NCBI GenBank assembly: GCA_949286115.1
Contig: CASEBK010000047.1
Coordinates: forward strand, 1 to 64,000
Source: an uncultured Veillonellaceae bacterium
GTDB taxonomy: Bacteria > Bacillota > Negativicutes > Veillonellales > Dialisteraceae
Direction of reading: 5' to 3'
DNA: 64,000 nucleotides
In this document: one piece after another, positions 1 through 64,000 of the stretch
Numbering within the stretch: position 1 is the first letter of the stretch
Layout: each line of letters starts with the position of its first letter
Translations under genes and position numbers: made by a program
The notes under the pieces: generated by a model
Database searches by the model: none
Told to the model about the DNA's origin: nothing
What the model saw: the letters and a program-made list of their open reading frames with translations, nothing else

Positions 1-984
1 ATACGAACCCCAGCGTCGCCGACATTCTTTCCGGCCGCCCGGAAAGAGTGTCGGCCAAGAAAGGGGCGCCGCCACGGTCACTCCGGCCTAAGGATTGAGG
101 CCCGCTGCCTGCAAAGACGAAACTCGCTCGCTGCGCTCGCTCAAACAGTCGTCTTTGCCACGCGGCATCGAGCCTCAATCCTTCCCCTTCGGGGCGGCCT
201 CCGTTCCAACGGGCGGGTGTCCTGAACCAGCGATGAGAGATACCGCGCATGGGGGTGCGGGCGCAAGCTCAATGAAAGAGTATGTACGCAGACGGTGCGG
301 CCCACATCCTTCGCTTGCCTTCTCCGCATGTCCGTGGAAGTTTTGCGTCGCGCCTTCGGCGCATCCCTTATGCAGGCGGACTGTCTCACACAGTTGCGGC
401 CTCGTGCCCATGCTTACCGTCTTATTCATGGTGGTGGAAGTCCCGTGCCGCGCCACAAGCGGCGTCCCCTTATACTTTGATGACTTCCAACAAAACAGCG
501 GACCCACATACGATGAAAAACCTTTTTCTCCGTATGTGGGTTTGCACCTTAATGAGCCGATACGGAACCAAAGGGGATACACATTCAAAGAATGTGCGAC
601 CCAAGCCAAGAACTGGTGCAGCTCCCCGCCCGTTTGAACGGAGCCAGGTGCCCGAAGGGAGAAAGTCTGGCCGGTGGCGTCAGCCGTAGCGCTTGTCTGA
701 GCGACCGAAGGGAGCGAGTTAAGCGAAGGTAACGACCGGCCAGACTTCCAGGGCGGAGTGATCAGGCGGCGCCCTTCCTTCTTTGCTTCGTTTCTTCCTT
801 CGGCGGCGAAGGAAGAAATGAAGCGACCATGGGGCTCGTATGCCCCTGACGGGCACAGTCGTACACGAGAGAACCGCAGCCTTCGCGATGTGGGCCCGCA
901 CCCCCATGAAAAGAAACGTTCTCTTCGAAATGGAGACCCGCACTGCCTGCGCAGAAAAGCCTCCTCCCTAACAGGGGCACACAC
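1..984. repeat. Structured palindromic non-coding element, copy 1
   Basis: No convincing gene lies here. The stretch is a diverged direct repeat of 36187-37113 and in both places sits just downstream of an autotransporter barrel. It is full of inverted repeats: 19-34 with 39-54, 91-102 with 172-183 enclosing 111-120 with 149-158, 661-675 with 733-748, 785-802 with 807-824, and a 15-base stem around 492-544. The two halves mirror each other (hairpin, GCGCCGCC...TCACTCCG block, hairpin), so the whole unit is an imperfect giant palindrome. The open frames in it are not kept between the copies. It could be a degenerate non-autonomous mobile element or a structured RNA. The left end lies outside the window. 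Confidence 0.75.
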
Positions 985-1013
985 AAAAAAGAGGATGGTC
1001 TCCATCCCCCTTT
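985..1013 (-). terminator. Rho-independent terminator of autotransporter 1
   Basis: On the minus strand GGGATGG-AGA-CCATCC is followed by TCTTTTTT, ten bases after the autotransporter stop codon. The same terminator is present at 37114-37144. Confidence 0.85.
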
Positions 1014-1022
1014 TAATGTGTC

Positions 1023-4000
1023 TCAGAAGGCTTTGCTGAGCCCGATGTTCACCTGATAGGTGTCTTCGTTGTCGTTCCCGAAGCTGTGCTCGAGGTCGAG
1101 GAAGACGTAGCTGTCATCGTTCATGCGGTGCGAGAAGCCAAAGCCCACGTCGTACCATGTGCCTTCGTTCTCATATGTCTCGGAGAGCACGCCTGTCGTG
1201 TCCCGCGCCCGGATGTCCTGATCGCCCAGGAATTCGTGCAGGATGTCCGCCTTGAAGTACACGGTGTCCCCCGCGCTCGTGTCCCGTCCGATGCGGAAGC
1301 CCGCCCGGCCGATGAGGCTGTCGATGGCGTCCAGGTCCACTTTCGTCCCCTGACTCGTCGTGTAGGACGCGTCTGTCACGTAGGCGTACTGGAGCTGCGC
1401 CTGGGGCTCGAAGTACCAGTCGTTCCCCAGGTCCTTCTTCCGTCCGTATTCGGCGCTCACGCTCCACACGTCGTTGTCATAGTCGCCGCTGATCTTCTCG
1501 CCGAGTTCGCTGTAGATGTCGAAATCATTGGACAGGCGGCCGTACTTCACCACGTAGTCCGTGTAGTGTCCCGCATCGCCCAGCCAGGTGTCGTGGTACC
1601 ACAGGCCGGCCCGGCGCACGTCTCCGTCGCCCGCCACATTCTGATAGTCCGCGGTGCCCCGCATATAGTCGAAGGCAAAGCCCCGGTAGTGGGTCCCGTC
1701 TTTCTGGCCCTCATCTTTCCAGTCGTAGCCGATCTCGAACATGGTGTTCATGCTGCGGAAGGCGTCGTCTTTCCCGATGCGGTCATGACGCATCCGCACC
1801 CACAGTCCGTCGTCTCCGGTGAGGTACCGTGCCTCACCCATGCGCTTGTTGAGCCGGTCCATGTAGACCGCGTTGGAATAGTTCACTTTTGACATAGCGA
1901 TGACGGTCTTGCCTGCATTGGAGGTCTGCTCATCCGCACGGCCTACCAGTTTGAAATTCGTGGTGCCACTGAGGCCCGTCGAATCTTCCGCGTCTGTCTC
2001 GTCACCGGCTTTGTCTGCGGCATTCTCGGCGGTGAGCGCCAGCGTCTGCACCGCCTGCGTCGCAGCGACCGCCCCCGGTTCGCCGGTGCTCTCAAAGAAA
2101 TTGTCCACCATCGTATCTCCCGGCTTGGAGGCAGTGAGATTATCTCCATTATAGGCTACATTCTCCTTATTTCCAGCATAGTCGTCTGTGCCTACTTCAT
2201 ATTCCACGTTGAAGACGCCCTCACCGACGGTCACGGCCCGGAAACTCACATCAGAACCTTTGCCGACGGTGGCAAAGCGCAGTCCTTCGAAGCCATCTGC
2301 ATACATGTCGTCCATCGTCACGGCATCGACGACATTGATGATGTAATCACCTTTGGCGTGCTTCATGTACAACATGTCACTGTTACCACGCACTGCATCC
2401 AGTTTCATGTTAAAAGCAGCATCGCCCTTCATGTCATATACCGTCAGGGCATGCCCGCCGTTCAGTTCTTCCGTGCGCGCGTGAGTCAAGTCGATGGTCG
2501 CCATATGCCCAAGTGCTTCTACCGGATTTTCTGCATCAAAGACGCTGTTTGCCTTCGGAGCCGCTTCCGTATTGAGCCGGGTCACCCAGCTCTGGCCGGT
2601 AACGTCCCACCGAGAGCCCTCGCCCATGGTGAGATTCACTTCGCCTCCCTTGTAGATGGTACTGCTGAAAGCGGGATTGAAGAATTTGCTTCCCGCATGA
2701 CCTTCATCGATCGTCTCGCCTTCCGTATTGAGCCCCGCGTCGCCGTAGTCGTCTGCGCGGCCCGTAAGCACGCCGCCCCTGCCGAGGTCAAGGTTCAGAA
2801 TGCCGTTGTTCCCAGCGATGATATTGCCCGTTACATTGATTCCGCTCGTCCCGTCTGTTGCGTTAATATTCACTGTACCGGCATAAGCAGCGAGGATATC
2901 ACCGGTGATCTCACTTCCCGCACCGTATTTCAGTGTGACTTTCGCCCGATCTTCTACCGGTGCATTGACCATTTCGTCTGTCAGGTTAACTGCGGTTCCC
3001 GCTGCGATGGCGATGTCTGCACTGTTGGGGCTCTTATCATACTGATCTGTACTGATATACGTGCTGCCATTGATCTCTATATCCGCACCGTCATAAGCCC
3101 AGACCACACGTTCCAGCTGGTCTTCGTTTGTCGGGTCCGCTTTGGTCTGGAAAATATTCCAGTCCCCGGTGGAGGTGATCTTCGCGTCACCTTCCGCATA
3201 CAGGGCAGAAATGACAGATTTCCCCACAAAAGACGTTTCCTTATTGGGGTCTTTGTCATCCTGCAATCCGCCTGCATTATCAATGACCGCCGCAGAGTAG
3301 ACCGCATTCACCGCGCCCGCCATATCAACTTCTGTATTTTCATTTCGGGTATCGATCGCGCCAAGATAAGCATTCCAACCATTGTCCGCCTTGAAAGTCA
3401 CATCAGCGCCGGAGAGCGCTTTGACCGCAATACCGGAGCCAAAACCCTGCTCGTCTCTGGTACCGGCAGACGTCACATTGTTTCCATTCGTTGCGGTCAG
3501 AGAAATATCCGCCTCGCTGTAACCGTAAAGCGCCATGCCCTCACTTGCAATGATATTACTTCCATTTGCATCTAGATCAGCTGTACCCGCAGATGCCGCA
3601 ATACCATATGTCTTCCCAGATACCTGATTATCCTTACCGGCATCCATGTCAATCAAAGTGCCTTCACCGGAAGCAAATAAGGCATAATTATTGTCCGCAG
3701 TAACCGCATTACTCCCCACATCTGCCGTTAGAGTTGCGCTACCCGCAGATTGAACTAAAATCCCCCCATTCTTCGACTCAACTGTATTATTTCCTTTGGA
3801 AGAAGCCACTTCAACGATGCTATTTGCACCAGAAGCGCGAATACTATAAGCAGAACTTCCCGTAACAGAAATAAAATTTCCACTCGTCCCTTTTAAAGAG
3901 ATATTTGAGTTATCATCAAGTGAATATAATCCACTACTTGAGGCACCATCGGCCGTTACCCGATTGTAATCCCCAATAATTGTAGTTTTTCCCCCATAGG

Positions 4001-5651
4001 CAGATCTAATTCCAGCGAGTCCCCCAATAATATTTTTCCCTTTTTCTGCCAAAAGGCTAATTTGTGCCCCATAACTAGCATAAATCCCAAAGTTAGCTCC
4101 AGTCACGGTATTATTCCCACCATTTGCCATCAAGCCGATTGAGGATTTCCCATATTCCGCACGAAGGCCAATGCCCGTTCCCGTTGCGATGACAGTATTA
4201 TTCACACCGCTGATATTTGCTTTCATGCCCAGATCATAGGCACTGTTCAGCAAAGAGAACGAATTAACGTAAACGCCATCATTAGAAGTAGCACTTCCGC
4301 CGTTTGCGGCAATTGTGACATCCCCCTGATCGTCAATGAGGTTGACTTCGCTGTTAACCTGAGTAAGCATGACGCCGACACTGCTGCCATCCGATGTCGA
4401 AGTAATCGTAATTCCATTTTTGCCTGTCGCATGCAGGGTAACGTCAGCCTTACTGTCATTATCACGGTAATAATCCCCAACGCCATTATCCACCTGAAGG
4501 CCGACGGCCCCCGGATACAGGCCATTCTCTTTAACAGAGCTTTTTATCTTAATATCAGCCCCTTCAATATTTACGGTCGCATCCTTAAATGACGTTTCCA
4601 ATTCAGGACCACCGCTTTTGGTATTTCCCGTCGCAACAAAAAGGCCGATCGAATTATTAAAAGATGTTGTAGCTTCATTCTTCGCATCAATATTCACTGA
4701 ACCCGATGCGGTGATTTCAACCGTGCTTTGCGTATTCCTGATACCGTATACATCTGCGCCCCCAGTTGCTGTAGAAGTCGCTTGATGCTTCGCCGTAGCC
4801 GTAAAATCACCGGTTGTAACATTCACTGTCCCCTCATTTTCCGCCCATACTCCATATACATCAGAACTATGTCCTGTCACGTCAATCGTCGTTGTAGCGC
4901 CATCCGTCTTATCGATGACATATTCCGCGCCATCGGTCACATGGATGCCATTTGTGCCAATCGGAGATTTCACATCGCTGTCATCAACGATGATCTCGTT
5001 TTTCTGTCCTCTTAAGGTAACCGCACTGCCTTTCCCGGATACAGTCGCCCCGCTTGTCCCGGCAAGGATTTGATTGATTCCTTTATCGGACTGTAAAGAA
5101 ACTGCATTCCCACCACTTACAGTGAGGCCATCCTGCCCTGCGGTAATTTTGTTCCCTACTTCACCATTGGCGACCAGTGTGATATTGCTTCCTTTACCAC
5201 TTCCAGATACGGCAATCCCATCCTTTGCCGCTGTAATCTCATTTTCCGCACCAGTCAAAATCATTTCAGTATTACCATTGTTACTGCTAATGCCATCATT
5301 CGCATCGGAGGTGACCATATTTTTTCCAGTTGTTGCATCCAGCTTCAATGTATAGTCGTTGTCATCTGCGGGTCTTCCGTTGATCTGTATGGCAACATTA
5401 TCATCAGAAGAGATCGTATTCCCCTGAGAAGTAATTACCAGACTGCCCTCCTGACTTGTTGTTTGTTTAATAGCCGTATCGTCCCCGCCCGAGATGGTAA
5501 TCGTCTCGCCCGGTTTATTATATTCATCTCCATAATCCTTATCGATCTCTATCGTCTCTGCCATGCCCGTGGTCCATACTGTGGCGGACAGGGCGAGGCC
5601 TATGAGGACGGCGCGGCGGAGCGCGGTCTTTTTATGGTCGTTTGTGTTCAT
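1023..5651 (-). CDS. Type Va autotransporter, very large passenger
   Basis: The product is a 1542-residue surface or secreted protein. A Sec signal peptide covers residues 1-31 (twin Arg, hydrophobic core, cleavage at GMA-E). A long beta-helix-like passenger rich in Asn/Gly/Thr/Val repeats of the kind 'GNNTVTA' follows to about residue 1230, then a C-terminal autotransporter barrel of about 290 residues ending in the outer-membrane signature ...GLSKAF. The start has AGGAGG nine bases upstream, and this site lies inside the end of the preceding zinc-ribbon gene, with which it overlaps by 20 bases. Passenger function is unknown; adhesin is the usual role of this class. The barrel is nearly identical to the one at 37152-38081, while the passengers differ. 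Expression is probably tied to the leader/zinc-ribbon genes upstream. Confidence 0.92.
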   Translation of the reverse strand: MNTNDHKKTALRRAVLIGLALSATVWTTGMAETIEIDKDYGDEYNKPGETITISGGDDTAIKQTTSQEGSLVITSQGNTISSDDNVAIQINGRPADDNDYTLKLDATTGKNMVTSDANDGISSNNGNTEMILTGAENEITAAKDGIAVSGSGKGSNITLVANGEVGNKITAGQDGLTVSGGNAVSLQSDKGINQILAGTSGATVSGKGSAVTLRGQKNEIIVDDSDVKSPIGTNGIHVTDGAEYVIDKTDGATTTIDVTGHSSDVYGVWAENEGTVNVTTGDFTATAKHQATSTATGGADVYGIRNTQSTVEITASGSVNIDAKNEATTSFNNSIGLFVATGNTKSGGPELETSFKDATVNIEGADIKIKSSVKENGLYPGAVGLQVDNGVGDYYRDNDSKADVTLHATGKNGITITSTSDGSSVGVMLTQVNSEVNLIDDQGDVTIAANGGSATSNDGVYVNSFSLLNSAYDLGMKANISGVNNTVIATGTGIGLRAEYGKSSIGLMANGGNNTVTGANFGIYASYGAQISLLAEKGKNIIGGLAGIRSAYGGKTTIIGDYNRVTADGASSSGLYSLDDNSNISLKGTSGNFISVTGSSAYSIRASGANSIVEVASSKGNNTVESKNGGILVQSAGSATLTADVGSNAVTADNNYALFASGEGTLIDMDAGKDNQVSGKTYGIAASAGTADLDANGSNIIASEGMALYGYSEADISLTATNGNNVTSAGTRDEQGFGSGIAVKALSGADVTFKADNGWNAYLGAIDTRNENTEVDMAGAVNAVYSAAVIDNAGGLQDDKDPNKETSFVGKSVISALYAEGDAKITSTGDWNIFQTKADPTNEDQLERVVWAYDGADIEINGSTYISTDQYDKSPNSADIAIAAGTAVNLTDEMVNAPVEDRAKVTLKYGAGSEITGDILAAYAGTVNINATDGTSGINVTGNIIAGNNGILNLDLGRGGVLTGRADDYGDAGLNTEGETIDEGHAGSKFFNPAFSSTIYKGGEVNLTMGEGSRWDVTGQSWVTRLNTEAAPKANSVFDAENPVEALGHMATIDLTHARTEELNGGHALTVYDMKGDAAFNMKLDAVRGNSDMLYMKHAKGDYIINVVDAVTMDDMYADGFEGLRFATVGKGSDVSFRAVTVGEGVFNVEYEVGTDDYAGNKENVAYNGDNLTASKPGDTMVDNFFESTGEPGAVAATQAVQTLALTAENAADKAGDETDAEDSTGLSGTTNFKLVGRADEQTSNAGKTVIAMSKVNYSNAVYMDRLNKRMGEARYLTGDDGLWVRMRHDRIGKDDAFRSMNTMFEIGYDWKDEGQKDGTHYRGFAFDYMRGTADYQNVAGDGDVRRAGLWYHDTWLGDAGHYTDYVVKYGRLSNDFDIYSELGEKISGDYDNDVWSVSAEYGRKKDLGNDWYFEPQAQLQYAYVTDASYTTSQGTKVDLDAIDSLIGRAGFRIGRDTSAGDTVYFKADILHEFLGDQDIRARDTTGVLSETYENEGTWYDVGFGFSHRMNDDSYVFLDLEHSFGNDNEDTYQVNIGLSKAF

Positions 5652-5994
5652 CTTGGTTCCTCCTGTATAAATTCCATACCGTTTTGAGTGAATGCATTTC
5701 CGGCGTCTCCTGCGGGGGCGGGGCCGATGCGCGGCGGTGCTTCCAGTAGAGGCGCTCGCAGTGTGAGGAGCAGAATTTCTGCCGCCTGTCGGACGGGTCC
5801 GTCACGGAGACGAGCGCGCCACAGCGGAGGCACCGGAAGCTTCGGATGACGGGCGCGCCGTCTGGGACGGCTTCCGCCTCCCGCGGGCGCTTCCGGTAGT
5901 CGTACTTCCGGCAGGCCGTAGAGCAGTAGCGCTGGGTCCTGCGCCCGGCGGTGAAATGCTTCCCGCACACCGGGCAGATCGCTTCCCGCTTCAT
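5632..5994 (-). CDS. Small double zinc-ribbon protein, copy 1
   Basis: This is a 120-residue basic protein with two FCS-like treble-clef or ribbon motifs. The first is CPVCGKHF...YCSTACRKYDY (residues 7-31) and the second CLRCGALV...FCSSHCERLYW (about 54-84). I do not recognise a named family. A nucleic-acid- or protein-binding role is inference. The ATG at 5994 is chosen because the other copy (43700-44059) has a stop codon just upstream in this frame, so the GTG at 6021 cannot be conserved. No Shine-Dalgarno precedes the ATG, but it overlaps as ATGA with the stop the leader ORF would reach when in frame, which suggests translational coupling. The 3' end supplies the ribosome-binding site of the autotransporter. 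The two copies are about 60-65 % identical. Confidence 0.8.
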   Translation of the reverse strand: MKREAICPVCGKHFTAGRRTQRYCSTACRKYDYRKRPREAEAVPDGAPVIRSFRCLRCGALVSVTDPSDRRQKFCSSHCERLYWKHRRASAPPPQETPEMHSLKTVWNLYRRNQDEHKRP

Positions 5995-6022
5995 GGGCCG
6001 CCCGCGGCGTTTCGGGCACACG

Positions 6023-6053
6023 AAAAGGGCAGCCCAAAAGAGGCTGTCCTTCT
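6023..6053 (-). promoter_or_regulatory. Terminator-like hairpin inside the leader ORF, copy 1
   Basis: In transcript sense AAGGACAGCC, a UCUUUUG loop and GGCUGCCCUU form a 10-bp stem with one A/C mismatch, followed by UUC. The sequence from the hairpin to about 50 bases upstream is identical in both module copies, though the flanks differ. A terminator or attenuator lying under translating leader ribosomes is inference. Confidence 0.5.
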
Positions 6054-6115
6054 TCTATGGAGTAAGCCTGCGTCACTGGCGCAGACGGTATGAAACTGTA
6101 CAGACGGAGTCGTTG

Positions 6116-6199
6116 TTACATCAATATCCCACCCCCCCCAACCATAGAGATGTTCATCGACATGCATGCGGCGTTTGCGATGGGTCTCTGAATGCTCAC
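6116..6199 (-). CDS. Leader ORF with poly-G tract, OFF frame
   Basis: A GTG start at 6199 follows a perfect GGAGGTGA (6204-6211) at ideal spacing, so initiation here is well supported. The peptide opens MSIQRPIANAACMSMNISM, crosses a G8 tract and stops at TAA after 27 codons. If the tract had 6 or 9 Gs the frame would stay open for 69 codons (with 9 Gs), match the second copy from TTTPSVQFHTVC onward, and stop exactly at the ATGA overlap with the zinc-ribbon gene. The present length is therefore read as the OFF state of a slippage switch. Its start is closely similar to MSIQKCIASAAGM in the other copy. No function of the peptide itself is recognised; it may act only through translation. Confidence 0.7.
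   Translation of the reverse strand: MSIQRPIANAACMSMNISMVGGGGILM
6132..6139 (-). repeat. Homopolymeric G8 tract (slippage tract)
   Basis: Eight consecutive G on the minus strand lie within the leader ORF. The equivalent tract in the second copy has seven. Frames: 6 or 9 Gs keep the long leader open, 7 gives a stop after VGGVGY, and 8 gives a stop after GGGGILM. Confidence 0.85.
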
Positions 6200-6234
6200 G
6201 GTGTCACCTCCCCTCTGAATATTTAGACGGCTTT

Positions 6235-6263
6235 ATTGTACTGGCTTTTCTTGCAGGATGCAA
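6235..6263 (-). promoter_or_regulatory. Sigma-A-type promoter of surface module 1
   Basis: TTGCAT, a 17-base spacer and TACAAT lie about 36 bases upstream of the leader GTG. The same boxes and spacing are conserved at 44298-44326, though nearby sequence has diverged. The -10 box matches 5 of 6 consensus bases; the -35 box is weak. Confidence 0.6.
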
Positions 6264-6362
6264 TACCGGAAGTCCATATTTCCTGTGCATACGACCTCTG
6301 TCCGCCCCTGCTTTTTCCGCATACGGCCCTCCCTCGCAGCCCAACGCCCCGCGGCAGGCCAT

Positions 6363-6383
6363 AAAAAAAGCCCGCATGGGGCT
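6363..6383 (-). terminator. Terminator of the small HTH gene
   Basis: On the minus strand AGCCC-CATGC-GGGCT is followed by a run of T. It lies five bases past the stop of the 6388-6798 gene. Confidence 0.65.
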
Positions 6384-6387
6384 GTGG

Positions 6388-6798
6388 TCACGATTCGTCT
6401 GCGAGCTGCCGTGTCTCCGGGGGAAGCTTTCGCTTTTCTTCTTCGGGCACGGCGGCGAAGAAGATCTTTCGAAGGAGCGGGCGTCGCTCCGCCTCGGGTA
6501 GAGGCGTTCCCGTTTCGAGGGCTTCGGCGAGACGCGCAAATTCTTCCGCGGAGAGCTCGCACGCTTCGAGGCGGGCGGCGCGGTGGCAGCCGGTCTTCCT
6601 GTCGTAGAGGATGTAGGTCTTCTGTCGGCCCGCGTCGTTTTCTCCGTCCAGATGGCGGCGGATGTCGTCGAGATCGCGCCGGACGGAGCGCTCGCACACG
6701 CCGTGGCTCGCCGCCCAGCGGGCGCGGTGCACGGGGCGGCCCGCCATGAGTTCGTCGTAGAGCGCGAGGATGCGCTCGGATTTGGAGATCTCTTTCAT
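6388..6798 (-). CDS. Short DeoR/WYL-type helix-turn-helix protein
   Basis: The product is 136 residues. Residues 5-50 form the winged helix-turn-helix seen at the N-terminus of WYL-domain regulators (ERILALYDELMAGRPVHRARW, then SVRRDLDDIRRHL). Residues 60-105 look like the start of the linker region. No WYL or effector domain follows, although full-length relatives are about 300 residues, so this is either a naturally short DNA-binding protein or a remnant with a clean stop and terminator. The start has a strong AAAGGAGG. It lies between surface module 1 and the serine dehydratase genes with its own terminator. Its target is unknown. Confidence 0.65.
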   Translation of the reverse strand: MKEISKSERILALYDELMAGRPVHRARWAASHGVCERSVRRDLDDIRRHLDGENDAGRQKTYILYDRKTGCHRAARLEACELSAEEFARLAEALETGTPLPEAERRPLLRKIFFAAVPEEEKRKLPPETRQLADES

Positions 6799-6836
6799 GG
6801 TCCTCCTCCTTTGTTTTCATTATATCGCAGGGGCAC

Positions 6837-6861
6837 GAAAAAAGCGCCCCGAGGGGCGCGC
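6837..6861 (-). terminator. Terminator of sdaAB-sdaAA
   Basis: GCGCCCC and GGGGCGC form a stem followed by TTTTTT on the minus strand, immediately after the sdaAA stop. Confidence 0.8.
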
Positions 6862-6863
6862 CG

Positions 6864-7745
6864 TCAGGAGCGGCTCAGTTTTTCGTTCAGTTCTTCGGTG
6901 ATGCGGCGGCCGGTGGGCGTCACCGCAAGGCCTGCCTGACTGGTCTCCCGGAGCGATGCCGGAAGAAGGCGGCCGATCTTTCCCATGGCTTCGATCACTT
7001 CGTCCGGCGGGATGACGCTGTGAATGCCCGCCATGGCCATCTCGGCGGCGGTGAGCGCGATGACGGCGTCCATGCCGTTCCGCTTCACGCAGGGCACTTC
7101 CACGAGGCCTGCCACAGGGTCGCACGCAAGGCCCAGGAGGTTCTTGATGCCCAGCGCCAGAGCGTCGCCCATTTCTTCAGTGGTGCCGCCCAGGAGGTCC
7201 ACCGCACCGGCGGCGGCCATGCCCACGGCGGTGCCGCACTCGGCCTGACAGCCTCCGACGGCCCCGGCGATGGAGGCGTTCTCTGCCACGACGCGGCCGA
7301 TGGCTCCGGCGGTGAAGAGGGCCCGCGTGTATTCGTCGGCGCTGGCGTGGATCTCGCGGCCCACCGCGCCCAGCACAGCAGGGACGATGCCGCAGGAGCC
7401 GGCGGTGGGACAGGCGACGATGCGGTACATCTTCGCGTTCGCCTCGGCGGCAGCGATGGCGTAGGCGCAGGCCCGGCGGCACACGGGGCTCAGGAAATGC
7501 ATCTTCGCCCGGTAGAGGCGGTTCGCGTCGCCGCCCACCATGCCGCTGGGGGATTTGGACTTATCCGCCAGCCCCCGGCGGATGGCGTGCTCGAAGATGG
7601 GAATGAGCGCCTTCATGCGCGCCCACGCGTCTTCATAGGGGATGTTCTCATCTTCCGCTTCTTTCCGGCAGGCGAGCACGCCCGGAGAGACATGGCGGCG
7701 GTCCGCCTCTTCAAACAACTCTGCGATGGTATGATAGTCTTTCAT
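6864..7745 (-). CDS. sdaAA: L-serine dehydratase, alpha (catalytic) subunit
   Basis: This is the iron-sulfur L-serine ammonia-lyase catalytic chain (L-serine to pyruvate plus ammonia), 293 residues, the usual length for the two-subunit form. Family landmarks are SPSGMVGGDA near residue 65, ACPTAGSCGIVPA near 112-124, the conserved stretch AIAGAVGGCQAECG, and later cysteines in LACDPVAGLVEVPCVKRNG, which with the earlier ones would bind the [4Fe-4S] cluster. It lies nine bases downstream of the beta-subunit gene and forms an operon with it. Confidence 0.95.
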   Translation of the reverse strand: MKDYHTIAELFEEADRRHVSPGVLACRKEAEDENIPYEDAWARMKALIPIFEHAIRRGLADKSKSPSGMVGGDANRLYRAKMHFLSPVCRRACAYAIAAAEANAKMYRIVACPTAGSCGIVPAVLGAVGREIHASADEYTRALFTAGAIGRVVAENASIAGAVGGCQAECGTAVGMAAAGAVDLLGGTTEEMGDALALGIKNLLGLACDPVAGLVEVPCVKRNGMDAVIALTAAEMAMAGIHSVIPPDEVIEAMGKIGRLLPASLRETSQAGLAVTPTGRRITEELNEKLSRS

Positions 7746-7754
7746 AGGCCCTCC

Positions 7755-8417
7755 TCAGATGATATCCAGCGCCATGACCTGCCCCACGTGGCGGTTGCAC
7801 CGGCGCAGCTCGTCCACCACGTGCTCCGGCACCCGGTCATCGGTGTGGATGATCATGACCGCGTCGCCCGCTCTGCCTTTGCGGAACACTTTCATATTCG
7901 AGATATTGAGGTGGTGCCCGGCCAGGACGAGGCATACCTGCGCGATGACGCCGGGCACGTCGTGATGGTGCGTGATGAGCGTATATTCTTCGCCGCTGAT
8001 CTCCACGGGGTAGCCGTCGATGTCGGTGATGAGGACACGCCCGCCGCCGAGGGACCGCCCCACGACGGTGACGGCGCGGCCGCTCTTTCCCACGGCGTGG
8101 ATGGAGGCCACGTTCGGATGACCCATGTCTTCGTCAGAGAAGGAAAAATGCATAGGAATGCCCATCCTAGCTGCGAGCGCGATGGCTTCGCGGATCTTGT
8201 CCGATGAGGGGAGACACCCGAGAAGCCCCGCCGCGAGGGCCTTGTCCGTGCCGTGGCCCCGGCCGGTCTTTGCAAAGGAGCCGTAGAGCGTGATGTCCGC
8301 CGAAGCGAGGTCTTCTCCCAGGATCTCCAGCGCGAGCCGCCCGATGCGCGCGGCCCCGGCGGTGTGCGAGCTGGAGGGGCCGATCATGACCGGCCCGATG
8401 ATGTCGAAAATGCCCAT
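7755..8417 (-). CDS. sdaAB: L-serine dehydratase, beta subunit
   Basis: This is the 220-residue partner of SdaAA. The N-terminus MGIFDIIGPVMIGPSSSHTAGA is the family signature; a C-terminal ACT domain (residues about 148-218, starting YTLITHHHDVPGVIAQVC) would sense an amino acid. The start has GGAGG seven bases upstream. It is first gene of the sdaAB-sdaAA operon, which ends at the 6837-6861 terminator. Serine degradation suits an amino-acid-fermenting anaerobe. Confidence 0.95.
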   Translation of the reverse strand: MGIFDIIGPVMIGPSSSHTAGAARIGRLALEILGEDLASADITLYGSFAKTGRGHGTDKALAAGLLGCLPSSDKIREAIALAARMGIPMHFSFSDEDMGHPNVASIHAVGKSGRAVTVVGRSLGGGRVLITDIDGYPVEISGEEYTLITHHHDVPGVIAQVCLVLAGHHLNISNMKVFRKGRAGDAVMIIHTDDRVPEHVVDELRRCNRHVGQVMALDII

Positions 8418-8480
8418 AGTCCCTCCGTTTCTAAATGAATCTTTGTCATGCGATGAGAAAGAAAACGCATACAGCTGGTC

Positions 8481-8510
8481 AAAAAACAGCGCCGCAGGTG
8501 GGTGCGGCGT
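8481..8510 (-). terminator. Terminator of the 8552-9928 gene
   Basis: GCCGCA-CCCACC-TGCGGC is followed by GCTGTTTTTTG on the minus strand, about 40 bases after the gene stop. Confidence 0.75.
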
Positions 8511-8551
8511 CTCTGCTGCAAAGCATTGAAATTTTTCGTGCTTTTATTATC

Positions 8552-9928
8552 TTACATCCAGTGGGAAAGGTCAAATTCTTCGCCGATGAGCTCACGGATG
8601 TGGATCTGGGCGATGTACATGCCCATGAGGGTGAGCGAGGACCGACGGAGAAGGCTCCCGTCCCAGACTTTCTGGAGCTCGGCCATGGGCGGCGAGACCC
8701 GCGCGAGGATGTGCTCCACTTCGCGCCTGTCGTAGGCGACGGGCCGGGAGTGAAGGAGCGCCCCCAGCAGGGTCTGCTCCCGTTCGCTGTCGATACGGTA
8801 TTTCTCGAAGTAGTCCGGCAGGAGCGAGTCGTCGATGACGGCGGCTTTGAAGTACGAATTGAAGAGGCTCGGCACGATGGACCCGGAGGGCCAGTCCGCG
8901 CGGAGGCTCGTGAGCTCGGACTTCATGCACCCGCGGAAGGAGAAGATAAGCGGGTACGAATCGCGCAGCACCTGCCCGAAGGCGGTGTCTTTATTTTCCA
9001 GCGACACGCAGTGGAGATACTCCAGCTGCTGGTAGCCGCTGTACTCGCCGGGGAGCTCCCGAAGGAGCGGCGCCACGTAGCGCTCGCCGTAGGCCCGAAG
9101 GGCATCGCCGTCCACGTTGTCCATGTTGCGGGAGTAGTGGAAGAGAAGAAGCAGCGACAGCGCGTGGAACTGCCCCATCTCCATGCGGGGCATCACGCGG
9201 AGGGCGTCGTAGGCGAGGATGGTGCGCGTGTCACACTTGCTGCCTTGGGCCACGTCGTAGAAGGCGTCTCCCACCATGCCGAGGACGGTGTCGTTCGGGA
9301 GCATCACGTAGGTGCGCTGGGCGTTCTGCAGCGCTTCCTGCACCATGATGTGCGTCAGGACGTCCGCCGCGTCCCGTCCGGCGAGGGCCCGCGCCCGCTC
9401 CACCAGATGATGAGTGACGGTGCGCGTGTCCTGGGCGGCCGTGCGGGAGACCGCGCCGTACTGATTGAGGAAATGACGCACGAAGTATTCTTCCAGTACT
9501 TCCGGCGGCTGAGGGCTCTCCATCACTTCCGCCTCTGGCTCGAGGACGAAGGTCTTCGCTGCGCTGGCCGCCTCTTCCGAGCCGCCCGCCGCGCGGAGCG
9601 CCTCGTCCCGGTCAAAGACGCGGGTCGCCTCGTCGGAAGCCTCCCGGCGGAGCTCGCCGAAGTTGAAGACTTGCGTCGCCTCGTTCACCGAAGCGGCAGG
9701 AGCCGCTGCCTGAGCCTGCGCCGTCTCCCGCGCCTCCGCGCTCTCTGCGGCCTCTTCTCTGCGCGGCCGCTGTGCGCGGCGCTTCCGATGGGCGCGGCCC
9801 TTTGCGGCCAGCGCGCGCACGGAGACGGCAAGGCCCTGCGGCACGCCGCACACCGCGCACCAGCAGACGCAGAAAAACGCCGCCGTCACGAGGAGGACCA
9901 CCACGATGGAAAAATAAATGGACAGCAC
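8552..9928 (-). CDS. Membrane-anchored protein of unknown function
   Basis: The product is 458 residues. Residues 3-25 form a single N-terminal membrane segment containing CVCWC, followed by a strongly basic stretch (residues 40-60) and an Ala/Glu-rich linker to about 150. In the linker a short motif recurs: EATQVFNFGEL, EATRVFDRDEA and AKTFVLEPEA. From about 165 to the end is a predicted mostly helical cytoplasmic domain with LLLLFHYSRNMDNVDGD. It may belong to a Veillonella-type uncharacterised family, but I cannot confirm that from sequence alone. It is a single gene with its own terminator, divergent from cbiZ. The repeated T-x-VF/TF elements could be docking or phosphorylation motifs; that is speculation. 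Confidence 0.75.
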   Translation of the reverse strand: MLSIYFSIVVVLLVTAAFFCVCWCAVCGVPQGLAVSVRALAAKGRAHRKRRAQRPRREEAAESAEARETAQAQAAAPAASVNEATQVFNFGELRREASDEATRVFDRDEALRAAGGSEEAASAAKTFVLEPEAEVMESPQPPEVLEEYFVRHFLNQYGAVSRTAAQDTRTVTHHLVERARALAGRDAADVLTHIMVQEALQNAQRTYVMLPNDTVLGMVGDAFYDVAQGSKCDTRTILAYDALRVMPRMEMGQFHALSLLLLFHYSRNMDNVDGDALRAYGERYVAPLLRELPGEYSGYQQLEYLHCVSLENKDTAFGQVLRDSYPLIFSFRGCMKSELTSLRADWPSGSIVPSLFNSYFKAAVIDDSLLPDYFEKYRIDSEREQTLLGALLHSRPVAYDRREVEHILARVSPPMAELQKVWDGSLLRRSSLTLMGMYIAQIHIRELIGEEFDLSHWM

Positions 9929-10054
9929 CGTGTTCCTTCCTTTCAGGCCCCAAAGGGGCAGAAAATCTCCGAGACAAAATCATTTTCATGTTATCATACT
10001 TGTATATATCCTTCAAGAAACGGCGGGGAAATTCCCGCCAGAAGCGGAGGCCCC

Positions 10055-10822
10055 ATGATCACGCTTGCCTGCGGCGGCACGCTCGCCGCCTCGCCCGTCT
10101 CTCTCTTTCTCTCCTTCCCCTCGCCCCGCCCGGCGCTCTCCACGGCGCTCTGGGGCGGCGGCCTGCGGCCCGTGCGCTGGGCGCTCAATCAAAAGCTCAC
10201 CGGCTACTGGCCCTGTCCTTCCGATTTCCCCGGCGGCTCGCCGGAGGCATTCCTCTCGGCATCGCTTCGAAGTCTCGGCGCCGTATCGGAGGAAGCCTGC
10301 GCCTTCCTCACCTCAGCGAAAATGGAGCGGTATCGCCGCGTCGTGCGCCGCGAAAGCTCTCTCACGGCGGAGGTCATCGCCACCGGCGGCGTGGAGAAAA
10401 CCGCCGCCCGCGCAGGGGACCCGCCGCTCTACCGGGAGGAGGACGGCGCTTTTGCCCCCGTGGGGACGATCAATCTCATGGTGCTCGTCTCGGCCTCGCT
10501 CCCCGCTTATGCCATGGTGCGGGCGCTCCTCTCGGTGACGGAGGGAAAGACGGCGGCGCTGCAGGACCTGGGCATCGCCAGCGTCTCCACCGGACGCCCC
10601 GCCACGGGCACCGCCACCGACGGCGTGATGCTCTTCGCGGACCCCGCCGCGCCGCCCCTCACTGACGCAGGGACCTTCTCCCTGCTGGGCTCGCTCCTCG
10701 CAGGAGCCGCGCGAGACGCCGTCCGCGCCTGCCTTGCGGACTTCGGCCTCCCGTGGAACGCCTTTCCCTCTCTCCGGACGCCCGCCGCGGCTGACCTCTC
10801 TGGCAAAAAGCCCGCCCGATAA
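10055..10822 (+). CDS. cbiZ: Adenosylcobinamide amidohydrolase (CbiZ family)
   Basis: The protein has 255 residues. CbiZ removes the aminopropanol tail from adenosylcobinamide so that salvaged corrinoids can be rebuilt through adenosylcobyric acid. Family features are the segment ATGGVEKTAARAGDP, GTINLMVLVSASL, the TEGKTAALQDLGIAS block and the ATGTATDG motif near residue 190. The start at 10055 is supported by GGAGG; the much longer open frame upstream is antisense to the neighbouring gene. No other cobalamin gene is adjacent, so this looks like a stand-alone salvage gene. Confidence 0.85.
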   Translation: MITLACGGTLAASPVSLFLSFPSPRPALSTALWGGGLRPVRWALNQKLTGYWPCPSDFPGGSPEAFLSASLRSLGAVSEEACAFLTSAKMERYRRVVRRESSLTAEVIATGGVEKTAARAGDPPLYREEDGAFAPVGTINLMVLVSASLPAYAMVRALLSVTEGKTAALQDLGIASVSTGRPATGTATDGVMLFADPAAPPLTDAGTFSLLGSLLAGAARDAVRACLADFGLPWNAFPSLRTPAAADLSGKKPAR

Positions 10823-10882
10823 ACGTCCATTGTCTGTTTATTTTATCCATTTTTTAGAGACGGGATGGGAAAATTTTTTTCA

Positions 10883-10911
10883 TCGACAAACGGGGCGGCT
10901 TTTGTTATGAT
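10883..10911 (+). promoter_or_regulatory. Promoter of the zeta-type kinase gene
   Basis: TCGACA, a 17-base spacer and TATGAT end 64 bases before the ATG. It is a near-consensus sigma-A promoter in an AT-richer intergenic gap. Confidence 0.6.
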
Positions 10912-10975
10912 GAACTCAGAATTGTAAAAGATCGGCAAAGTTTCATCATGGAAGCATTCAGGAAAGGGAAGTGGT

Positions 10976-12025
10976 ATGGCCATGCCTTATGACGAGCGCA
11001 CGGTCCGGGAACTCATCGAATCGGCGGAGATCACGCCTATGGGCATCCAGCTCGAAGTGAACGCGGAGATCTTCACCGTCATCCATAATCTGCTGGCCGG
11101 CATGCGGGACGCTTCGGACATCTCCCCCGACGACGACGCCACGCTGTACAATCTGTGGCGCAAGACGGTGCGGGAGATGGCGAAGGTGGAGCTGCGGAAC
11201 GGCTATGGCATTCCCATGGAAGACCAGATCGCCATGCTTCGCCAGGCTTTCGACATCGAGTGCAAGTACATCCCCGATCAGGTCTTCCGCCCCATCACCG
11301 GCGTGAAGCTCACGAAGAAGCTCATCGAGAAGGAGAGCGCTTTCGACGAAGACGAGATGCGCCTCCTCTTCGAAGAGAAGGTATGGCCGTCCATCGCCGT
11401 CAACAAGACAGGCGACCTCGCCAAGCCCACGGCGTACATCGTGGCGGGCCAGCCCGGCTCGGGCAAGACACGCATGTCCTCGGTCATCATCGAGAAGTAT
11501 GACGCGGACATCGTCCAGTCCATAGGCGACAATTTTCGCGGCTTCCACCCGCGCTACCAGGAGCTGCTCCGGAAATACGGCCAGTACTGCGCGTATTTCT
11601 CCCTCCCGCAGGCGAAGTTTCTTTCGCACCTCACGCTGCACCGCGCCGCCGAAGGACGGTACAACATCATCCAGGAGGGGGCTCTCGAAAATGTGAAGCG
11701 CACCATGGCGACCATCGAATACCTCAAAGACAAAGGGTACAGCATCGTCATCCTGCTCCGGGCGTGCCCGCGGAAAAAGAGCTGGAAGGCCATCCATCAG
11801 CTCTTCCTCCAGCAGCGCCTCAAAGCGCCGGGCCTCTCACGGCTCATCACGAAGGAATACCACGACGCGGCCTGCCTCTCTTTCCTCTCGGCCACGAATG
11901 ATCTCATCAAACAGAACCTCATGGACCGGCTCATCATCAAGAGCCCGAAAGGACTCCTCTACGACAGCGACGATCTCCCCACGGAACGGGTGGCAGACAT
12001 CCTCGCTAAGCGCATGAAACAGTAA
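10976..12025 (+). CDS. Zeta-toxin-family kinase with N-terminal extension
   Basis: The 349-residue protein has a P-loop AGQPGSGKT at residues 157-165 and the zeta/PezT signature GDNFRGFHPRY at 184-194. Zeta toxins phosphorylate UDP-N-acetylglucosamine and block cell-wall synthesis. About 150 residues precede the kinase core, which is long for PezT, and no epsilon/PezA antitoxin ORF lies upstream or downstream. The N-terminal part could carry built-in neutralising function, or this may be a housekeeping relative; both are inference. It has its own promoter and a terminator immediately after the stop. Confidence 0.8.
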   Translation: MAMPYDERTVRELIESAEITPMGIQLEVNAEIFTVIHNLLAGMRDASDISPDDDATLYNLWRKTVREMAKVELRNGYGIPMEDQIAMLRQAFDIECKYIPDQVFRPITGVKLTKKLIEKESAFDEDEMRLLFEEKVWPSIAVNKTGDLAKPTAYIVAGQPGSGKTRMSSVIIEKYDADIVQSIGDNFRGFHPRYQELLRKYGQYCAYFSLPQAKFLSHLTLHRAAEGRYNIIQEGALENVKRTMATIEYLKDKGYSIVILLRACPRKKSWKAIHQLFLQQRLKAPGLSRLITKEYHDAACLSFLSATNDLIKQNLMDRLIIKSPKGLLYDSDDLPTERVADILAKRMKQ

Positions 12026-12052
12026 GCAGCGGCACACGCTGCTTTTCTTTTT
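12024..12052 (+). terminator. Terminator after the zeta-type kinase
   Basis: AGCAGCG-GCACA-CGCTGCT is followed by TTTCTTTTT. It lies directly before the queG ribosome-binding site, so queG may depend on read-through or its own promoter. Confidence 0.75.
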
Positions 12053-12061
12053 GGAGGACTT

Positions 12062-12946
12062 ATGACCCTCGCATCTTCCATCAAATCCGCCGCCCGCGCC
12101 CTCGGCATCCCCGCGTGCGGCATCGCCTGCCCCGATGCGGACAGCCTGCTTGCTGAGCGCCTTGCCGCGGCCGGGCCCGTGCCCTTCTCCCCGCCTGCCG
12201 CCAGGCGCCTCTCCTGGGACGCGGTGCTTCCGGGAGCGCGGAGCGCCGTGGTGTGCCTCTTCCCCTACCGGCCGGAAGAGGAGGAGGACGGGAACATCGC
12301 GCTCTATGCGCGGCCTGAAGATTACCACCGGGTGGATCACCGCTATCTCGCCCGCCTCGCAGAAGCGGTCGCGGCCCTTGCGCCGGAGGCCCGCTGCGCT
12401 GCCGTCGTCGATACCAGCCCCCTCGCGGACCGATGGCTCGCGTGGCGCGCGGGGCTCGGCTTCTACGGCAGGAACCACTGCCTCATCCACCCGGTGTATG
12501 GCTCTTTCGTGACCATCGGCGCGCTCCTCACGACGCTTACCCTCCCGGCGGATGCGCCCATGGAGAGCCGCTGCGGGGACTGCCGCCGGTGCCTCGCCGC
12601 CTGCCCGGGCCACGCTCTCTCGGAGACGGGCTTTCATCCGTGGACGTGCAAGTCGTATCTCACCCAGAAGAAAGAGCCCCTCACGGAAAACGAAGAAGCT
12701 ATCCTTCGCCGCACGCCCCTCATCTTCGGCTGCGATGAATGCCAGCGCGTCTGCCCGTGGAACGAGCGGGCCCTTCCCTCGCCTCTCCCGGAGACCGGCG
12801 AAGCCCGCGTGCCCCGCCTCACAGAAGAAGACCTCGCCCTCTCCGTCCGCGCCTTTGACCGCACGTACAAAGCCTACGCCTTCGCCTGGCGCGGAAAAAA
12901 GCTCCTGGCCAGAAATTTTTCGGTCATAAACGAAAAAAATAAATAA
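12062..12946 (+). CDS. queG: Epoxyqueuosine reductase
   Basis: QueG catalyses the last step of queuosine synthesis in tRNA, reducing epoxyqueuosine with a cobalamin cofactor and two [4Fe-4S] clusters. Two ferredoxin-like cysteine sets are visible: CGDCRRCLAACPGHAL near residue 180 and CDECQRVCPWN near 230. The WLAWRAGLGFYGRNHCLIHPVYGSFV stretch is the family core. At 294 residues it lacks the C-terminal HEAT-like extension of some relatives, as is common in Firmicutes. The start follows GGAGG. Its cobalamin need fits the corrinoid salvage gene nearby. Confidence 0.93.
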   Translation: MTLASSIKSAARALGIPACGIACPDADSLLAERLAAAGPVPFSPPAARRLSWDAVLPGARSAVVCLFPYRPEEEEDGNIALYARPEDYHRVDHRYLARLAEAVAALAPEARCAAVVDTSPLADRWLAWRAGLGFYGRNHCLIHPVYGSFVTIGALLTTLTLPADAPMESRCGDCRRCLAACPGHALSETGFHPWTCKSYLTQKKEPLTENEEAILRRTPLIFGCDECQRVCPWNERALPSPLPETGEARVPRLTEEDLALSVRAFDRTYKAYAFAWRGKKLLARNFSVINEKNK

Positions 12947-12950
12947 AAAA

Positions 12951-12995
12951 AGCCTCTTCCCGAGATCTGCACCTCCGGGAAGAGGTCTTTTATTT
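12951..12995. terminator. Bidirectional terminator
   Basis: CCTCTTCCCG, a 13-base loop and CGGGAAGAGG is flanked by an A-run on the left and TCTTTTATTT on the right. It can end queG on the plus strand and the 13208 transcript on the minus strand. Confidence 0.85.
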
Positions 12996-13208
12996 GCGAA
13001 GAAACGCCGCCATCCGACCAAACGGCCCGCCGCAGCCGGCGTGCGCCGTGGCGAGCACTTCGAGGCCCTTACACCGCGAATCAGGCCAGCATACGCCAAC
13101 GCCAAAGCAGGCTCCGCGCGGCGTGGGACCGCGGCGCGCCATGCGCCCGCACCGCCTGCGCCGAAACGCTTTCCCGCCTCTGCAGCCCCCATGGCGGCAC
13201 GTCATCAT
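12990..13208 (-). CDS. Possible small Cys/Arg-rich ORF
   Basis: This is a 72-residue open frame that starts in the TGATG overlap with the stop of the 13208-13687 gene, has GGGAG at suitable spacing, and ends at the terminator. It holds seven cysteines and many Arg/Gly (CRHGGCRGG near the start; GVGVCWPDSRCKGLEVLA later). I recognise no family. Position and spacing are operon-like, but composition is what random GC-rich sequence gives, so the call is tentative. Confidence 0.25.
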   Translation of the reverse strand: MMTCRHGGCRGGKAFRRRRCGRMARRGPTPRGACFGVGVCWPDSRCKGLEVLATAHAGCGGPFGRMAAFLRK

Positions 13209-13687
13209 CACTTACTCCCGCAGGTGATCCCCACCACGCGGGAGAAGCTCACCCGGAAGACGAGGCGGTTCTCCGTGCCGTCCGCCATGTACCACAAGTA
13301 GTCCACGTCGCCGTCGATCTGCCGGAGGTCCGGCTCGCCATAAGCGCGAAGCACGTCGTCCAGCGTGGAGCCCACTTTGATGCCGTCGGGCGTCGCGATG
13401 TCATTGTGCCGCTCCTGCGACATGAGCCAGATGACGGAGCGGGTCCCCTCCTGCACCGTCACGAAAAAAGAATCGCCATAGTTATACTCCCGCACGGCGT
13501 CTTTCCGCGTGGGGGAGTAGCTCTTCTCCACCGACTTCGGCGGGCCGTAGGTCTTCAGCAGATAGTCCTCCGTCGAGCCGGGGGTGATGCCGCCCAGGGC
13601 CATGCGGGAAGCGCTGATCTTCGCCTCCGCCGCTGGGCCGAGAAAGAGCGCCGCCAAAAAGAGCGCCGCTGCGATCTGTTTCTTCAT
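13208..13687 (-). CDS. Secreted BamE/SmpA-like domain protein
   Basis: The product is 159 residues with a Sec signal peptide (MKKQIAAALFLAALFLG, cleavage near AEA-K at 22). The mature part contains a duplicated pattern: GGITPGSTEDYLLKTYGPP near 32-50 and GIKVGSTLDDVLRAYGEP near 101-118, each followed by a Tyr-rich beta segment (EYNYGDSFFV; DYLWYMADGT). G-x-T/S-x-x-D/E-L-L-x-x-Y-G-x-P is the helix-hairpin pattern of the SmpA/BamE fold. No lipobox is present. A periplasmic or envelope role is inferred; the exact function is unknown. Confidence 0.7.
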   Translation of the reverse strand: MKKQIAAALFLAALFLGPAAEAKISASRMALGGITPGSTEDYLLKTYGPPKSVEKSYSPTRKDAVREYNYGDSFFVTVQEGTRSVIWLMSQERHNDIATPDGIKVGSTLDDVLRAYGEPDLRQIDGDVDYLWYMADGTENRLVFRVSFSRVVGITCGSK

Positions 13688-13817
13688 CGTCGTTCCTCCT
13701 TAGTTTTTTCCCTATTCTAACACAGCGGCCTTTTCATTTTGAAATTCTTTTTCGTCTGTAGTAATCTATAAATAATACGCATCATTTCTATCATTTGCAG
13801 CAACACAGGAGGCGCCT

Positions 13818-14837
13818 ATGAAAAAATTTCTCGCACTCATCCTCGCGCTCTTCACTGCGCTCGCCTTTGCCGGATGCGGCGGGGACAAAGCTCCCGCGGC
13901 GGGCAAAGAGACGCCAGTGAAAGTCTCTCTCGGCATGCTCCGCCTCACCAGCAGCGCGCCCCTCTTCCTCGCTATGGACAAGGGCTATTTCCAGGAAGAA
14001 GGCATCGAGATCGAGCCCCAGTGGTTCGACGCGGCGCAGCCCATCGCCGTCGCCACGGCGTCGTCCAAAGTGGACGTGGGCGCCACGGGCATCACTGCCG
14101 GGCTCTACAATATGGCCGCGAAGGGTCAGAAGCTCTGCATCGTTGCCGACAAGGGCCGCGAAGAAGCAGGCTATCCCTCTTCGGCGCTCCTTGCGAATGC
14201 GGACCAGTATGCGGCGGGGCTCACGTCCATCGAAGCGCTCCGGGGCAAGCGGGTGGGCATCACCCAGAAAGGCTCCACCTATGAATACATGACGGGGCGG
14301 CTCCTCGAATCGAAGGGCCTCTCTCTCGATGACGTGTCCCTCGTGCCTCTGGGCAAGCTCTCCGCAGTGATGGCGGCGCTCCAGAGCGGGCAGATCGACG
14401 CGTGCATCCTGAACGAGCCGAACGTGACGAAAGCGGAAACGGATGGCTACGGCCGCATCATCACCGAAGTGGGCGACGTCATCCCCTACCAGACGTCGGC
14501 GGTCTTCTATTCGCCGGACTTTGCGAAGAATGAAAATGCAGGCGTGCGCTTCATGACGGCGTACCGCCGGGCCTGCCAGGATTACTACGACGCGGCCATC
14601 GAAAAGAAAGACCCGGCGCGCCTGGACGAAGTGGTGAAGATCATCGCCAAGTACGTCCAGACGCCGGAGTCGGACATCCGTGCGGCCCTGCCCTACATCG
14701 ACCGGGAAGGCCGGCTCCTCGTCGAAGACATCCAGACGCAGATCGACTGGTACGCGGCCCATGGTCTGCTGGACGGCGCGCTCTCTGCGAAAGACGTGGT
14801 GAATACGTCCTTTCTCGAGACGGCCATGAAAAACTGA
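13818..14837 (+). CDS. ABC importer substrate-binding lipoprotein (NMT1/SsuA-like)
   Basis: The product is 339 residues. The N-terminal lipoprotein signal has lipobox FAGC (Cys at about residue 19), then an NMT1/THI5/SsuA-type binding fold: MLRLTSSAPLFLAMDKGYFQEEGIEIE, a GATGITAGLYNMAAKG region, and RVGITQKGSTYEYMTGRLLESKG. Relatives bind taurine, aliphatic sulfonates, nitrate or pyrimidine precursors; the ligand cannot be read here. The ATPase and permease follow after a hairpin. This gene has an AGGAGG ribosome-binding site and lies divergent to the BamE-like gene. Confidence 0.88.
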   Translation: MKKFLALILALFTALAFAGCGGDKAPAAGKETPVKVSLGMLRLTSSAPLFLAMDKGYFQEEGIEIEPQWFDAAQPIAVATASSKVDVGATGITAGLYNMAAKGQKLCIVADKGREEAGYPSSALLANADQYAAGLTSIEALRGKRVGITQKGSTYEYMTGRLLESKGLSLDDVSLVPLGKLSAVMAALQSGQIDACILNEPNVTKAETDGYGRIITEVGDVIPYQTSAVFYSPDFAKNENAGVRFMTAYRRACQDYYDAAIEKKDPARLDEVVKIIAKYVQTPESDIRAALPYIDREGRLLVEDIQTQIDWYAAHGLLDGALSAKDVVNTSFLETAMKN

Positions 14838-14848
14838 TCCGATCTTCT

Positions 14849-14884
14849 CCGCCCTGCCGCCGCGGCGCGGGGCGGTATTTTTTA
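14849..14884 (+). terminator. Intercistronic terminator/attenuator
   Basis: CCGCCC...GGGCGG stem-loop is followed by TATTTTTT between the binding-protein gene and the ATPase gene. Such hairpins usually lower expression of the downstream transporter genes relative to the binding protein. Confidence 0.65.
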
Positions 14885-14896
14885 TGAGGAGGCTCC

Positions 14897-15678
<782 letters not shown>

Positions 15679-15682
<4 letters not shown>

Positions 15683-16470
15683 AACGCTATGTGGTGCAGA
15701 ACAAAATGACCCGCTGGCACAGGACCGTGCCAGCCTGGGTGTCCGCCGCCGCCGTATTCGTTCTCCTCGCCCTGTGGGAAGCGGTGTGCCGGTCAGGCCT
15801 CGTGTCGCCGCTCTTCCTCCCCGCCCCCACGGACATCGCTCGCGCCCTCTTCGAGATGGCCGCCGGCGGCGAGATCGGCGAGAGCCTCGCGGCGAGCCTC
15901 TCCCGCATCCTGCTGGGCTTCGCCGCCGGGGCCGTGCTGGGCCTTGCGGTGGGGCTCGTGGCAGGCACGTCGGCCCTCGCGGACCGGGTGGCCATGCCGC
16001 TCGTGAACGCGCTCTACCCCATCCCAAAGATCGCGCTCCTGCCGCTCTTCGTGCTCTGGCTGGGCATCGGGGAGCTCTCGAAGGTGACCATCATCGCCAT
16101 GGGCGTCTTCTTCCCCATCGCCATGAACACCTACTCCGGTGTGAAGAACGTGGACCCGCTCCTCATCAAAGTGGCGGTGAGCTTCCGCGCGGGCTGGCTC
16201 TACACCATGCGCTGCGTGGTCCTCCCGTACGCGCTCCCCATGATCTTCGCGGGGTTCCGCATCGCCGCGGGCACGGCGCTCCTCCTCCTCGTGGCAGCGG
16301 AAATGATCGCCGCAGAGAAGGGCATCGGCGCGCTCATCCTCCACTACGGGGATCTCATGATCACCGACCGGCTCATGGCGGGCGTCATCGTGCTCTCCCT
16401 CTTGGGCCTCCTCTTCCACGTGGCGCTCACCCGCCTCGAGAAGCGCCTCATCCCCTGGCATCGTCAGTAA
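15679..16470 (+). CDS. ABC importer permease (SsuC/TauC-like)
   Basis: The product is 263 residues with about six membrane segments and the BPD_transp_1 EAA loop (GVKNVDPLLIKVAVSFRAG... near 155-180, followed by LPYALPMIFAG). It is translationally coupled to the ATPase gene. With the lipoprotein it makes a complete import system for an unidentified small anionic or aromatic solute. Confidence 0.92.
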
Positions 16471-16487
16471 TACAGAAAGGAACCATC

Positions 16488-17147
16488 ATGACCGCACAGG
16501 ACATCCTCTCCCGCGTGGACCACACGCTCCTCCGGGCCGACGCCACGTGGGAGGACATTCATACGCTCTGCGAAGAAGCGCTCCGCTACCGCACCGCTTC
16601 GGCGTGCATCCCCTCGGCCTTCGTGCGCCGCGCCCGAGACGCGTTCCCCACGCTTACCATCTGCACCGTCATTGGTTTTCCGCTGGGAAACGCGAGCCTT
16701 GCCGCCAAGGAGGCAGAGACGCGGGCCGCCCTCGCAGACGGAGCGGACGAATTTGACATGGTCATCCCCATCGGCGCGCTCAAAGCGGGCGACACCGCCG
16801 CCGTCACTGCGGAGATCACCGCTCTCAAAGCCATCGTGGGCCCGCGCATCCTGAAAGTCATCATCGAGACCTGCCTCCTCACGGAAGAGGAAAAGCTCGC
16901 CGCCTGCCGGTGCGTCACGGAAGGCGGCGCGGACTTCATCAAGACCTCCACCGGCTTTGCCGCCAAGGGGGCAGACCTTCGAGACATGCCCCTCCTCCGC
17001 GCGCACATCGGGCCGGGCGTGCGCATCAAAGCGGCCGGCGGCATCCGCACCCTGGAGGCGATGGAAGCCTTCCTTGACGCCGGCGCCTCCCGCATCGGCG
17101 CCTCCGGCGCGGTCTCCCTCCTCGCCCCGGAGCTGGGCGGCCAATAA
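16488..17147 (+). CDS. deoC: Deoxyribose-phosphate aldolase
   Basis: The product is 219 residues, full family length. DeoC splits 2-deoxyribose-5-phosphate into glyceraldehyde-3-phosphate and acetaldehyde. The start at 16488 has AAAGGA and opens ILSRVDHTLLRADATWEDI; the Schiff-base lysine lies in DFIKTSTGF, a second active-site segment is ILKVIIETCLL, and AAGGIRTLEAMEAF follows. It lies 17 bases after the permease gene, so it is probably co-transcribed with the importer, an unusual pairing that hints at nucleoside or sugar catabolism. Confidence 0.93.
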   Translation: MTAQDILSRVDHTLLRADATWEDIHTLCEEALRYRTASACIPSAFVRRARDAFPTLTICTVIGFPLGNASLAAKEAETRAALADGADEFDMVIPIGALKAGDTAAVTAEITALKAIVGPRILKVIIETCLLTEEEKLAACRCVTEGGADFIKTSTGFAAKGADLRDMPLLRAHIGPGVRIKAAGGIRTLEAMEAFLDAGASRIGASGAVSLLAPELGGQ

Positions 17148-17174
17148 GAAAAATCCAAGAAACATTCGCACGCC

Positions 17175-17210
17175 AAAAGCGGCGGGACATCGCGTTCCTG
17201 CCGCTTTTTC
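17175..17210. terminator. Convergent terminator between deoC and folC
   Basis: AAAAGCGGC-GGGA...TCC-TGCCGCTTTTT has an A-run on one side and a T-run on the other, serving both converging transcripts. Confidence 0.85.
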
Positions 17211-17217
17211 GCTGCGT

Positions 17218-18600
17218 TTATTTCGTTTCTTTGCCTTCAGAAGTCGGCGCTTCTTCGCCGTCCTTCGCGGACGCTGCGGACTCTGCTTCGGCCCGGAGCT
17301 CTGCTTCCTTTTTCTCCATCCATTCGAGCGCTTCGCCCAGGATGTAGAGCGAGCCGCACACGAGGACCATGTCCCCTTCCTTCGCTTCGGCCACCGCATC
17401 GGCGAGGGCCGCTGCCACGCTTGGCTCCTCCTTCGTCTCGCAGGTGAACATCCCCGCGAGCTCTCCGGTCTTCCGCGAGCGCGGCGTGGGCGCTTCCGTG
17501 AGGAAGACCTTGTCGTCCTTCCGCACGAGGAGCGCGATCACCGTGTCCGTGTCTTTGTCGGCGAGAGAAGCGAAGACGATGAGGCGGCGCTTATCGGGAT
17601 ACTGCTCTTCGAGAGACTCCGAGAGCGCCTCCGCCCCGGCGGGGTTGTGCGCGCCGTCGAAGACGACGGGGATGCCCCGCACGTCGTGAATCTCGAAGCG
17701 GCCCATCCAGCGGGTGCGGGCGAGCCCTTCCCGGAGGTCGTTCTCATTGATGCGGTCGTCCTGCTTCATCACGATGGTGAGCGCCATGGCAGCCACGGCG
17801 GCGTTCACCGCCTGATGGGGCCCCACGAAAGGCACGAAGAGAAGGCCTTTTTCAAGCTCCTTCGGCATGTCCTTGCGCTTCACCACCACCACCTGTCCGG
17901 TCTTATACTTGCTGCGGCTGTCCACTTCGAAGTCGCGGCCGTAGAAATAGAGGCGGGACTTCTTCGCGTGCGCTTCCTTCTTGATGGTCTTCAGCGGGAC
18001 CTGCTGCGCCGCCGTCACCACGGGCACGCCCTCCTTGATGATGCCCGCCTTCTGGTGAGCGATCTTTTCGAGGGTGTCCCCCAGGTATTTCATGTGGTCC
18101 ATGGCGACGTTCGTGATGACGGACACCACGGGCTCCACCACGTTCGTCGAGTCGAGGAGGCCTCCGAGGCCCACCTCCACCACGGCGTAGTCCACCTTCT
18201 GCTCCCGGAAATACCAGAAAGCCATGGCCGTGAGGAGCTCAAACTCCGTGGGCGCTTCCACGCCGTCCGCCGCGGCGCTCTCCGCTGCCGCCATCACCAC
18301 GTCGGCTGCGCGGGCGAAGTCTTCCCGGGGAATGTCGCGGCCGCCGCAGTAGATGCGCTCGGTGTAATCGATGAGGTGCGGGGAGATGTAGCGCCCCACT
18401 TTTAGCGTGGAATTTTCAATGACGCTGGTGATCATGGCGACAACGCTGCCCTTGCCGTTCGTGCCGGTCACGTGGATGACGCGGTATGCCCGCTCCGGGT
18501 GGTCCAGCCGGTCCAGGAGAGCGTTGATGCGCTCCATGCCCGGCTTGATGCCAAAGGATGCCGCCTGTTCGAGCCAGGCGATAGATTCTTCGTAAGTCAT
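17218..18600 (-). CDS. folC: Folylpolyglutamate/dihydrofolate synthase
   Basis: The product is 460 residues. FolC adds glutamate to folates (and often makes dihydrofolate from dihydropteroate). ATP-binding VTGTNGKGSV lies near residue 45-54 and SPHL near 74; the VGLGGLLDSTNV and HQKAGIIKEGVP segments and FDGAHNPAGAEAL are all family hallmarks. The start at 18600 (MTYEESIAWLE) follows AAGGAG; the longer frame would run into valS. The C-terminal 35 residues are a Glu/Ala/Lys-rich tail. It lies 26 bases after valS, the usual Firmicute valS-folC arrangement. Confidence 0.95.
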   Translation of the reverse strand: MTYEESIAWLEQAASFGIKPGMERINALLDRLDHPERAYRVIHVTGTNGKGSVVAMITSVIENSTLKVGRYISPHLIDYTERIYCGGRDIPREDFARAADVVMAAAESAAADGVEAPTEFELLTAMAFWYFREQKVDYAVVEVGLGGLLDSTNVVEPVVSVITNVAMDHMKYLGDTLEKIAHQKAGIIKEGVPVVTAAQQVPLKTIKKEAHAKKSRLYFYGRDFEVDSRSKYKTGQVVVVKRKDMPKELEKGLLFVPFVGPHQAVNAAVAAMALTIVMKQDDRINENDLREGLARTRWMGRFEIHDVRGIPVVFDGAHNPAGAEALSESLEEQYPDKRRLIVFASLADKDTDTVIALLVRKDDKVFLTEAPTPRSRKTGELAGMFTCETKEEPSVAAALADAVAEAKEGDMVLVCGSLYILGEALEWMEKKEAELRAEAESAASAKDGEEAPTSEGKETK

Positions 18601-18626
18601 GCTTTCTCCTTGCAGTACCCGGCGTC

Positions 18627-21278
18627 TCACAGTTTTGCCAGGAAATCGAGACGTGCTTCGAGGGAGGCGAGCTTTTCTTTCCATTCGGCGAGCTTCGCCT
18701 TTTCCTTCTCCACGACGGCCGCCGGCGCCTTGGCGAGGAAGCCTTCGTTGGCGAGCTTCTTCTCCGTGCGGGCGATCTCTTTCTCCGCCGTTTCCTTGTC
18801 CTTCAGGATGCGGGCTTTTTCCTTCTCCGCGTCAATGAGGCCCTTCAGCTCGAGGTACACTTCCATGCCCGTCACGACGGTGGCGAGAGCATTATCCGGC
18901 CGGGCCGCGTCTTTGGCAAGGAGCGTCAGGCTCTCCACATGGGCGAGCTTTTCGAAATACGCGCGGTGCGTGTCCAGCGCCTGCCGCAGGTCTTCACGGC
19001 TGACGGCGATCTCCACGGAGCACGCTTTGTTCGGCTGTACGCGGGCTTCGGCGCGCATGTTGCGGATGGCTTTCACCGCGTCCATGATGCGCTCCATCTG
19101 CTCTTCTTCCGCAGGGAAGCGGAGGCCCTGATCAGCGGTGGGCCACTTCGCCCGGGCGAGGCACTCCCCTTCGTGGGGCAGGTGCTGCCAGATGTGCTCG
19201 GTGATGAAGGGCATGAACGGATGGAGCAGCGCCAGCATCCGCGTGAGCGCATACACGAGGACGTACTGGGTCACGCGGCGGTCGTCGTTGTGCTCGCCGT
19301 AGAGGCGCGCCTTCGCCGTCTCGATGTACCAGTCGCAGAAGCAGTTCCAGGCGAAATTGTAGATGCTGTCCGCCGCTTCGCCGAGCTCGAACTTGTCGAG
19401 ATTCTGGGAGACGTATTCTTCCGTCTTCGCCAGGCGCTCCAGGATCCACCGGTCCGCCAGGGTGTACTGCTCTTTCTTCGGCACGAAAGTCTCGTCATAG
19501 TCGTCGAGATTCATGATGGTGAACTTCGCCGCGTTCCAGATCTTGTTCGCGAAGTTCCGGTTCCCTTCCACCCGTTCGTAGTAGAAACGCATGTCGTTGC
19601 CCGGGGTGTTGCCCGTGACGAGGGTGAAGCGCAGGGCGTCTGCGCCGTACTGCTTGATCACTTCCAGCGGGTCGATGCCGTTTCCGAGGGACTTGGACAT
19701 CTTGCGGCCCTGAGAGTCGCGCACGAGACCGTGGATGAAGACGTACTTGAACGGCACTTCGTGCATGAATTCCATGGCCATGAACATCATGCGGGCCACC
19801 CAGAAGAAGATGATGTCGTAGCCCGTGACGAGGACGCTCGTGGGGTACCATTTCTTAAGGAGCGCGGTATCATCCGGCCAGCCCATCGTGGAGAACGGCC
19901 AGAGTGCGGAGGAGAACCACGTGTCGAGCACGTCCGGGTCCTGATGGATGTGCTTGCTGCCGCAGTGGGGGCAGGTGTCGATGTCCGTGCGGGAGACGAT
20001 GGTCTTGCCGCAGTCGTCGCAGTACCACACGGGGATGCGGTGGCCCCACCAGAGCTGGCGGGAGATGCACCAGTCGTGGATGTTCTCCAGCCACTGGATG
20101 TAGGTATTGGCGAAGCGGTCCGGGACGAACTTCGTCTTTCCTTCCTTCACCGCTTCCATGGCAGGCCCGGCGAGAGGCTTCATCTTCACGAACCACTGCT
20201 TCGTGGTCATCGGCTCCACGGTGGTATGGCAGCGGGAGCAGTGGCCTACGGCGTGCTTCGTTTCCTCGATCTTCACGAGGAGGCCCATCTCGTCCAGATC
20301 GGCGATGATCTGCTTCCGCGCTTCCTCGCGGGTCATGCCGTTGTACTTGCCGGCGTTTTCATTGAGCGTCCCATCGAGGTTCATGATCATAATGGACGGC
20401 AGGTCATGCCGCTCGCCCACGGCGAAGTCGTTCGGGTCGTGCGCCGGGGTGATCTTCACGCAGCCCGTGCCGTACGCCGGGTCCACGTAGTCGTCTGCGA
20501 TGACCGGGATCTCCCGGCCCATGGTGGGGAGGATGAGGGTCTTGCCGACGATGTCTTTGAAGCGCTCGTCCTCGGGGTTCACCGCTACGGCCGTATCGCC
20601 GGGGATGGTCTCCGGACGGGTCGTGGCGATCTCCACATAGCGGTCCTCGCCCTTCACGGGGTACTTCACATAGTACAGGTGGCCCAGCTCGTCCTCGTGC
20701 TCCACTTCGATGTCGGAGAGCGCCGTCTGGCAGCGGGGACACCAGTTTGTGATGCGATTGCCCTGATAGATGAGGCCCTTCTCATAGAGCGAGCAGAACA
20801 CTTCCCTCACCGCCCGAGCGCACACCGGGTCCATGGTGAAGCGCTCGCGGCTCCAGTCGCAGGAAGAGCCGAGCTTTCTGATCTGACGGCCGATGGTGTT
20901 GCCGTATTTCTCCTTCCACTGCCAGACCCTCTCGAGGAACTTCTCCCGGCCGAGGTCGTACTTCGTGAGGCCTTCTTCGGCGATCTGCTTCTCCACCTTG
21001 ACCTGCGTGGCGATGCCCGCATGGTCCTTGCCGGGGAGCCAGAGCACGTTGTAGCCCTGCATGCGCTTGTAGCGGATGAGGATATCCTGCAGCGTGCCGT
21101 CCAGGGCGTGGCCCATGTGGAGCTGTCCCGTCACGTTCGGCGGCGGTAGGACGATGGAGAAGCCCTCCTCATCGTCCTTCGGCTCGTCGTGAAATACGCC
21201 GTGGCTCTCCCAGAAATCATACCATTTCTCCTCGATCTGCGAGGGATCGTAACTGCCCAGATTTTCGTAGTGATTCAT
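18627..21278 (-). CDS. valS: Valyl-tRNA synthetase
   Basis: The product is 883 residues, normal length. Class I signatures are PPPNVTGQLHMGHAL near residue 46 (HIGH motif) and RKMSKSLGNG near 526 (KMSKS). The CP1 editing domain lies between, with zinc-type cysteines (CSRCHTT; CDDCGKT...CPHCGSKH). The C-terminal tRNA-binding coiled coil (KEKARILKDKETAEKEIAR) ends the protein. Expression is controlled by a T-box leader just upstream. Confidence 0.98.
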   Translation of the reverse strand: MNHYENLGSYDPSQIEEKWYDFWESHGVFHDEPKDDEEGFSIVLPPPNVTGQLHMGHALDGTLQDILIRYKRMQGYNVLWLPGKDHAGIATQVKVEKQIAEEGLTKYDLGREKFLERVWQWKEKYGNTIGRQIRKLGSSCDWSRERFTMDPVCARAVREVFCSLYEKGLIYQGNRITNWCPRCQTALSDIEVEHEDELGHLYYVKYPVKGEDRYVEIATTRPETIPGDTAVAVNPEDERFKDIVGKTLILPTMGREIPVIADDYVDPAYGTGCVKITPAHDPNDFAVGERHDLPSIMIMNLDGTLNENAGKYNGMTREEARKQIIADLDEMGLLVKIEETKHAVGHCSRCHTTVEPMTTKQWFVKMKPLAGPAMEAVKEGKTKFVPDRFANTYIQWLENIHDWCISRQLWWGHRIPVWYCDDCGKTIVSRTDIDTCPHCGSKHIHQDPDVLDTWFSSALWPFSTMGWPDDTALLKKWYPTSVLVTGYDIIFFWVARMMFMAMEFMHEVPFKYVFIHGLVRDSQGRKMSKSLGNGIDPLEVIKQYGADALRFTLVTGNTPGNDMRFYYERVEGNRNFANKIWNAAKFTIMNLDDYDETFVPKKEQYTLADRWILERLAKTEEYVSQNLDKFELGEAADSIYNFAWNCFCDWYIETAKARLYGEHNDDRRVTQYVLVYALTRMLALLHPFMPFITEHIWQHLPHEGECLARAKWPTADQGLRFPAEEEQMERIMDAVKAIRNMRAEARVQPNKACSVEIAVSREDLRQALDTHRAYFEKLAHVESLTLLAKDAARPDNALATVVTGMEVYLELKGLIDAEKEKARILKDKETAEKEIARTEKKLANEGFLAKAPAAVVEKEKAKLAEWKEKLASLEARLDFLAKL

Positions 21279-21309
21279 ACTTCCACTCCTTCACTTGGCT
21301 TCCGGCATA

Positions 21310-21535
21310 AAAAAAGTCCTTCATCCCATAGGACGAAAGACACTTCCGCGGTACCACCTATATAGCCGGCAGGACCGGCCACTCTCATGCGGATAACGCC
21401 CGCCTGCGGGACAGCTCTCGCTGCCGGCTCCGGGGTGACGCGCCGCCTCCGCTCCGCCGCCCTCCCAGCCATGGGGCAGCTCTCTGCAGGGGCCGTTCAG
21501 CGGCTTCTTCCCTTCAACGCTGTTGATACATAGCT
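21310..21535 (-). promoter_or_regulatory. T-box riboswitch of valS
   Basis: The minus-strand leader contains the T-box core GGTGGTACCGCG (about 21340-21351), followed by terminator GTCCT...AGGAC-TTTTTTT (21312-21336) that the antiterminator would displace. Upstream is a long GC-rich stem I. A GTC valine codon at 21437-21439 is a plausible specifier, but I have not folded the RNA. Uncharged tRNA-Val would allow read-through into valS. Confidence 0.9.
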
Positions 21536-21783
21536 GTATCATAGCAGTATTTCACCAAATTTGCAACACGCATCCGCTTTCTGGCTTCTTCTCTCCGCTT
21601 TGCTCCCCTCCGCCCCTTTTGCTGGAAAAGGCAGGACAGGCGCCTATCCGCGGGACGCGGGAAATTTTCTGCGGATGATTGCAAACGCGCATCTGTACAG
21701 CTCTGCCGAAAGGATGGGCGCAGATATATGGATGCGCCGGAAGAAAAGGGCCCTTTCTCCTTTTTCATTTCAAAAGCCACAGA

Positions 21784-21819
21784 AAAACGCTCTCTTCCTT
21801 TCGGGGAAAAGAGCGTTTA
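21784..21819 (-). terminator. Terminator of the PepT-like gene
   Basis: AAACGCTCTTTTCC...GGAAGAGAGCGTTTTTC forms a long stem on the minus strand directly after the stop. Confidence 0.85.
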
Positions 21820-21831
21820 CCGGTCAAAACA

Positions 21832-22953
21832 TCAGCGCCCCGCGGCGATCTTCACGATCTCCACGGCCTGCTCGGCGCATTTCATGAGATCGGCGATGAC
21901 CTGGTATTCGCTGCTGGTGTGGCACTTGAAGTTGCCCGTGCCGATGCCCACGGCTTCGATGCCGTGTTCGTTGAAGTGGTTCGCGTCCATACCGCCGCCC
22001 CCTTCTTTGAAGAAGGGCTCGATGCCTACGCGGCGGCACGCTTCCGCGGCGAGCGCGCAGGGACGAGCGTCCTCTCCGAGGTGAAAAGCGTGATAGAGCG
22101 TAGCGATGTCCACTTCGATGGGAGTCTCGTATTTCTGCGAGATCTCGTCGGCCGCGGCGTGGATCTTACGGGAGATCTCCTGGTATTCGGCGGCGATGCG
22201 GCTCCGCTGCTCGCCCGTGATGGTGACGAGGTCGCACACCACGTTCGTAGCGCTCCCCGCCTGGAGCATGGAGAAGTTCGCCGTGGATGCCGGAGAGAGG
22301 CGGCTGTCCGGAAGGTGCATGATGAGGTCGGCGGCCACTTTCACCGCGTTGAGCCCTTTTTCCGGTTCGTTTCCCGCGTGGGCCGTGCGGCCGTGCACCT
22401 TGATGGTCACTTTGCCCTTGCTCGGCGCGGCGACGACGATGGTGCCCGCTTTGCCCGACGCGTCGTACACGAAGCAGGACTTCGACTGGAACTTCGAGAA
22501 ATCGTACTGGCTGGAGCCTTCGACGCCGCTCTCTTCGCACACGGAGAACGCCACTTCGATGGTGCCGTGGGGGATCTTCTCTTCCTGCACGGTGCGGAGC
22601 ATGGCGAGGATGGCGCAGACGCCGCCGATGTCGTCCCCGGCGAGGATGGTCTTGCCGTCGGAGCAAATGATGCCTTCGTCTTCCTTCACGATGGGCTGGA
22701 TGTGGCCGTTGTTCGCCACGCGGTCCATGTGCGCGGAGAAGAGCACCGGCTCGATATCGGGATCGCCCGGCAGGACGGCATAGAGATTGCCCGTATCGCC
22801 GCCAAGGATCTCTCCGGCTCCGTCTTCCGTGACGGTGAGGCCGAGGTCCGTCAGTTTCTTTTTCAATACGTCGGCGATGGCCCGCTCTTTCCGGGAGTAG
22901 ACTTCGATGCCGACCAATTCCTTAAATTCTTCGATGATGCGCTGCTGGTCCAT
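21832..22953 (-). CDS. PepT-like M20 metallopeptidase
   Basis: The product is 373 residues. Di-zinc ligands of the M20 family are visible: AHMDR near residue 79, AGDDIGG near 107, CEESG near 141 and a late GGGGMDANHFN. The central lid domain contains VHGRTAHAGNEPEKG. The family cleaves di- or tripeptides in the cytoplasm. The ATG at 22953 follows AAAGGAGG by eight bases, better than the TTG six bases earlier. It is a single-gene unit with its own terminator. Confidence 0.85.
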   Translation of the reverse strand: MDQQRIIEEFKELVGIEVYSRKERAIADVLKKKLTDLGLTVTEDGAGEILGGDTGNLYAVLPGDPDIEPVLFSAHMDRVANNGHIQPIVKEDEGIICSDGKTILAGDDIGGVCAILAMLRTVQEEKIPHGTIEVAFSVCEESGVEGSSQYDFSKFQSKSCFVYDASGKAGTIVVAAPSKGKVTIKVHGRTAHAGNEPEKGLNAVKVAADLIMHLPDSRLSPASTANFSMLQAGSATNVVCDLVTITGEQRSRIAAEYQEISRKIHAAADEISQKYETPIEVDIATLYHAFHLGEDARPCALAAEACRRVGIEPFFKEGGGGMDANHFNEHGIEAVGIGTGNFKCHTSSEYQVIADLMKCAEQAVEIVKIAAGR

Positions 22954-23063
22954 AGGCAATGCCTCCTTTATGAAAACCGGGCGCGGCCCGCAAAAAAAGG
23001 TTCTGTTTGTATCGTATCATATTTACGCCGCCATTGTCACGGGCCCGGCGGCTCTATGGACAC

Positions 23064-23087
23064 AAAAAAAGCGCCCGAAGGCGCTCT
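23064..23087 (-). terminator. Terminator of the ferric-reductase-like gene
   Basis: AGCGCC-TTCG-GGCGCT is followed by TTTTTTG on the minus strand, right after the stop. Confidence 0.85.
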
Positions 23088-23091
23088 TCGT

Positions 23092-24411
23092 TCACAAGGA
23101 GAACCGTTCTTCATGGAAGCGGTCCGAGGGCACGGCGAGAGCTCTCATGATGCGGTGCACGGTCTTCCGCAGGGGCTCGGGGCCGCAGTAGTAGAAGGCC
23201 GCTTCGCCCGGTGAGATGGCGCAGTCGACGAGAGCTTTCCTCACGATGGCCTCGGAGAGATGGCCGTGAGCGCATCCCGGCGCTTCTTCTCGGGAGAGCA
23301 CGGGCAGGATGGTGAGATTCGGCAGGTCTTCGGCGAGCTGCCGCCATTCGTTCTGTCGGATGAGCTCGGTGCGGTCGCGGACACACCACAGGAGGAGCAT
23401 CCGCCCTTCGGCGCTCCGGAGGCAGGCGTCGTGGATGATGCCCATCATGGGGGTGATGCCCACGCCGCCGGCGATGAGGACGGAGGGACGCGGCGGGTAT
23501 AGGGCAGGACTGAAATGACCGTAAGGCCCGTCGATCATGACGCGGCTCCCCTCCCGGACTTCATGGATGTGGTCGGACCAGTCTCCCAGCGCCTTCACCG
23601 TGATGGAGAGCGTCTCCATCGGCGAAGAAGAGAGCGTGAAGGGATGGGACTCGTCCGACACGGCGGGATCATGGAAGCGGAAATAGGCGAACTGTCCGGG
23701 GAGATAGTGGAAGACCGCGCCGCCCGCGGGCTCCATGTAGACGGTGGTCATGGTGTCGCTTTCCCGGCGGACTTTCGTCACCCGGTACGTCACGCCCCGG
23801 CGGAGAAAGAGATGCCATACCCAGCAGGCGATGGACACGGCAAAGCACACCGTGGCGAGCACCGCAAAGGGCATGTTGTCCCAGAACTGCTTCATGCGCA
23901 CCGCCGCATGGAGATAGAGGAGCACCACCGCCAGCGCCGTCAGCTCATGCAGGAGGAGCTGCGCATGGTACCGGGAGAGGACGCACGACCGGTAGAGGGC
24001 CCGCTTCATCCGCGCGGCCCATGAGAAACGGGACGTCACCGCGTCAGAGAGGAAGAACACCGCCAGCACCACCAGTACGGTGAAAAGAGCGAGCGACACT
24101 TCGCCGTAGCGGAGACGCGGCGTGAAGAGCCCTTTGTGGATATAGAAGGCGTGGACGAAAGAGAGCACCACTGCAAAGAGCGCCGCAAAGCCGTGGAAAC
24201 GGAGAAGCTTGTCTTGCCCGAAGGCGCGTTCCACGAGCGGCACCCGCGCAGTGATGATTAGCTGCGCGCAGAGCATCACATAAGCGACGGTGCCGAGGGC
24301 AAGGCCCCCGAGGCGCACCGCAGAGAGCCCCGTCGTAGACGGATGGAACAGCAGCGCCGCGATCATCGCCGCGGGATACAGTACATACAACAAAAGCAGA
24401 CGGCTTTTCAC
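23092..24411 (-). CDS. Ferric-reductase-like membrane flavohaem oxidoreductase
   Basis: The product is 439 residues. The N-terminal half has about six membrane helices with paired histidines (FHGFAALFAVVLSFVHAFYIHKG; YHAQLLLHELTALAVVLLYLHAA) that could bind haem. The C-terminal half is a ferredoxin-NADP reductase-type unit: FAD site HPFTLSSSP near 260, NAD(P) site LIAGGVGITPMMG near 315, and terminal YYCGPEPLRKTVH. It likely moves electrons from NAD(P)H across the membrane; the acceptor (iron, quinone or oxygen) is unknown. It stands alone. Confidence 0.85.
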   Translation of the reverse strand: MKSRLLLLYVLYPAAMIAALLFHPSTTGLSAVRLGGLALGTVAYVMLCAQLIITARVPLVERAFGQDKLLRFHGFAALFAVVLSFVHAFYIHKGLFTPRLRYGEVSLALFTVLVVLAVFFLSDAVTSRFSWAARMKRALYRSCVLSRYHAQLLLHELTALAVVLLYLHAAVRMKQFWDNMPFAVLATVCFAVSIACWVWHLFLRRGVTYRVTKVRRESDTMTTVYMEPAGGAVFHYLPGQFAYFRFHDPAVSDESHPFTLSSSPMETLSITVKALGDWSDHIHEVREGSRVMIDGPYGHFSPALYPPRPSVLIAGGVGITPMMGIIHDACLRSAEGRMLLLWCVRDRTELIRQNEWRQLAEDLPNLTILPVLSREEAPGCAHGHLSEAIVRKALVDCAISPGEAAFYYCGPEPLRKTVHRIMRALAVPSDRFHEERFSL

Positions 24412-24573
24412 AGCGATCCCTCCCCTGCTAAGGGCTACCTGCCCTTTTGCCTTTTGAATTAATTATGACACTCCACGCCTCCCAAATTTCTAAATTCTTT
24501 TATAACTTTTCTATACGGCCGCGGGCAAAGTACAGCCCCTCTGCCCTCCGCCGCAGACCACACAAAGGCATGC

Positions 24574-24605
24574 GAAAAGAGCGCCCTCCGAAGAAGACGC
24601 TCTGG
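24574..24605 (-). terminator. Terminator after hemL
   Basis: AGAGCG...GCGCTCTTTT stem-loop on the minus strand ten bases after the hemL stop. It would end the whole tetrapyrrole operon. Confidence 0.7.
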
Positions 24606-24614
24606 ATTTCTGGA

Positions 24615-25921
<1,307 letters not shown>

Positions 25922-25925
<4 letters not shown>

Positions 25926-26908
25926 TTCCCCGCTTCCTCCTTCATCCACTTCACAGCGTCGATGGCGTGATAGGTGATGATGATATCCGCACCGGCACGC
26001 TTCATGCTGGTGAGCTCTTCGAGGACGATGCGCTTCTCATCGATCCAGCCGTTCGCCGCGGCAGCCTTCACCATGGCGTATTCTCCGCTCACGTTGTATA
26101 CCGCTACCGGCCGGTCGATCTCTTCGCGCACTTTGCTCACGATGTCGAGATAGCTCAGGGCTGGCTTCACCATGATGATGTCCGCGCCCTCTTCGAGGTC
26201 GAGGTGCACTTCCTTGAGCGCCTCCCTGGCATTTGCCGGGTCCATCTGATAGCCCCTGCGGTCGCCGAAGTGCGGTGCGGAATCCGCAGCGTCGCGGAAA
26301 GGTCCGTAGAAACCGGAAGCGTACTTCACGGCGTAGGACATGATGATCGTATTCTGGAATCCTTCCGCGTCGAGTGCTTCACGAATCGCGCCGATGCGGC
26401 CGTCCATCATGTCGGAGGGAGCGATGATGTCCGCGCCGCTCTCCGCCTGAGAGACTGCCACTTTCTGAAGGAGCGGCAGCGTCTTGTCGTTGTCCACTTC
26501 GTGGCCGGTAAGGCACCCGCAGTGGCCGTGGCTCGTGTACTGGCAGAGGCATACGTCGCCCACGATGACCAGGTCCGGCACCGCTTCCTTGATGGCTTTC
26601 ATGGCGCGCTGCACGGGGCTCGTCATGTCCCATGCGGAGGAGCCGATCTCATCTTTGTATTCCGGCAGGCCGAACACTTCCACCGCGGGGATGCCCAGCT
26701 CGTAGATCTCTTCGGCCACCTTCACCGCGTTGTCCACGGAGAGGTGGTAGCAGTTCGGCATGCTGGGGATCTCTTCCTTCACATTCGTGCCGGGCACGAC
26801 GAAGATCGGATAGACAAAATCTGCCGGGGTGAGCACGGTCTCGCGGACCATGCTGCGGATGGCAGGCGTTCTTCTGAGACGACGAGGACGTAATGCATTG
26901 AACTTCAT
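25922..26908 (-). CDS. hemB: Delta-aminolevulinic acid dehydratase (porphobilinogen synthase)
   Basis: The product is 328 residues. It condenses two 5-aminolevulinates to porphobilinogen. The zinc cysteine set is [14 protein letters not shown] near residue 115-128. Schiff-base lysines lie in [18 protein letters not shown] and [10 protein letters not shown]. The ATG at 26908 is preferred over the GTG nine bases upstream because of spacing to GTGGAG. Confidence 0.97.
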
Positions 26909-26977
26909 TGTTGTCACTCCACTTTCTTTTGCTTTTTGAAATCTATGGCAAACGCGCGGAAAGCCCGCGCGATGCTG

Positions 26978-28495
26978 TCAGTGTTTCTCCGCCGCGGCGA
27001 TGGCCTCGGTGAGTCCGTCGATGGTGTACACGTCGGACACGACGCCCGGCACGAGGCCGTACTCTCCGCAGGCTTCCGCCGTGATCGGCCCGATGCAGGC
27101 GAGCATGCATTTCCGGATAGCATCCAGCTTATCCGGCGCCATGGCGACGAGATTGTGCACCGTGGACGAGCTGGTGAGCGTGATGATATCGACGCTCCCT
27201 TCGTCCAGGAGCTCATTCAGTCGCTTGCGGCTCTCTTCTTCGCAGATGGTGCAGTACGCTTCCGCCACGTCCACTTCCGCACCGAGCTCCCGCAGGCCGT
27301 CGGCAAGGATCTCCCGCGCGACTTTCGCCCGCGGCAGAAAGATCTTCGTGCCCGGTCCGACTTTGACGGAGAGCGTTTCAAGAAGCCCTTCCGCCTTGTA
27401 TTCTTCGGGCAGGCAGTCCGCATGGACGCCGTACGGGCGGAGCGCCAGATTCGTCGCCGGGCCGATGCAGGCGATCTTCGCGCGGCCGAGGGCCCGCGCG
27501 TCGAGTCCCTTTGCGAAGAGGCGGCGGAAGAAGCAGTCCACGCCGTTCTGGCTGGTAAAGATCACCCAGTCGTAGTCTCCGATCTTTTCAAGACCCGCGT
27601 CGAGGCTGGCAAATCCGTCGGAAGGCTCTGCGATGGAGATCACCGGGATCTCGATGCACTCCGCGCCGAGCGACTCAAGGTGCTTCGTGAGGCGCGACGC
27701 CTGGCTCCGGGAGCGCGTCACCACCACCCGCTTTCCGAAGAGAGGCTTATCGTCGAACCAGCGCATCTCTTCCCGAAGCGCCACCACGTCGCCCACGACG
27801 AAGACCGCCGGCGGCTGGATGTGCATGGTCTCCACGTCGTCTCCGGCGCGGCCGAGCGTCGTCACATAGGTTTCCTGATAGGGCCGCGTGCCCCAGCGCA
27901 CGAAGGCGGCGGGCGTGTCCGCGCTCCGGCCGTACTTCATGAGATTGGCCGCGATGGCCCCCGCCTGATGGACGCCCATCAGGAAGATGAGCGTGTCCAC
28001 GCCGCCGGCGAGCTTATCCCAGTGGATGGACGATTCTTTTTTCGTGGGGTCTTCGTGGCCGGTGATGACCGCGAAAGAAGCGGCCACTTTCCGGTGCGTC
28101 ACGGGGATGCCTGCGTACGCCGGAGCCGCGATGGCCGACGTCACGCCGGGCACCACTTCATAGGGCACGCCTTCTTTCCGCAGCTCCTGGATCTCCTCCC
28201 CGCCGCGGCCAAAGACGAAGGGGTCGCCTCCCTTGAGCCGGGCCACGGTCTTTCCTTCCTTTCCCTTCTCTGCGATGAGGCGGCTGATGTCCTCCTGTTT
28301 CATGGCGTGGTGGCCGCACATCTTCCCCACGTAGATATATTCCGCTTTCGGATTGGCAAATGCGAGCAGGCGGTGGTCCGCCAGATAGTCCCCGACGATG
28401 ACGTCTGCCTCTTCCAGACAGCGTTTCCCTTTCAGCGTCAAAAGCTCCGGGTCTCCCGGTCCTGCTCCGATCAAATAAACGATCCCTTTTCCCAT
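26978..28495 (-). CDS. cobA-hemD: Uroporphyrinogen-III C-methyltransferase / uroporphyrinogen-III synthase fusion
   Basis: The product is 505 residues with two enzymes. Residues 1-245 are the SAM-dependent uroporphyrinogen-III methyltransferase (VYLIGAGPGDPELLTLKG, GGDPFVFGRGGEE, VPGVTSAIAAPAYAGIP, and the TLIFLMGV region). Residues 250-505 are uroporphyrinogen-III synthase (RVVVTRSRSQASRL, DWVIFTSQNGVDCFF, ITLTSSSTVHN). The fusion is common in Clostridia and Negativicutes and channels hydroxymethylbilane to precorrin-2, the precursor of sirohaem and corrinoids. It lies 22 bases after hemC. Confidence 0.96.
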   Translation of the reverse strand: MGKGIVYLIGAGPGDPELLTLKGKRCLEEADVIVGDYLADHRLLAFANPKAEYIYVGKMCGHHAMKQEDISRLIAEKGKEGKTVARLKGGDPFVFGRGGEEIQELRKEGVPYEVVPGVTSAIAAPAYAGIPVTHRKVAASFAVITGHEDPTKKESSIHWDKLAGGVDTLIFLMGVHQAGAIAANLMKYGRSADTPAAFVRWGTRPYQETYVTTLGRAGDDVETMHIQPPAVFVVGDVVALREEMRWFDDKPLFGKRVVVTRSRSQASRLTKHLESLGAECIEIPVISIAEPSDGFASLDAGLEKIGDYDWVIFTSQNGVDCFFRRLFAKGLDARALGRAKIACIGPATNLALRPYGVHADCLPEEYKAEGLLETLSVKVGPGTKIFLPRAKVAREILADGLRELGAEVDVAEAYCTICEEESRKRLNELLDEGSVDIITLTSSSTVHNLVAMAPDKLDAIRKCMLACIGPITAEACGEYGLVPGVVSDVYTIDGLTEAIAAAEKH

Positions 28496-28517
28496 ACAAT
28501 CTCCTCAAATACTACTG

Positions 28518-29444
28518 TCACTTCACGGCGATCTCTTCGAGCACTCTCCGGCCGCCGTCGTCCAGGAGCGCCTCTGCGATGGACGCGCCGAGGGTCTTTG
28601 CCCCGCTCACCGGTCCCTCGGTCTGCCTGCGGTAGAACCGCTTCCCGTCCTCCGACGAGATGAAGGCATCTACGAAGAGCCTTCCGTCCTTCACGTCCGC
28701 AAACGCGCCGGCGGGCACCTTGCAGTCGCCCCCCACGCAGCCGAGGAAGGCGCGCTCCGCTTCGATGCACGACGCCACATGGGCATTGTGCAGAAATGCG
28801 AGCATGGCCCGCGTCTCGCGGTCGTCCTTCCGCACCTCCACGGCCATGACGCCCTGGCCCGCCGCGGGGATGCTCTCTTCCGTCGTGAGGTACGAACCGA
28901 TGCGGTCCCCCAGGCCGAGGCGCTTCAGCCCCGCCGCCGCCAAGATCACAGCGTCATACTGCCCCTCGTCGAGCTTCCGGAGACGCGTCTGCACGTTGCC
29001 CCGGAGCGACTCAATGCACAGGTCCCCCCTCCGATGGAGGAGCTGGGACTGCCTGCGCAGGCTCGATGTGCCCACCTTCGCCCCGGCGGGCATCTCCTCC
29101 ACCGTGCGGTACTTCAGCGATACGAAAGCGTCCCGCGGATCCTCCCGATCCGTCACGGCGGCGAGGGTGAAATCGTCCGGCAGGTCCGCCGGCATGTCTT
29201 TCAGGCTGTGCACGGCCATATCCGCTTTCCCTTCGCGCATGAGGTATTCCAGCTCCCGGATGAAGAGCCCTTTCCCTCCGATCTCCGCCAGCGGCATGTC
29301 GAGGATCTCATCGCCCTTCGTGGACACGGGGAGGAGCTCCACCGTAAGGCCCGGATATTCCTCCCGGAGCCTTCCCGCGACGTACTCCGCCTGCCACAGG
29401 GCCAGCACGCTCTTCCGCGTCCCGATGACCAGTTTATTCTTCAC
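28518..29444 (-). CDS. hemC: Hydroxymethylbilane synthase
   Basis: The product is 308 residues. It polymerises four porphobilinogens. IGTRKSVLALWQAE opens the protein, VHSLKDMPADLPDDF and GTSSLRRQSQL follow, and the dipyrromethane cofactor cysteine is in GCVGGDCKVPAGAFA near residue 237. It overlaps the hemA stop by 11 bases. Confidence 0.97.
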   Translation of the reverse strand: MKNKLVIGTRKSVLALWQAEYVAGRLREEYPGLTVELLPVSTKGDEILDMPLAEIGGKGLFIRELEYLMREGKADMAVHSLKDMPADLPDDFTLAAVTDREDPRDAFVSLKYRTVEEMPAGAKVGTSSLRRQSQLLHRRGDLCIESLRGNVQTRLRKLDEGQYDAVILAAAGLKRLGLGDRIGSYLTTEESIPAAGQGVMAVEVRKDDRETRAMLAFLHNAHVASCIEAERAFLGCVGGDCKVPAGAFADVKDGRLFVDAFISSEDGKRFYRRQTEGPVSGAKTLGASIAEALLDDGGRRVLEEIAVK

Positions 29445-30720
29445 CTGCGGCCTCCTTCACGTCCAGCCGGAAAATGCGCTCCATCGCCGCCTTTTCCGAA
29501 TGTTCCTCCGGCGTGCCCGCCGCGCTGTTCAGGCGGATCATGGGCTCGCGGAGGAGCTTTCTCACGATCATGTGCGTCATGTGATCGATGACGCGCGCAT
29601 CTTCTTCGGTGAGGCCCTCGATCTTCGCGAGCGCCTTCCGTTCCTCCCGCTGCCGGATGTGCTCGGCCTTATCCGAGAGAGACACCATCACCGGGCGTGT
29701 GCTGAGATAGGTGAATCGCTCCTCGATGGAAGCGATCTCCTCCTCGATGATGACCTTCGCCCGTTCCGCCTCGCCTTCGCGGAAACGGATGTTGTCCTCC
29801 ACGATCTGCTGGAGATCGTCGATATTGATGAGCGTCACGCCCTTGATGTTTCCCACTTCCGGGTCCGAGTCGCGGGGCACGGCGATATCGATGACGATGA
29901 GAGGCCGGTTGCTCCTGCGGTTCATGAGCTGCCGCACGTCCCACGGCTTGATGATGTACTGCGTCGCCCCGGTGGAGCTGATGAGGATATCCGCCTCGTC
30001 CGCCGCCTGGAACGCGCTGTCGAAAGGCACCGCGCGGCCGCCCATCTTGAGAGCGAGCGCCTCTGCTCGGTCGAAGTGGCGGTTTGTCACGATGACCGAG
30101 CGCAGGCCCTTGCCCTGCAGGTTCTTCACGGTGAGCTCCGCCGTCTCGCCCGCGCCGAAGATGAGCGCCGTGCGCCCTTCGAGAGACCCCAGGATATGCT
30201 GGGCCATCTGCACCGCCGCATAGCTCACGGACACCGCGTTGTAAGAGATGTGCGTCTCCGTGCGGACGCGCTTGCCTGTGGTGATCGCCCGGTGGAAGAG
30301 CGTATTGAGGATGGTCCCCGTTGCTTTCTCCGAGAGCGCCATCGTGTAGGCCGTCTTTACCTGATTCAGGATCTGGCTCTCGCCGAGCACCATGGAGTCG
30401 AGCCCCGACACCACGTCGAAGAGGTGGCGGATGCATACCTCTCCTTCAAAATAGTAGAAATATTCCGGTTTCGCATCGGCCTTCGTATTGCCCGATACGG
30501 TGAGGAAGAAATCCTGCAGCGACTCTTTCCCCGCATCGCTGCTGAGGACGGCGTACATCTCCGTCCGGTTGCACGTCGAGAGGATCACCGCTTCCTCGAT
30601 CCCCTCCAGATCGTGGATATGGCGGAGGCCGCTTCTGATGCTCTCCGCCGTCATGGCGAATCTCTCCCGGATCTCTACAGGCACTGTCTTATGATTCAGG
30701 CCCAAAACCACCCATTGCAT
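29434..30720 (-). CDS. hemA: Glutamyl-tRNA reductase
   Basis: The product is 428 residues. It reduces glutamyl-tRNA to glutamate-1-semialdehyde, the first committed step of the C5 pathway. LGLNHKTVPVEIRE starts the catalytic domain, with the nucleophilic Cys in ILSTCNRTEMYAV. GESQILNQVKTAY, the NADPH site FGAGETAELTVKNL and the C-terminal dimerisation helix follow. The ATG at 30720 follows AGAGGAG and lies within the end of the preceding gene (32-base overlap). Confidence 0.97.
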   Translation of the reverse strand: MQWVVLGLNHKTVPVEIRERFAMTAESIRSGLRHIHDLEGIEEAVILSTCNRTEMYAVLSSDAGKESLQDFFLTVSGNTKADAKPEYFYYFEGEVCIRHLFDVVSGLDSMVLGESQILNQVKTAYTMALSEKATGTILNTLFHRAITTGKRVRTETHISYNAVSVSYAAVQMAQHILGSLEGRTALIFGAGETAELTVKNLQGKGLRSVIVTNRHFDRAEALALKMGGRAVPFDSAFQAADEADILISSTGATQYIIKPWDVRQLMNRRSNRPLIVIDIAVPRDSDPEVGNIKGVTLINIDDLQQIVEDNIRFREGEAERAKVIIEEEIASIEERFTYLSTRPVMVSLSDKAEHIRQREERKALAKIEGLTEEDARVIDHMTHMIVRKLLREPMIRLNSAAGTPEEHSEKAAMERIFRLDVKEAAGEE

Positions 30721-31327
30721 GTCGAATATACTCCTCTGCTTCTTCAAAATGCCCTGCTGCGGCGAGCGCCGTGACGCGTCGGCTGAACGCCGTGCGCCAG
30801 AAGCGCTCCCGCTCCGCGCTCGTTTGAATCTTCCCTTTTGCTTCTTCGCGCAGCGCGGCGAGCCGGTCGAGCCACGGCCCGAACTCTTCGGGGATGGACT
30901 CTTCCAGCCACGACTTGATGTACCGCGAAAAGGCGGGGGACTTCCCCTCCGTAGAGATGGCGACGGTGAGGCTCCCCCGGCTGAAATGCGCAGGAAGCGC
31001 GCAGTTTCCCAGCGCAGGGAAATCCGCCGCGTTGTAGAGGAAGCGCTCCTCCTCCGCCGCGCGGGAGAGATACCGTGCCACGTCTTCGGCCCCCGCCGTG
31101 GAGACCACGAAGACGAAGCCCCGCTCCACCCCTTCGCGAAACGCTTCCCGCCAGTACCGGATGCGCCCCTCCCGAGCAAGCGCAAGGATCGCCTCCTCCG
31201 CCTCGGGCGCGGCGACGGTGACGCGCGCCCCTGCTTCGAGGAGCCCCCGCACCTTCCGGAGCGCCACATGACCCGCACCGATGATGAGACACGGCTGTCC
31301 CTCGGCCTTCCAGTTCAGCGGGTACAT
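30689..31327 (-). CDS. Precorrin-2 dehydrogenase (MET8/CysG N-terminal type)
   Basis: The product is 212 residues. The Rossmann NAD site IIGAGHVALRKVRGLLEAGA lies at residues 15-34, then NAADFPALGNCALPAHFSRGSL and ISTEGKSPAFSRYIK, which are typical of precorrin-2 dehydrogenase/sirohydrochlorin ferrochelatase. It oxidises precorrin-2 on the way to sirohaem. It is the first gene of a six-gene operon (this gene, hemA, hemC, cobA-hemD, hemB, hemL) covering glutamyl-tRNA to uroporphyrinogen III and sirohydrochlorin. Confidence 0.92.
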   Translation of the reverse strand: MYPLNWKAEGQPCLIIGAGHVALRKVRGLLEAGARVTVAAPEAEEAILALAREGRIRYWREAFREGVERGFVFVVSTAGAEDVARYLSRAAEEERFLYNAADFPALGNCALPAHFSRGSLTVAISTEGKSPAFSRYIKSWLEESIPEEFGPWLDRLAALREEAKGKIQTSAERERFWRTAFSRRVTALAAAGHFEEAEEYIRHAMGGFGPES

Positions 31328-31393
31328 CTAATCACCTCTTAAATATTCTATCACCGTACGCAAGGAAACCCCATGAAAGATATAAGTTTTCCC

Positions 31394-31669
31394 TCACACG
31401 ATGTTGGAAAAACGCTCCACCGCCTTGGTGAAATTGGCGATGGTCTTATCGGCGTCCCCATTCAGGATGCCGTCGCGCACGCAGTGCTGCAGATGCCCTT
31501 CGAGAACGATCTGCCCCACCCGGTGCAGCGCCGACTTGGCCGCGTTGATCTGGGCGAGGATGTCCTCGCAGGGGATGTCTTCATCCACCATGCGGTCGAT
31601 GGCGTTCACCTGTCCGGCGATCTTCCGGAGGCGCCGGTGCAGGTTATCCGTGTCCATGCACTGTTTCAT
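31394..31669 (-). CDS. CsoR/RcnR-family metal- or thiol-sensing repressor
   Basis: The product is a 91-residue all-helical protein. The copper-site triad of the family is present: Cys34, His59, Cys63 (DIPCEDIL...LEGHLQHC), with Arg/Lys-rich helix 1 (HRRLRKIAGQVNAIDRM) for DNA contact. CsoR members sense Cu(I) and close relatives sense persulfide or formaldehyde. No copper ATPase or chaperone lies next to it; instead it follows rnhB by 15 bases and probably shares its transcript. The regulated genes must be elsewhere. Confidence 0.88.
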   Translation of the reverse strand: MKQCMDTDNLHRRLRKIAGQVNAIDRMVDEDIPCEDILAQINAAKSALHRVGQIVLEGHLQHCVRDGILNGDADKTIANFTKAVERFSNIV

Positions 31670-31684
31670 CCGCTTCCCTCCTTT

Positions 31685-32473
31685 TTATTTCTCTATATAA
31701 AAATGAGCCCGTCCGTCCTCCAGCATGGACCGCACCGGGTCGAAGCTCTTCCTATGGATGGGCGTGATGCCGAAGCTCTCGATGGCGGCGATGTGCTCCG
31801 CCGTGCCGTAGCCCTTATTCTGCGCGAAGCCGTACTCGGGATATGTCCGGTCGTATTCATCCATGAGATGGTCCCTGTGGACCTTGGCCGCGATGGACGC
31901 CGCCGCCACCGATGCGCTCCGCGCGTCCCCGTGGACGAGAGAGCGCGTGGGCACCTGGAAATGAAGGGGCATCGCGTCCACGATGACCGCCTCCGGCCGG
32001 ATGGGGAGGCGCTTTACCGCCTCGTACATGGCCATCATCGTCGCCTCGTAGATATTGAGCGCGTCGATCTCCTCCGGCGGCAGGCTCACGATAGACACCG
32101 CCACCGCTTCCTCATGGATCTTCTGCGCCAGCTCCTCCCGGTGCTTCGGCGTCACCTTCTTCGAATCGTTGAGCCCGGCGGCGAACCAGTGAGGCGGGAG
32201 AATGACCGCCGCCACCGTCACCGGTCCGGCGAGCGGCCCGCGGCCCACCTCGTCGATGCCCGCGATATACCGCACCCCTTTTTTATAGAGCTCCGATTCG
32301 TAGTGGTACATCGCCTCCACACGGGCGATCTCCGCATTCTCCCGCTCCATGCGCCGCATGTACGCGGCAAGCAGCGTCTGCACGCCCTTCCGCGGGTCCG
32401 CGGCGAGTGCCGCCACCGCCTCGGGGTCCGCGTCGCGGCGCGCAAGGAGCGCCCGCACCTCTGCGATGGTCAT
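31685..32473 (-). CDS. rnhB: Ribonuclease HII
   Basis: The product is 262 residues. The catalytic Asp-Glu is in IAGIDEVGRGPLAGPV near residue 72-87, a third acidic residue in VIVDAMPLHF, and the fourth near VHRDHLMDEYD. It removes ribonucleotides and primers from DNA. An N-terminal extension of about 65 residues (MTIAEVRALLARRDAD...) is the usual Firmicute RnhB form. It overlaps the rbgA stop by four bases. Confidence 0.96.
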   Translation of the reverse strand: MTIAEVRALLARRDADPEAVAALAADPRKGVQTLLAAYMRRMERENAEIARVEAMYHYESELYKKGVRYIAGIDEVGRGPLAGPVTVAAVILPPHWFAAGLNDSKKVTPKHREELAQKIHEEAVAVSIVSLPPEEIDALNIYEATMMAMYEAVKRLPIRPEAVIVDAMPLHFQVPTRSLVHGDARSASVAAASIAAKVHRDHLMDEYDRTYPEYGFAQNKGYGTAEHIAAIESFGITPIHRKSFDPVRSMLEDGRAHFYIEK

Positions 32474-33327
32474 TCGTCTGCCTCCGGCGCCGCGTCCAGC
32501 GTGATGCGCCCAAGCCGCCCGTTTCGGAAATCGAAGAGGATCGCCTGCTGCGCCCGGTCATAGTCCACGCGCCCGCCCGGCAGGAGGCACCCCCGGCGCT
32601 TGCCCGCCTGCGCGATCAGGAACTGCGGGTCCGCGTGGACATCCTCGATGCCGTACTTCTCCATCAGCGTCTGCGGCGTCACCTCGGCGAGCGTCGTCAT
32701 AAGCGCCGGTACGATCTCATCCGGATCGAACACATCCCCCGCGATGGCCCCCGTGGCGGCCAGACGCATCGCCGCCGTCTGGTCCTCAAACTTCGGCCAC
32801 AGCACGCCCGGCGTGTCGAGGAGATCCATCCCGTCCTGGAGACGCACCCACTGCTTGCCCCGGGTGTGGCCAGGGGTGTTCGCCGTGCGAGCCGCCTTCG
32901 TCCCGGCGAGACGGTTGATGAGCGTGGACTTCCCCACGTTCGGGATGCCCAGGATCATGAGCCGCACCGGACGGTTCCTGAGGCCCCGGCGGAGCCACTT
33001 CTGGATGACCGGCTGCGCCGTCTCATGGATGGCGCGGATGAGCACCTTCTTGCTCTGGGGCTTCGTGCTGTCCAGCGGGATCGCTGCAAGGCCCCTGGCG
33101 CGGTACCACTCGACCCACGCCTTCGTCGCCTCCGGATCTGCCAGGTCCGCCTTATTCAGGATGACGATGCGCGGCTTCCCTGCCGTGAGCTCAGAGATCA
33201 TGGGGTTCGCGCTCGAATAGGGAATGCGCGCATCCAAAAGCTCGGCCACCAGATCGACCGCCTTCAGATGCTCCACGATGAGCCGCTTCGTCTTGGCCAT
33301 GTGGCCGGGGAACCATTGTATCAGCAT
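32470..33327 (-). CDS. rbgA: Ribosome biogenesis GTPase RbgA (YlqF)
   Basis: The product is 285 residues. It is a circularly permuted GTPase: G4 ILNKADLAD near residue 55-63 precedes G1 GIPNVGKSTLINRL near 126-139, then G2 NTPGHTRG and G3 LLDTPGVLWP. Starts QWFPGHMAKT as all RbgA do. It matures the large ribosomal subunit in Firmicutes. First gene of rbgA-rnhB-csoR. Confidence 0.96.
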   Translation of the reverse strand: MLIQWFPGHMAKTKRLIVEHLKAVDLVAELLDARIPYSSANPMISELTAGKPRIVILNKADLADPEATKAWVEWYRARGLAAIPLDSTKPQSKKVLIRAIHETAQPVIQKWLRRGLRNRPVRLMILGIPNVGKSTLINRLAGTKAARTANTPGHTRGKQWVRLQDGMDLLDTPGVLWPKFEDQTAAMRLAATGAIAGDVFDPDEIVPALMTTLAEVTPQTLMEKYGIEDVHADPQFLIAQAGKRRGCLLPGGRVDYDRAQQAILFDFRNGRLGRITLDAAPEADE

Positions 33328-33395
33328 ATGTTGCTCCTTATAAAAATACTCATTCTTATGATATCACACCCGCCGCGAAATTTTTACTTCCCACG

Positions 33396-33424
33396 CAAAA
33401 AGACCGGCCCTTCCGGACCGGCCC
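33396..33424 (-). terminator. Terminator of the phosphate-transport operon
   Basis: GGCCGGTCC-GGAA-GGGCCGGTC is followed by TTTTTG on the minus strand. Confidence 0.9.
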
Positions 33425-33429
33425 CGCCG

Positions 33430-34422
33430 TCACAGAATATGCGACATGAGAAGATACATCGCCGCGCCTACCGCCGCCGTACAGGGGATGGTCATCACCC
33501 ACGCCGACACCATCTGGTAAGCCACGTTCCAGTGGACCGCGCGGAAGCGCTTCGCCCAGCCCACGCCCATGATCGAGCCCGTCACCACGTGCGTCGTCGA
33601 TACGGGCAGATGCATCATCGTCGCCGTGAAGATGGTGATGGACGAATTGAGATCCGCCGCCAGGCCATGCACCGGCTGCATGCGGAAGATCTTGTTACCC
33701 ACCGTGCGGATGATCCGCCAGCCGCCGACGCTCGTCCCTGCACACATAGCAAGAGCACAGGCGATCTTCACCAGATCGGGCACCTCCAGCTCGGCGATGT
33801 AGCCGCCGGAGAGGAGCGCGAGCGTGATGATGCCCATGGACTTCTGCGCGTCGTTCGAGCCGTGAGAGAAAGCCATGAGCGCCGCCGAGCAGATCTGCAC
33901 CTTCGTAGAGATATAGTTCACCCGGGACTTGTCCACATTGCGGAAGACGATGTAAAGGATCGTCATCAGCGTGTACCCCGTAAACATGGCGATCATCGGC
34001 GAGAGCACCAGCCCGAGGACGATGGTGATGACGCCCGCGCCGTTGATGGCGCCGAAGCCGTAGGAAATGATCACCGCGCCCAGGACGCCCCCGATGAGCG
34101 CGTGAGACGAGCTCGAAGGCATGCCGATCCACCACGTGAAAAGATTCCACGCGATGGCCGCCGTGAGCGCCGAGATGAGCACCACCGAATCCACCATGGA
34201 CGGCGACATGACGATCTCCCCGCCGATAGTCTTGGCGACCCCCGTGGAGATCATCGCGCCGAAGAAATTGAGAAACGCCGACATGATGATCGCCACCTGC
34301 GGCGACAGCGCCCTCGTGGCCACCGAAGTCGCGATGGCATTCGCCGTGTCGTGAAACCCGTTGATGAAGTCAAACGCGAGCGCAAGCGCGATGACAAGGC
34401 CTATGAGATAGATATCAGGCAT
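33430..34422 (-). CDS. pit: Low-affinity inorganic phosphate transporter (PiT family)
   Basis: The product is 330 residues with about ten membrane segments. The duplicated PiT signature is visible: FDFINGFHDTANAIAT near residue 17 and FSHGSNDAQKSMGI near 187, plus MPSSSSHALIGG and HLPVSTTHVVTG. It imports metal-phosphate with a cation. It overlaps the upstream DUF47 gene by eight bases and so is made together with it. Confidence 0.95.
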   Translation of the reverse strand: MPDIYLIGLVIALALAFDFINGFHDTANAIATSVATRALSPQVAIIMSAFLNFFGAMISTGVAKTIGGEIVMSPSMVDSVVLISALTAAIAWNLFTWWIGMPSSSSHALIGGVLGAVIISYGFGAINGAGVITIVLGLVLSPMIAMFTGYTLMTILYIVFRNVDKSRVNYISTKVQICSAALMAFSHGSNDAQKSMGIITLALLSGGYIAELEVPDLVKIACALAMCAGTSVGGWRIIRTVGNKIFRMQPVHGLAADLNSSITIFTATMMHLPVSTTHVVTGSIMGVGWAKRFRAVHWNVAYQMVSAWVMTIPCTAAVGAAMYLLMSHIL

Positions 34423-35041
34423 ACTTCATGACCACCTCTTTGATAATATTGCCCACTTTTTCCGCCTGATCCGCCGTCGTCTCCATGGCCTCCATGATCT
34501 CCTTCCAGCGGATGATATCCATCACCTCGTGGCTGCCGTCAAAAAGGTCCGAGATCACCTCGCGGTACACCTGATCCGCCTCGCTCTCCAGCTCATTGAT
34601 ATGGCGGGCCCTTTTCGCGATCTCCGCCTCATTCTTGTCAATGTCCTTCAGCAGCCGGAAGAGCACGATCATCTCCGAAGACATCTCCACGAGGATATCC
34701 GCCATGCGCACTGGCTTCTCCGCCGCCAGCCCTGCATGGTAGAGCTTGAGCGAGAGGATCACATCCTGCATATCGTCCACACAGTCGTCGAGATTGCTCG
34801 TCAAAAGATAGAAATCCTCCCGGTCGATAGGCGTGATGAAGACCCGCTTCATCCGCGCCAGGATCTCCGAAGTCACCGCGTCCGCGGCGTGCTCCAGGTC
34901 CCGCGCCTCTTTGCTGCACCGCTCCAGCTTGGACATGTCGCTCATGACCTCCCGGGCCATCACCGTGCCCTTGTGGAAATACTCCGCATTCGTCACCAGA
35001 TAATCAAAAAATTCTTCGTGCTTGTTCACAAGGCTGAACAT
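34415..35041 (-). CDS. DUF47/PhoU-like Pit accessory protein
   Basis: The product is a 208-residue, all-helical protein. PhoU-like metal ligands are visible in EHAADAVTSEI (E/D) and LESEADQVYREV. DUF47 proteins are almost always encoded beside pit and are needed for its activity. Promoter and a possible Pho box lie upstream. Confidence 0.92.
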   Translation of the reverse strand: MFSLVNKHEEFFDYLVTNAEYFHKGTVMAREVMSDMSKLERCSKEARDLEHAADAVTSEILARMKRVFITPIDREDFYLLTSNLDDCVDDMQDVILSLKLYHAGLAAEKPVRMADILVEMSSEMIVLFRLLKDIDKNEAEIAKRARHINELESEADQVYREVISDLFDGSHEVMDIIRWKEIMEAMETTADQAEKVGNIIKEVVMKYA

Positions 35042-35109
35042 ACAGCCGCCCTCCTGTCTTTCTGAATCCGGCGGACACCCGCCGCGGCCGCGCTGAAAAT
35101 TCTCCTTTT

Positions 35110-35141
35110 ATCATATCTTCACTGTGTAAATTTTCTGTAAA
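35110..35141 (-). promoter_or_regulatory. Candidate promoter with Pho-box-like repeat
   Basis: On the minus strand two TTTACA hexamers lie exactly 11 bases apart (35125-35130 and 35136-35141), resembling the TTAACA direct repeats bound by PhoP in Firmicutes, with TATGAT (35110-35115) as the -10. It lies 70 bases before the Pit accessory gene. The rest of the 35042-35404 intergenic gap holds the rubrerythrin promoter and otherwise nothing I recognise. Confidence 0.4.
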
Positions 35142-35309
35142 ATCCTTTTACATTTCCTTCCCTCATCCGCGCCCTGATGCCCCTTCAGAGGCCGCCCGAG
35201 CCCATCCGGCGGGCATTTTCCCGCTTCTTTCCGATTTTGCGCCATCATTAATGAAGATTTTACAAAAAGGCATCCTTGCCTCTTTGTCTTTCCTTTGCCG
35301 CTCCTCCAT

Positions 35310-35337
35310 TTGACAAATCACTGAAATCCGCTATGAT
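35310..35337 (+). promoter_or_regulatory. Promoter of rubrerythrin
   Basis: Consensus TTGACA, a 16-base spacer and TATGAT, 67 bases before the ATG. Confidence 0.75.
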
Positions 35338-35404
35338 GGATACGGTGAGCGGCACGCCGCTTCCCAGTGAAACATTTACAAAATTTCTCAACAGGAGGAT
35401 CATC

Positions 35405-35965
35405 ATGTACGAAGAAAATCTGCGTCCTGAAATGGAAAAACTGAAAGGCACCCAGACCGAAAAGAACCTGCGCGCAGCCTTTGCCGGCGAATCGCAGGCT
35501 CATGTGAAATATCAGCTCTTCGCCGCGAAAGCGAAGAAAGACGCATCCGAAGAGATCGCCGCCGTCTTCCAGGAAACGGCCAACAATGAAAGAGCCCATG
35601 CGAAAGTATGGTTCTGGCTCGTAGGCGACCTCTCTGATAACACCGCGGACAACCTGAAAGCGGCCGCTGCCGGCGAGAACGGCGAATGGACCTCCATGTA
35701 TCCGGAATTCGCAAAGACCGCCCGCGAAGAAGGCTTCCCGCGCATCGCCGACCTCTTTGACAAGGTAGGCGCCGTCGAACAGCGTCATGAAAAACGCTAC
35801 AAAATGCTCCTCGCCAACGTGGAAAACGCTCAGCTCTTCAAAAAAGGCGAAAAGAAACTCTGGATGTGCGCGAACTGCGGCTTCGTCTGCGAATCCGTAG
35901 AAGCGCCGAAGGAATGCCCGGTCTGCGGCCATCCGCAGTCCTTCTTCGCCGTCGTCGCGGAATAA
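35405..35965 (+). CDS. rbr: Rubrerythrin
   Basis: The product is 186 residues. The diiron four-helix domain has ligands in [20 protein letters not shown] and EQRHEKRY, followed by a C-terminal rubredoxin domain with CANCG and CPVCG. It reduces hydrogen peroxide in the cytoplasm of anaerobes. The ATG at 35405 has AGGAGG at good spacing; the longer frame starts upstream of the promoter. It is a single-gene transcript with its own terminator. Confidence 0.97.
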
Positions 35966-35974
35966 TGTACACAC

Positions 35975-36006
35975 GAAAAAGCCTGCTCTTCGGAGCGGGC
36001 TTTTTG
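35975..36006 (+). terminator. Terminator of rubrerythrin
   Basis: AAAAAGCCTGCTC-TTCG-GAGCGGGCTTTTT. Confidence 0.9.
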
Positions 36007-36120
36007 CGTGCCCGAAATGCCGTGCCGCCGCAGGGAAAGCTCGTCATGGATCGGCAGAAAAAGGACGTCTTCCATGGACGGTGAGCTTCATTCGTGACGA
36101 AGAGGATGCGAAGCTGTCGG

Positions 36121-37113
36121 TGCGGACCCACATCGCGAAGAGAGCGTTTCTCTTATTTACGACTGTTCCCGTCTTAGGAGCACGAGCTCCAGCGTCGCCG
36201 ACATTCTTTCCGGCCGCCCGGAAAGAGTGTCGGCCAAGAAAGGGGCGCCGCCACGGTCACTCCGGCCTAAGGATTGAGGCCCGCTGCCTGCAAAGACGAA
36301 ACTCGCTCGCTACGCTCGCTCAAACAGTCGCCTTTGCCACGCGGCATCTGGCCTCAATCCTTCCCCTTCGGGTCGGCCTCCGTTCCAACGGGCGGGTGAC
36401 CTGAACCAGCGATAATGGGTTTCACGCATGAAGGTGCAGGCGCCATTGCGACGCGGAAAGCTGTGCGCAGGCGGTGCGGCCTCCATCCGTCGCGCCCTTT
36501 CTTCCCATGCCCGTGGAAGTTTTGCGTCGCGCCGCAAGCGGCGGCTCCCTTGTGCTCTGATGACTTCTAACAACACAGCGGACCCACATACGATGAAAAA
36601 CATTTTCACCGTATGTGGGTCCGCTTCTTTTGTATAAGAGCATAAGAATCGTGATGTAGGTCCGCACCCCCATGAGGAGATACATCAGCATAGGGGATGC
36701 CCATTGCAAAATGGGCGACACAGATAAGTACTGGCGCAGCTTCCCCGCCCGTTTGAACGGAGCCCGACCCGAAGGGAGGAAGTCTGGCCGGTGGCGTCAA
36801 GCCGGAGCGCTTGTCTGAGCGACCTAAGGGAGCGAGTTAAGCGAAGGTAGCGACCGGCCAGACTTCCAGGGCGGAGTGATTGGGCGGCGCTCTTCCTTCT
36901 TTGCTTCGTTTCTTCCTTCGGCGGCGAAGGAAGAAACGAAGCGACTATGGGGCTCGTATGCCCCTGACGGGCACAGTCGTAAATGAACGATACGCAGTCT
37001 CCATGATGTAGGTCCGCATCTGTATGAAGAGATATGGTCTCAACATAATATGGGTCCGCACCGCCTGCGCAGAAAGGCCTTCTCCCCCATTCCGTCCCGA
37101 AAGGGGCACACAC
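36121..37113. repeat. Structured palindromic non-coding element, copy 2
   Basis: This is a second, complete copy of the element at 1-984, in the same orientation and again directly downstream of an autotransporter barrel. Outer arms 36121-36180 and about 36960-37020 are inverted versions of each other (CCCACATCGCGAAG... / ACGACTGTKCCCGTC). Inside lie a hairpin near 36199-36235, a perfect 18-bp stem at 36903-36942, paired GCGCCGCC/TCACTCCG blocks, and a central perfect 15-bp stem GCGGACCCACATACG with its complement (about 36574-36624). The phrase ATGTAGGTCCGCA recurs at about 36652 and 37006, with related forms nearby. No conserved reading frame. No other gene is seen between 36007 and 37151. 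Confidence 0.8.
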
Positions 37114-37144
37114 AAAAAAGAGGATGGTCTCCCATCCCCTTTTA
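37114..37144 (-). terminator. Terminator of surface module 2
   Basis: GGGATGG-GAGA-CCATCC is followed by TCTTTTTTG on the minus strand, matching 985-1013. Confidence 0.85.
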
Positions 37145-37151
37145 ATGTGTT

Positions 37152-40100
37152 TCAGAAGGCTTTGCTAAGCCCGATGTTCACCTGATACGTGTCTTCGTTG
37201 TCGTTCCCGAAGCTGTGCTCGAGGTCGAGGAAGACGTAGCTGTCATCGTTCATCCGGTGCGAGAAGCCGAAGCCCACGTCGTACCATGTGCCTTCGTTCT
37301 CGTACGTCTCAGAGAGCGTGCCTGTCGTGTCCCGGGCGCGGATGTCCTGATCGCCCAGGAATTCGTGAAGGATGTCCGCCTTGAAGTACACGGTGTTCCC
37401 CGCGCTGGTGTCCCGTCCGATGCGGAAGCCTGCACGCCCGATGAGGCTGTCGATGGCGTCCAGGTCCACTTTCGTCCCCTGGCTCGTGGTGTAGGAGGCG
37501 TCCGTCACGTAGGCGTACTGGAGCTGCGCCTGGGGCTCGAAGTACCAGTCGCTCCCCATGTCTTTCTTTCGGCCGTATTCGGCGCTCACGCTCCACACGT
37601 CGTTGTCGTAGTCGCCGCTGATCTTCTCGCCGAGTTCGCTGTAGATGTCGAAGTCGTTGGAGAGGCGGCCGTACTTCACCACGTAGTCCGTGTAGTGGCC
37701 AGCATCGCCCATCCACGTGTCGTGGTACCACAGGCCGCCGCGGCGCACGTCGCCGTCGCCTGCCACGTTCTGGTAGTCGGCGGTGCCCCGCATGTAGTCA
37801 AAGGCAAAGCCCCGGTAGTGGGTCCCGTCTTTCTGGGCGTTATCTTTCCAGTCGTAACCGATCTCGAACATGGTGTTCATACTGCGGAAGGCGTCGTCTT
37901 TCCCGATGCGGTCATGACGGAGGCGCACCCAGAGGCCGTCGTCTCCGGTAAGGTACCGCGCCTCGCCCATGCGCTTATTGAGCCGGTCCATGTACACGGC
38001 ATTGGAATAGTTCACCTTCGACATAGCGATGACGGTCTTGCCCGCGTCGGAGGTCTGGTCCTGTCCGCTATCTTTCATCAAGTACCAGTTCCTGCTGTTG
38101 CTCTCGTTGTAATTTTCTTCAACGATGGTATTCCCCGGCTTCGCTTTGTCAAACGCAGTGCCGTTGTAACTTTCATTTTCCTTCTGCTTCTCCGCATCTT
38201 CATAGTTGACTTCTTCGCCTGTCGATGACGAAGGCCATATCGTTCACGCCGCGGTCGCGCATATAGGTCACGGCGGTGCCGGTGCCGCTCTCGAATTTCA
38301 GCACTGTTTCATCGGCGTTCACCGTAGCGAAGCGTAGCTTTTCTCCGTCCGCCATATTCTCCCAGCCGGCGATTTCATCGAACTGCACGCGCTCTATGAG
38401 CTGTCTGCCTGCCGTATCGGCATCGGCGATATAGAGCATGTCGCTCGCGCCGTGGTCGTCTCTGTCCAGACTCATCACGAAGGTATGCTCTCCGGACAGC
38501 GTGCCGATATGCACCGCGTCCGCAAAATCATAGCCCTCCGCCGCCAACACGACGGCGCCGCCGTTGCCGGAGAGCGTCGTGGTCCAGCTCTGCCCGGTCA
38601 AAAACCACTGCGATCCTTCGCCCATGGTCAGATCGACCGTACCTTGGCTCGTAAACTTCCCGCCGGCCGCAGCCTGCCCGCTGGTCCCGCTTTCCTCAGT
38701 GGAAGAATTTTCCTCTACGAAGGACGAGTCGTAGACATTGAGCTTTCGTTTTTCATCCGCATGGGCATAGTCGTCCACGCGCCCGAAGAGGGTACCGCTG
38801 CCGAGGTCCACGGAAGCGCGGCCCACGGTCACGTCCTCGCCGCTATCGTCCGTCTTCGTGCCGCCGTTCCCGGCCAGAATATCTCCGGTGATCCGAAGCT
38901 GGCCCTGATAGTCATCCTGTGAAATGGCCACCGTGCCGCCCCGCGCCGCGACGATATCCCCGGTGATCGCGCTGTCTTTATCTCCAGTGAGAGACAGATG
39001 GACCTGCCCATAGATCCTCTTGCCCAGCTCTTCATCTTTCTCCTCGCTTTGTCCCCCCGCGGCGAGCGCCACATGGGACGTATCCGCCAGAAGAGACGCG
39101 CCGGCGAGACCGCTGGAGAAGGCATTGATCTGTACAGCGCCCTCGATATCGACCGACCCGCCGCGGCCAGAGGCCAACACGGACAGGCCGTTGCTCTTCA
39201 CGGTGACGATATCCTGCTTTGCCGACAAGTTCGCGTAGGCGCGGTAGTCCACCGGGTCTCCCTTGCTCGGCTGGCGCTCATCGATACCCGCGTAGACGGC
39301 GGCTCCTGTATCGCCTGCAAGATAGATGCCCTCTTCCTCCGCAGTCAGCGTGACCGTGCTGTTCATCCGGGCGTAGACCGCCGACTTGCCTGCTTCGATG
39401 GTGATCCCCGCTTTTTCTCCGTCTGCCATGACCGCGCCATTTCCGTTTGCCGTGAGGGTCACTTCCGCCCGTTCGCCTTGATTCACCACAAGGCTTCCCT
39501 GGGCCATCACGCCGTGCTCCTTTGCATTCACGGTCATGCGCCCGTCATCTCCGCTGGCTGCGTCGGACGTGACATTGATCGTTCCGATATAGGCTTGCAG
39601 CCCGTTCTTTCCCGCGTCCAGATCAAGATGTCCCGTGGAGATATTCGCTTCCCACAGACCGTCCTCGCCAGTCGCCACCATGTCTTCGCCGGAAGCGATG
39701 GCCGTGCCTTTCTCCGTATTTACAGTAAGGCGCTTCACGTACGTATTCAGCACACCCTTATCGTCACCGTCATCATTGGTGCTGCCGACGAGGATACCGT
39801 ACGCCCCTTCGTCCGTGGTCACGGTGACCTCGCCGGACCGTTCCTCTTCGGAGCCGATGTACAGCGTCGTGCCGTCTTTCACCGTGATGGCTGCGCCCTG
39901 CGTATCGCTTTTCGCGCTCATATTCCCAGTGACCGTGATGGTCTGCCCGGACCAGTTGATATCGCCATTCCCATGGAAGTCCACGTTACCATTGATCTCC
40001 AACCGGTTTTCCGCGTCGAGATTCATCGTATACTTATAGTCCTCACTGCCGGAGTTCGTTCGAATGGCGTAGAGATAGTCGTTGTCCGATGTAACCTCGA

Positions 40101-40876
40101 TGGTGATATTCTTCGCGCTGAAGGAAGTGTCGCTGTTTTGTCCCACGGTCATCACACTGCTTTTCCCGCCGCTCGCCCTGGCGTTGTCGTAGTTGCCGGT
40201 CAGCGTGATGGTATCTGCATGGATCTCCGTTTTTCCATAGCCCTTAAAAGCCTGCCCCTGTCCCCTTGCGCCATTTGAGAGTGTGACTTCTTTTGCATAG
40301 ATCAATCCTGTCCGGTCATTTCCCACGGATTGGCCCACAGAAAATAGGCCTCCATTCACCTGAAACGACTCCATCCACGCGTTCTCATCGCCCGCCTGAA
40401 ACGTACCGTGTGCCACTGTGACACCGGAGACAGTGTTGCTCACCCCCGCAAAGTCACCAAAACCGCCGCCATTATAGACAAAACGTTCCCCCTTGAGCAG
40501 AAGCATACTGCTGCCTTTTTCGTTTTGAAAGCCAATGATAGCACCTTTTCCGGTACCGCCATTGATTGTGATCGTTTTCCCGGTCATCGTGACATTTCTG
40601 GCATACGTTCCTCCGCCGATTGCAATGCTCTGCGGCACGGTCTGCAACGCATAACCATAATCGATCGAATCGGACCCGATCGTGATCGTTTGGGTATTGT
40701 CATCGCCAATAGTAATAGTCGTTGGGTCATTATGATCCACTTCCATCTTGTCAAAAGAAATATCCGCTCCAGTGACGGAAGATTGGCCATTGTAGTCAGC
40801 CGCCAGCGACAGATATCCCCCCCCCATGGAGGAGGGTAAAGGCGGCCCATGCGGCCAGTATTTTCTTATGTTTCAT
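37152..40876 (-). pseudogene. Autotransporter B: signal peptide, passenger and barrel in three frames
   Basis: One autotransporter gene broken by two frame changes. ATG at 40876 (AAAGGAGA upstream) opens a signal peptide MKHKKILAAWAAFTLLH, then runs into a G9 tract and stops at 40796. With 8 Gs it would continue GGGYLSLAADYNGQ into the 870-residue passenger (frame open from 40827 to 38200), giving a normal cleavage site. Near 38215-38225 the passenger frame shifts into that of the barrel: the barrel frame reads back as TGEEVNYEDAEKQKENESY before joining the 38081-37152 barrel. The barrel is about 97 % identical to that of the 1023-5651 gene; the passenger is different. The G9 looks like an OFF phase; the second break has no repeat and may be decay or a sequence error. 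Confidence 0.8.
40817..40825 (-). repeat. Homopolymeric G9 tract in signal peptide of autotransporter B
   Basis: Nine Gs on the minus strand at codons 18-20 of the signal peptide. Length 8 (or 5, 11) joins signal peptide and passenger; 9 gives a stop seven codons later. Confidence 0.85.
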
Positions 40877-40953
40877 GGTCTCTCCTTTCTTTGCATCCGC
40901 TCACCGGCGGGGGGCGGCTGGGCCGCCCTGTCCTGTGAGCTGTGTCCGATGGT

Positions 40954-43710
40954 TCAGAAGTTCCAGCGGATGCCGGCGTTCCACGACCAATTGGTGCGGA
41001 AGTCGCCTCCGGCGGAGCGTTCATAGTCGAAATAGATATGGGTGTCGTCATCCACGCGAATGGCCGCGCCGAGGCCATACTCCACCCAGGTGTCGCCGAA
41101 GTCGCCTTCCCGGCGGAGGCGGTTCCCTTCGGCGTCGCTCATGTGGTAGTCGTAGTCGCCGAGGAATTCGTGGAGCACGTTCAGCTTCACATAGACGTTC
41201 GTCTTCTCATTGATGTCCCGGCCGAGGTGGAAGCCCGCCCGTCCCACGAGGCTCAGCATATCGTCCTGCTCGACGCGGACGCCGTTGGAGAGAGTGTATT
41301 CGTCGCCCCAGAGGTAGCCGAAGGTGAGCTGGGTCTGCGGCTCGATGTACCAGCCGTCATCCCCCCATGGCTTCTTCCGGCCATACTCGGCGCTCACCTG
41401 CACGCCCCAGTTACGGCTGTCTCCGTCGATGCGGCGGCCTTCGCTGTCCCGGACGCGGAAATCATTGTCCAGACGGGAGCCTTTCAGGACGAGGTCGAGA
41501 TAGTGTCCTTTGCTCCGCATGTCCGTGCGGTAGAGGCTCAGGTCGTAGCTCTCGTTGTCCCCGCTGCCGTGGCGGTAGGAGCTCTCCCCGTCGCCGTAGG
41601 AGAAGGCGAAGCCTTCATAGCGGACGTGGCGGGCGTCCTTCTCGGCGAGCCGGTCATAGCCGAGCTGGTAGAGGGTATACTTGTCTTTGAATTTCATCCC
41701 GTCTCCGTCGTAGCTCATCTCCGTGCCTTTCATGCGGAACCAGAGGCCTTTCTCTTCGTCCCCATTGTGTCGGAGGTCGCCCATGCGGCGCATGAGCTTA
41801 TCGCTGTCCCGCCACATGAAATAATTGAGGCTCCCTGCGGAGAGGGCGGTCTCCACGGAAGTGGTGGGCTTCTCGCCGGGGTCCACCTCTTCCGCCGCGG
41901 CAAGGTACCAGTCGGTGGTGTAGCCGCTTGTCTCGCTCTCTTTGCGGTCCAGCGCATAGCGGTGCCAGTAGAGCGTGCCTTCGCTGTCCGGTACGCGGAA
42001 CTCGCCCCGCTCGTCTTTGACGCTCACCAGCACGGTCCCAGCCGCGCCGTCCAGTTGATCTTCGTCCTGCGCCGCGAGTTCGATGTAGTCCGTGCCGGTG
42101 TGGGTGCCCTTCACGTAGAGGCGGTCGCTGTTATTCACGTTCGTGGAGGCGTCGATATCCATGATGACTGTACCGCCCCCGCCGGTAAGATCATTGTCCA
42201 CGTAGATATTCTGGAAGGAACCGTTCTCCGAGGTCGTATGCTTCGTGTAGACCTTATCAGTCATGTCCAGCACGCCGCCGCTTGTGAGGGTGAGATTCGT
42301 CACGTGGCTGTCATTCTCATTCGCGCCCTGTACGTTCTTCCACACCGCGCCGTTCGTGACGGTGAGGTCAAACGTACCAGCATAAGCATCGTTGCCGTCA
42401 TTGACGAGGGCGTTCCCGTACAGATACGAATCGGCGTTGCTCAGTGTGAGGTCGATGTATCCTTCGTGATAAGCATAGACCTGTCCCAGGAGCTGCACCG
42501 TGCCCTTGCCGTCTTCATTGACCTTGATCGTTCCCGCATCACTGCGGGAGGCAGATCCGTTGAACGTATTCGCCGTGGCCAGTGCCCTAATCTTTGTGGG
42601 GTCCTTGACGCCGTCATACGTCGACACGCCCACATAAAGGGAACTGACCTCGATGGTCCCGCCGGTCTCCGTAAGAAGGCCGACGCGCCCGAAAGCATTG
42701 GTGCTCTCATCATTCAGAAAATCGATATACACCGTATCCGCTTTGGAGTATGCCTTGTATGCCGAATGGATGCCTGCCGCTTTGCCCTTCGTATCCAGTT
42801 GGAAGCGCGTCGTCCCCTCGAGGTTGATACCACTCTGGCCCTGCGACGAAGTGTATACCATGTCGTAGAAGCCGCTGCTCGCGCCGTAGATCTTTCCCCC
42901 ATTCTTCGAAGTGACGGTCACATCGACGAGACTGTCAGCGCTGGAATGAATCGTCCCGCCATCGCTCGTATACAGCCCGGCAATCTCATGATTGGCTTCG
43001 CCGTTGCTTTGCTCTGCGATGACATTGATCTCACTCTGCCTACCATTTAGAACGACAAGTCCATCCGTCGCCACTGCGCCAAACGTCTTGCTCTGACCAG
43101 TAAAGTTGTCGCCATACTCTGACAAGGTGCGCGCAGTCACATTCAAATTACCATTGACGACGATTGTCCCGCCGCCTGCACTGTTATTGTGGAAATCATT
43201 TCCCGCCGCGAGGCCATAGGCTGTTCCCTTACCGGTCACATCGATCTCCGCTACATTCAGGGTGATCTTCCCGCCCTTGTCTTCGGGCTGTTCTCCTCCC
43301 GGAAATGGGTTATATCCTCCCTCTTTCCACACGCCCATCACCTTATCGCCGGTATCGGCAGAGGCGCTGTTATCGATCTTGACGGTCAATTTTCCGCCGA
43401 CAGTAAGATACGTCCCCTGATTCTTTCCTTCAGCCACTTGTATACCATAAGCATTGGTACTGTTTTTGGTGAGCGTGATCGTACCGCCATTCGTGATCGT
43501 GTAGTTGCCGCCGCCAGAAAGCACCAGACCTTCCTGCTTGTCGTCTTCCTTATTTTCGTCAGTATAATCTACGACGCGATGAATACTGTCATAGGTACCG
43601 GGCGCAGGACCCGCGGTAGTGATCACCTCCGCGTGAGCGACGCCGCCGGTGAGGGCCAGGGCAGCGAACAGCGCGGCCGTAACATGATTTTTCCGTATTT
43701 TATGCTCCAT
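40954..43710 (-). CDS. Type Va autotransporter A of module 2
   Basis: The product is 918 residues. The signal peptide covers residues 1-27 (basic start, hydrophobic core, cleavage at AHA-E). The passenger to about 620 has beta-helix repeats (GGNYTITNGGTITLT). The C-terminal barrel of about 290 residues ends ...AGIRWNF. The barrel is clearly related to, but well diverged from, the two near-identical barrels in this window; shared anchors are VSAEYGRKK, GRAGFHLGRDI and VLHEFLGD. The start overlaps the zinc-ribbon gene by 11 bases and its AGAGGAG site lies in that gene. Autotransporter B follows after 77 bases, probably on the same transcript. Surface role; ligand unknown. Confidence 0.92.
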   Translation of the reverse strand: MEHKIRKNHVTAALFAALALTGGVAHAEVITTAGPAPGTYDSIHRVVDYTDENKEDDKQEGLVLSGGGNYTITNGGTITLTKNSTNAYGIQVAEGKNQGTYLTVGGKLTVKIDNSASADTGDKVMGVWKEGGYNPFPGGEQPEDKGGKITLNVAEIDVTGKGTAYGLAAGNDFHNNSAGGGTIVVNGNLNVTARTLSEYGDNFTGQSKTFGAVATDGLVVLNGRQSEINVIAEQSNGEANHEIAGLYTSDGGTIHSSADSLVDVTVTSKNGGKIYGASSGFYDMVYTSSQGQSGINLEGTTRFQLDTKGKAAGIHSAYKAYSKADTVYIDFLNDESTNAFGRVGLLTETGGTIEVSSLYVGVSTYDGVKDPTKIRALATANTFNGSASRSDAGTIKVNEDGKGTVQLLGQVYAYHEGYIDLTLSNADSYLYGNALVNDGNDAYAGTFDLTVTNGAVWKNVQGANENDSHVTNLTLTSGGVLDMTDKVYTKHTTSENGSFQNIYVDNDLTGGGGTVIMDIDASTNVNNSDRLYVKGTHTGTDYIELAAQDEDQLDGAAGTVLVSVKDERGEFRVPDSEGTLYWHRYALDRKESETSGYTTDWYLAAAEEVDPGEKPTTSVETALSAGSLNYFMWRDSDKLMRRMGDLRHNGDEEKGLWFRMKGTEMSYDGDGMKFKDKYTLYQLGYDRLAEKDARHVRYEGFAFSYGDGESSYRHGSGDNESYDLSLYRTDMRSKGHYLDLVLKGSRLDNDFRVRDSEGRRIDGDSRNWGVQVSAEYGRKKPWGDDGWYIEPQTQLTFGYLWGDEYTLSNGVRVEQDDMLSLVGRAGFHLGRDINEKTNVYVKLNVLHEFLGDYDYHMSDAEGNRLRREGDFGDTWVEYGLGAAIRVDDDTHIYFDYERSAGGDFRTNWSWNAGIRWNF

Positions 43711-44059
43711 GAAAGATCTCTCCTCTGTATAAATCCAATATCGTCTTTTGCTTTTTCTGCACCGGCGCCGGCGGGTCCGCCTGCGCGGACTGTCTGCGGC
43801 GGTGCTTCCAGTAGAGGCGCTCGCAGTGAGACGAGCAGAACCGCCGGCGCCGGTCGCAGATATCCGTCACGGAAACGACAGCGCCGCAGCGCTCGCAGGT
43901 GAAGCGGCGAAGGACGGCCGCATTCTCCGGCACGTCTTCCGCCTTCCGGGGATGCTTCCGGTAGTCGTACTTCCGACATGCGTCGGAGCAGTAGCGATGA
44001 TTCTTTCGCCTCGCGGTGAAGTGCTTCCCGCACACGGGGCAGATCGCTTCCCGCTTCAT
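43700..44059 (-). CDS. Small double zinc-ribbon protein, copy 2
   Basis: The product is 119 residues. MKREAICPVCGKHF and YCSDACRKYDYRK form the first four-Cys motif; CERCGAVV and FCSSHCERLYWKHRR form the second. The C-terminus is variable. An in-frame TAA lies upstream, so translation must start at this ATG, yet there is no Shine-Dalgarno. The ATG overlaps the TGA of the leader ORF (ATGA), which is open in this copy. Family unknown; perhaps an RNA- or DNA-binding regulator of the adjoining autotransporter, which is inference. Confidence 0.82.
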   Translation of the reverse strand: MKREAICPVCGKHFTARRKNHRYCSDACRKYDYRKHPRKAEDVPENAAVLRRFTCERCGAVVSVTDICDRRRRFCSSHCERLYWKHRRRQSAQADPPAPVQKKQKTILDLYRGEIFHGA

Positions 44060-44262
44060 GGGCCGCCCGGAGCCTTACAGGCACACGAAAAGGGCAGCCC
44101 AAAAGAGGCTGTCCTTCTTCTATGGAGTAAGCCTGCGCCGCGGACGCAGACGGTATGAAACTGTACAGACGGAGTCGTTGTTATATCATTATTCCACCCC
44201 CCCGCCATGAAGATATTCAATGCCATGCCTGCGGCGCTTGCGATGCATTTCTGAATGCTCAC
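44056..44262 (-). CDS. Leader ORF with poly-G tract, ON frame
   Basis: GTG start at 44262 follows GGAGGTGA (44267-44274). The 68-residue frame begins MSIQKCIASAAGMALNIFM, crosses the G7 tract as AGGWNND, continues TTTPSVQFHTVC, passes the conserved hairpin as TASFGLPFSCA and stops at the ATGA overlap with the zinc-ribbon ATG. Adding one or two Gs would stop it within a few codons of the tract. This is read as the ON state. The encoded product has no recognisable domain and may act mainly by carrying ribosomes to the next start codon and across the hairpin. Confidence 0.7.
   Translation of the reverse strand: MSIQKCIASAAGMALNIFMAGGWNNDITTTPSVQFHTVCVRGAGLLHRRRTASFGLPFSCACKAPGGP
44088..44119 (-). 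promoter_or_regulatory. Terminator-like hairpin inside the leader ORF, copy 2
   Basis: The same 10-bp stem and UUUU as at 6023-6053; every base of the hairpin is conserved. Confidence 0.5.
44197..44203 (-). repeat. Homopolymeric G7 tract (slippage tract)
   Basis: Seven Gs on the minus strand in the module 2 leader ORF. Lengths 4, 7 or 10 keep the leader open; 8 or 9 close it. Confidence 0.8.
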
Positions 44263-44297
44263 GGTGTCACCTCCTCTCTGAATAGTTAGACGGCTTT

Positions 44298-44326
44298 ATT
44301 GTACCGGCTTTTCTCGCAGGATGCAA
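44298..44326 (-). promoter_or_regulatory. Sigma-A-type promoter of surface module 2
   Basis: TTGCAT, 17 bases, TACAAT, with the same spacing to the GTG start as at 6235-6263. Confidence 0.6.
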
Positions 44327-44407
44327 CATCAGGAAGATATTTTTCCTGCCCATGCTTTCTCTGCCCGCTCTGCCGTTTCCTCATAACAGGACCTTTCGGC
44401 GGCGCAA

Positions 44408-44435
44408 AGGAAAAGACCGGTCTCCCGGCCTTCTG
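44408..44435 (-). terminator. Terminator of the Skp-like gene
   Basis: GGCCGG-GAGA-CCGGTC is followed by TTTTCCTTT on the minus strand, overlapping the region just past the stop. Confidence 0.6.
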
Positions 44436-44840
44436 TCACAGTCTTGCTTTCACGGCGGCAGTGATGTCTCCGTCTGCTTCGCCGTAGAGGAGCGCCCGGG
44501 CACGGACGACGGTGTCGTAGCCCTCTTCTTGCGCCACTTCGGCGATGACGGCGAGGATGCGGTCGTAGGCGGCGGCCATATCGTCCCGTTCGGCGGCACG
44601 GGCTTTCCGGCGGTATTCGTCGAGGAGCGCGGCGAGCTCGCGGCCGGTGAGCCCTTCGGCGCGCTGATCAAATTCTTTTTCAAGGGCAGCCCGGCGCTGG
44701 GCGGCGGTCTGGGCGGCGGCGCGCCAGCCGTCGTTGCCTTCAAAGAGGGCGCGCATGTCTACGGTGGCGACGGAGGCGGAGACGGTGCCGCCTGCTGCAA
44801 GAGCGGCGGCGAGCACGGCGGCGGTGAGCATCTTTTTCAT
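44436..44840 (-). CDS. Small Skp/OmpH-like periplasmic protein
   Basis: The product is 134 residues. Signal peptide MKKMLTAAVLAAALAAGG, cleavage near VSA. The mature part opens VATVDMRALFEG, as in Skp/OmpH, then a long charged coiled coil (residues 40-100, rich in Ala, Glu, Arg), shorter than the usual 160-residue Skp. Skp chaperones carry outer-membrane proteins across the periplasm. Its place right beside the autotransporter module is suggestive. A generic secreted helical protein is the alternative. Confidence 0.65.
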   Translation of the reverse strand: MKKMLTAAVLAAALAAGGTVSASVATVDMRALFEGNDGWRAAAQTAAQRRAALEKEFDQRAEGLTGRELAALLDEYRRKARAAERDDMAAAYDRILAVIAEVAQEEGYDTVVRARALLYGEADGDITAAVKARL

Positions 44841-44949
44841 AGGGGGCTCCTTTCTGTGAAAACGGCGTTTTCTTCATCGTGCGCTTTTTTCGGCGCGCTG
44901 TCAAGGCGTATGGTATACTGGACGTATCTCATTGACAGAAAGGACGACT

Positions 44950-45621
44950 ATGACGTATCATTCCATCCTCTTCGATCTGGACGGGACGCTCTCCCGCTCT
45001 GCGCCGGGCATCACCCGCTCGCTGCAGTACGGCCTCACCGCCGTGGGCATCGACGAGCCCGACCCGGCGCGGCTCACCCGCTTCATCGGCCCGCCGCTCA
45101 ATGTGGAGCTCCACGCGGCGTACGGCCTCTCGCCCTCTGAGTGCGCCGCGGTGATCGCCCGCTTCCGAGAGCGCTACGAGGTGCAGGGCATCTTCGAGTG
45201 CGAGCTCTACCCGGGCGTGGCGCGTCTGGTGGAGCAGCTCGCCAAGGCGGGGGCGCGGCTCGCCGTGGCGTCGAGCAAGCCGGAGCCTCACGTGAAGACA
45301 CTCATGGGGCACTTTGGCATCGCGCCGTATTTCTCCGTCATTTCCGGCAGCCGCATCGAGGACGAGCTCGAAGGGCGCACCGGCGCGGACAACAAGGAGC
45401 GCGTGGTAGCCAAGACGCTCCGCCTCCTCGGAGAAGACGCCCGCCCGGCGGTGATGGTGGGCGACACGAAGTACGACGTGATGGGCGCGCACCGCAATGG
45501 CCTTGCTGCGGTGGCGGTGACCTACGGCTACGGCACGGCGGAGGAGCTCGCCTCGGCCTCGCCGGAGTACACCGCGGATTCTGCAGAGGAGCTGGCGCGC
45601 CTCCTCCTCGCGAAGGCATAA
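44950..45621 (+). CDS. HAD-family phosphatase (phosphoglycolate phosphatase-like)
   Basis: The product is 223 residues. HAD motif I FDLDGTLSRS at residues 8-17, motif II VASSKPE near 106, and motif III/IV VMVGDTKYDVMGA near 165. The cap domain and length match Gph/PgmB-type phosphatases. ATG at 44950 follows AAAGGA. The substrate cannot be assigned. It ends at a strong bidirectional terminator. Confidence 0.85.
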   Translation: MTYHSILFDLDGTLSRSAPGITRSLQYGLTAVGIDEPDPARLTRFIGPPLNVELHAAYGLSPSECAAVIARFRERYEVQGIFECELYPGVARLVEQLAKAGARLAVASSKPEPHVKTLMGHFGIAPYFSVISGSRIEDELEGRTGADNKERVVAKTLRLLGEDARPAVMVGDTKYDVMGAHRNGLAAVAVTYGYGTAEELASASPEYTADSAEELARLLLAKA

Positions 45622-45705
45622 GAAAAGGTCTGTACCCGTGAAGGTACAGGCCTTTTCTTATGCCCAAAAGGAAGTCCCGCCCCGCGGGGGACGGCTTCGT
45701 CTTTA
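45617..45705. repeat. Direct repeat flanking the higBA module (left copy)
   Basis: Terminator CTGTACC...GGTACAG plus the following ~40 bases (GTCCCGCCCCGCGGGGGACGGCTTCGTC) resemble 46430-46515, where the same terminator is joined to the true 3' end of the LOG gene. The left copy thus looks like a degenerate duplicate of terminator plus LOG gene end, with the toxin-antitoxin pair in between. Confidence 0.5.
45619..45662. terminator. Bidirectional terminator after the HAD phosphatase
   Basis: AAGAAAAGGTCTGTACC-CGTGAA-GGTACAGGCCTTTTCTT. Confidence 0.9.
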
Positions 45706-45707
45706 TA

Positions 45708-45736
45708 TTGACGTTATGTGTTAAAGCACATATACT
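45708..45736 (+). promoter_or_regulatory. higBA promoter with overlapping operator palindrome
   Basis: TTGACG, a 17-base spacer and TATACT. The palindrome TATGTG-TTAAAG-CACATA (45715-45732) covers the spacer and start of the -10, as expected for autorepression by an XRE antitoxin. Confidence 0.65.
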
Positions 45737-45760
45737 ATATATGAATAAAATTTGTATGGA

Positions 45761-46144
45761 ATGACAGAAGAAAAAATGGATTTTAAAGTAGAATTTTATG
45801 AAATGAAAAATGGTCAGGTTCCCGTAGCAGATTTCCTTGAATCATTGGACAGGCGGATGCAGGCACATGCCTTACATATGATCACTCTGCTGGCCCACAA
45901 TGGAAATACACTGCGCCCACCGGATTCCAGATATCTGACTGATGGCATATTTGAACTCCGCATCCGATCTGGCAGTGATATTTCCAGAATCCTGTACTTT
46001 TTTCAAATCGGGCAAAAGATCATCCTGACGAATGGATTTATAAAAAAGACACAAAAAACACCAAGGAGGGAAATCGAATTGGCCCGACAGTATAAAAACG
46101 ACTATCTGGTGCGAAAAGGAGGCGGCAATGATGGTGGACTTTGA
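45761..46144 (+). CDS. HigB/RelE-superfamily toxin (Gp49-like)
   Basis: The product is about 127 residues. It has the HigB-like fold pattern: KVEFYEMKNGQVPVADFLESL, IFELRIRSGSDISRILYFF, and ILTNGFIKKTQKTPRREIELARQ. Members cut mRNA on the ribosome. The start is uncertain: ATG 45761 or 45776 (MDFKVEFYEM); neither has a strong ribosome-binding site. Composition is clearly AT-richer than neighbours, so it was probably acquired. It overlaps the antitoxin gene by 17 bases. Confidence 0.88.
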   Translation: MTEEKMDFKVEFYEMKNGQVPVADFLESLDRRMQAHALHMITLLAHNGNTLRPPDSRYLTDGIFELRIRSGSDISRILYFFQIGQKIILTNGFIKKTQKTPRREIELARQYKNDYLVRKGGGNDGGL

Positions 46145-46415
46145 GACCTATAAAAAAGCAAGACTGGCTGCTGACCCGGAGCTTCGAAAAGAGTATGAAG
46201 CACTGGAGAATACCTACGCCATCCGGCAGGCTATTCTCGATGCGAGAAAGCGGAGCGGCCTCACGCAGAAAGAACTGTCTCTGGCCAGCGGTATTCCTCA
46301 GGCCGATATTTCCCGCATGGAGAACGGCAATGGGAATCCTTCTCTCCGCACGCTCGCAAAACTGGCGGAGGGCATGAATATGGAGCTGAAGATCGTTTTT
46401 GCTCCCCGGCGCTGA
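46128..46415 (+). CDS. XRE-family antitoxin (HigA-like)
   Basis: The product is 95 residues. A helix-turn-helix lies at residues 40-80 (GLTQKELSLASGIPQADISRMENGNGNPS in the classic XRE pattern), preceded by an N-terminal segment (FETYKKARLAADPELRKEYEAL) that would contact the toxin. AAGGAGG precedes the ATG. Toxin first, antitoxin second is the HigBA order. It likely binds the palindrome at 45715-45732. Confidence 0.9.
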   Translation: MMVDFETYKKARLAADPELRKEYEALENTYAIRQAILDARKRSGLTQKELSLASGIPQADISRMENGNGNPSLRTLAKLAEGMNMELKIVFAPRR

Positions 46416-46429
46416 CCGGTGTTTCTAAC

Positions 46430-46473
46430 GCATAAGAAAGACCTGTACCCTTCCAAGGTACAGGCCTTTTTAT
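46430..46473. terminator. Bidirectional terminator between higA and the LOG gene
   Basis: AAGACCTGTACC-CTTCCAA-GGTACAGGCCTTTTTATT; closely similar to 45619-45662. Confidence 0.9.
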
Positions 46474-46475
46474 TG

Positions 46476-47030
46476 TCAAAAAGAAAGGTCCGCCGCGCGG
46501 AGGACCGCTTCGATCTCCGAAAGGCTCTGTACGAACGAGAGCCCCCGCCGGTCTTCTTCGCGGAGGAAGCCGTTCCGCACCATGCTCTGGAAATACTGGG
46601 CGAGCGCGTCATAGCAGCCGCCCACGTTCCACACCATGCAGGACTTCCGATGGCGACCGAGGCGGTAGAGGGAGTAGGCCTCGGCGATCTCTTCGAGCGT
46701 CCCTGGCCCGCCGGGCAGGGCGAGGAAGGCGTCCCCCATGGCGATCATCTTCACTTTCCGCTCCGCCATGGTCGTGACGGTCACCATCTCCGTAAGACCC
46801 GTGTGGGCTTCTTCGCGGGTCTTCAGGAATGTGGGGATGACGCCCGTCGCTTTGCCCCCTCCCGCGAGGACCGCATCTGCGACGGCCCCCATGAGTCCCG
46901 TGCGCCCTCCGCCGTAGATGAGGCGGATGCGCCGCGCCGCGAGCCACCGGCCGAGCTCTTCCGCCGCTGCCCGGTATGCCGGGTCGCGCCCGCAGGCCGC
47001 GCCGCAGTAGACCGTGAGATCCATTTTCAT
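46476..47030 (-). CDS. LOG-family nucleoside monophosphate phosphoribohydrolase
   Basis: The product is 184 residues. LIYGGGRTGLMGAVADA and the hallmark ALPGGPGTLEEIAEAY define the LOG (lonely guy) family, which cleaves nucleoside 5'-monophosphates to base and ribose phosphate. The ATG at 47030 overlaps the GNAT stop (ATGA) and follows GAGAGGAC. Last gene of the thiW-GNAT-LOG operon. Confidence 0.9.
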   Translation of the reverse strand: MKMDLTVYCGAACGRDPAYRAAAEELGRWLAARRIRLIYGGGRTGLMGAVADAVLAGGGKATGVIPTFLKTREEAHTGLTEMVTVTTMAERKVKMIAMGDAFLALPGGPGTLEEIAEAYSLYRLGRHRKSCMVWNVGGCYDALAQYFQSMVRNGFLREEDRRGLSFVQSLSEIEAVLRAADLSF

Positions 47031-47509
47031 GTCCTCTCTTTCTCCATCAGAAAATTCACGAACTGCGCGCCTCGGCAGAAGGCCCTCTGCTCTCTCATGA
47101 CGTGCCACCCTCGGGCGAGAAAGAAAGGCCGCGCCGTAAGGGACGCTTCCGTGCGGAGCGTCTTCGCCGAGACGGCTCTTTCAAGCGCTTCGAGGAGCGC
47201 CGTACCGACGCCCTCCCTTTGATGTTCCGCGTGCACGAAGAGACGGTCCAGATACCCGTCTTCCGCGATGTCTCCGAAGCCGAGGAAAACGCCGTCCTTT
47301 TCGGCAGCGAACGCGCGATGGGCACGGAAACGGGCCACCCACGCATTTACATCGTCCGCACCGGCCGCCCACGCGCGAAGCTGTGCCGTCCCATAGTCCG
47401 CGCGGTTCACGCGAAAGACGGTGTCCCGGAAGAGACGGGCCGCGCGCTCCGCATCCCTTTCCCGAAAGGGCCGGACGGCGATGGCCCCGCTTTGGTTTCC
47501 GCTATTCAT
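47027..47509 (-). CDS. GNAT-family N-acetyltransferase
   Basis: The product is 160 residues. The acetyl-CoA site LDRLFVHAEHQREGVGTALLEALE lies near residues 87-110 (R-x-x-G-x-G/A). The N-terminus AVRPFRERDAERAARLFRDTV is typical. Substrate unknown. It overlaps thiW by four bases. Confidence 0.85.
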   Translation of the reverse strand: MNSGNQSGAIAVRPFRERDAERAARLFRDTVFRVNRADYGTAQLRAWAAGADDVNAWVARFRAHRAFAAEKDGVFLGFGDIAEDGYLDRLFVHAEHQREGVGTALLEALERAVSAKTLRTEASLTARPFFLARGWHVMREQRAFCRGAQFVNFLMEKERT

Positions 47510-48045
47510 GTCTGTGATTTCTTTCCGTCATAAACGGGGCTTCCCAGTTTCCGCTGGAAGTCCCGCAGTGCGCCGTTCCGCGAGAGCGCCGTGAGGAGCA
47601 CGAAGGCCAGAGAGCCGCCGATGATCGTGCCGCAGAGGAAGAGGGGCACATAGTACAGCCACGACAGACCCGTCCGCCCGTAGAAGAGCTCCATCACCGG
47701 ATAGGAGACGACCGCGCCGATGATGCCCGTGCCGACGATCTCCCCTGTGACCGCCGCCCAGATGCGCCCGCCGGAGGCGCGGTACAGCACGCCGGAGAGC
47801 GCCGCGCCGAAAACGGCTCCTGTGAGCGCCAGCGGCGGGATGCCCAGGAGCATCATGCGGATGACGCCGATGAGCGACGCGCAGAAAAAGGCCTGCCGCG
47901 GCCCGAGAAAGACGGCGCACACGATATTGATGAGGTGCGCCATGGGGCACATGCCCTCGATGCGGAGGATCGGCGAGATGACGACCCCCAGTCCCACCAT
48001 CATGGCCCAAAATACGAAGCGACGAAGATGTTTTTCTTTTTCCAA
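47506..48045 (-). CDS. thiW: ECF transporter S component, ThiW type
   Basis: The product is 179 residues with five or six membrane helices. IEGMCPMAHLINIVCAVFLGPRQAF and LALTGAVFGAALSGVLYRASG match ThiW, the substrate-binding subunit thought to import a thiamine precursor (thiazole) with a shared energising module encoded elsewhere. The start is TTG at 48045 after GGAGGAG, and that site lies in a hairpin of a structured leader. Confidence 0.82.
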   Translation of the reverse strand: MEKEKHLRRFVFWAMMVGLGVVISPILRIEGMCPMAHLINIVCAVFLGPRQAFFCASLIGVIRMMLLGIPPLALTGAVFGAALSGVLYRASGGRIWAAVTGEIVGTGIIGAVVSYPVMELFYGRTGLSWLYYVPLFLCGTIIGGSLAFVLLTALSRNGALRDFQRKLGSPVYDGKKSQT

Positions 48046-48052
48046 GGTATCA

Positions 48053-48200
48053 CTCCTCCCGGCAGAATCCGGTCTGCCGAAGGAGCTGCGCAGAAAGGGA
48101 GCGCCTGAAACGGCCCGGCCGGTCGGTCGGCACTCCCAAGTGCCCTCTCACCCCGAAACACGGGTTCCCTCGCTGTACAGAAACGATCCAGGGCGCTCCC
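48053..48200 (-). promoter_or_regulatory. Structured 5' leader of thiW, candidate riboswitch
   Basis: A perfect 9-bp closing stem GGGAGCGCC/GGCGCTCCC (48192-48200 with 48097-48105) encloses about 86 bases with smaller hairpins (CCCG...CGGG; GGCACT-TGGG-AGTGCC). Next to the gene CTCCTTCGGCAGA pairs almost fully with TCTGCCGGGAGGAG (48053-48086), burying the Shine-Dalgarno. It looks like an aptamer plus a translation-blocking switch. TPP would be expected for thiW, but I do not find the CUGAGA and related TPP core sequences, so the class is unassigned. Confidence 0.5.
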
Positions 48201-48214
48201 CCTCGATCGCTACC

Positions 48215-48223
48215 AGTATACCA
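48215..48223 (-). promoter_or_regulatory. Extended -10 promoter of the thiW operon
   Basis: TGG-TATACT (TGnTATAAT type) starts the transcript just upstream of the structured leader. No good -35 is visible. Confidence 0.5.
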
Positions 48224-48245
48224 TGAAACGGCGCGCCTCACGCAC

Positions 48246-48281
48246 AAAAAAAGAGGAGACGGGACGGGCCCGTTCTCCCCC
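48246..48281 (-). terminator. Terminator of the racemase/M20 operon
   Basis: GGGGGAGAACGGG-CCCGT...TCTCC with a small bulge, followed by TCTTTTTTT on the minus strand. Confidence 0.7.
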
Positions 48282-48291
48282 TGTATCCATT

Positions 48292-49464
48292 TCAGCCGAT
48301 GGACGTTCTTTCTCTCACTTTGAGCAGGATGCCTGCGGTCTGCTTCGCCCGGAGGAAGAGGCTCTCCACGTCGGCCCATTCTTCCACGGTGTGGTTCCGC
48401 GCGCCTTCCACGCCCATGGCGCAGAGCGTCGCGACGCCGGCGGCCGTGGTGTACGCCGCGTCGCTGCCGCCGCCGCAGAGCCGCGCTTCCGGCTTCGGGA
48501 ATCCGCTCTCCGCCGCCACGTCCTGCGCGATGGCAAGGAGCTTCATGTTGCCGTCGAGGCGGGGCATCACCGCAAATCCCACGCTGTCGGTGAGCTTCGT
48601 CGTCGTGTCCGGCACGAAGGTCTTCGCGCAGACGGCGGCCACTTTTTCCCGGAGGACCGGCAGGTCTTCCGGATGGGTGTAGCGGAAGTCGCACTCCACC
48701 CGGCAGTACGCCGGAGCGGCGTTCGCCACGGTGCCCCCTTCGATGGTGCCCACGTTCACATTGTATTCTTTCGAATAATCGGTGAGCGCTTCGATCTCGA
48801 TGATCTTGTGGGCCATCTCAAGGATGGCGCTGCGCCCGTTCTGGGGGTCATTCCCCACGTGGCAGCCCCGGCCGTGTACTTCCACAAAGAAGCGCCAGCA
48901 CCCTTTCCGCTGCACCACGAGGCTGTTGTCCGTGAAGCCGGTCTCGAAGTTGAACGCGCATTTCGCGCCGCGCGCTTCCTTCTCGATGAGGGCGGGCGCG
49001 TCGGAGTAGCAGTGCGCCGGCTCTTCGTCCGCGTCGAGGATGACTTTCACCGGGAAATCGAGAGAGCCCGCCGCGTCGAGCGCCCGGAGCGCGGAGAGGA
49101 GGATGGTGACGCCCCCTTTCATGTCGAGCACGCCCGGACCGTAGGCCTTGCCGTCTTTGATGGTGAAAGGCCGGCGGTCCGGCTCGCCTTCGAAGAAGAC
49201 CGTGTCCATGTGCCCCATGAGGATGACGAAGGGCTTCGTCATGTCCCCTTTCTCCGCGATGATGGTGTCGCCGCATTTTTCATAGGACACGCGGCGGATG
49301 GAGAATCCCAGCTTTTTCAGGACGCCTGCGCAGAGATCGCCCATGGCCATGCCGCCCGCCTTGACGCCGATGCCGGAGTCGATGGTGACCATCTCTTTCC
49401 ACAGGTCCACCATGTCATCGCGGTGCGCGTCGATCCACTGATAGGCTTTGTCTTTTGCGTTCAT
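48292..49464 (-). CDS. M20-family carboxypeptidase/deacylase (CPG2-like), paralogue 1
   Basis: The product is 390 residues. Metal ligands: GHMDTVF near residue 85, GPGVLDMKGG near 112, DADEEPAH near 148, and a late His. The dimerisation domain contains VHGRGCHVGNDPQNGRSAI. CPG2-like M20 enzymes remove acyl or amino-acid groups from C-terminal or N-acylated amino acids. Its neighbours (racemase, MFS transporter, second M20) suggest it hydrolyses N-acyl amino acids or dipeptides after racemisation; that is inference. Nine bases after the paralogue. Confidence 0.88.
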   Translation of the reverse strand: MNAKDKAYQWIDAHRDDMVDLWKEMVTIDSGIGVKAGGMAMGDLCAGVLKKLGFSIRRVSYEKCGDTIIAEKGDMTKPFVILMGHMDTVFFEGEPDRRPFTIKDGKAYGPGVLDMKGGVTILLSALRALDAAGSLDFPVKVILDADEEPAHCYSDAPALIEKEARGAKCAFNFETGFTDNSLVVQRKGCWRFFVEVHGRGCHVGNDPQNGRSAILEMAHKIIEIEALTDYSKEYNVNVGTIEGGTVANAAPAYCRVECDFRYTHPEDLPVLREKVAAVCAKTFVPDTTTKLTDSVGFAVMPRLDGNMKLLAIAQDVAAESGFPKPEARLCGGGSDAAYTTAAGVATLCAMGVEGARNHTVEEWADVESLFLRAKQTAGILLKVRERTSIG

Positions 49465-49473
49465 AGTTCCTCC

Positions 49474-50625
49474 TCAGAGCTCCATGAGGAGCGCGGCGGA
49501 AAGTTTCGCCCGCTCGGTGAGAGAGCTCTCTTCCGCCCATTCGCGGACGGTGTGATTATACTGGCCTTTCACGCCCATGGCGCAGAGCGTGGGCACCCCT
49601 TCCATGGTGAGATACGCCGAGTCGCTGCCGCCGCCCACGGCGATGGCTTTCATGGCGGGAAGCCCCGCGTCTTTTGCGATGGCCTGCGCCTTCTCGAAGA
49701 GCGCTTCCGAAGCGGGAAGCTTCTCCATGGCGGCCATCTTGATCTGGCAGACGCAGGCAGTCTTCACGCCATCAATATAGACTTCGTCCGTGATCTCCTG
49801 GAAGGCATTCTCCACCCGCGCAAGGCCCGCTGCCGAAGCGAACCGCACGTCCACCTGGCACCAGGCGTGCTCGGGGATGGCGTTCGGCACGGTGCCGCCG
49901 GAGATGACGCCCACGTTCACCGTAGTCCCTTCGGCAAAGTCGGTGAGCGCCTCCATGGCGAGCACCTTGTGGCAGAGCTCCTTCACGGCGCTCCTGCCGT
50001 CTTCGGGGTTGTTTCCCGCATGAGCTCCCACGCCGTGGAAATCGAAACGGTACTGGGCGCAGCCTTTCCGCGCGAGGACGATGCCGTCATCGATGAATCC
50101 GGTCTCGTAGTTGAAGGCCATGAAGGCGCCCTTCGCTTCGGCGCGGTAGTCCTCGGCGGCATGAGACCAGCCGTGGCCTACCTCTTCATCCCCTGCCAGG
50201 ATGATCTTCAGGGGGTACCGGTTCCATCCGCTCTCGAGAAGCGTCTTCACCGCGTAGAGCATCACGGTGATGCCGCCCTTCATGTCCAGCACGCCCGGAC
50301 CGGTGACGCGGCCATCCTTCACGGTGAAGGGGCGCTCCGCCGCCGTGCCGTCCGCAAAGACGGTATCCATGTGTCCCGTCAAAATGACGAAGGGCTTCGT
50401 CATATCGCCCTTTTCTGCCACGAGCATGTTGCCCGCTTTTTCATATTCGTGGAAACGGACAGTAAAGCCCAGCGGCTCGAGGAAGGCCCGGATGTCCTGT
50501 CCCACCGCGTCGACTCCCGCTTTATTGCCGGAGCCGCAGTCCCGGTCCACCAGAGAGCGCCAGGTCTTCATCATGGCGGGCTTTGCGGCCTCGATGGCAT
50601 GAAATACCTCTTCTCTCGTCTTCAT
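49474..50625 (-). CDS. M20-family carboxypeptidase/deacylase (CPG2-like), paralogue 2
   Basis: The product is 383 residues and shares the fold and motifs of the 48292 gene: GHMDTVFADG, GPGVLDMKGGITVML, AGDEEVGHG, GAHAGNNPEDGRSAV. About 40 % identical by eye, so an old tandem duplication. The ATG at 50625 overlaps the stop of the racemase gene (ATGA), so the two products are made together. It differs from paralogue 1 in having Gly-His after the EE pair, suggesting different substrate choice. Confidence 0.88.
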   Translation of the reverse strand: MKTREEVFHAIEAAKPAMMKTWRSLVDRDCGSGNKAGVDAVGQDIRAFLEPLGFTVRFHEYEKAGNMLVAEKGDMTKPFVILTGHMDTVFADGTAAERPFTVKDGRVTGPGVLDMKGGITVMLYAVKTLLESGWNRYPLKIILAGDEEVGHGWSHAAEDYRAEAKGAFMAFNYETGFIDDGIVLARKGCAQYRFDFHGVGAHAGNNPEDGRSAVKELCHKVLAMEALTDFAEGTTVNVGVISGGTVPNAIPEHAWCQVDVRFASAAGLARVENAFQEITDEVYIDGVKTACVCQIKMAAMEKLPASEALFEKAQAIAKDAGLPAMKAIAVGGGSDSAYLTMEGVPTLCAMGVKGQYNHTVREWAEESSLTERAKLSAALLMEL

Positions 50626-51734
50626 TTCGTGTACTCCCATTTCTCGATCGTGTGCTGATCGACCACTTCCTGATCAAGTTCAAAGCCCGTGCCGGGGCAG
50701 TCGGAGAGGCGGATCTTCGCATGGCTGTCGATGTACGTGGAGGGCGTGACGATGTCCACGGCGTAGTAGCGGTCGCTGCCGGGGATGTCGTTCGGGTAGC
50801 GGTAGTAGGGAAGCGTCGCCACGGCCAGATTATGGCCCCGCGCCACGCCGTCGTCCACCATGCCGCCGCACCAGCAGTACACGCCGTGTTCGCCGGCATA
50901 CTGCTGGATGCGCCGCGCTTCGGTGAGGCCGCCCACGCGGGCTACTTTGATGTTGATGATGCGGCAGCTGCCGAGCTCGATGGCGCGGCGCGCGTCGTCC
51001 ACAGAGTCGATGCTCTCGTCGAGGCAGATCGGCGTCTGGATGGCCGCCTGCAGGTGCCGATGGTCCACGATGTCATCCGAGGCGAGAGGCTGCTCGATCA
51101 TGAGGAGATGGAGATCGTCCAGCTCTTTGAAGAGCTCGATGTCCGCCAGCGTATAGGCAGAGTTCGCATCCGCCATGAGCATGATGTCGCCGAATTCTTT
51201 CCGCACCGCCGCGAGATACTCGATATCCTTCCCCGGCTTGATCTTGCATTTCACTCGGCGATAGCCCTGCTTCATGTAGGACTCCACCGTGCGGAGCAGA
51301 TCGTCCGGTGTATTTTCGATGCCGAGGGACACCCCCGCTTCGATCTCGTCCCGCACGCCGCCCAGCGCTTTATATTCCGGAAGGCCCTGCTCCTTCGCGT
51401 AGAGCTCCCAGAGCGCGCAGTCCACAGACGCGCGGGCCATGCGGTTCCGGCGGATCCACGCCGTCTCGTCGAAGAAATGAACCGGGTCTTCGATGTCGCC
51501 CATGTCGAAGAGCGCGGGGATGAGATAATTCTGAATGACATAGAGCGCGCCGATGGTGGTCTCTTCGTTGTACCACGGACGGAGGAACGCGGAGCACGCC
51601 CCGCGGCCCACGTTGCCTTCGTCGTCCCAGAGCTCGATCACAGAGAAATCCTTCTCGATGAGCCCGAAGCTCGTGCGGAAAGGCTTTTTGAAGTCCAGAT
51701 GCATCCGGCGGAGCACCACTTTGCTGATTTTCAT
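50622..51734 (-). CDS. Enolase-superfamily N-acylamino acid racemase / dipeptide epimerase-like, paralogue 1
   Basis: The product is 370 residues. The MLE-subgroup active site is visible: KCKIKPG (K-x-K) near residue 162, metal ligands in ADANSAYTL, IEQPLAS and CLDESID, and the second base lysine in INIKVARVGG near 265. Characterised relatives are o-succinylbenzoate synthase, N-succinylamino acid racemase and muconate cycloisomerase. Menaquinone genes are absent while two M20 hydrolases and a transporter are present, so racemisation of an N-acylated amino acid is the better guess. Strong AAGGAGG before ATG. Confidence 0.85.
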   Translation of the reverse strand: MKISKVVLRRMHLDFKKPFRTSFGLIEKDFSVIELWDDEGNVGRGACSAFLRPWYNEETTIGALYVIQNYLIPALFDMGDIEDPVHFFDETAWIRRNRMARASVDCALWELYAKEQGLPEYKALGGVRDEIEAGVSLGIENTPDDLLRTVESYMKQGYRRVKCKIKPGKDIEYLAAVRKEFGDIMLMADANSAYTLADIELFKELDDLHLLMIEQPLASDDIVDHRHLQAAIQTPICLDESIDSVDDARRAIELGSCRIINIKVARVGGLTEARRIQQYAGEHGVYCWCGGMVDDGVARGHNLAVATLPYYRYPNDIPGSDRYYAVDIVTPSTYIDSHAKIRLSDCPGTGFELDQEVVDQHTIEKWEYTK

Positions 51735-51806
51735 ACGTAAAACCTCCTTGAAACAAAGAGCCGTTCTTTCCTCAGAAAGGGGCCGGCCCTTCCTGAACAG
51801 GATCTG

Positions 51807-53021
51807 TTAATTGGCCGCCGCTTCCGCTCTCTTACGAATGGACAGGGCGAACAGGACGCACAGCACGCCCATCGTCATGAGATAGTAGAAGACCGAAGCG
51901 AACGTGCCGTTGGTCGCATAGAGGAAGCCCATGAAGGCCGGGGAGAGGAAGCCCGCCACCTGGCCGCCCATATTGACGAGGGCGGAGGCTGAGCCGGAGA
52001 TGGCCCCGGTGACGACCTTCAGCGTGAGGCCCACGGTGAGGGCCATGATGGTGGATTTGAAGAAATACACGCCGCACTGGAAGATGACCACCGTGGCGAG
52101 CGTCTCCGCATTGTACATGAGAAAGAGGAAGAACGCCGTGCCGCCGCCTGAGAGCGCGATGAGGTATTTCTCTCTGTTTTCAAAAAATTTATCCATGATC
52201 CAGCCGCAGGACGCGCTGGAGACGAAGGACGCGATGAAGGGGATCGGCGTGAGGTACCCCACCGCCTTGAGATCGATGCCTCGCTCGGCGATGAGGTACG
52301 TGGGGATCCACGCGTCGAGCCCCTTATTGATGCAGGACACGCAGAACGCGCAGAGGATGAGCTTCCATACGAGGGGCATCTTGAGAAGCTGGATGAAATA
52401 TTTCGACTGGTTCTTCTTGTCGTCCTTCTTCTCTTCTGCAGGCCGCCGGGCCTTCACGAGGAAGACGTAGAGGAAGACATAGGCGAGGCCGATGAGCCCG
52501 AGGATCTGGAACATGCCGCGCCAGCCGAACCACAGAATGAGCGGCACGACCACCACCGGGGCAAGCGCCGAGCCGATGTAGTTCGACGAGAGGACGAAGC
52601 CCGTGTACTTCGCGCGCACTTCCCGGGGAAAATATTCGGCCACGGCGCGGAAGCAGGAACCGGCATAGGGACCTTCGCAGAGGCCGAAGACGAACCGGAG
52701 AAAGAGGAGCCCCGAGAGCGTCTGGGCGTGGCCGGTGGTGAAGGTGAAGACGGACCACAGGGCAAGGGCCACGCAGATGACCGTCTTCGACCCGAATTTA
52801 TCGGAGAACCACCCGCCGGGGATCTGCATGATGGAGTAACCGATGAAGAAGACGCTGATGACGACGCCCATCTCCGTGGGCGCGAGATTGAAGTCCTTCG
52901 ACACCGACGGCAGGGCCAGACCGATGGCCGAACGGTCGATGTAGGAGATGCAGAACCCTACGTAGAGGAAGAAGAACACCACGTAGCGGTTCTCTGTCTG
53001 GAATTTTTTCAGCCAACTCAC
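51807..53021 (-). CDS. MFS transporter, anion:cation symporter (ACS)-like
   Basis: The product is 404 residues with 12 predicted membrane helices. ACS/major-facilitator signs: SYIDRSAIGLALPSVSKDF in helix 1, GYSIMQIPGGWFSDKFGSK in the 2-3 loop, and RFVFGLCEGP. The start is taken as GTG 53021 (SWLKKFQTENR), preceded by GGGAGG at seven bases, since upstream ATGs lack a ribosome-binding site. Likely imports an organic acid or N-acyl amino acid for the enzymes encoded just downstream. First gene of the operon MFS-racemase-M20-M20. Confidence 0.85.
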   Translation of the reverse strand: MSWLKKFQTENRYVVFFFLYVGFCISYIDRSAIGLALPSVSKDFNLAPTEMGVVISVFFIGYSIMQIPGGWFSDKFGSKTVICVALALWSVFTFTTGHAQTLSGLLFLRFVFGLCEGPYAGSCFRAVAEYFPREVRAKYTGFVLSSNYIGSALAPVVVVPLILWFGWRGMFQILGLIGLAYVFLYVFLVKARRPAEEKKDDKKNQSKYFIQLLKMPLVWKLILCAFCVSCINKGLDAWIPTYLIAERGIDLKAVGYLTPIPFIASFVSSASCGWIMDKFFENREKYLIALSGGGTAFFLFLMYNAETLATVVIFQCGVYFFKSTIMALTVGLTLKVVTGAISGSASALVNMGGQVAGFLSPAFMGFLYATNGTFASVFYYLMTMGVLCVLFALSIRKRAEAAAN

Positions 53022-53192
53022 ATTAAAACCTCCCATCTGCACAGGAAGCCACAGGCACGCCTCCCCCAGCGCGCTCTGTGGCTCCCTTGCCGCAGGCTCC
53101 CGCCTGCTTTACTTATAATGAACTTGCCTATATGATAGAGGAAACGTGTTGTCCTGAATAGACCTTTATTCTGTCCGAAATGAGGCGATATC

Positions 53193-54518
53193 ATGAAGAT
53201 CGGTCTGGTCGCGCCGGTGGAGATCCTCGGGGAGCTCTCCGCCTTCACCGAGAAGGAATTTCCCGACGAGACGTTCCTTCCCTTTCCGTACCGCACCATC
53301 CTGGAGATCCCGCGTCTCCTCTCTGGCCAGCAGAACCGGGCGGACGCGTTTCTCTTCCTGGGAGAGACCGCCCGGCGCTTCGCCGCAGCCTCCGTTGCCC
53401 CCGCCGTGCCGTGGCTGGCCATCCCCCGCTCCGCGTCGGCGCTCCTCCGGCTCCTCTTCCGCGCCGCCGTGGCGGGCCGGTCCATGAAGATCGCCTCCGA
53501 CTGGGCGAGAGAAGACGTGTTCCGCCTCGCCTTTCAGGAAATCGGCATCCCGTCAGAAAAATACGAGCTCCATCTGCAGCCGGTGCGCGCCTACAATGAA
53601 GAGCTCCTCGCAGAAGAAGCCGCCCGCATGGCCGCGCTCTACCGCGCGGGAGCCGTTGATTTCTGCATCACCATCTTCTACCGAGTACAGACGCTCCTTG
53701 CAAAGGAAAATGTCCCGGTGTATGTGCTCCAGCCGTCCTTCGAAGACATCCGCGCGGGCATCGAGAGGCTCATCCTCTCTCACGAGCTCCGCCGCGGGCA
53801 GGAGAGCGGTCTCGCCTGCGCGGCCCTCCGCCTCACGGCGGACGAAGACCATTTCCCCGCCGACCGCGGGTACGATCTGGGAGATGCGCGCCTCACGGCG
53901 GCCCACCCTATCTGGCAGTTCGCCCGGGAGACGCGGGCTGCCTGCATCGAGCGGCCCCCGTCGGGTTGGCTCCTCGTGAGCACGCGGGCGGAGTTCGAAG
54001 CGGCCACCGCGCAGTATCACCAGCTGCCGCTCCTCGCCAGGGTGCGCGCCGCGGGGCCCTTCACGCTCTCCGTGGGCTTCGGGCTCGGCACGACCGTGGA
54101 AGAAGCAAAGCTCCACGCCGAGCGGGCCCTCGCACGGGCGCTCCGCCGCGGCGGCGATCAAGCGTACCTCATAGGGCCGGGGCTCTCTTTCACCGTGCCG
54201 CCCGCCCGGGGCGACCAGTCCACCCAGCGCGCTCCGCTCCTCTCTATAGAGCAGCAGCTCCTTCCCCTCTCGCAGAAGACCGGCATCAGCCTCCGCGTGC
54301 TCACCCTCCTCGCCCGGGCCTGCCGCGATACGGAGCGCACGCGCTTCACCTCCGCCGAGCTGGCCGATCTCACCGGCGTCACTCCGCGGACGATGAACCG
54401 CATCCTGCTAAAGCTCATCGACCGCCGCCTCGCGCGGGAAGCGGGCCGTCAGTACACCGCCCGCACGGGCCGTCCGAGCCGCCTCATCGAGCTCCTCCTC
54501 CGCCCGCCGCAGCCTTGA
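53193..54518 (+). CDS. Transcriptional regulator with nucleotide-cyclase-like middle and C-terminal HTH
   Basis: The product is 441 residues, transcribed away from the MFS operon. Residues 1-225 look like a PrpR/periplasmic-binding-like sensor (AGAVDFCITIFYRVQTLLAKENVPVYV). Residues 265-335 resemble a degenerate GGDEF/GTP cyclohydrolase III fold (FTLSVGFGLGTTVEEAKLHAERAL...DQAYLIG). A winged helix-turn-helix follows at about 390-435 (FTSAELADLTGVTPRTMNRILLKL). It probably controls the divergent racemase/M20/MFS operon in response to an amino-acid-derived ligand. The family name is uncertain. Confidence 0.75.
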   Translation: MKIGLVAPVEILGELSAFTEKEFPDETFLPFPYRTILEIPRLLSGQQNRADAFLFLGETARRFAAASVAPAVPWLAIPRSASALLRLLFRAAVAGRSMKIASDWAREDVFRLAFQEIGIPSEKYELHLQPVRAYNEELLAEEAARMAALYRAGAVDFCITIFYRVQTLLAKENVPVYVLQPSFEDIRAGIERLILSHELRRGQESGLACAALRLTADEDHFPADRGYDLGDARLTAAHPIWQFARETRAACIERPPSGWLLVSTRAEFEAATAQYHQLPLLARVRAAGPFTLSVGFGLGTTVEEAKLHAERALARALRRGGDQAYLIGPGLSFTVPPARGDQSTQRAPLLSIEQQLLPLSQKTGISLRVLTLLARACRDTERTRFTSAELADLTGVTPRTMNRILLKLIDRRLAREAGRQYTARTGRPSRLIELLLRPPQP

Positions 54519-54541
54519 AGCCCGTTTCATATGTCCCACGC

Positions 54542-54576
54542 AAAAAGGACCTGCCCACAGAGCAAGTCCTTTTCTT
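54542..54576. terminator. Convergent terminator
   Basis: AAAAAGGACCTGC...GCAAGTCCTTTTC between the regulator and the second racemase; works in both directions. Confidence 0.85.
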
Positions 54577-54586
54577 TCTTCTGTTT

Positions 54587-55699
54587 TTACCGGTAGATCC
54601 AGTGCCCGGCAGTCATGCGGTCCACCGCCACTTCGTCCACGCGGTACTGAATGCCGTTCTCCTCGTCAGGCACGACGATGGTGCACCGGTCCGTGATATC
54701 CACCATGGGGTCGGTGATGTCCTCTTCGAAATAGCGGCTCGCCGCCGCCACATCGTGGGCGAGCTCCGTGAAACCGGGAAGGCTCGCGAAGGACACGTTC
54801 TGCGCGCGGCCGATGCCGAGCTCCGTCATGCCGCCGCACCACACGGGAATGCCGTGAGCAAGGCACAGGTCGTGGATGCGCTTGCCCTCATAGATGCCCC
54901 CGCAGCGACTCGACTTGATGTTGATCACTTTGCAGCTCCCCAGCTTGATGGCCGCTTCCGCCGCCTCATAGGACACGATGCTCTCGTCGAGGCAGATCGG
55001 CGTTTCAATGGCTTTCTGGAGCGCCGCGTGGTCCACGATGTCCTCTTCGCCGAGAGGCTGCTCGATGTACTGCAGATGATACTCATCCATGGCGCGGAAG
55101 AGGTCGATATCATCCAGCGTGTAGGCGGAGTTCGCGTCCACCGTGAGGGTGATGTCCCCAAATTCTCTGCGGATGGCCTTCACCACTTCGATATCCTGTC
55201 CGGGATGGATCTTGATCTTCGTCCTGTGATAGCCCAGTTCGAGGTAGTGCTCGATCTCGTGGAAGAGCACGTTGATTTCCTTTTCGATGCCGAGGGACAC
55301 GCCCACTTTGATCTCTTTCTGCGTGCCGCCAAGGAGCGTCTTCAGCGACTTGCCCATGCGCTGGGTCATGAGGTCCCACAGGGCGTTCTCCACCGCCGCC
55401 TTCGCCAGCCGGTTGCCGCGGATGTAGGAAAAGCTCTTCATAAACGCTTCGGGGCTCTCCACGTCCTGATGGAGGATGCGGGGAATGATGACGTTCCCCA
55501 GGATGTGGAGCACCGTCCCGTTGTCCTCGGGATTATAAAAGGGGCCGTAAAAAGCTTTGCACTCGCCCCAGCCGACGAGCCCCTCGGAATAGATCTTCAC
55601 GAGCAGGGCGTCCCTGTTCTCGAAGCGGGTGAAGCTCGTCTGAAAAGGATGCCGGAAGGGATTCAGCACCCGGATGATATCTATGCGGTCGATTCTCAT
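54587..55699 (-). CDS. Enolase-superfamily N-acylamino acid racemase / dipeptide epimerase-like, paralogue 2
   Basis: The product is 370 residues, same length and layout as the 50622 gene and about 40 % alike by eye. Catalytic KIKIHPG (K-x-K), metal ligands in VDANSAYTLDD, IEQPLGEED and CLDESIVS, second lysine in INIKSSRCGG. It follows the YjiG/YjiH-type pair but is separated from it by a terminator, and has its own ribosome-binding site AGGAGG and a TATAAT (55726-55731) just upstream. Probably acts on a related but different substrate. Confidence 0.85.
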   Translation of the reverse strand: MRIDRIDIIRVLNPFRHPFQTSFTRFENRDALLVKIYSEGLVGWGECKAFYGPFYNPEDNGTVLHILGNVIIPRILHQDVESPEAFMKSFSYIRGNRLAKAAVENALWDLMTQRMGKSLKTLLGGTQKEIKVGVSLGIEKEINVLFHEIEHYLELGYHRTKIKIHPGQDIEVVKAIRREFGDITLTVDANSAYTLDDIDLFRAMDEYHLQYIEQPLGEEDIVDHAALQKAIETPICLDESIVSYEAAEAAIKLGSCKVINIKSSRCGGIYEGKRIHDLCLAHGIPVWCGGMTELGIGRAQNVSFASLPGFTELAHDVAAASRYFEEDITDPMVDITDRCTIVVPDEENGIQYRVDEVAVDRMTAGHWIYR

Positions 55700-55733
55700 A
55701 GCGCACCTCCTGTGTGTGATGGATCTATTATAT

Positions 55734-55770
55734 CAAAAAAGAGAACGCTTTATCGCCGGGCGTTCTCTTG
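55734..55770 (-). terminator. Terminator of the YjiH/YjiG-like pair
   Basis: AAGAGAACGC...GCGTTCTC is followed by TTTTTTG on the minus strand. Confidence 0.85.
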
Positions 55771-55778
55771 CCATGTCC

Positions 55779-56444
55779 CTATTCGGCGGCGTCTTCAGGG
55801 TGACGGCGGTGATGCCACACGAGGTAGAGGCGGACGAAGTTCGCGCCGATGAATTTCACTACGATGATGAGGGCGATGATGATGCCCACCGGCAGGAGCG
55901 AGATCGGCAGGAGGGCCGCGCCCGAGCCGATGGTGTTGTTGATCGTCGCCGAGCCCGCGTACTGGTACGCCGCAAAGATGGTGCGGTGGTCGTCGGTGAT
56001 GAGCTTTTCATCGGCCATGTTCTTCGTCATGAAAGCGGCCACGTCGGAGGAGGTGAAGCTCGATACGAAAGCGAGGCCCACCACCCCGGGCACGCCCATG
56101 AGGAACCGGAAAAAGGGCTGGAAGAGCTTGCCCGCCGCGGTGATGGCGCCGAGATGCTGGCACACTTCGATGAGCCCCTGCGCGACCATCGTGGTGGGCA
56201 CCATGGTGAGCGCCACGATGAACGCTTCCCGCGCGCCGCTGCCGCCCGCCCCCTGGAGCGCCACCTTCGCGCCGTCCGTATGGCCGAACTCTCCGAGGAG
56301 CGCCGTGAAGTCGAAGGCGCGGAGGAAATTGTCCTGATGCGCGAAGACGCCGGAGAAGCACACGATGATGAAGAGGAGCGAGAGCCAGCCCTTCCAGGTG
56401 ACTTTCGCCTCGCTGAGCGATCTCACATTGGATCTCTTTTCCAT
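55779..56444 (-). CDS. YjiG/SpmB-like nucleoside-recognition membrane protein
   Basis: The product is 221 residues with four to five membrane segments; GVPGVVGLAFVSSFTSSDVAAFM and AGSATINNTIGSGAALLP match the Gate/nucleoside-recognition family. In E. coli yjiH-yjiG sit beside the isoaspartyl dipeptidase gene iadA. Here the neighbour is a dipeptide-epimerase-like gene, so a role in moving peptide- or amino-acid-derived compounds is plausible but unproven. Ten bases after its partner gene. Confidence 0.8.
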   Translation of the reverse strand: MEKRSNVRSLSEAKVTWKGWLSLLFIIVCFSGVFAHQDNFLRAFDFTALLGEFGHTDGAKVALQGAGGSGAREAFIVALTMVPTTMVAQGLIEVCQHLGAITAAGKLFQPFFRFLMGVPGVVGLAFVSSFTSSDVAAFMTKNMADEKLITDDHRTIFAAYQYAGSATINNTIGSGAALLPISLLPVGIIIALIIVVKFIGANFVRLYLVWHHRRHPEDAAE

Positions 56445-56454
56445 AAAAGCCTCC

Positions 56455-56937
56455 TCAGAGATAGAACGCGAGCACGAAGCGCGTGAGGAACATGACGATC
56501 ACCGCGTCGATGAGGGGCGTCGCCAGAAGCACGGGATAATACAGAGGCCGCACGTTGCACACGAGAACGATCCGCGCGAAGTGCCCCACGAGGGTCCCCA
56601 TGGTGATGCACGCTGGGAAGAGGATGGTCGCCTCTTCGGCGGTGAGCACGCCTGCCGCATACATGGACGCCGCCGTGGCCGCGCCCGCCGCTTTCGCGAA
56701 AAACGCCGCGAGGAGCACCACCGACGCTTCTCCCGGCAGGCCGAAGATACCCATCACGGGTCCGAGAGCCGCACCGATGAGCGGCATCAGCCCGGAGAGC
56801 TGCAAAAACATGATGATCACATACGCCATGACCATCGCCGGCGCGATGAGCTCCACCGTGATGTAGAAACCTTTCTTCGCGCCGAGCATGAAATATTCCG
56901 GGATGGAGAGCTTTTTCTCTTCCTTCGCTTCTCCCAT
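56455..56937 (-). CDS. YjiH/SpmA-like nucleoside-recognition membrane protein
   Basis: The product is 160 residues with four membrane helices. VELIAPAMVMAYVIIMFLQLSG and GLPGEASVVLLAAFFAKAAGAATAAS are typical of the Gate domain family. Partner of the 55779 gene; the two are probably halves of one membrane complex. Start supported by GAGGGGG. Confidence 0.8.
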   Translation of the reverse strand: MGEAKEEKKLSIPEYFMLGAKKGFYITVELIAPAMVMAYVIIMFLQLSGLMPLIGAALGPVMGIFGLPGEASVVLLAAFFAKAAGAATAASMYAAGVLTAEEATILFPACITMGTLVGHFARIVLVCNVRPLYYPVLLATPLIDAVIVMFLTRFVLAFYL

Positions 56938-57015
56938 AGGATCGCCCCCTCTTTGATTTTCCTGCCATTATAGCAGACGCGCGCCTCATGTACAGCCGCC
57001 TGCCATGGAGACACG

Positions 57016-57048
57016 CAAAAAGGAGCCCCAGTCTTTGGGACTCCTTTC
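57016..57048 (-). terminator. Terminator of ftsH
   Basis: AAAGGAG-TCCC-AAAGACT-GGGG-CTCCTTTTTG on the minus strand. Confidence 0.85.
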
Positions 57049-57062
57049 CTCTTCGTATGAAA

Positions 57063-58952
57063 TTAATGGTCCTCTCCGATGCCTTCGGCTGTCTCTGCGG
57101 AAGCATCCGCAGCGGAGGCGGTCTCTGCCGCAGCCGCCGGGCCTTCGCCGGGCGCGTAGATCGAATGATACCGGAAGAGGTTCTCCACCTGCTGATGGTC
57201 GATGGTCTCTACTTCGAGCAGCGCCTGCGCCATCGCATGGAGCACTTCGATATGTTCCGTCAGGATATTGAGCGTGTCTTCGTACGCTTCGTTCAGATAC
57301 TTGTGCATTTCCTCGTCGATGATCGTCGCCACGGTCTCGCCGTAGTTCCGTTCCGAGCCGAGCTGCTTGCCCAGGAAGATCTGCTCCTGATGCTCGCCGA
57401 AGACCATCGGTCCCAGGCGGTCGCTCATGCCCCACTCCATGATCATCTTGCGGAGGATCGCCGTCACCTGCTGGAGGTCGCCCGAAGCGCCGCTGGAGAT
57501 CTCATTGAAGATGATCTGCTCGGCGCAGCGTCCGCCGAGAGCCACGCGGATCTGCGCGAGGAGGTGGGACTTCGTGAGGAAGGATCGCTCTTCGTGAGGC
57601 AGCATCATGGTGTAGCCGCCGGCCTGTCCGCGGGGAATGATGGTCACTTTGTGCACCGGGTCCGCATCTTTCAGCACCGTCGCCATGATGGCATGGCCCG
57701 ATTCGTGGTATGCGGTGATCTTCTTGTCTTCGTCGCTCACTTTGTGGCTGCGCCGTTCCGGTCCGTAGGAGACCTTTTCGCTGGCCTCTTCCAGATCGGC
57801 CATGGAGATGGTCTTTCGTTTCTGCCGTGCTGCGAGGAGCGCCGCCTCATTCAGGAGATTCGCCAGGTCCGCGCCGGTGAAGCCCGGCACTTTCTTCGCG
57901 ATGGTCTCCAGATCCACATCGGGATCGAGCGGCTTGTTTCTCGCGTGGACCTTCAGGATGGCGAGACGTCCCCGCAGGTCCGGCTTGCCGACGATGACCC
58001 GGCGGTCAAAGCGGCCCGGGCGGAGCAGCGCCGGGTCAAGGATATCCGGGCGATTCGTCGCCGCCAGGGTGATGATCCCTTCGTTCGCGCCGAAGCCGTC
58101 CATCTCGACGAGGAGCTGGTTCAGCGTCTGCTCCCGTTCGTCGTGCCCGCCGCCCAGGCCGGAGCCTCTCTGCCGGCCCACGGCGTCGATCTCATCGATG
58201 AATACGATACACGGGGCGTTCTTCTTGGCCTGTGCGAAGAGGTCGCGCACGCGGGATGCGCCCACGCCGACGAACATCTCCACGAAGTCCGAGCCGGAGA
58301 TGGAGAAGAAGGGCACCTTCGCCTCACCGGCCACCGCCTTGGCAAGGAGCGTCTTCCCTGTGCCTGGCGGGCCCACGAGGAGCACCCCCTTGGGGATCTT
58401 CGCGCCGATGGCGGTATATTTCCCCGGATTTCGGAGGAAATCCACCACTTCTTCCAGTTCTTCCTTCGCTTCGTCTTCACCGGCCACGTCCGCAAAGGTG
58501 ACATTCACCTGGCCTTCGCCGGTCATCTTCGCCTTCGACTTGCCGAAGTTCATGACGCGTCCGCCGCCGCCCTGGCTCTGGTTCATCATCCAGAACCACA
58601 CGCCCACGAGGATCAGGATCGGCAGGAGCGACGAGAGCAGGCTCATCCACCACGACGGCTGTTCCGGCGGGCGGATGGTGATGCTCACCTTGTGTTCTTC
58701 CAGCGCATTCATGGCCTTGTCGTCATTGTTCGGCAGATACGCCGCAAAGCGCGTGCCGTCCTTCAGCTTGCCGTTTACGGCGTTGTTCGTGATGACGACG
58801 GCGTCTACCTTGTCATTCTGCACCTGGGCGATGAAGTCGCTGTAGGTGATCTCCGAGTTCCGCTCCTGCGGCTGGACGAAGGTCTGAAACATGGACACCG
58901 CTATGACGATGAGCAGGACATAGAGCGCCACATTCTTTACAAACTTGTTCAA
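57063..58952 (-). CDS. ftsH: ATP-dependent zinc metalloprotease FtsH
   Basis: The product is 629 residues. Two N-terminal membrane helices ([14 protein letters not shown] and [18 protein letters not shown]) bracket a small external domain. The AAA module has [19 protein letters not shown] and the second region of homology ([22 protein letters not shown]). The zinc protease has HESGHAIM near residue 420. Start is TTG at 58952 behind AAAGGAGG; the GTG upstream would include that site. It degrades membrane and short-lived regulatory proteins. Upstream of it (later on this strand's transcript order) lie hpt and tilS. Confidence 0.97.
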
Positions 58953-59093
58953 TCGGTTCCTCCTTTGCACTGCGGCCACGGCCGCGTCACCGTACGAGGG
59001 GTCTATTAATGATATGATAAGTCAATGATTATTTTATCATATTCTCTTTACACTGTCGACGAAATTTTTCGATATCTCCCCTCAGGGCCGCGC

Positions 59094-59645
59094 TTATGCC
59101 CGGGTGTAGACCTCGCTCTTCAGAGTGCACACTTCAGGGAGGTTCCTATATTTTTCCGCGTAGTCGCAGCCGTAGCCCACGATGAATTCATCGGGCACGG
59201 CAAAGCCCACGTACTTCACCGGCACGTCCTCCACGCGCCGTTCTTTTTTGTCGAGACAGATGGCGAGCTCCACCGACGCCGCGCCGCGCTTTTTGAGGAG
59301 CGGCACCAGCGCCGCCATGGTGATGCCTGTGTCGATGATGTCTTCCACGACGATCACATCTTTGCCGCGGATGTCCCGGTCCAGATCTTTCTTGATGTTG
59401 ACGCTCCCCGAAGACACGGTGCCGCTGCCGTAGCTCGACACGCACATGGTGTCGATAGTGAGCGGCAGGTCGATGGCCCGCATGAGGTCGCACAGAAAAG
59501 GCATGGCCCCCTTCAGGATGCCCACGAGCACCACGTCCCGCCCGCGGTAGTCTTCGGTGATCGCCCGTCCGATCTCGGCCACCCGCTTTTCCAGTTCCTC
59601 CCGGGATACGAGCACGTGTTTAATGTCCTTCATCAGCTGTTCCAT
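59094..59645 (-). CDS. hpt: Hypoxanthine phosphoribosyltransferase
   Basis: The product is 183 residues. The PRPP loop VIVVEDIIDTGITMA lies near residues 97-111; VGILKGAMPFL and the base-contact FAVPDEFIVGYGCDYAEKYRNLP follow the family pattern. Purine salvage. The start has GAGGAGG and lies within the end of tilS (26-base overlap), the classic Firmicute tilS-hpt-ftsH order. Confidence 0.96.
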   Translation of the reverse strand: MEQLMKDIKHVLVSREELEKRVAEIGRAITEDYRGRDVVLVGILKGAMPFLCDLMRAIDLPLTIDTMCVSSYGSGTVSSGSVNIKKDLDRDIRGKDVIVVEDIIDTGITMAALVPLLKKRGAASVELAICLDKKERRVEDVPVKYVGFAVPDEFIVGYGCDYAEKYRNLPEVCTLKSEVYTRA

Positions 59646-60972
59646 CTTGTTTCCTCCTCAGCGTCAGCAACAGGAAATGTCTGGTCTTCTCGGACGGCGC
59701 GCCGTACCGCGACGTCTTTTTCCGTCCGATCCAGTATATGTGTCGGTCATCCGCCGCGAGCGGCCATGTGCGGCGCGCTTCCGCAGGGATGCCCAGTTCA
59801 TTCATATAAGGAAATAATTTTTTCGTCCCCGCAAAGCCTTTCGGCGCGAAGCGGTCTCCCGGGCGGGGCGTGCGGAGACGGATCTTTCCCACCGCGTCCG
59901 CGTCGAGCAGGCACTGCGCCCCGTCCAGATGCGTCGGCGGCGTCTCCATGACCTCCTGCACGAGCGTCCAAGAAGGCCCTTCCGGCAGTGTCCCTGCGCG
60001 GGTGCTCCCGGGATAAAAAAATGCCCGCTCCCGGGTCAGGCGCACCGCCGTCCCCGCAGCAGACGTCCACTTCCCGGCCTCTCCCGTCCGCACGAAGGAG
60101 AGCAGCCGCTCCGTGTCTTCAAAGTCCGGCGCCCGCCCGGCGAGGCGCTTCCCGATCCGGCGGAGGAGCCGCCGCGCCGCCGCTTCCGGCACCCTCGCAA
60201 AGAGCGCCCGCTCCGCCAGAAGACCTCCGTCCGCCGCCGTGAGCTTCGCTTCTTCCTCTCCCGTCAGCGCTTCGAGCCAGTCGTCTTCCGCGGCGAGGAT
60301 CTCCGCCGTGCGGCAGAGCGCGTCTGTGATGCGGGGATTATACGTGCGGAGCTCCGGCAGGAGCAGAAGGCGCAGTCGGTTCCGCACCGCTTCCGGGACA
60401 TCGTTCGTCCGATCGTGGCAGGGCGTGTAGGGATACGCAGAAAGAAAGCCTTCGATCTCCCGCCGACTCACGCAGAGGAAAGGCCGGATGATATCCCCGG
60501 AAAGGGGCCGCATGCCGCGAAGGCCCTCCGTGCCGCTGCCCCTAAGGAAATGGTACAGCACGGTCTCCGCCTGGTCGTCTTTGTGATGGGCGCAGGCGAT
60601 CTTCCCGTAGCCCCCTTCTTTCGCCGCCCGGCGGAGCGCTTCATAGCGAAGCTCCCGCGCGGCGGTCTCCTCCGAGCCTCCGTGTATCTTTCTCCACGCG
60701 GGGACGTCGGCGATCTCCACCCGGCAGGGCACGCCAAGGTCTGCCGCGACGCGGGCCACGAAGGCAGTCTCTTCCGCCGCTTCCTCCCGCAGGCGATGAT
60801 CCACCGTGCAGCAGCCGAGCGCGAAGCCTTCTTCTGATGCGAGAGCAGCCAGAGCTAAAAGAAGCGCCAGGGAATCGGGTCCGCCGGACACCGCCGCCAG
60901 GACCCGGTCTCCCCGGCGCCACAGCCCGCGGCTCCGTCCGAAGGCGCGGACGGTCTCGAGAAAGCCTTCCAT
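59620..60972 (-). CDS. tilS: tRNA(Ile)-lysidine synthase
   Basis: The product is 450 residues. It changes C34 of tRNA-Ile2 to lysidine so it reads AUA. The PP-loop AAVSGGPDSLALLLAL is near residues 27-42; AHHKDDQAETVLYHFLRGSG and RPFLCVSRREIE follow; C-terminal domain contains DRFAPKGFAGTKKLFPYM. ATG at 60972 overlaps the ppx stop (TGATG); the longer frame upstream is inside ppx. Confidence 0.95.
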   Translation of the reverse strand: MEGFLETVRAFGRSRGLWRRGDRVLAAVSGGPDSLALLLALAALASEEGFALGCCTVDHRLREEAAEETAFVARVAADLGVPCRVEIADVPAWRKIHGGSEETAARELRYEALRRAAKEGGYGKIACAHHKDDQAETVLYHFLRGSGTEGLRGMRPLSGDIIRPFLCVSRREIEGFLSAYPYTPCHDRTNDVPEAVRNRLRLLLLPELRTYNPRITDALCRTAEILAAEDDWLEALTGEEEAKLTAADGGLLAERALFARVPEAAARRLLRRIGKRLAGRAPDFEDTERLLSFVRTGEAGKWTSAAGTAVRLTRERAFFYPGSTRAGTLPEGPSWTLVQEVMETPPTHLDGAQCLLDADAVGKIRLRTPRPGDRFAPKGFAGTKKLFPYMNELGIPAEARRTWPLAADDRHIYWIGRKKTSRYGAPSEKTRHFLLLTLRRKQDGTADEGH

Positions 60973-61874
60973 CACACCTGCGGCTTCACGGTGTCCGCGT
61001 CGAGCAGCCCTTCCGTGAGGCCCCGGTCGCTCACGGTCATCTCTGAGAGCGCGAAATATTCCATGAGACTGTCGATGATGGCCACGCCTGCCACGATGAT
61101 GTCCGCTCGATCCGCGCGGAGCCCCTTCACATGGCACCGGTCTTCATAGGACATCTGGTAGAGCCGCTTCAGGAGGCGGGTCACATCTTCCTGCGGCACT
61201 ACGTAGTCCTGCACCTTCGCCGGGTCGTACGTTTCGAGTTCCTGCAGCATGGAAGCAATGGACGTGGCCGTGCCGCCCACGCAGATCCAGTGCTTCACCG
61301 GCGCGAGGTCTTTCGATTCCTGAAATTTCTGGAAGCAGTATTTCTTCAGCTCGCCGATGCCCCGGGCCGTGGTCGTATCGAACAGGCCGGAGCAGCGCAC
61401 GCAGCCGATGGGGAAGCTGTGCCGGTAGCCGATGGCCGGTCCGAAGCCCATGCACACTTCCGTGGAGCCGCCGCCCACGTCGGTCACCGCCGCCACGGAC
61501 GACGACAGGCCCACCGCGCCGAGATAGCTGTAGAACGCCTCCATGTCGCCGGAGAGGATCGTCACGGGGATGCCCGTCTTCTCCTCGGCCATCTTCGCGA
61601 AGGCTTCGCCCTGAGGGGATGCCCGGAGGATCTCCGTGCCGTAAGCTCTGATCTCGCTTGCTCCGGCTTCCTTCGCCTCCTCGGCGAACCGGGCCACCGC
61701 CTCGAGAGTCCGGCGGCACGCCGCTTCGGTGAGGCCCGCGTGGGTCGTCATCCCCTCTCCCAGACGGGACGAATTGATACCTTTCCGGATCGTTTTCCAC
61801 TCCCCGCCGGGCAGACGCTCTGCCGCGAGCAGGCGCACGGAATTCGTGCCGATGTCAATGACAGCCCTGATCAT
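60972..61874 (-). CDS. Exopolyphosphatase / pppGpp phosphohydrolase family protein
   Basis: The product is 300 residues. The ASKHA phosphate loops are visible: VIDIGTNSVRLL at residues 5-16 and VTDVGGGSTEV near 130; SGDMEAFYSYLGA lies between. Short Ppx/GppA form lacking the C-terminal HD domain. It hydrolyses polyphosphate or pppGpp; which one cannot be told. ATG 61874 follows AGGAGG. Confidence 0.92.
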   Translation of the reverse strand: MIRAVIDIGTNSVRLLAAERLPGGEWKTIRKGINSSRLGEGMTTHAGLTEAACRRTLEAVARFAEEAKEAGASEIRAYGTEILRASPQGEAFAKMAEEKTGIPVTILSGDMEAFYSYLGAVGLSSSVAAVTDVGGGSTEVCMGFGPAIGYRHSFPIGCVRCSGLFDTTTARGIGELKKYCFQKFQESKDLAPVKHWICVGGTATSIASMLQELETYDPAKVQDYVVPQEDVTRLLKRLYQMSYEDRCHVKGLRADRADIIVAGVAIIDSLMEYFALSEMTVSDRGLTEGLLDADTVKPQV

Positions 61875-61925
61875 GAATGCCTCCTGTGCGAAAAGGCGCA
61901 CCCAGCGGCGGCCTCCTCAAATAAG

Positions 61926-61950
61926 GAAGGGAGCATCAAATGCCCCCTTC
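61926..61950 (-). terminator. Hairpin between the S1 gene and ppx
   Basis: GAAGGGGGCAT-TTG-ATGCTCCCTTC, an 11-bp stem with one wobble, but only a weak CTTATTT tail; partial terminator or processing site. Confidence 0.5.
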
Positions 61951-61969
61951 ACGCCGCATCAAAGGCGGC

Positions 61970-62470
61970 TCAATCCGCGCGGCGGGCTCCGCGGCCCCCG
62001 CGTTTCGATTCTACATTGCGCTTCAGATCCAGCAGCCGCTCATCGCTGTCCTTCAGGAAGCGGCTCAGCTTGTCTTCAAAGGAGACGGCTCCTTCGTGCT
62101 TTCTCTGCGGCCGGAAATCGCGGCTCGGACGGCCCTCACGGGGCTGCGCAGCAAACGGACGGCGTTCCGTACGGCGCGCTTCCGGGCGCTCCCCGCGGCC
62201 TGCGCCGTGGTCGGGACGCTTCTCCCGCGCGGCCTGTGCCTGCGCCTGCTTGATCGAGAGGGCGATCTTTCCCTTTGCATCGACAGAGATGACTTTGACC
62301 TTCACGGTGTCGTGCACTTTCAGATAGTCATTCACGTCGTTGACATACTCGCTGGACACTTCTGAAATGTGTACCAGACCCACCTTTTTGTCCGGAAGTT
62401 CTACGAACGCTCCAAATTTTGCGATCCCCGTAACGGTACCCTCTACGATGCTGCCGATTTCTAAAGCCAT
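61970..62470 (-). CDS. S1-domain RNA-binding protein (YabR-like)
   Basis: The product is 166 residues. Residues 3-73 are one S1 OB-fold (GSIVEGTVTGIAKFGAFVELP, GLVHISEVSSEYV, VKVKVISVDAKGKIALSIKQ). A basic, low-complexity Arg/Pro/Gly linker and a short helix (FEDKLSRFLKDSDERLLDLKR) follow, as in YabR/Gsp13. It lies between the division gene and ppx-tilS as in other Firmicutes. Probable RNA binding in translation or stress. Confidence 0.92.
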   Translation of the reverse strand: MALEIGSIVEGTVTGIAKFGAFVELPDKKVGLVHISEVSSEYVNDVNDYLKVHDTVKVKVISVDAKGKIALSIKQAQAQAAREKRPDHGAGRGERPEARRTERRPFAAQPREGRPSRDFRPQRKHEGAVSFEDKLSRFLKDSDERLLDLKRNVESKRGGRGARRAD

Positions 62471-62604
62471 GAAAAAAATGCTGCCCCCTTATGTTTCTGA
62501 TAAAAATGTTGATTTCATTATACGAAACTTTTCTGCATAGCGCAACACGGGCAAAGAGGAGAAATCGCCCGTATTTTCTGCCTTTCCCGCGCCTCTCCCC
62601 AAAG

Positions 62605-62629
62605 AAAAAAGAGCGGTCTACCGCTCTTT
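62605..62629 (-). terminator. Terminator of dacA-divIC
   Basis: AAAGAGCGG-TAGA-CCGCTCTTTTTTC on the minus strand, beginning at the stop codon. Confidence 0.85.
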
Positions 62630-62898
62630 CACCGGACGTAGGGCACTTCGCCGGGCTTCACCATGCCCAAGTCGTCCCGCGCCTTCCGCTCGATCACCGC
62701 CGGGTCCTGGAGCTCTTTCTTCCGCGCTTCCAGATCGGACTTCTCCCGGAGGAGCTCCTGTCTCGTCGCCTCTGCCTCGGCGATCTGCTGCTGATATTCA
62801 TAGATCGTGTACAGCTTTCCACACAGGAAGATGAAGAGCGCCGCCGCTGCCGCTGCCGCCGCAAAGCGCCACAGGCTGAAGCGGCTTCTCTTACGCAT
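62629..62898 (-). CDS. Septum-formation initiator (DivIC/FtsB family)
   Basis: The product is 89 residues. A basic N-terminus, one membrane helix (residues 10-28, Ala/Phe-rich) and an extracytoplasmic coiled coil (YEYQQQIAEAEATRQELLREKSDLEARKKEL) with the closing segment VIERKARDDLGMVKPGEV are typical. It bridges FtsL and other division proteins. It overlaps dacA by eight bases. Confidence 0.9.
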   Translation of the reverse strand: MRKRSRFSLWRFAAAAAAAALFIFLCGKLYTIYEYQQQIAEAEATRQELLREKSDLEARKKELQDPAVIERKARDDLGMVKPGEVPYVR

Positions 62899-63826
62899 GA
62901 GGCTCCCTCCCCAGCATCTGATTCACCCATTTATGCAGAGGAGGCTCCGCGGCGAGCGCCGCTTCGTAGTCTGCCTGGGCCCGCGCCGCGGCAAAGCCGT
63001 AGTCCAGCCAGGTCTTCACGTCTTCGAAGCGGTCCTCATCGTGATACACCGCGGCGATCATGAGGCGACCGTCCTGCTCGGCGGAAGCGACGAGGCAGTC
63101 CCCTGCTGCCTCCGTGGTGCCCGTCTTCACGCCGTTCGCGCCGGGATAGCCGCTCCCAAGAAATTCATTTCGGTTCTCCACCACGCGGTACATCCCGTCC
63201 CGATAGACCATGTGGTGGCTCTTCTCTTTCACGATGGCCCGGAAATCGGGATTCTCCATGGCGTAGCGGGCGATCTTCACCATGTCCCGCGCCGTGGTGT
63301 AGTGGTCCGGATCGGTGAGGCCGTTCGGATTGGCGAAGTGGCTGTGCGTGACGCCGATGGAGGCGCATTTCTCATTCATCATCTCGATGAATCGGTCGTA
63401 AGAACCGCCCACCGTCTCCGCCACTGCCACCGCCGCGTCGTTGCCGGAGACGAGCATCATGCCGTAGAGCACCTCCCGGAGCGAGATCGGAAGGTCCGTC
63501 CGAAGGCCCAGATTCGTGCCGTCCTGCGCCATCGCCCGAGGCGTCACCACCGCGTCCGCATCGAGGAGCCCTTTCCCTTCTTCCAGCGCGATGATGCACG
63601 TCAGGATCTTCGTGGTGCTCGCCGGATAGACGCGGCCGAGACCGTTTTTGTCCGCATAGATCTCGCCGGTCGTCCCGTCGATGACGGCGGCGGAGACCGC
63701 CTTCGTCTCCGGAGGCGGCGGCAGCACCGGCGGCGCGGGAGGAGGCGGCGTCGTCCAGACCACCCAGCCGGCCGCCGCTGTGAACACTGCCGCTGCCGCG
63801 AGCACCGCCCGCATCCATCGTTTCAT
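62891..63826 (-). CDS. D-alanyl-D-alanine carboxypeptidase (DacA/PBP5-like)
   Basis: The product is 311 residues. Penicillin-binding motifs in order: PASTTKIL (SxxK) near residue 69, SGNDA (SxN) near 127 and VKTGTTE (KTG) near 229. An N-terminal signal anchor (VLAAAAVFTAAAGWVVW) is followed by a proline-rich linker. It trims peptidoglycan stem peptides outside the membrane. No C-terminal amphipathic anchor domain, so it is shorter than classic PBP5. First gene before the DivIC-like gene. Confidence 0.95.
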   Translation of the reverse strand: MKRWMRAVLAAAAVFTAAAGWVVWTTPPPPAPPVLPPPPETKAVSAAVIDGTTGEIYADKNGLGRVYPASTTKILTCIIALEEGKGLLDADAVVTPRAMAQDGTNLGLRTDLPISLREVLYGMMLVSGNDAAVAVAETVGGSYDRFIEMMNEKCASIGVTHSHFANPNGLTDPDHYTTARDMVKIARYAMENPDFRAIVKEKSHHMVYRDGMYRVVENRNEFLGSGYPGANGVKTGTTEAAGDCLVASAEQDGRLMIAAVYHDEDRFEDVKTWLDYGFAAARAQADYEAALAAEPPLHKWVNQMLGREPHA

Positions 63827-63905
63827 GTCGTCCCCTTTCCGGCCCTTCGGCCTACCGGAAATCTCAAACTATGTCCCCTATTGTAGCACAGTTTCTCCCG
63901 CACAC

Positions 63906-63932
63906 GAAAAAACAGCCTGCTTTCGCAGACTG
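63906..63932 (-). terminator. Terminator of the gene entering from the right edge
   Basis: CAGTCTGC-GAAA-GCAGGCTG is followed by TTTTTTCG on the minus strand. Confidence 0.9.
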
Positions 63933-63938
63933 CTCTCC

Positions 63939-64000
63939 TCACTCCGCCCGTCCCGCGGCGGACGCTTCGGCGATTTCGATGAGACGTCCCGTACGGAGGT
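63939..64000 (-). CDS. 3' end of a gene cut by the window edge
   Basis: The open frame on the minus strand ends LRTGRLIEIAEASAAGRAE then TGA, seven bases before a good terminator, so it is probably the C-terminus of a gene whose body lies outside. Too short to identify. Confidence 0.5.
   Translation of the reverse strand, partial: LRTGRLIEIAEASAAGRAE

What the first reader, a model, noticed from the sequence alone, without database searches (positions are those of the whole stretch)
43700..44326. Poly-G leader ORF that may switch a zinc-ribbon gene and an autotransporter by translational coupling (copy 2, ON length)
Seen directly: a promoter, a perfect GGAGGTGA, a GTG-started 68-codon ORF crossing G7, and its TGA overlapping the ATG of a zinc-ribbon gene that lacks any Shine-Dalgarno. 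That gene overlaps the autotransporter start by 11 bases. One extra or missing G truncates the leader. Known: poly-G tracts slip during replication and drive phase variation of surface proteins in other bacteria. Inferred: here the switch lies not in the adhesin but two genes upstream, acting through ribosome delivery and perhaps attenuation. I know of no described system with this layout.
Basis: partly seen in the sequence, partly recalled or inferred. Interest (0 to 1): 0.93.

Follow-up and report, generated by a model that had tools for sequence, protein, structure and literature searches.

The report
Slipping poly-G leader switches autotransporter genes
In five genomes of the bacterial class Negativicutes, a run of G letters sits in a tiny leader gene that overlaps a predicted transcription stop signal ahead of predicted surface-protein genes, and gaining or losing a G would likely switch those genes on or off at random, as is known for the pili of one Streptococcus.

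Summary
In detail: on the minus strand a GTG-started 68-codon leader (44262-44056) crosses G7, its TGA overlaps the ATG of a zinc-ribbon gene without a good Shine-Dalgarno, and an autotransporter follows. I found the layout at 13 loci in five genomes of three families: two in the window, one elsewhere in this genome, ten in relatives. Tracts are G7 to G11. Four loci are in the long frame as seen, eight stop well before the hairpin, one stops in its loop. At the 11 loci with a zinc-ribbon gene, the long frame ends at or just after its start (+1 to +23; +4 in seven). Best reading: a phase-variable attenuator, in which ribosomes in the long frame would keep the terminator open, with hand-over to the zinc-ribbon start as a likely second gate. 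The kind is known: Streptococcus gallolyticus pil1 has GCAGA repeats in a leader-peptide gene before a terminator. This is a new variant in an unrelated lineage, with a homopolymer, a start-codon hand-over and several copies per genome. No read-level length data and no expression data were available.

The parts
44298..44326 (-). copy 2 promoter-like TTGCAT-N17-TACAAT
   Evidence: sequence; not listed by the stricter scan; also in copy 1 at 6263-6235
44267..44274 (-). copy 2 leader Shine-Dalgarno GGAGGTGA
   Evidence: sequence; duplex energy -13.3 kcal/mol
44056..44262 (-). copy 2 leader ORF, 68 codons, in the long frame as seen; TGA overlaps the zinc-ribbon ATG
44197..44203 (-). copy 2 poly-G tract, G7
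44088..44116 (-). intrinsic-terminator-like hairpin and TTTT inside the copy 2 leader
43700..44059 (-). zinc-ribbon gene (two CxxC..CxxxC units), weak Shine-Dalgarno
40954..43710 (-). autotransporter gene with beta-domain
   Evidence: Pfam PF03797 E 7.6e-38
6116..6199 (-). copy 1 leader as seen: short frame, 27 codons, stops 66 nt before the hairpin
6132..6139 (-). copy 1 poly-G tract, G8
6023..6051 (-). copy 1 terminator-like hairpin and TTTT
5632..5994 (-). copy 1 zinc-ribbon gene
1023..5651 (-). copy 1 autotransporter gene, 1542 aa

Best explanation
This is most likely a phase-variable transcription attenuator: a poly-G run lies inside a strongly initiated leader ORF whose long reading frame runs over a terminator-like hairpin in front of a zinc-ribbon gene and an autotransporter gene, and slippage of the run would decide whether ribosomes reach that hairpin. 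Shown: leader, tract, hairpin and genes are present, and the layout recurs at 13 loci. Shown: at the 11 zinc-ribbon loci, 20 of the 22 other frames stop 50-124 nt before the hairpin. Inferred: in the long frame, translating ribosomes keep the hairpin from forming and RNA polymerase runs on into the operon; in the short frames the hairpin forms and most transcripts would end. Inferred second step: the long frame ends on or near the zinc-ribbon start, so ribosomes are handed to a gene that lacks a good Shine-Dalgarno. Inferred: replication slippage changes the tract length, and independent switching of several copies would give mixed surface coats. As seen, copies 2 and 3 are in the predicted ON state and copy 1 in the predicted OFF state.
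For: Same layout at 13 loci in five genomes of three families, two orders. Stop of the long frame at +4 in 7 of 11, otherwise +1, +10, +10, +23; nominal shuffle product 4e-9 over eight lineages, with a window chosen after seeing the data. Long frames survive behind tracts that are not in that frame at 9 of 13 loci (8 short, 1 ending in the loop). Hairpin with T-run of 4-7 in 13 of 13, each beating at least 98% of its shuffles; three pairs changed on both sides in seven alignable hairpins. Leader Shine-Dalgarno -11.6 to -13.3 kcal/mol at 11 of 12 loci measured. None of 22 zinc-ribbon paralogs without such a leader has G7 or longer within 400 nt upstream. Downstream genes are type V secretion genes at 12 of 13: ten by Pfam, two by eye. 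The mechanism is shown with mutants in S. gallolyticus (PMC3894217).
Against: No reads, no RNA data, no expression data. An open frame is not rare per locus (1004-3441 of 5000 shuffles). Little sign of coding constraint: codon-position differences 5/3/4, 19/18/17, 3/6/3. The pattern scan lists the hairpin at 3 of 6 leaders tried, no more often than in shuffles. Exceptions: one further frame of copy 3 also stays open, G001 ends at +23 and one of its frames stops in the loop. Copy 3 has a weaker leader Shine-Dalgarno (-6.4). Tract lengths differ between copies, but no locus was seen in two strains.
Confidence: 0.7

Rival explanations
1. Pure translational coupling: the hairpin does not terminate, and the tract only decides whether ribosomes are delivered to the zinc-ribbon start and from there to the autotransporter.
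For: Stop and start overlap (+4) at 7 of 11 loci. Weak zinc-ribbon Shine-Dalgarno, -3.1 to -8.6 kcal/mol at 10 loci. One paralog (L120) has a leader without tract or terminator that still ends as GTGA on the zinc-ribbon start.
Against: A hairpin with a T-run is kept at 13 of 13 loci. Two loci lack the zinc-ribbon gene but keep leader, tract and hairpin. The autotransporter has a fair Shine-Dalgarno at 6 of 8 measured loci.
Confidence: 0.12
2. The tract acts through RNA structure or a small RNA, not through the reading frame, as the variable G-repeat of Helicobacter pylori tlpB does with the small RNA RepG.
For: In 2 of 6 leaders the tract pairs locally better than shuffles (copy 3, G001). A second class of tracts in this genus lies in 5' UTRs, where pairing is predicted. 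RepG and tlpB: abstract start seen in a listing only (PMC8295292).
Against: 4 of 6 leaders show no special pairing. Frame and stop position are kept. No Rfam family in the window at gathering score.
Confidence: 0.07
3. Not a switch: the tract is stable in the cell, and the leader is an ordinary attenuator or a decaying small gene.
For: No reads; lengths are consensus calls, four of the five genomes being in many contigs. Single open frames are not rare.
Against: The tract is at the same place in 13 of 13 loci, with G8 or longer in 10 of 13. Long frames are kept in eight short-frame copies. By my reading, 18 of the 43 G8-or-longer runs in three genomes of the genus lie at 5' ends of surface-protein genes.
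Confidence: 0.1

Closest known systems
Streptococcus gallolyticus pil1 and pil3 leader-peptide phase variation (Danne et al. 2014, PMC3894217; abstract, 12 passages, Discussion read)
   Same: A simple repeat inside a leader-peptide gene with its own ribosome site, then a premature intrinsic terminator, then a surface-protein operon; short leaders stop well before the terminator, longer ones reach or pass it.
   Different: Homopolymer G instead of GCAGA; autotransporters instead of sortase pili; the long frame here ends on or near the start of the next gene; that gene is a zinc-ribbon protein at 11 of 13 loci; up to five loci per genome; other lineage. Tested with mutants there, not here.
Translation-coupled attenuators such as E. 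coli pyrBI (recalled, no call)
   Same: A leader ORF runs over the terminator and ribosomes on it prevent termination.
   Different: There the cell's nucleotide level decides; here the reading frame after a slipping tract would decide.
Slipped-strand contingency genes such as Neisseria opa or Campylobacter poly-G genes (recalled, no call)
   Same: A repeat of variable length sets the reading frame and so ON or OFF.
   Different: There the repeat lies in the switched gene itself; here it lies in a separate leader ORF upstream.
Helicobacter pylori tlpB mRNA leader with RepG (PMC8295292, abstract start in a listing only)
   Same: A variable G-repeat in an mRNA leader.
   Different: Control by a small RNA that targets the G-repeat; no leader ORF or terminator is mentioned in what I saw.

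Membership tests
pil1-type phase-variable leader-peptide attenuator | simple repeat inside a leader ORF with its own ribosome-binding site | tested here: met
   G7 to G11 inside the leader at 13 of 13 loci; Shine-Dalgarno energy -11.6 to -13.3 at 11 of 12 measured, -6.4 at copy 3
pil1-type phase-variable leader-peptide attenuator | intrinsic terminator between leader start and first structural gene | tested here: met
   hairpin plus T-run of 4-7 at 13 of 13; pattern scan lists it at 3 of 6; termination itself not measured
pil1-type phase-variable leader-peptide attenuator | short frames stop well before the terminator (28 nt or more in the paper), another frame reaches or passes it | tested here: met
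   20 of 22 other frames stop 50-124 nt before the hairpin at the 11 zinc-ribbon loci; exceptions copy 3 and G001; L086 59 and 79 nt
pil1-type phase-variable leader-peptide attenuator | repeat number varies within a strain and expression follows the frame | not testable with these tools
   no reads or expression data; lengths differ between copies only (G7 to G11)
pil1-type phase-variable leader-peptide attenuator | GCAGA repeats before sortase pilus genes (the pil1/pil3 loci themselves) | tested here: not met
   poly-G before type V secretion genes: works like pil1, is not a pil1 locus
classical in-gene slipped-strand contingency locus | repeat inside the coding sequence of the switched protein | tested here: not met
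   the tract lies in a separate upstream ORF
trp-type ribosome-stalling attenuator | leader peptide with a run of codons for the regulating amino acid | tested here: not met
   no such run beside the glycines of the tract in the leaders read (by eye)
RepG-type poly-G mRNA leader | small RNA that pairs with the G-repeat | not tested
   no small RNA sought; no Rfam family at gathering score in the window
YacG or DUF2116 zinc finger (the middle gene) | profile score above the curated cut-off | tested here: inconclusive

The most novel reading that the evidence does not exclude
A class-wide family of two-gate phase switches in Negativicutes: one slipping G run in a leader ORF controls both transcription (ribosomes open a terminator) and translation (the same ribosomes are handed onto the start of a dedicated zinc-finger gene, a partner or regulator of the adhesin). 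Several independently switching copies per genome would give combinatorial surface coats.
Probability: 0.4. Interest if true: 0.76.

Novelty: new variant of a known kind. Interest (0 to 1): 0.64.

Why it matters
In my searches, phase-variable attenuation by a leader ORF turned up only for streptococcal pili. The same logic, with another repeat and other surface proteins, at many loci of an unrelated lineage suggests that the design arose more than once, and it would make the state of each copy readable from sequence alone. The leaders form a natural set for testing how far a ribosome must travel to keep a terminator open, and they point to a zinc-finger family tied to autotransporters.
Full report
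WHAT IS THERE. The finding lies on the minus strand. A promoter-like TTGCAT-N17-TACAAT (44326-44298), GGAGGTGA (44274-44267) and a GTG-started ORF of 68 codons (44262-44056) that crosses G7 (44203-44197) come first. The leader's TGA overlaps the ATG of a zinc-ribbon gene (43700-44059), which overlaps an autotransporter gene (40954-43710, Pfam beta-domain E 7.6e-38) by 11 bases. Inside the 3' half of the leader is a hairpin followed by TTTT (44116-44088). The leader start is strong (-13.3 kcal/mol with the anti-SD), the zinc-ribbon start weak (-5.6), the autotransporter start intermediate (-9.1).

HOW COMMON. The window's genome (1.86 Mb, 49 contigs; the window is part of contig C47) holds three copies: copy 1 in the window (G8), copy 2 (the finding, G7) and copy 3 on contig C4 (G7). 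A zinc-ribbon search of the family (12 genomes) found three more loci with the same layout, two in G002 (G9, G7) and one in G001 (G8). A search of the order (61 genomes) found four in G025, a single-contig genome of another family (G9, G11, G11, G11); other zinc-ribbon proteins of G025 look close to named Megasphaera proteins (by eye). A search of the class (380 genomes) added G198, in a third family and another order (L151, G9). Two further leaders with tract and hairpin but no zinc-ribbon gene turned up: L086 in G002 (G8) and L132 in G025 (G11). Total 13 loci in five genomes. Relatives come as one genome per species, so no locus could be compared between strains. That these orders belong to the class Negativicutes is recalled.

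FRAMES. After the tract, one frame runs on over the hairpin. At the 11 zinc-ribbon loci its stop ends at +4, +4, +4 (copies 1-3), +10, +10 (G002), +23 (G001), +4, +4, +4, +1 (G025) and +4 (L151), counted from the first base of the zinc-ribbon start. Of the 22 other frames at these loci, 20 stop 50-124 nt before the hairpin; one frame of copy 3 stays open, and one of G001 stops in the hairpin loop. At L086 the two short frames stop 59 and 79 nt before it. As seen, copy 2, copy 3, G002b and L151 are in the long frame (4 of 13); G001 is in the frame that stops in the loop; copy 1, G002a, L113, L115, L118, L122, L086 and L132 (8 of 13) are in short frames. That long frames survive behind tracts that do not use them, at all five leaders found in G025, is the best sequence argument for reversible switching.

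CHANCE. Each piece alone is weak: some frame is open to the zinc-ribbon ATG in 1004-3441 of 5000 dinucleotide shuffles at the six loci of this genus. Requiring a stop within -2 to +25 of the start gives 0.04-0.29 per locus at ten loci, and a nominal product of 4e-9 over eight lineages. That window was set after seeing the data and paralogs are not fully independent, so the number is a guide only. Codon positions give little support for a conserved peptide: differences were 5/3/4, 19/18/17 and 3/6/3 in three pairs, and 132/132/162 in four Megasphaera-type leaders, with a clear third-position excess only in a six-codon core (18/9/30). The frame rather than the peptide seems to be kept.

TERMINATOR. 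A hairpin with a T-run of 4-7 is present at 13 of 13 loci; each beats at least 98% of shuffles of its own letters. In seven alignable hairpins three pairs change on both sides, and the covariation score 0.210 is reached by 2 of 500 shuffles; the outermost two of the 12 pairs that I wrote are mostly unpaired. The pattern tool listed this hairpin only at copies 1, 2 and G001 of the six leaders tried, and found no excess over shuffles near copy 2.

CONTROLS. None of 22 zinc-ribbon paralogs without such a leader has G7 or longer within 400 nt upstream. Four of these, in G025, lie just behind an ORF of about 500 or more codons ending YQFN[VF]GMNWKV, which looks like an autotransporter barrel end. 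One (L120) has a leader with neither tract nor hairpin seen, which ends as GTGA on the zinc-ribbon start. Downstream of the 13 leaders, ten genes have type V secretion domains by Pfam, two show the ESPR-like signal by eye (L118, L122), and one contig ends (L151, whose zinc-ribbon frame also looks broken).

MECHANISM. The pieces fit translation-mediated antitermination. In the long frame ribosomes would cross the hairpin region and RNA polymerase would read on; in the short frames they leave 50 nt or more before it. This is the mechanism supported by mutants for Streptococcus gallolyticus pil1, where isolates whose leader stops at least 28 nt before the terminator showed the mostly low profile, and those reaching it a high share of strongly expressing cells (PMC3894217; abstract, 12 passages and the whole Discussion read). 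The hand-over to the zinc-ribbon start looks like a second gate, but it is not universal, as two loci lack that gene. Not shown: slippage, termination, read-through, coupling, and any role of the zinc-ribbon protein, whose model resembles treble-clef fingers only weakly.

VERDICT. The main lever is probably attenuation rather than coupling, and the kind of system is known from streptococcal pili. It is a new variant: a homopolymer, another surface-protein class, a start-codon hand-over, up to five loci per genome, and a spread over two orders of the class.

Noticed in passing
window 40817-40825 and 38200-40876 (minus strand): The next gene in the operon starts MKHKKILAAWAAFTLLH and meets G9 in its signal peptide; as seen it stops after 26 codons, so it looks like a second, in-gene poly-G switch just behind copy 2. 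A further frame break near 38215-38243 separates the passenger from its barrel frame (38243-37155).
   Followed up: partly
L065, L068, L075 (window genome) and L088, L095 (G002): Another class: G8 to G11 in the 5' UTR of five surface-protein-like genes, followed by a hairpin of the form CCTCCCG..CGGGAGG (CCTCTC..GAGAGG in L095) that holds the gene's own Shine-Dalgarno and a T-run; the folds pair the G run with a pyrimidine stretch in 5 of 5, though only L068 is clearly beyond shuffles. Possibly an RNA-level phase switch.
   Followed up: partly
L087, L093 (G002): G8 between promoter-like hexamers ahead of two SLH-domain porin-like genes (by eye): looks like a promoter-spacer switch.
   Followed up: no
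L060, L067, L077, L083, L089, L096: G8 or G9 within or just behind the signal-peptide region of surface-protein-like genes (by eye). With the classes above and the leaders, 18 of 43 G8-or-longer runs in three genomes of the genus lie at 5' ends of surface-protein genes.
   Followed up: partly
L101, L106, L109, L121 (G025): Zinc-ribbon genes of the same family lie directly behind ORFs with an autotransporter-like end, so the family is tied to autotransporters on either side.
   Followed up: partly
L120 (G025): A 56-codon leader with no G run of 5 or more ends as GTGA on a zinc-ribbon start: perhaps a locked form of the switch.
   Followed up: partly
window, whole: G7 matches are fewer than expected (7 against 19.4 in shuffles), and three of the four G runs of 7 or more lie at 5' ends of genes in the two autotransporter operons.
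   Followed up: yes
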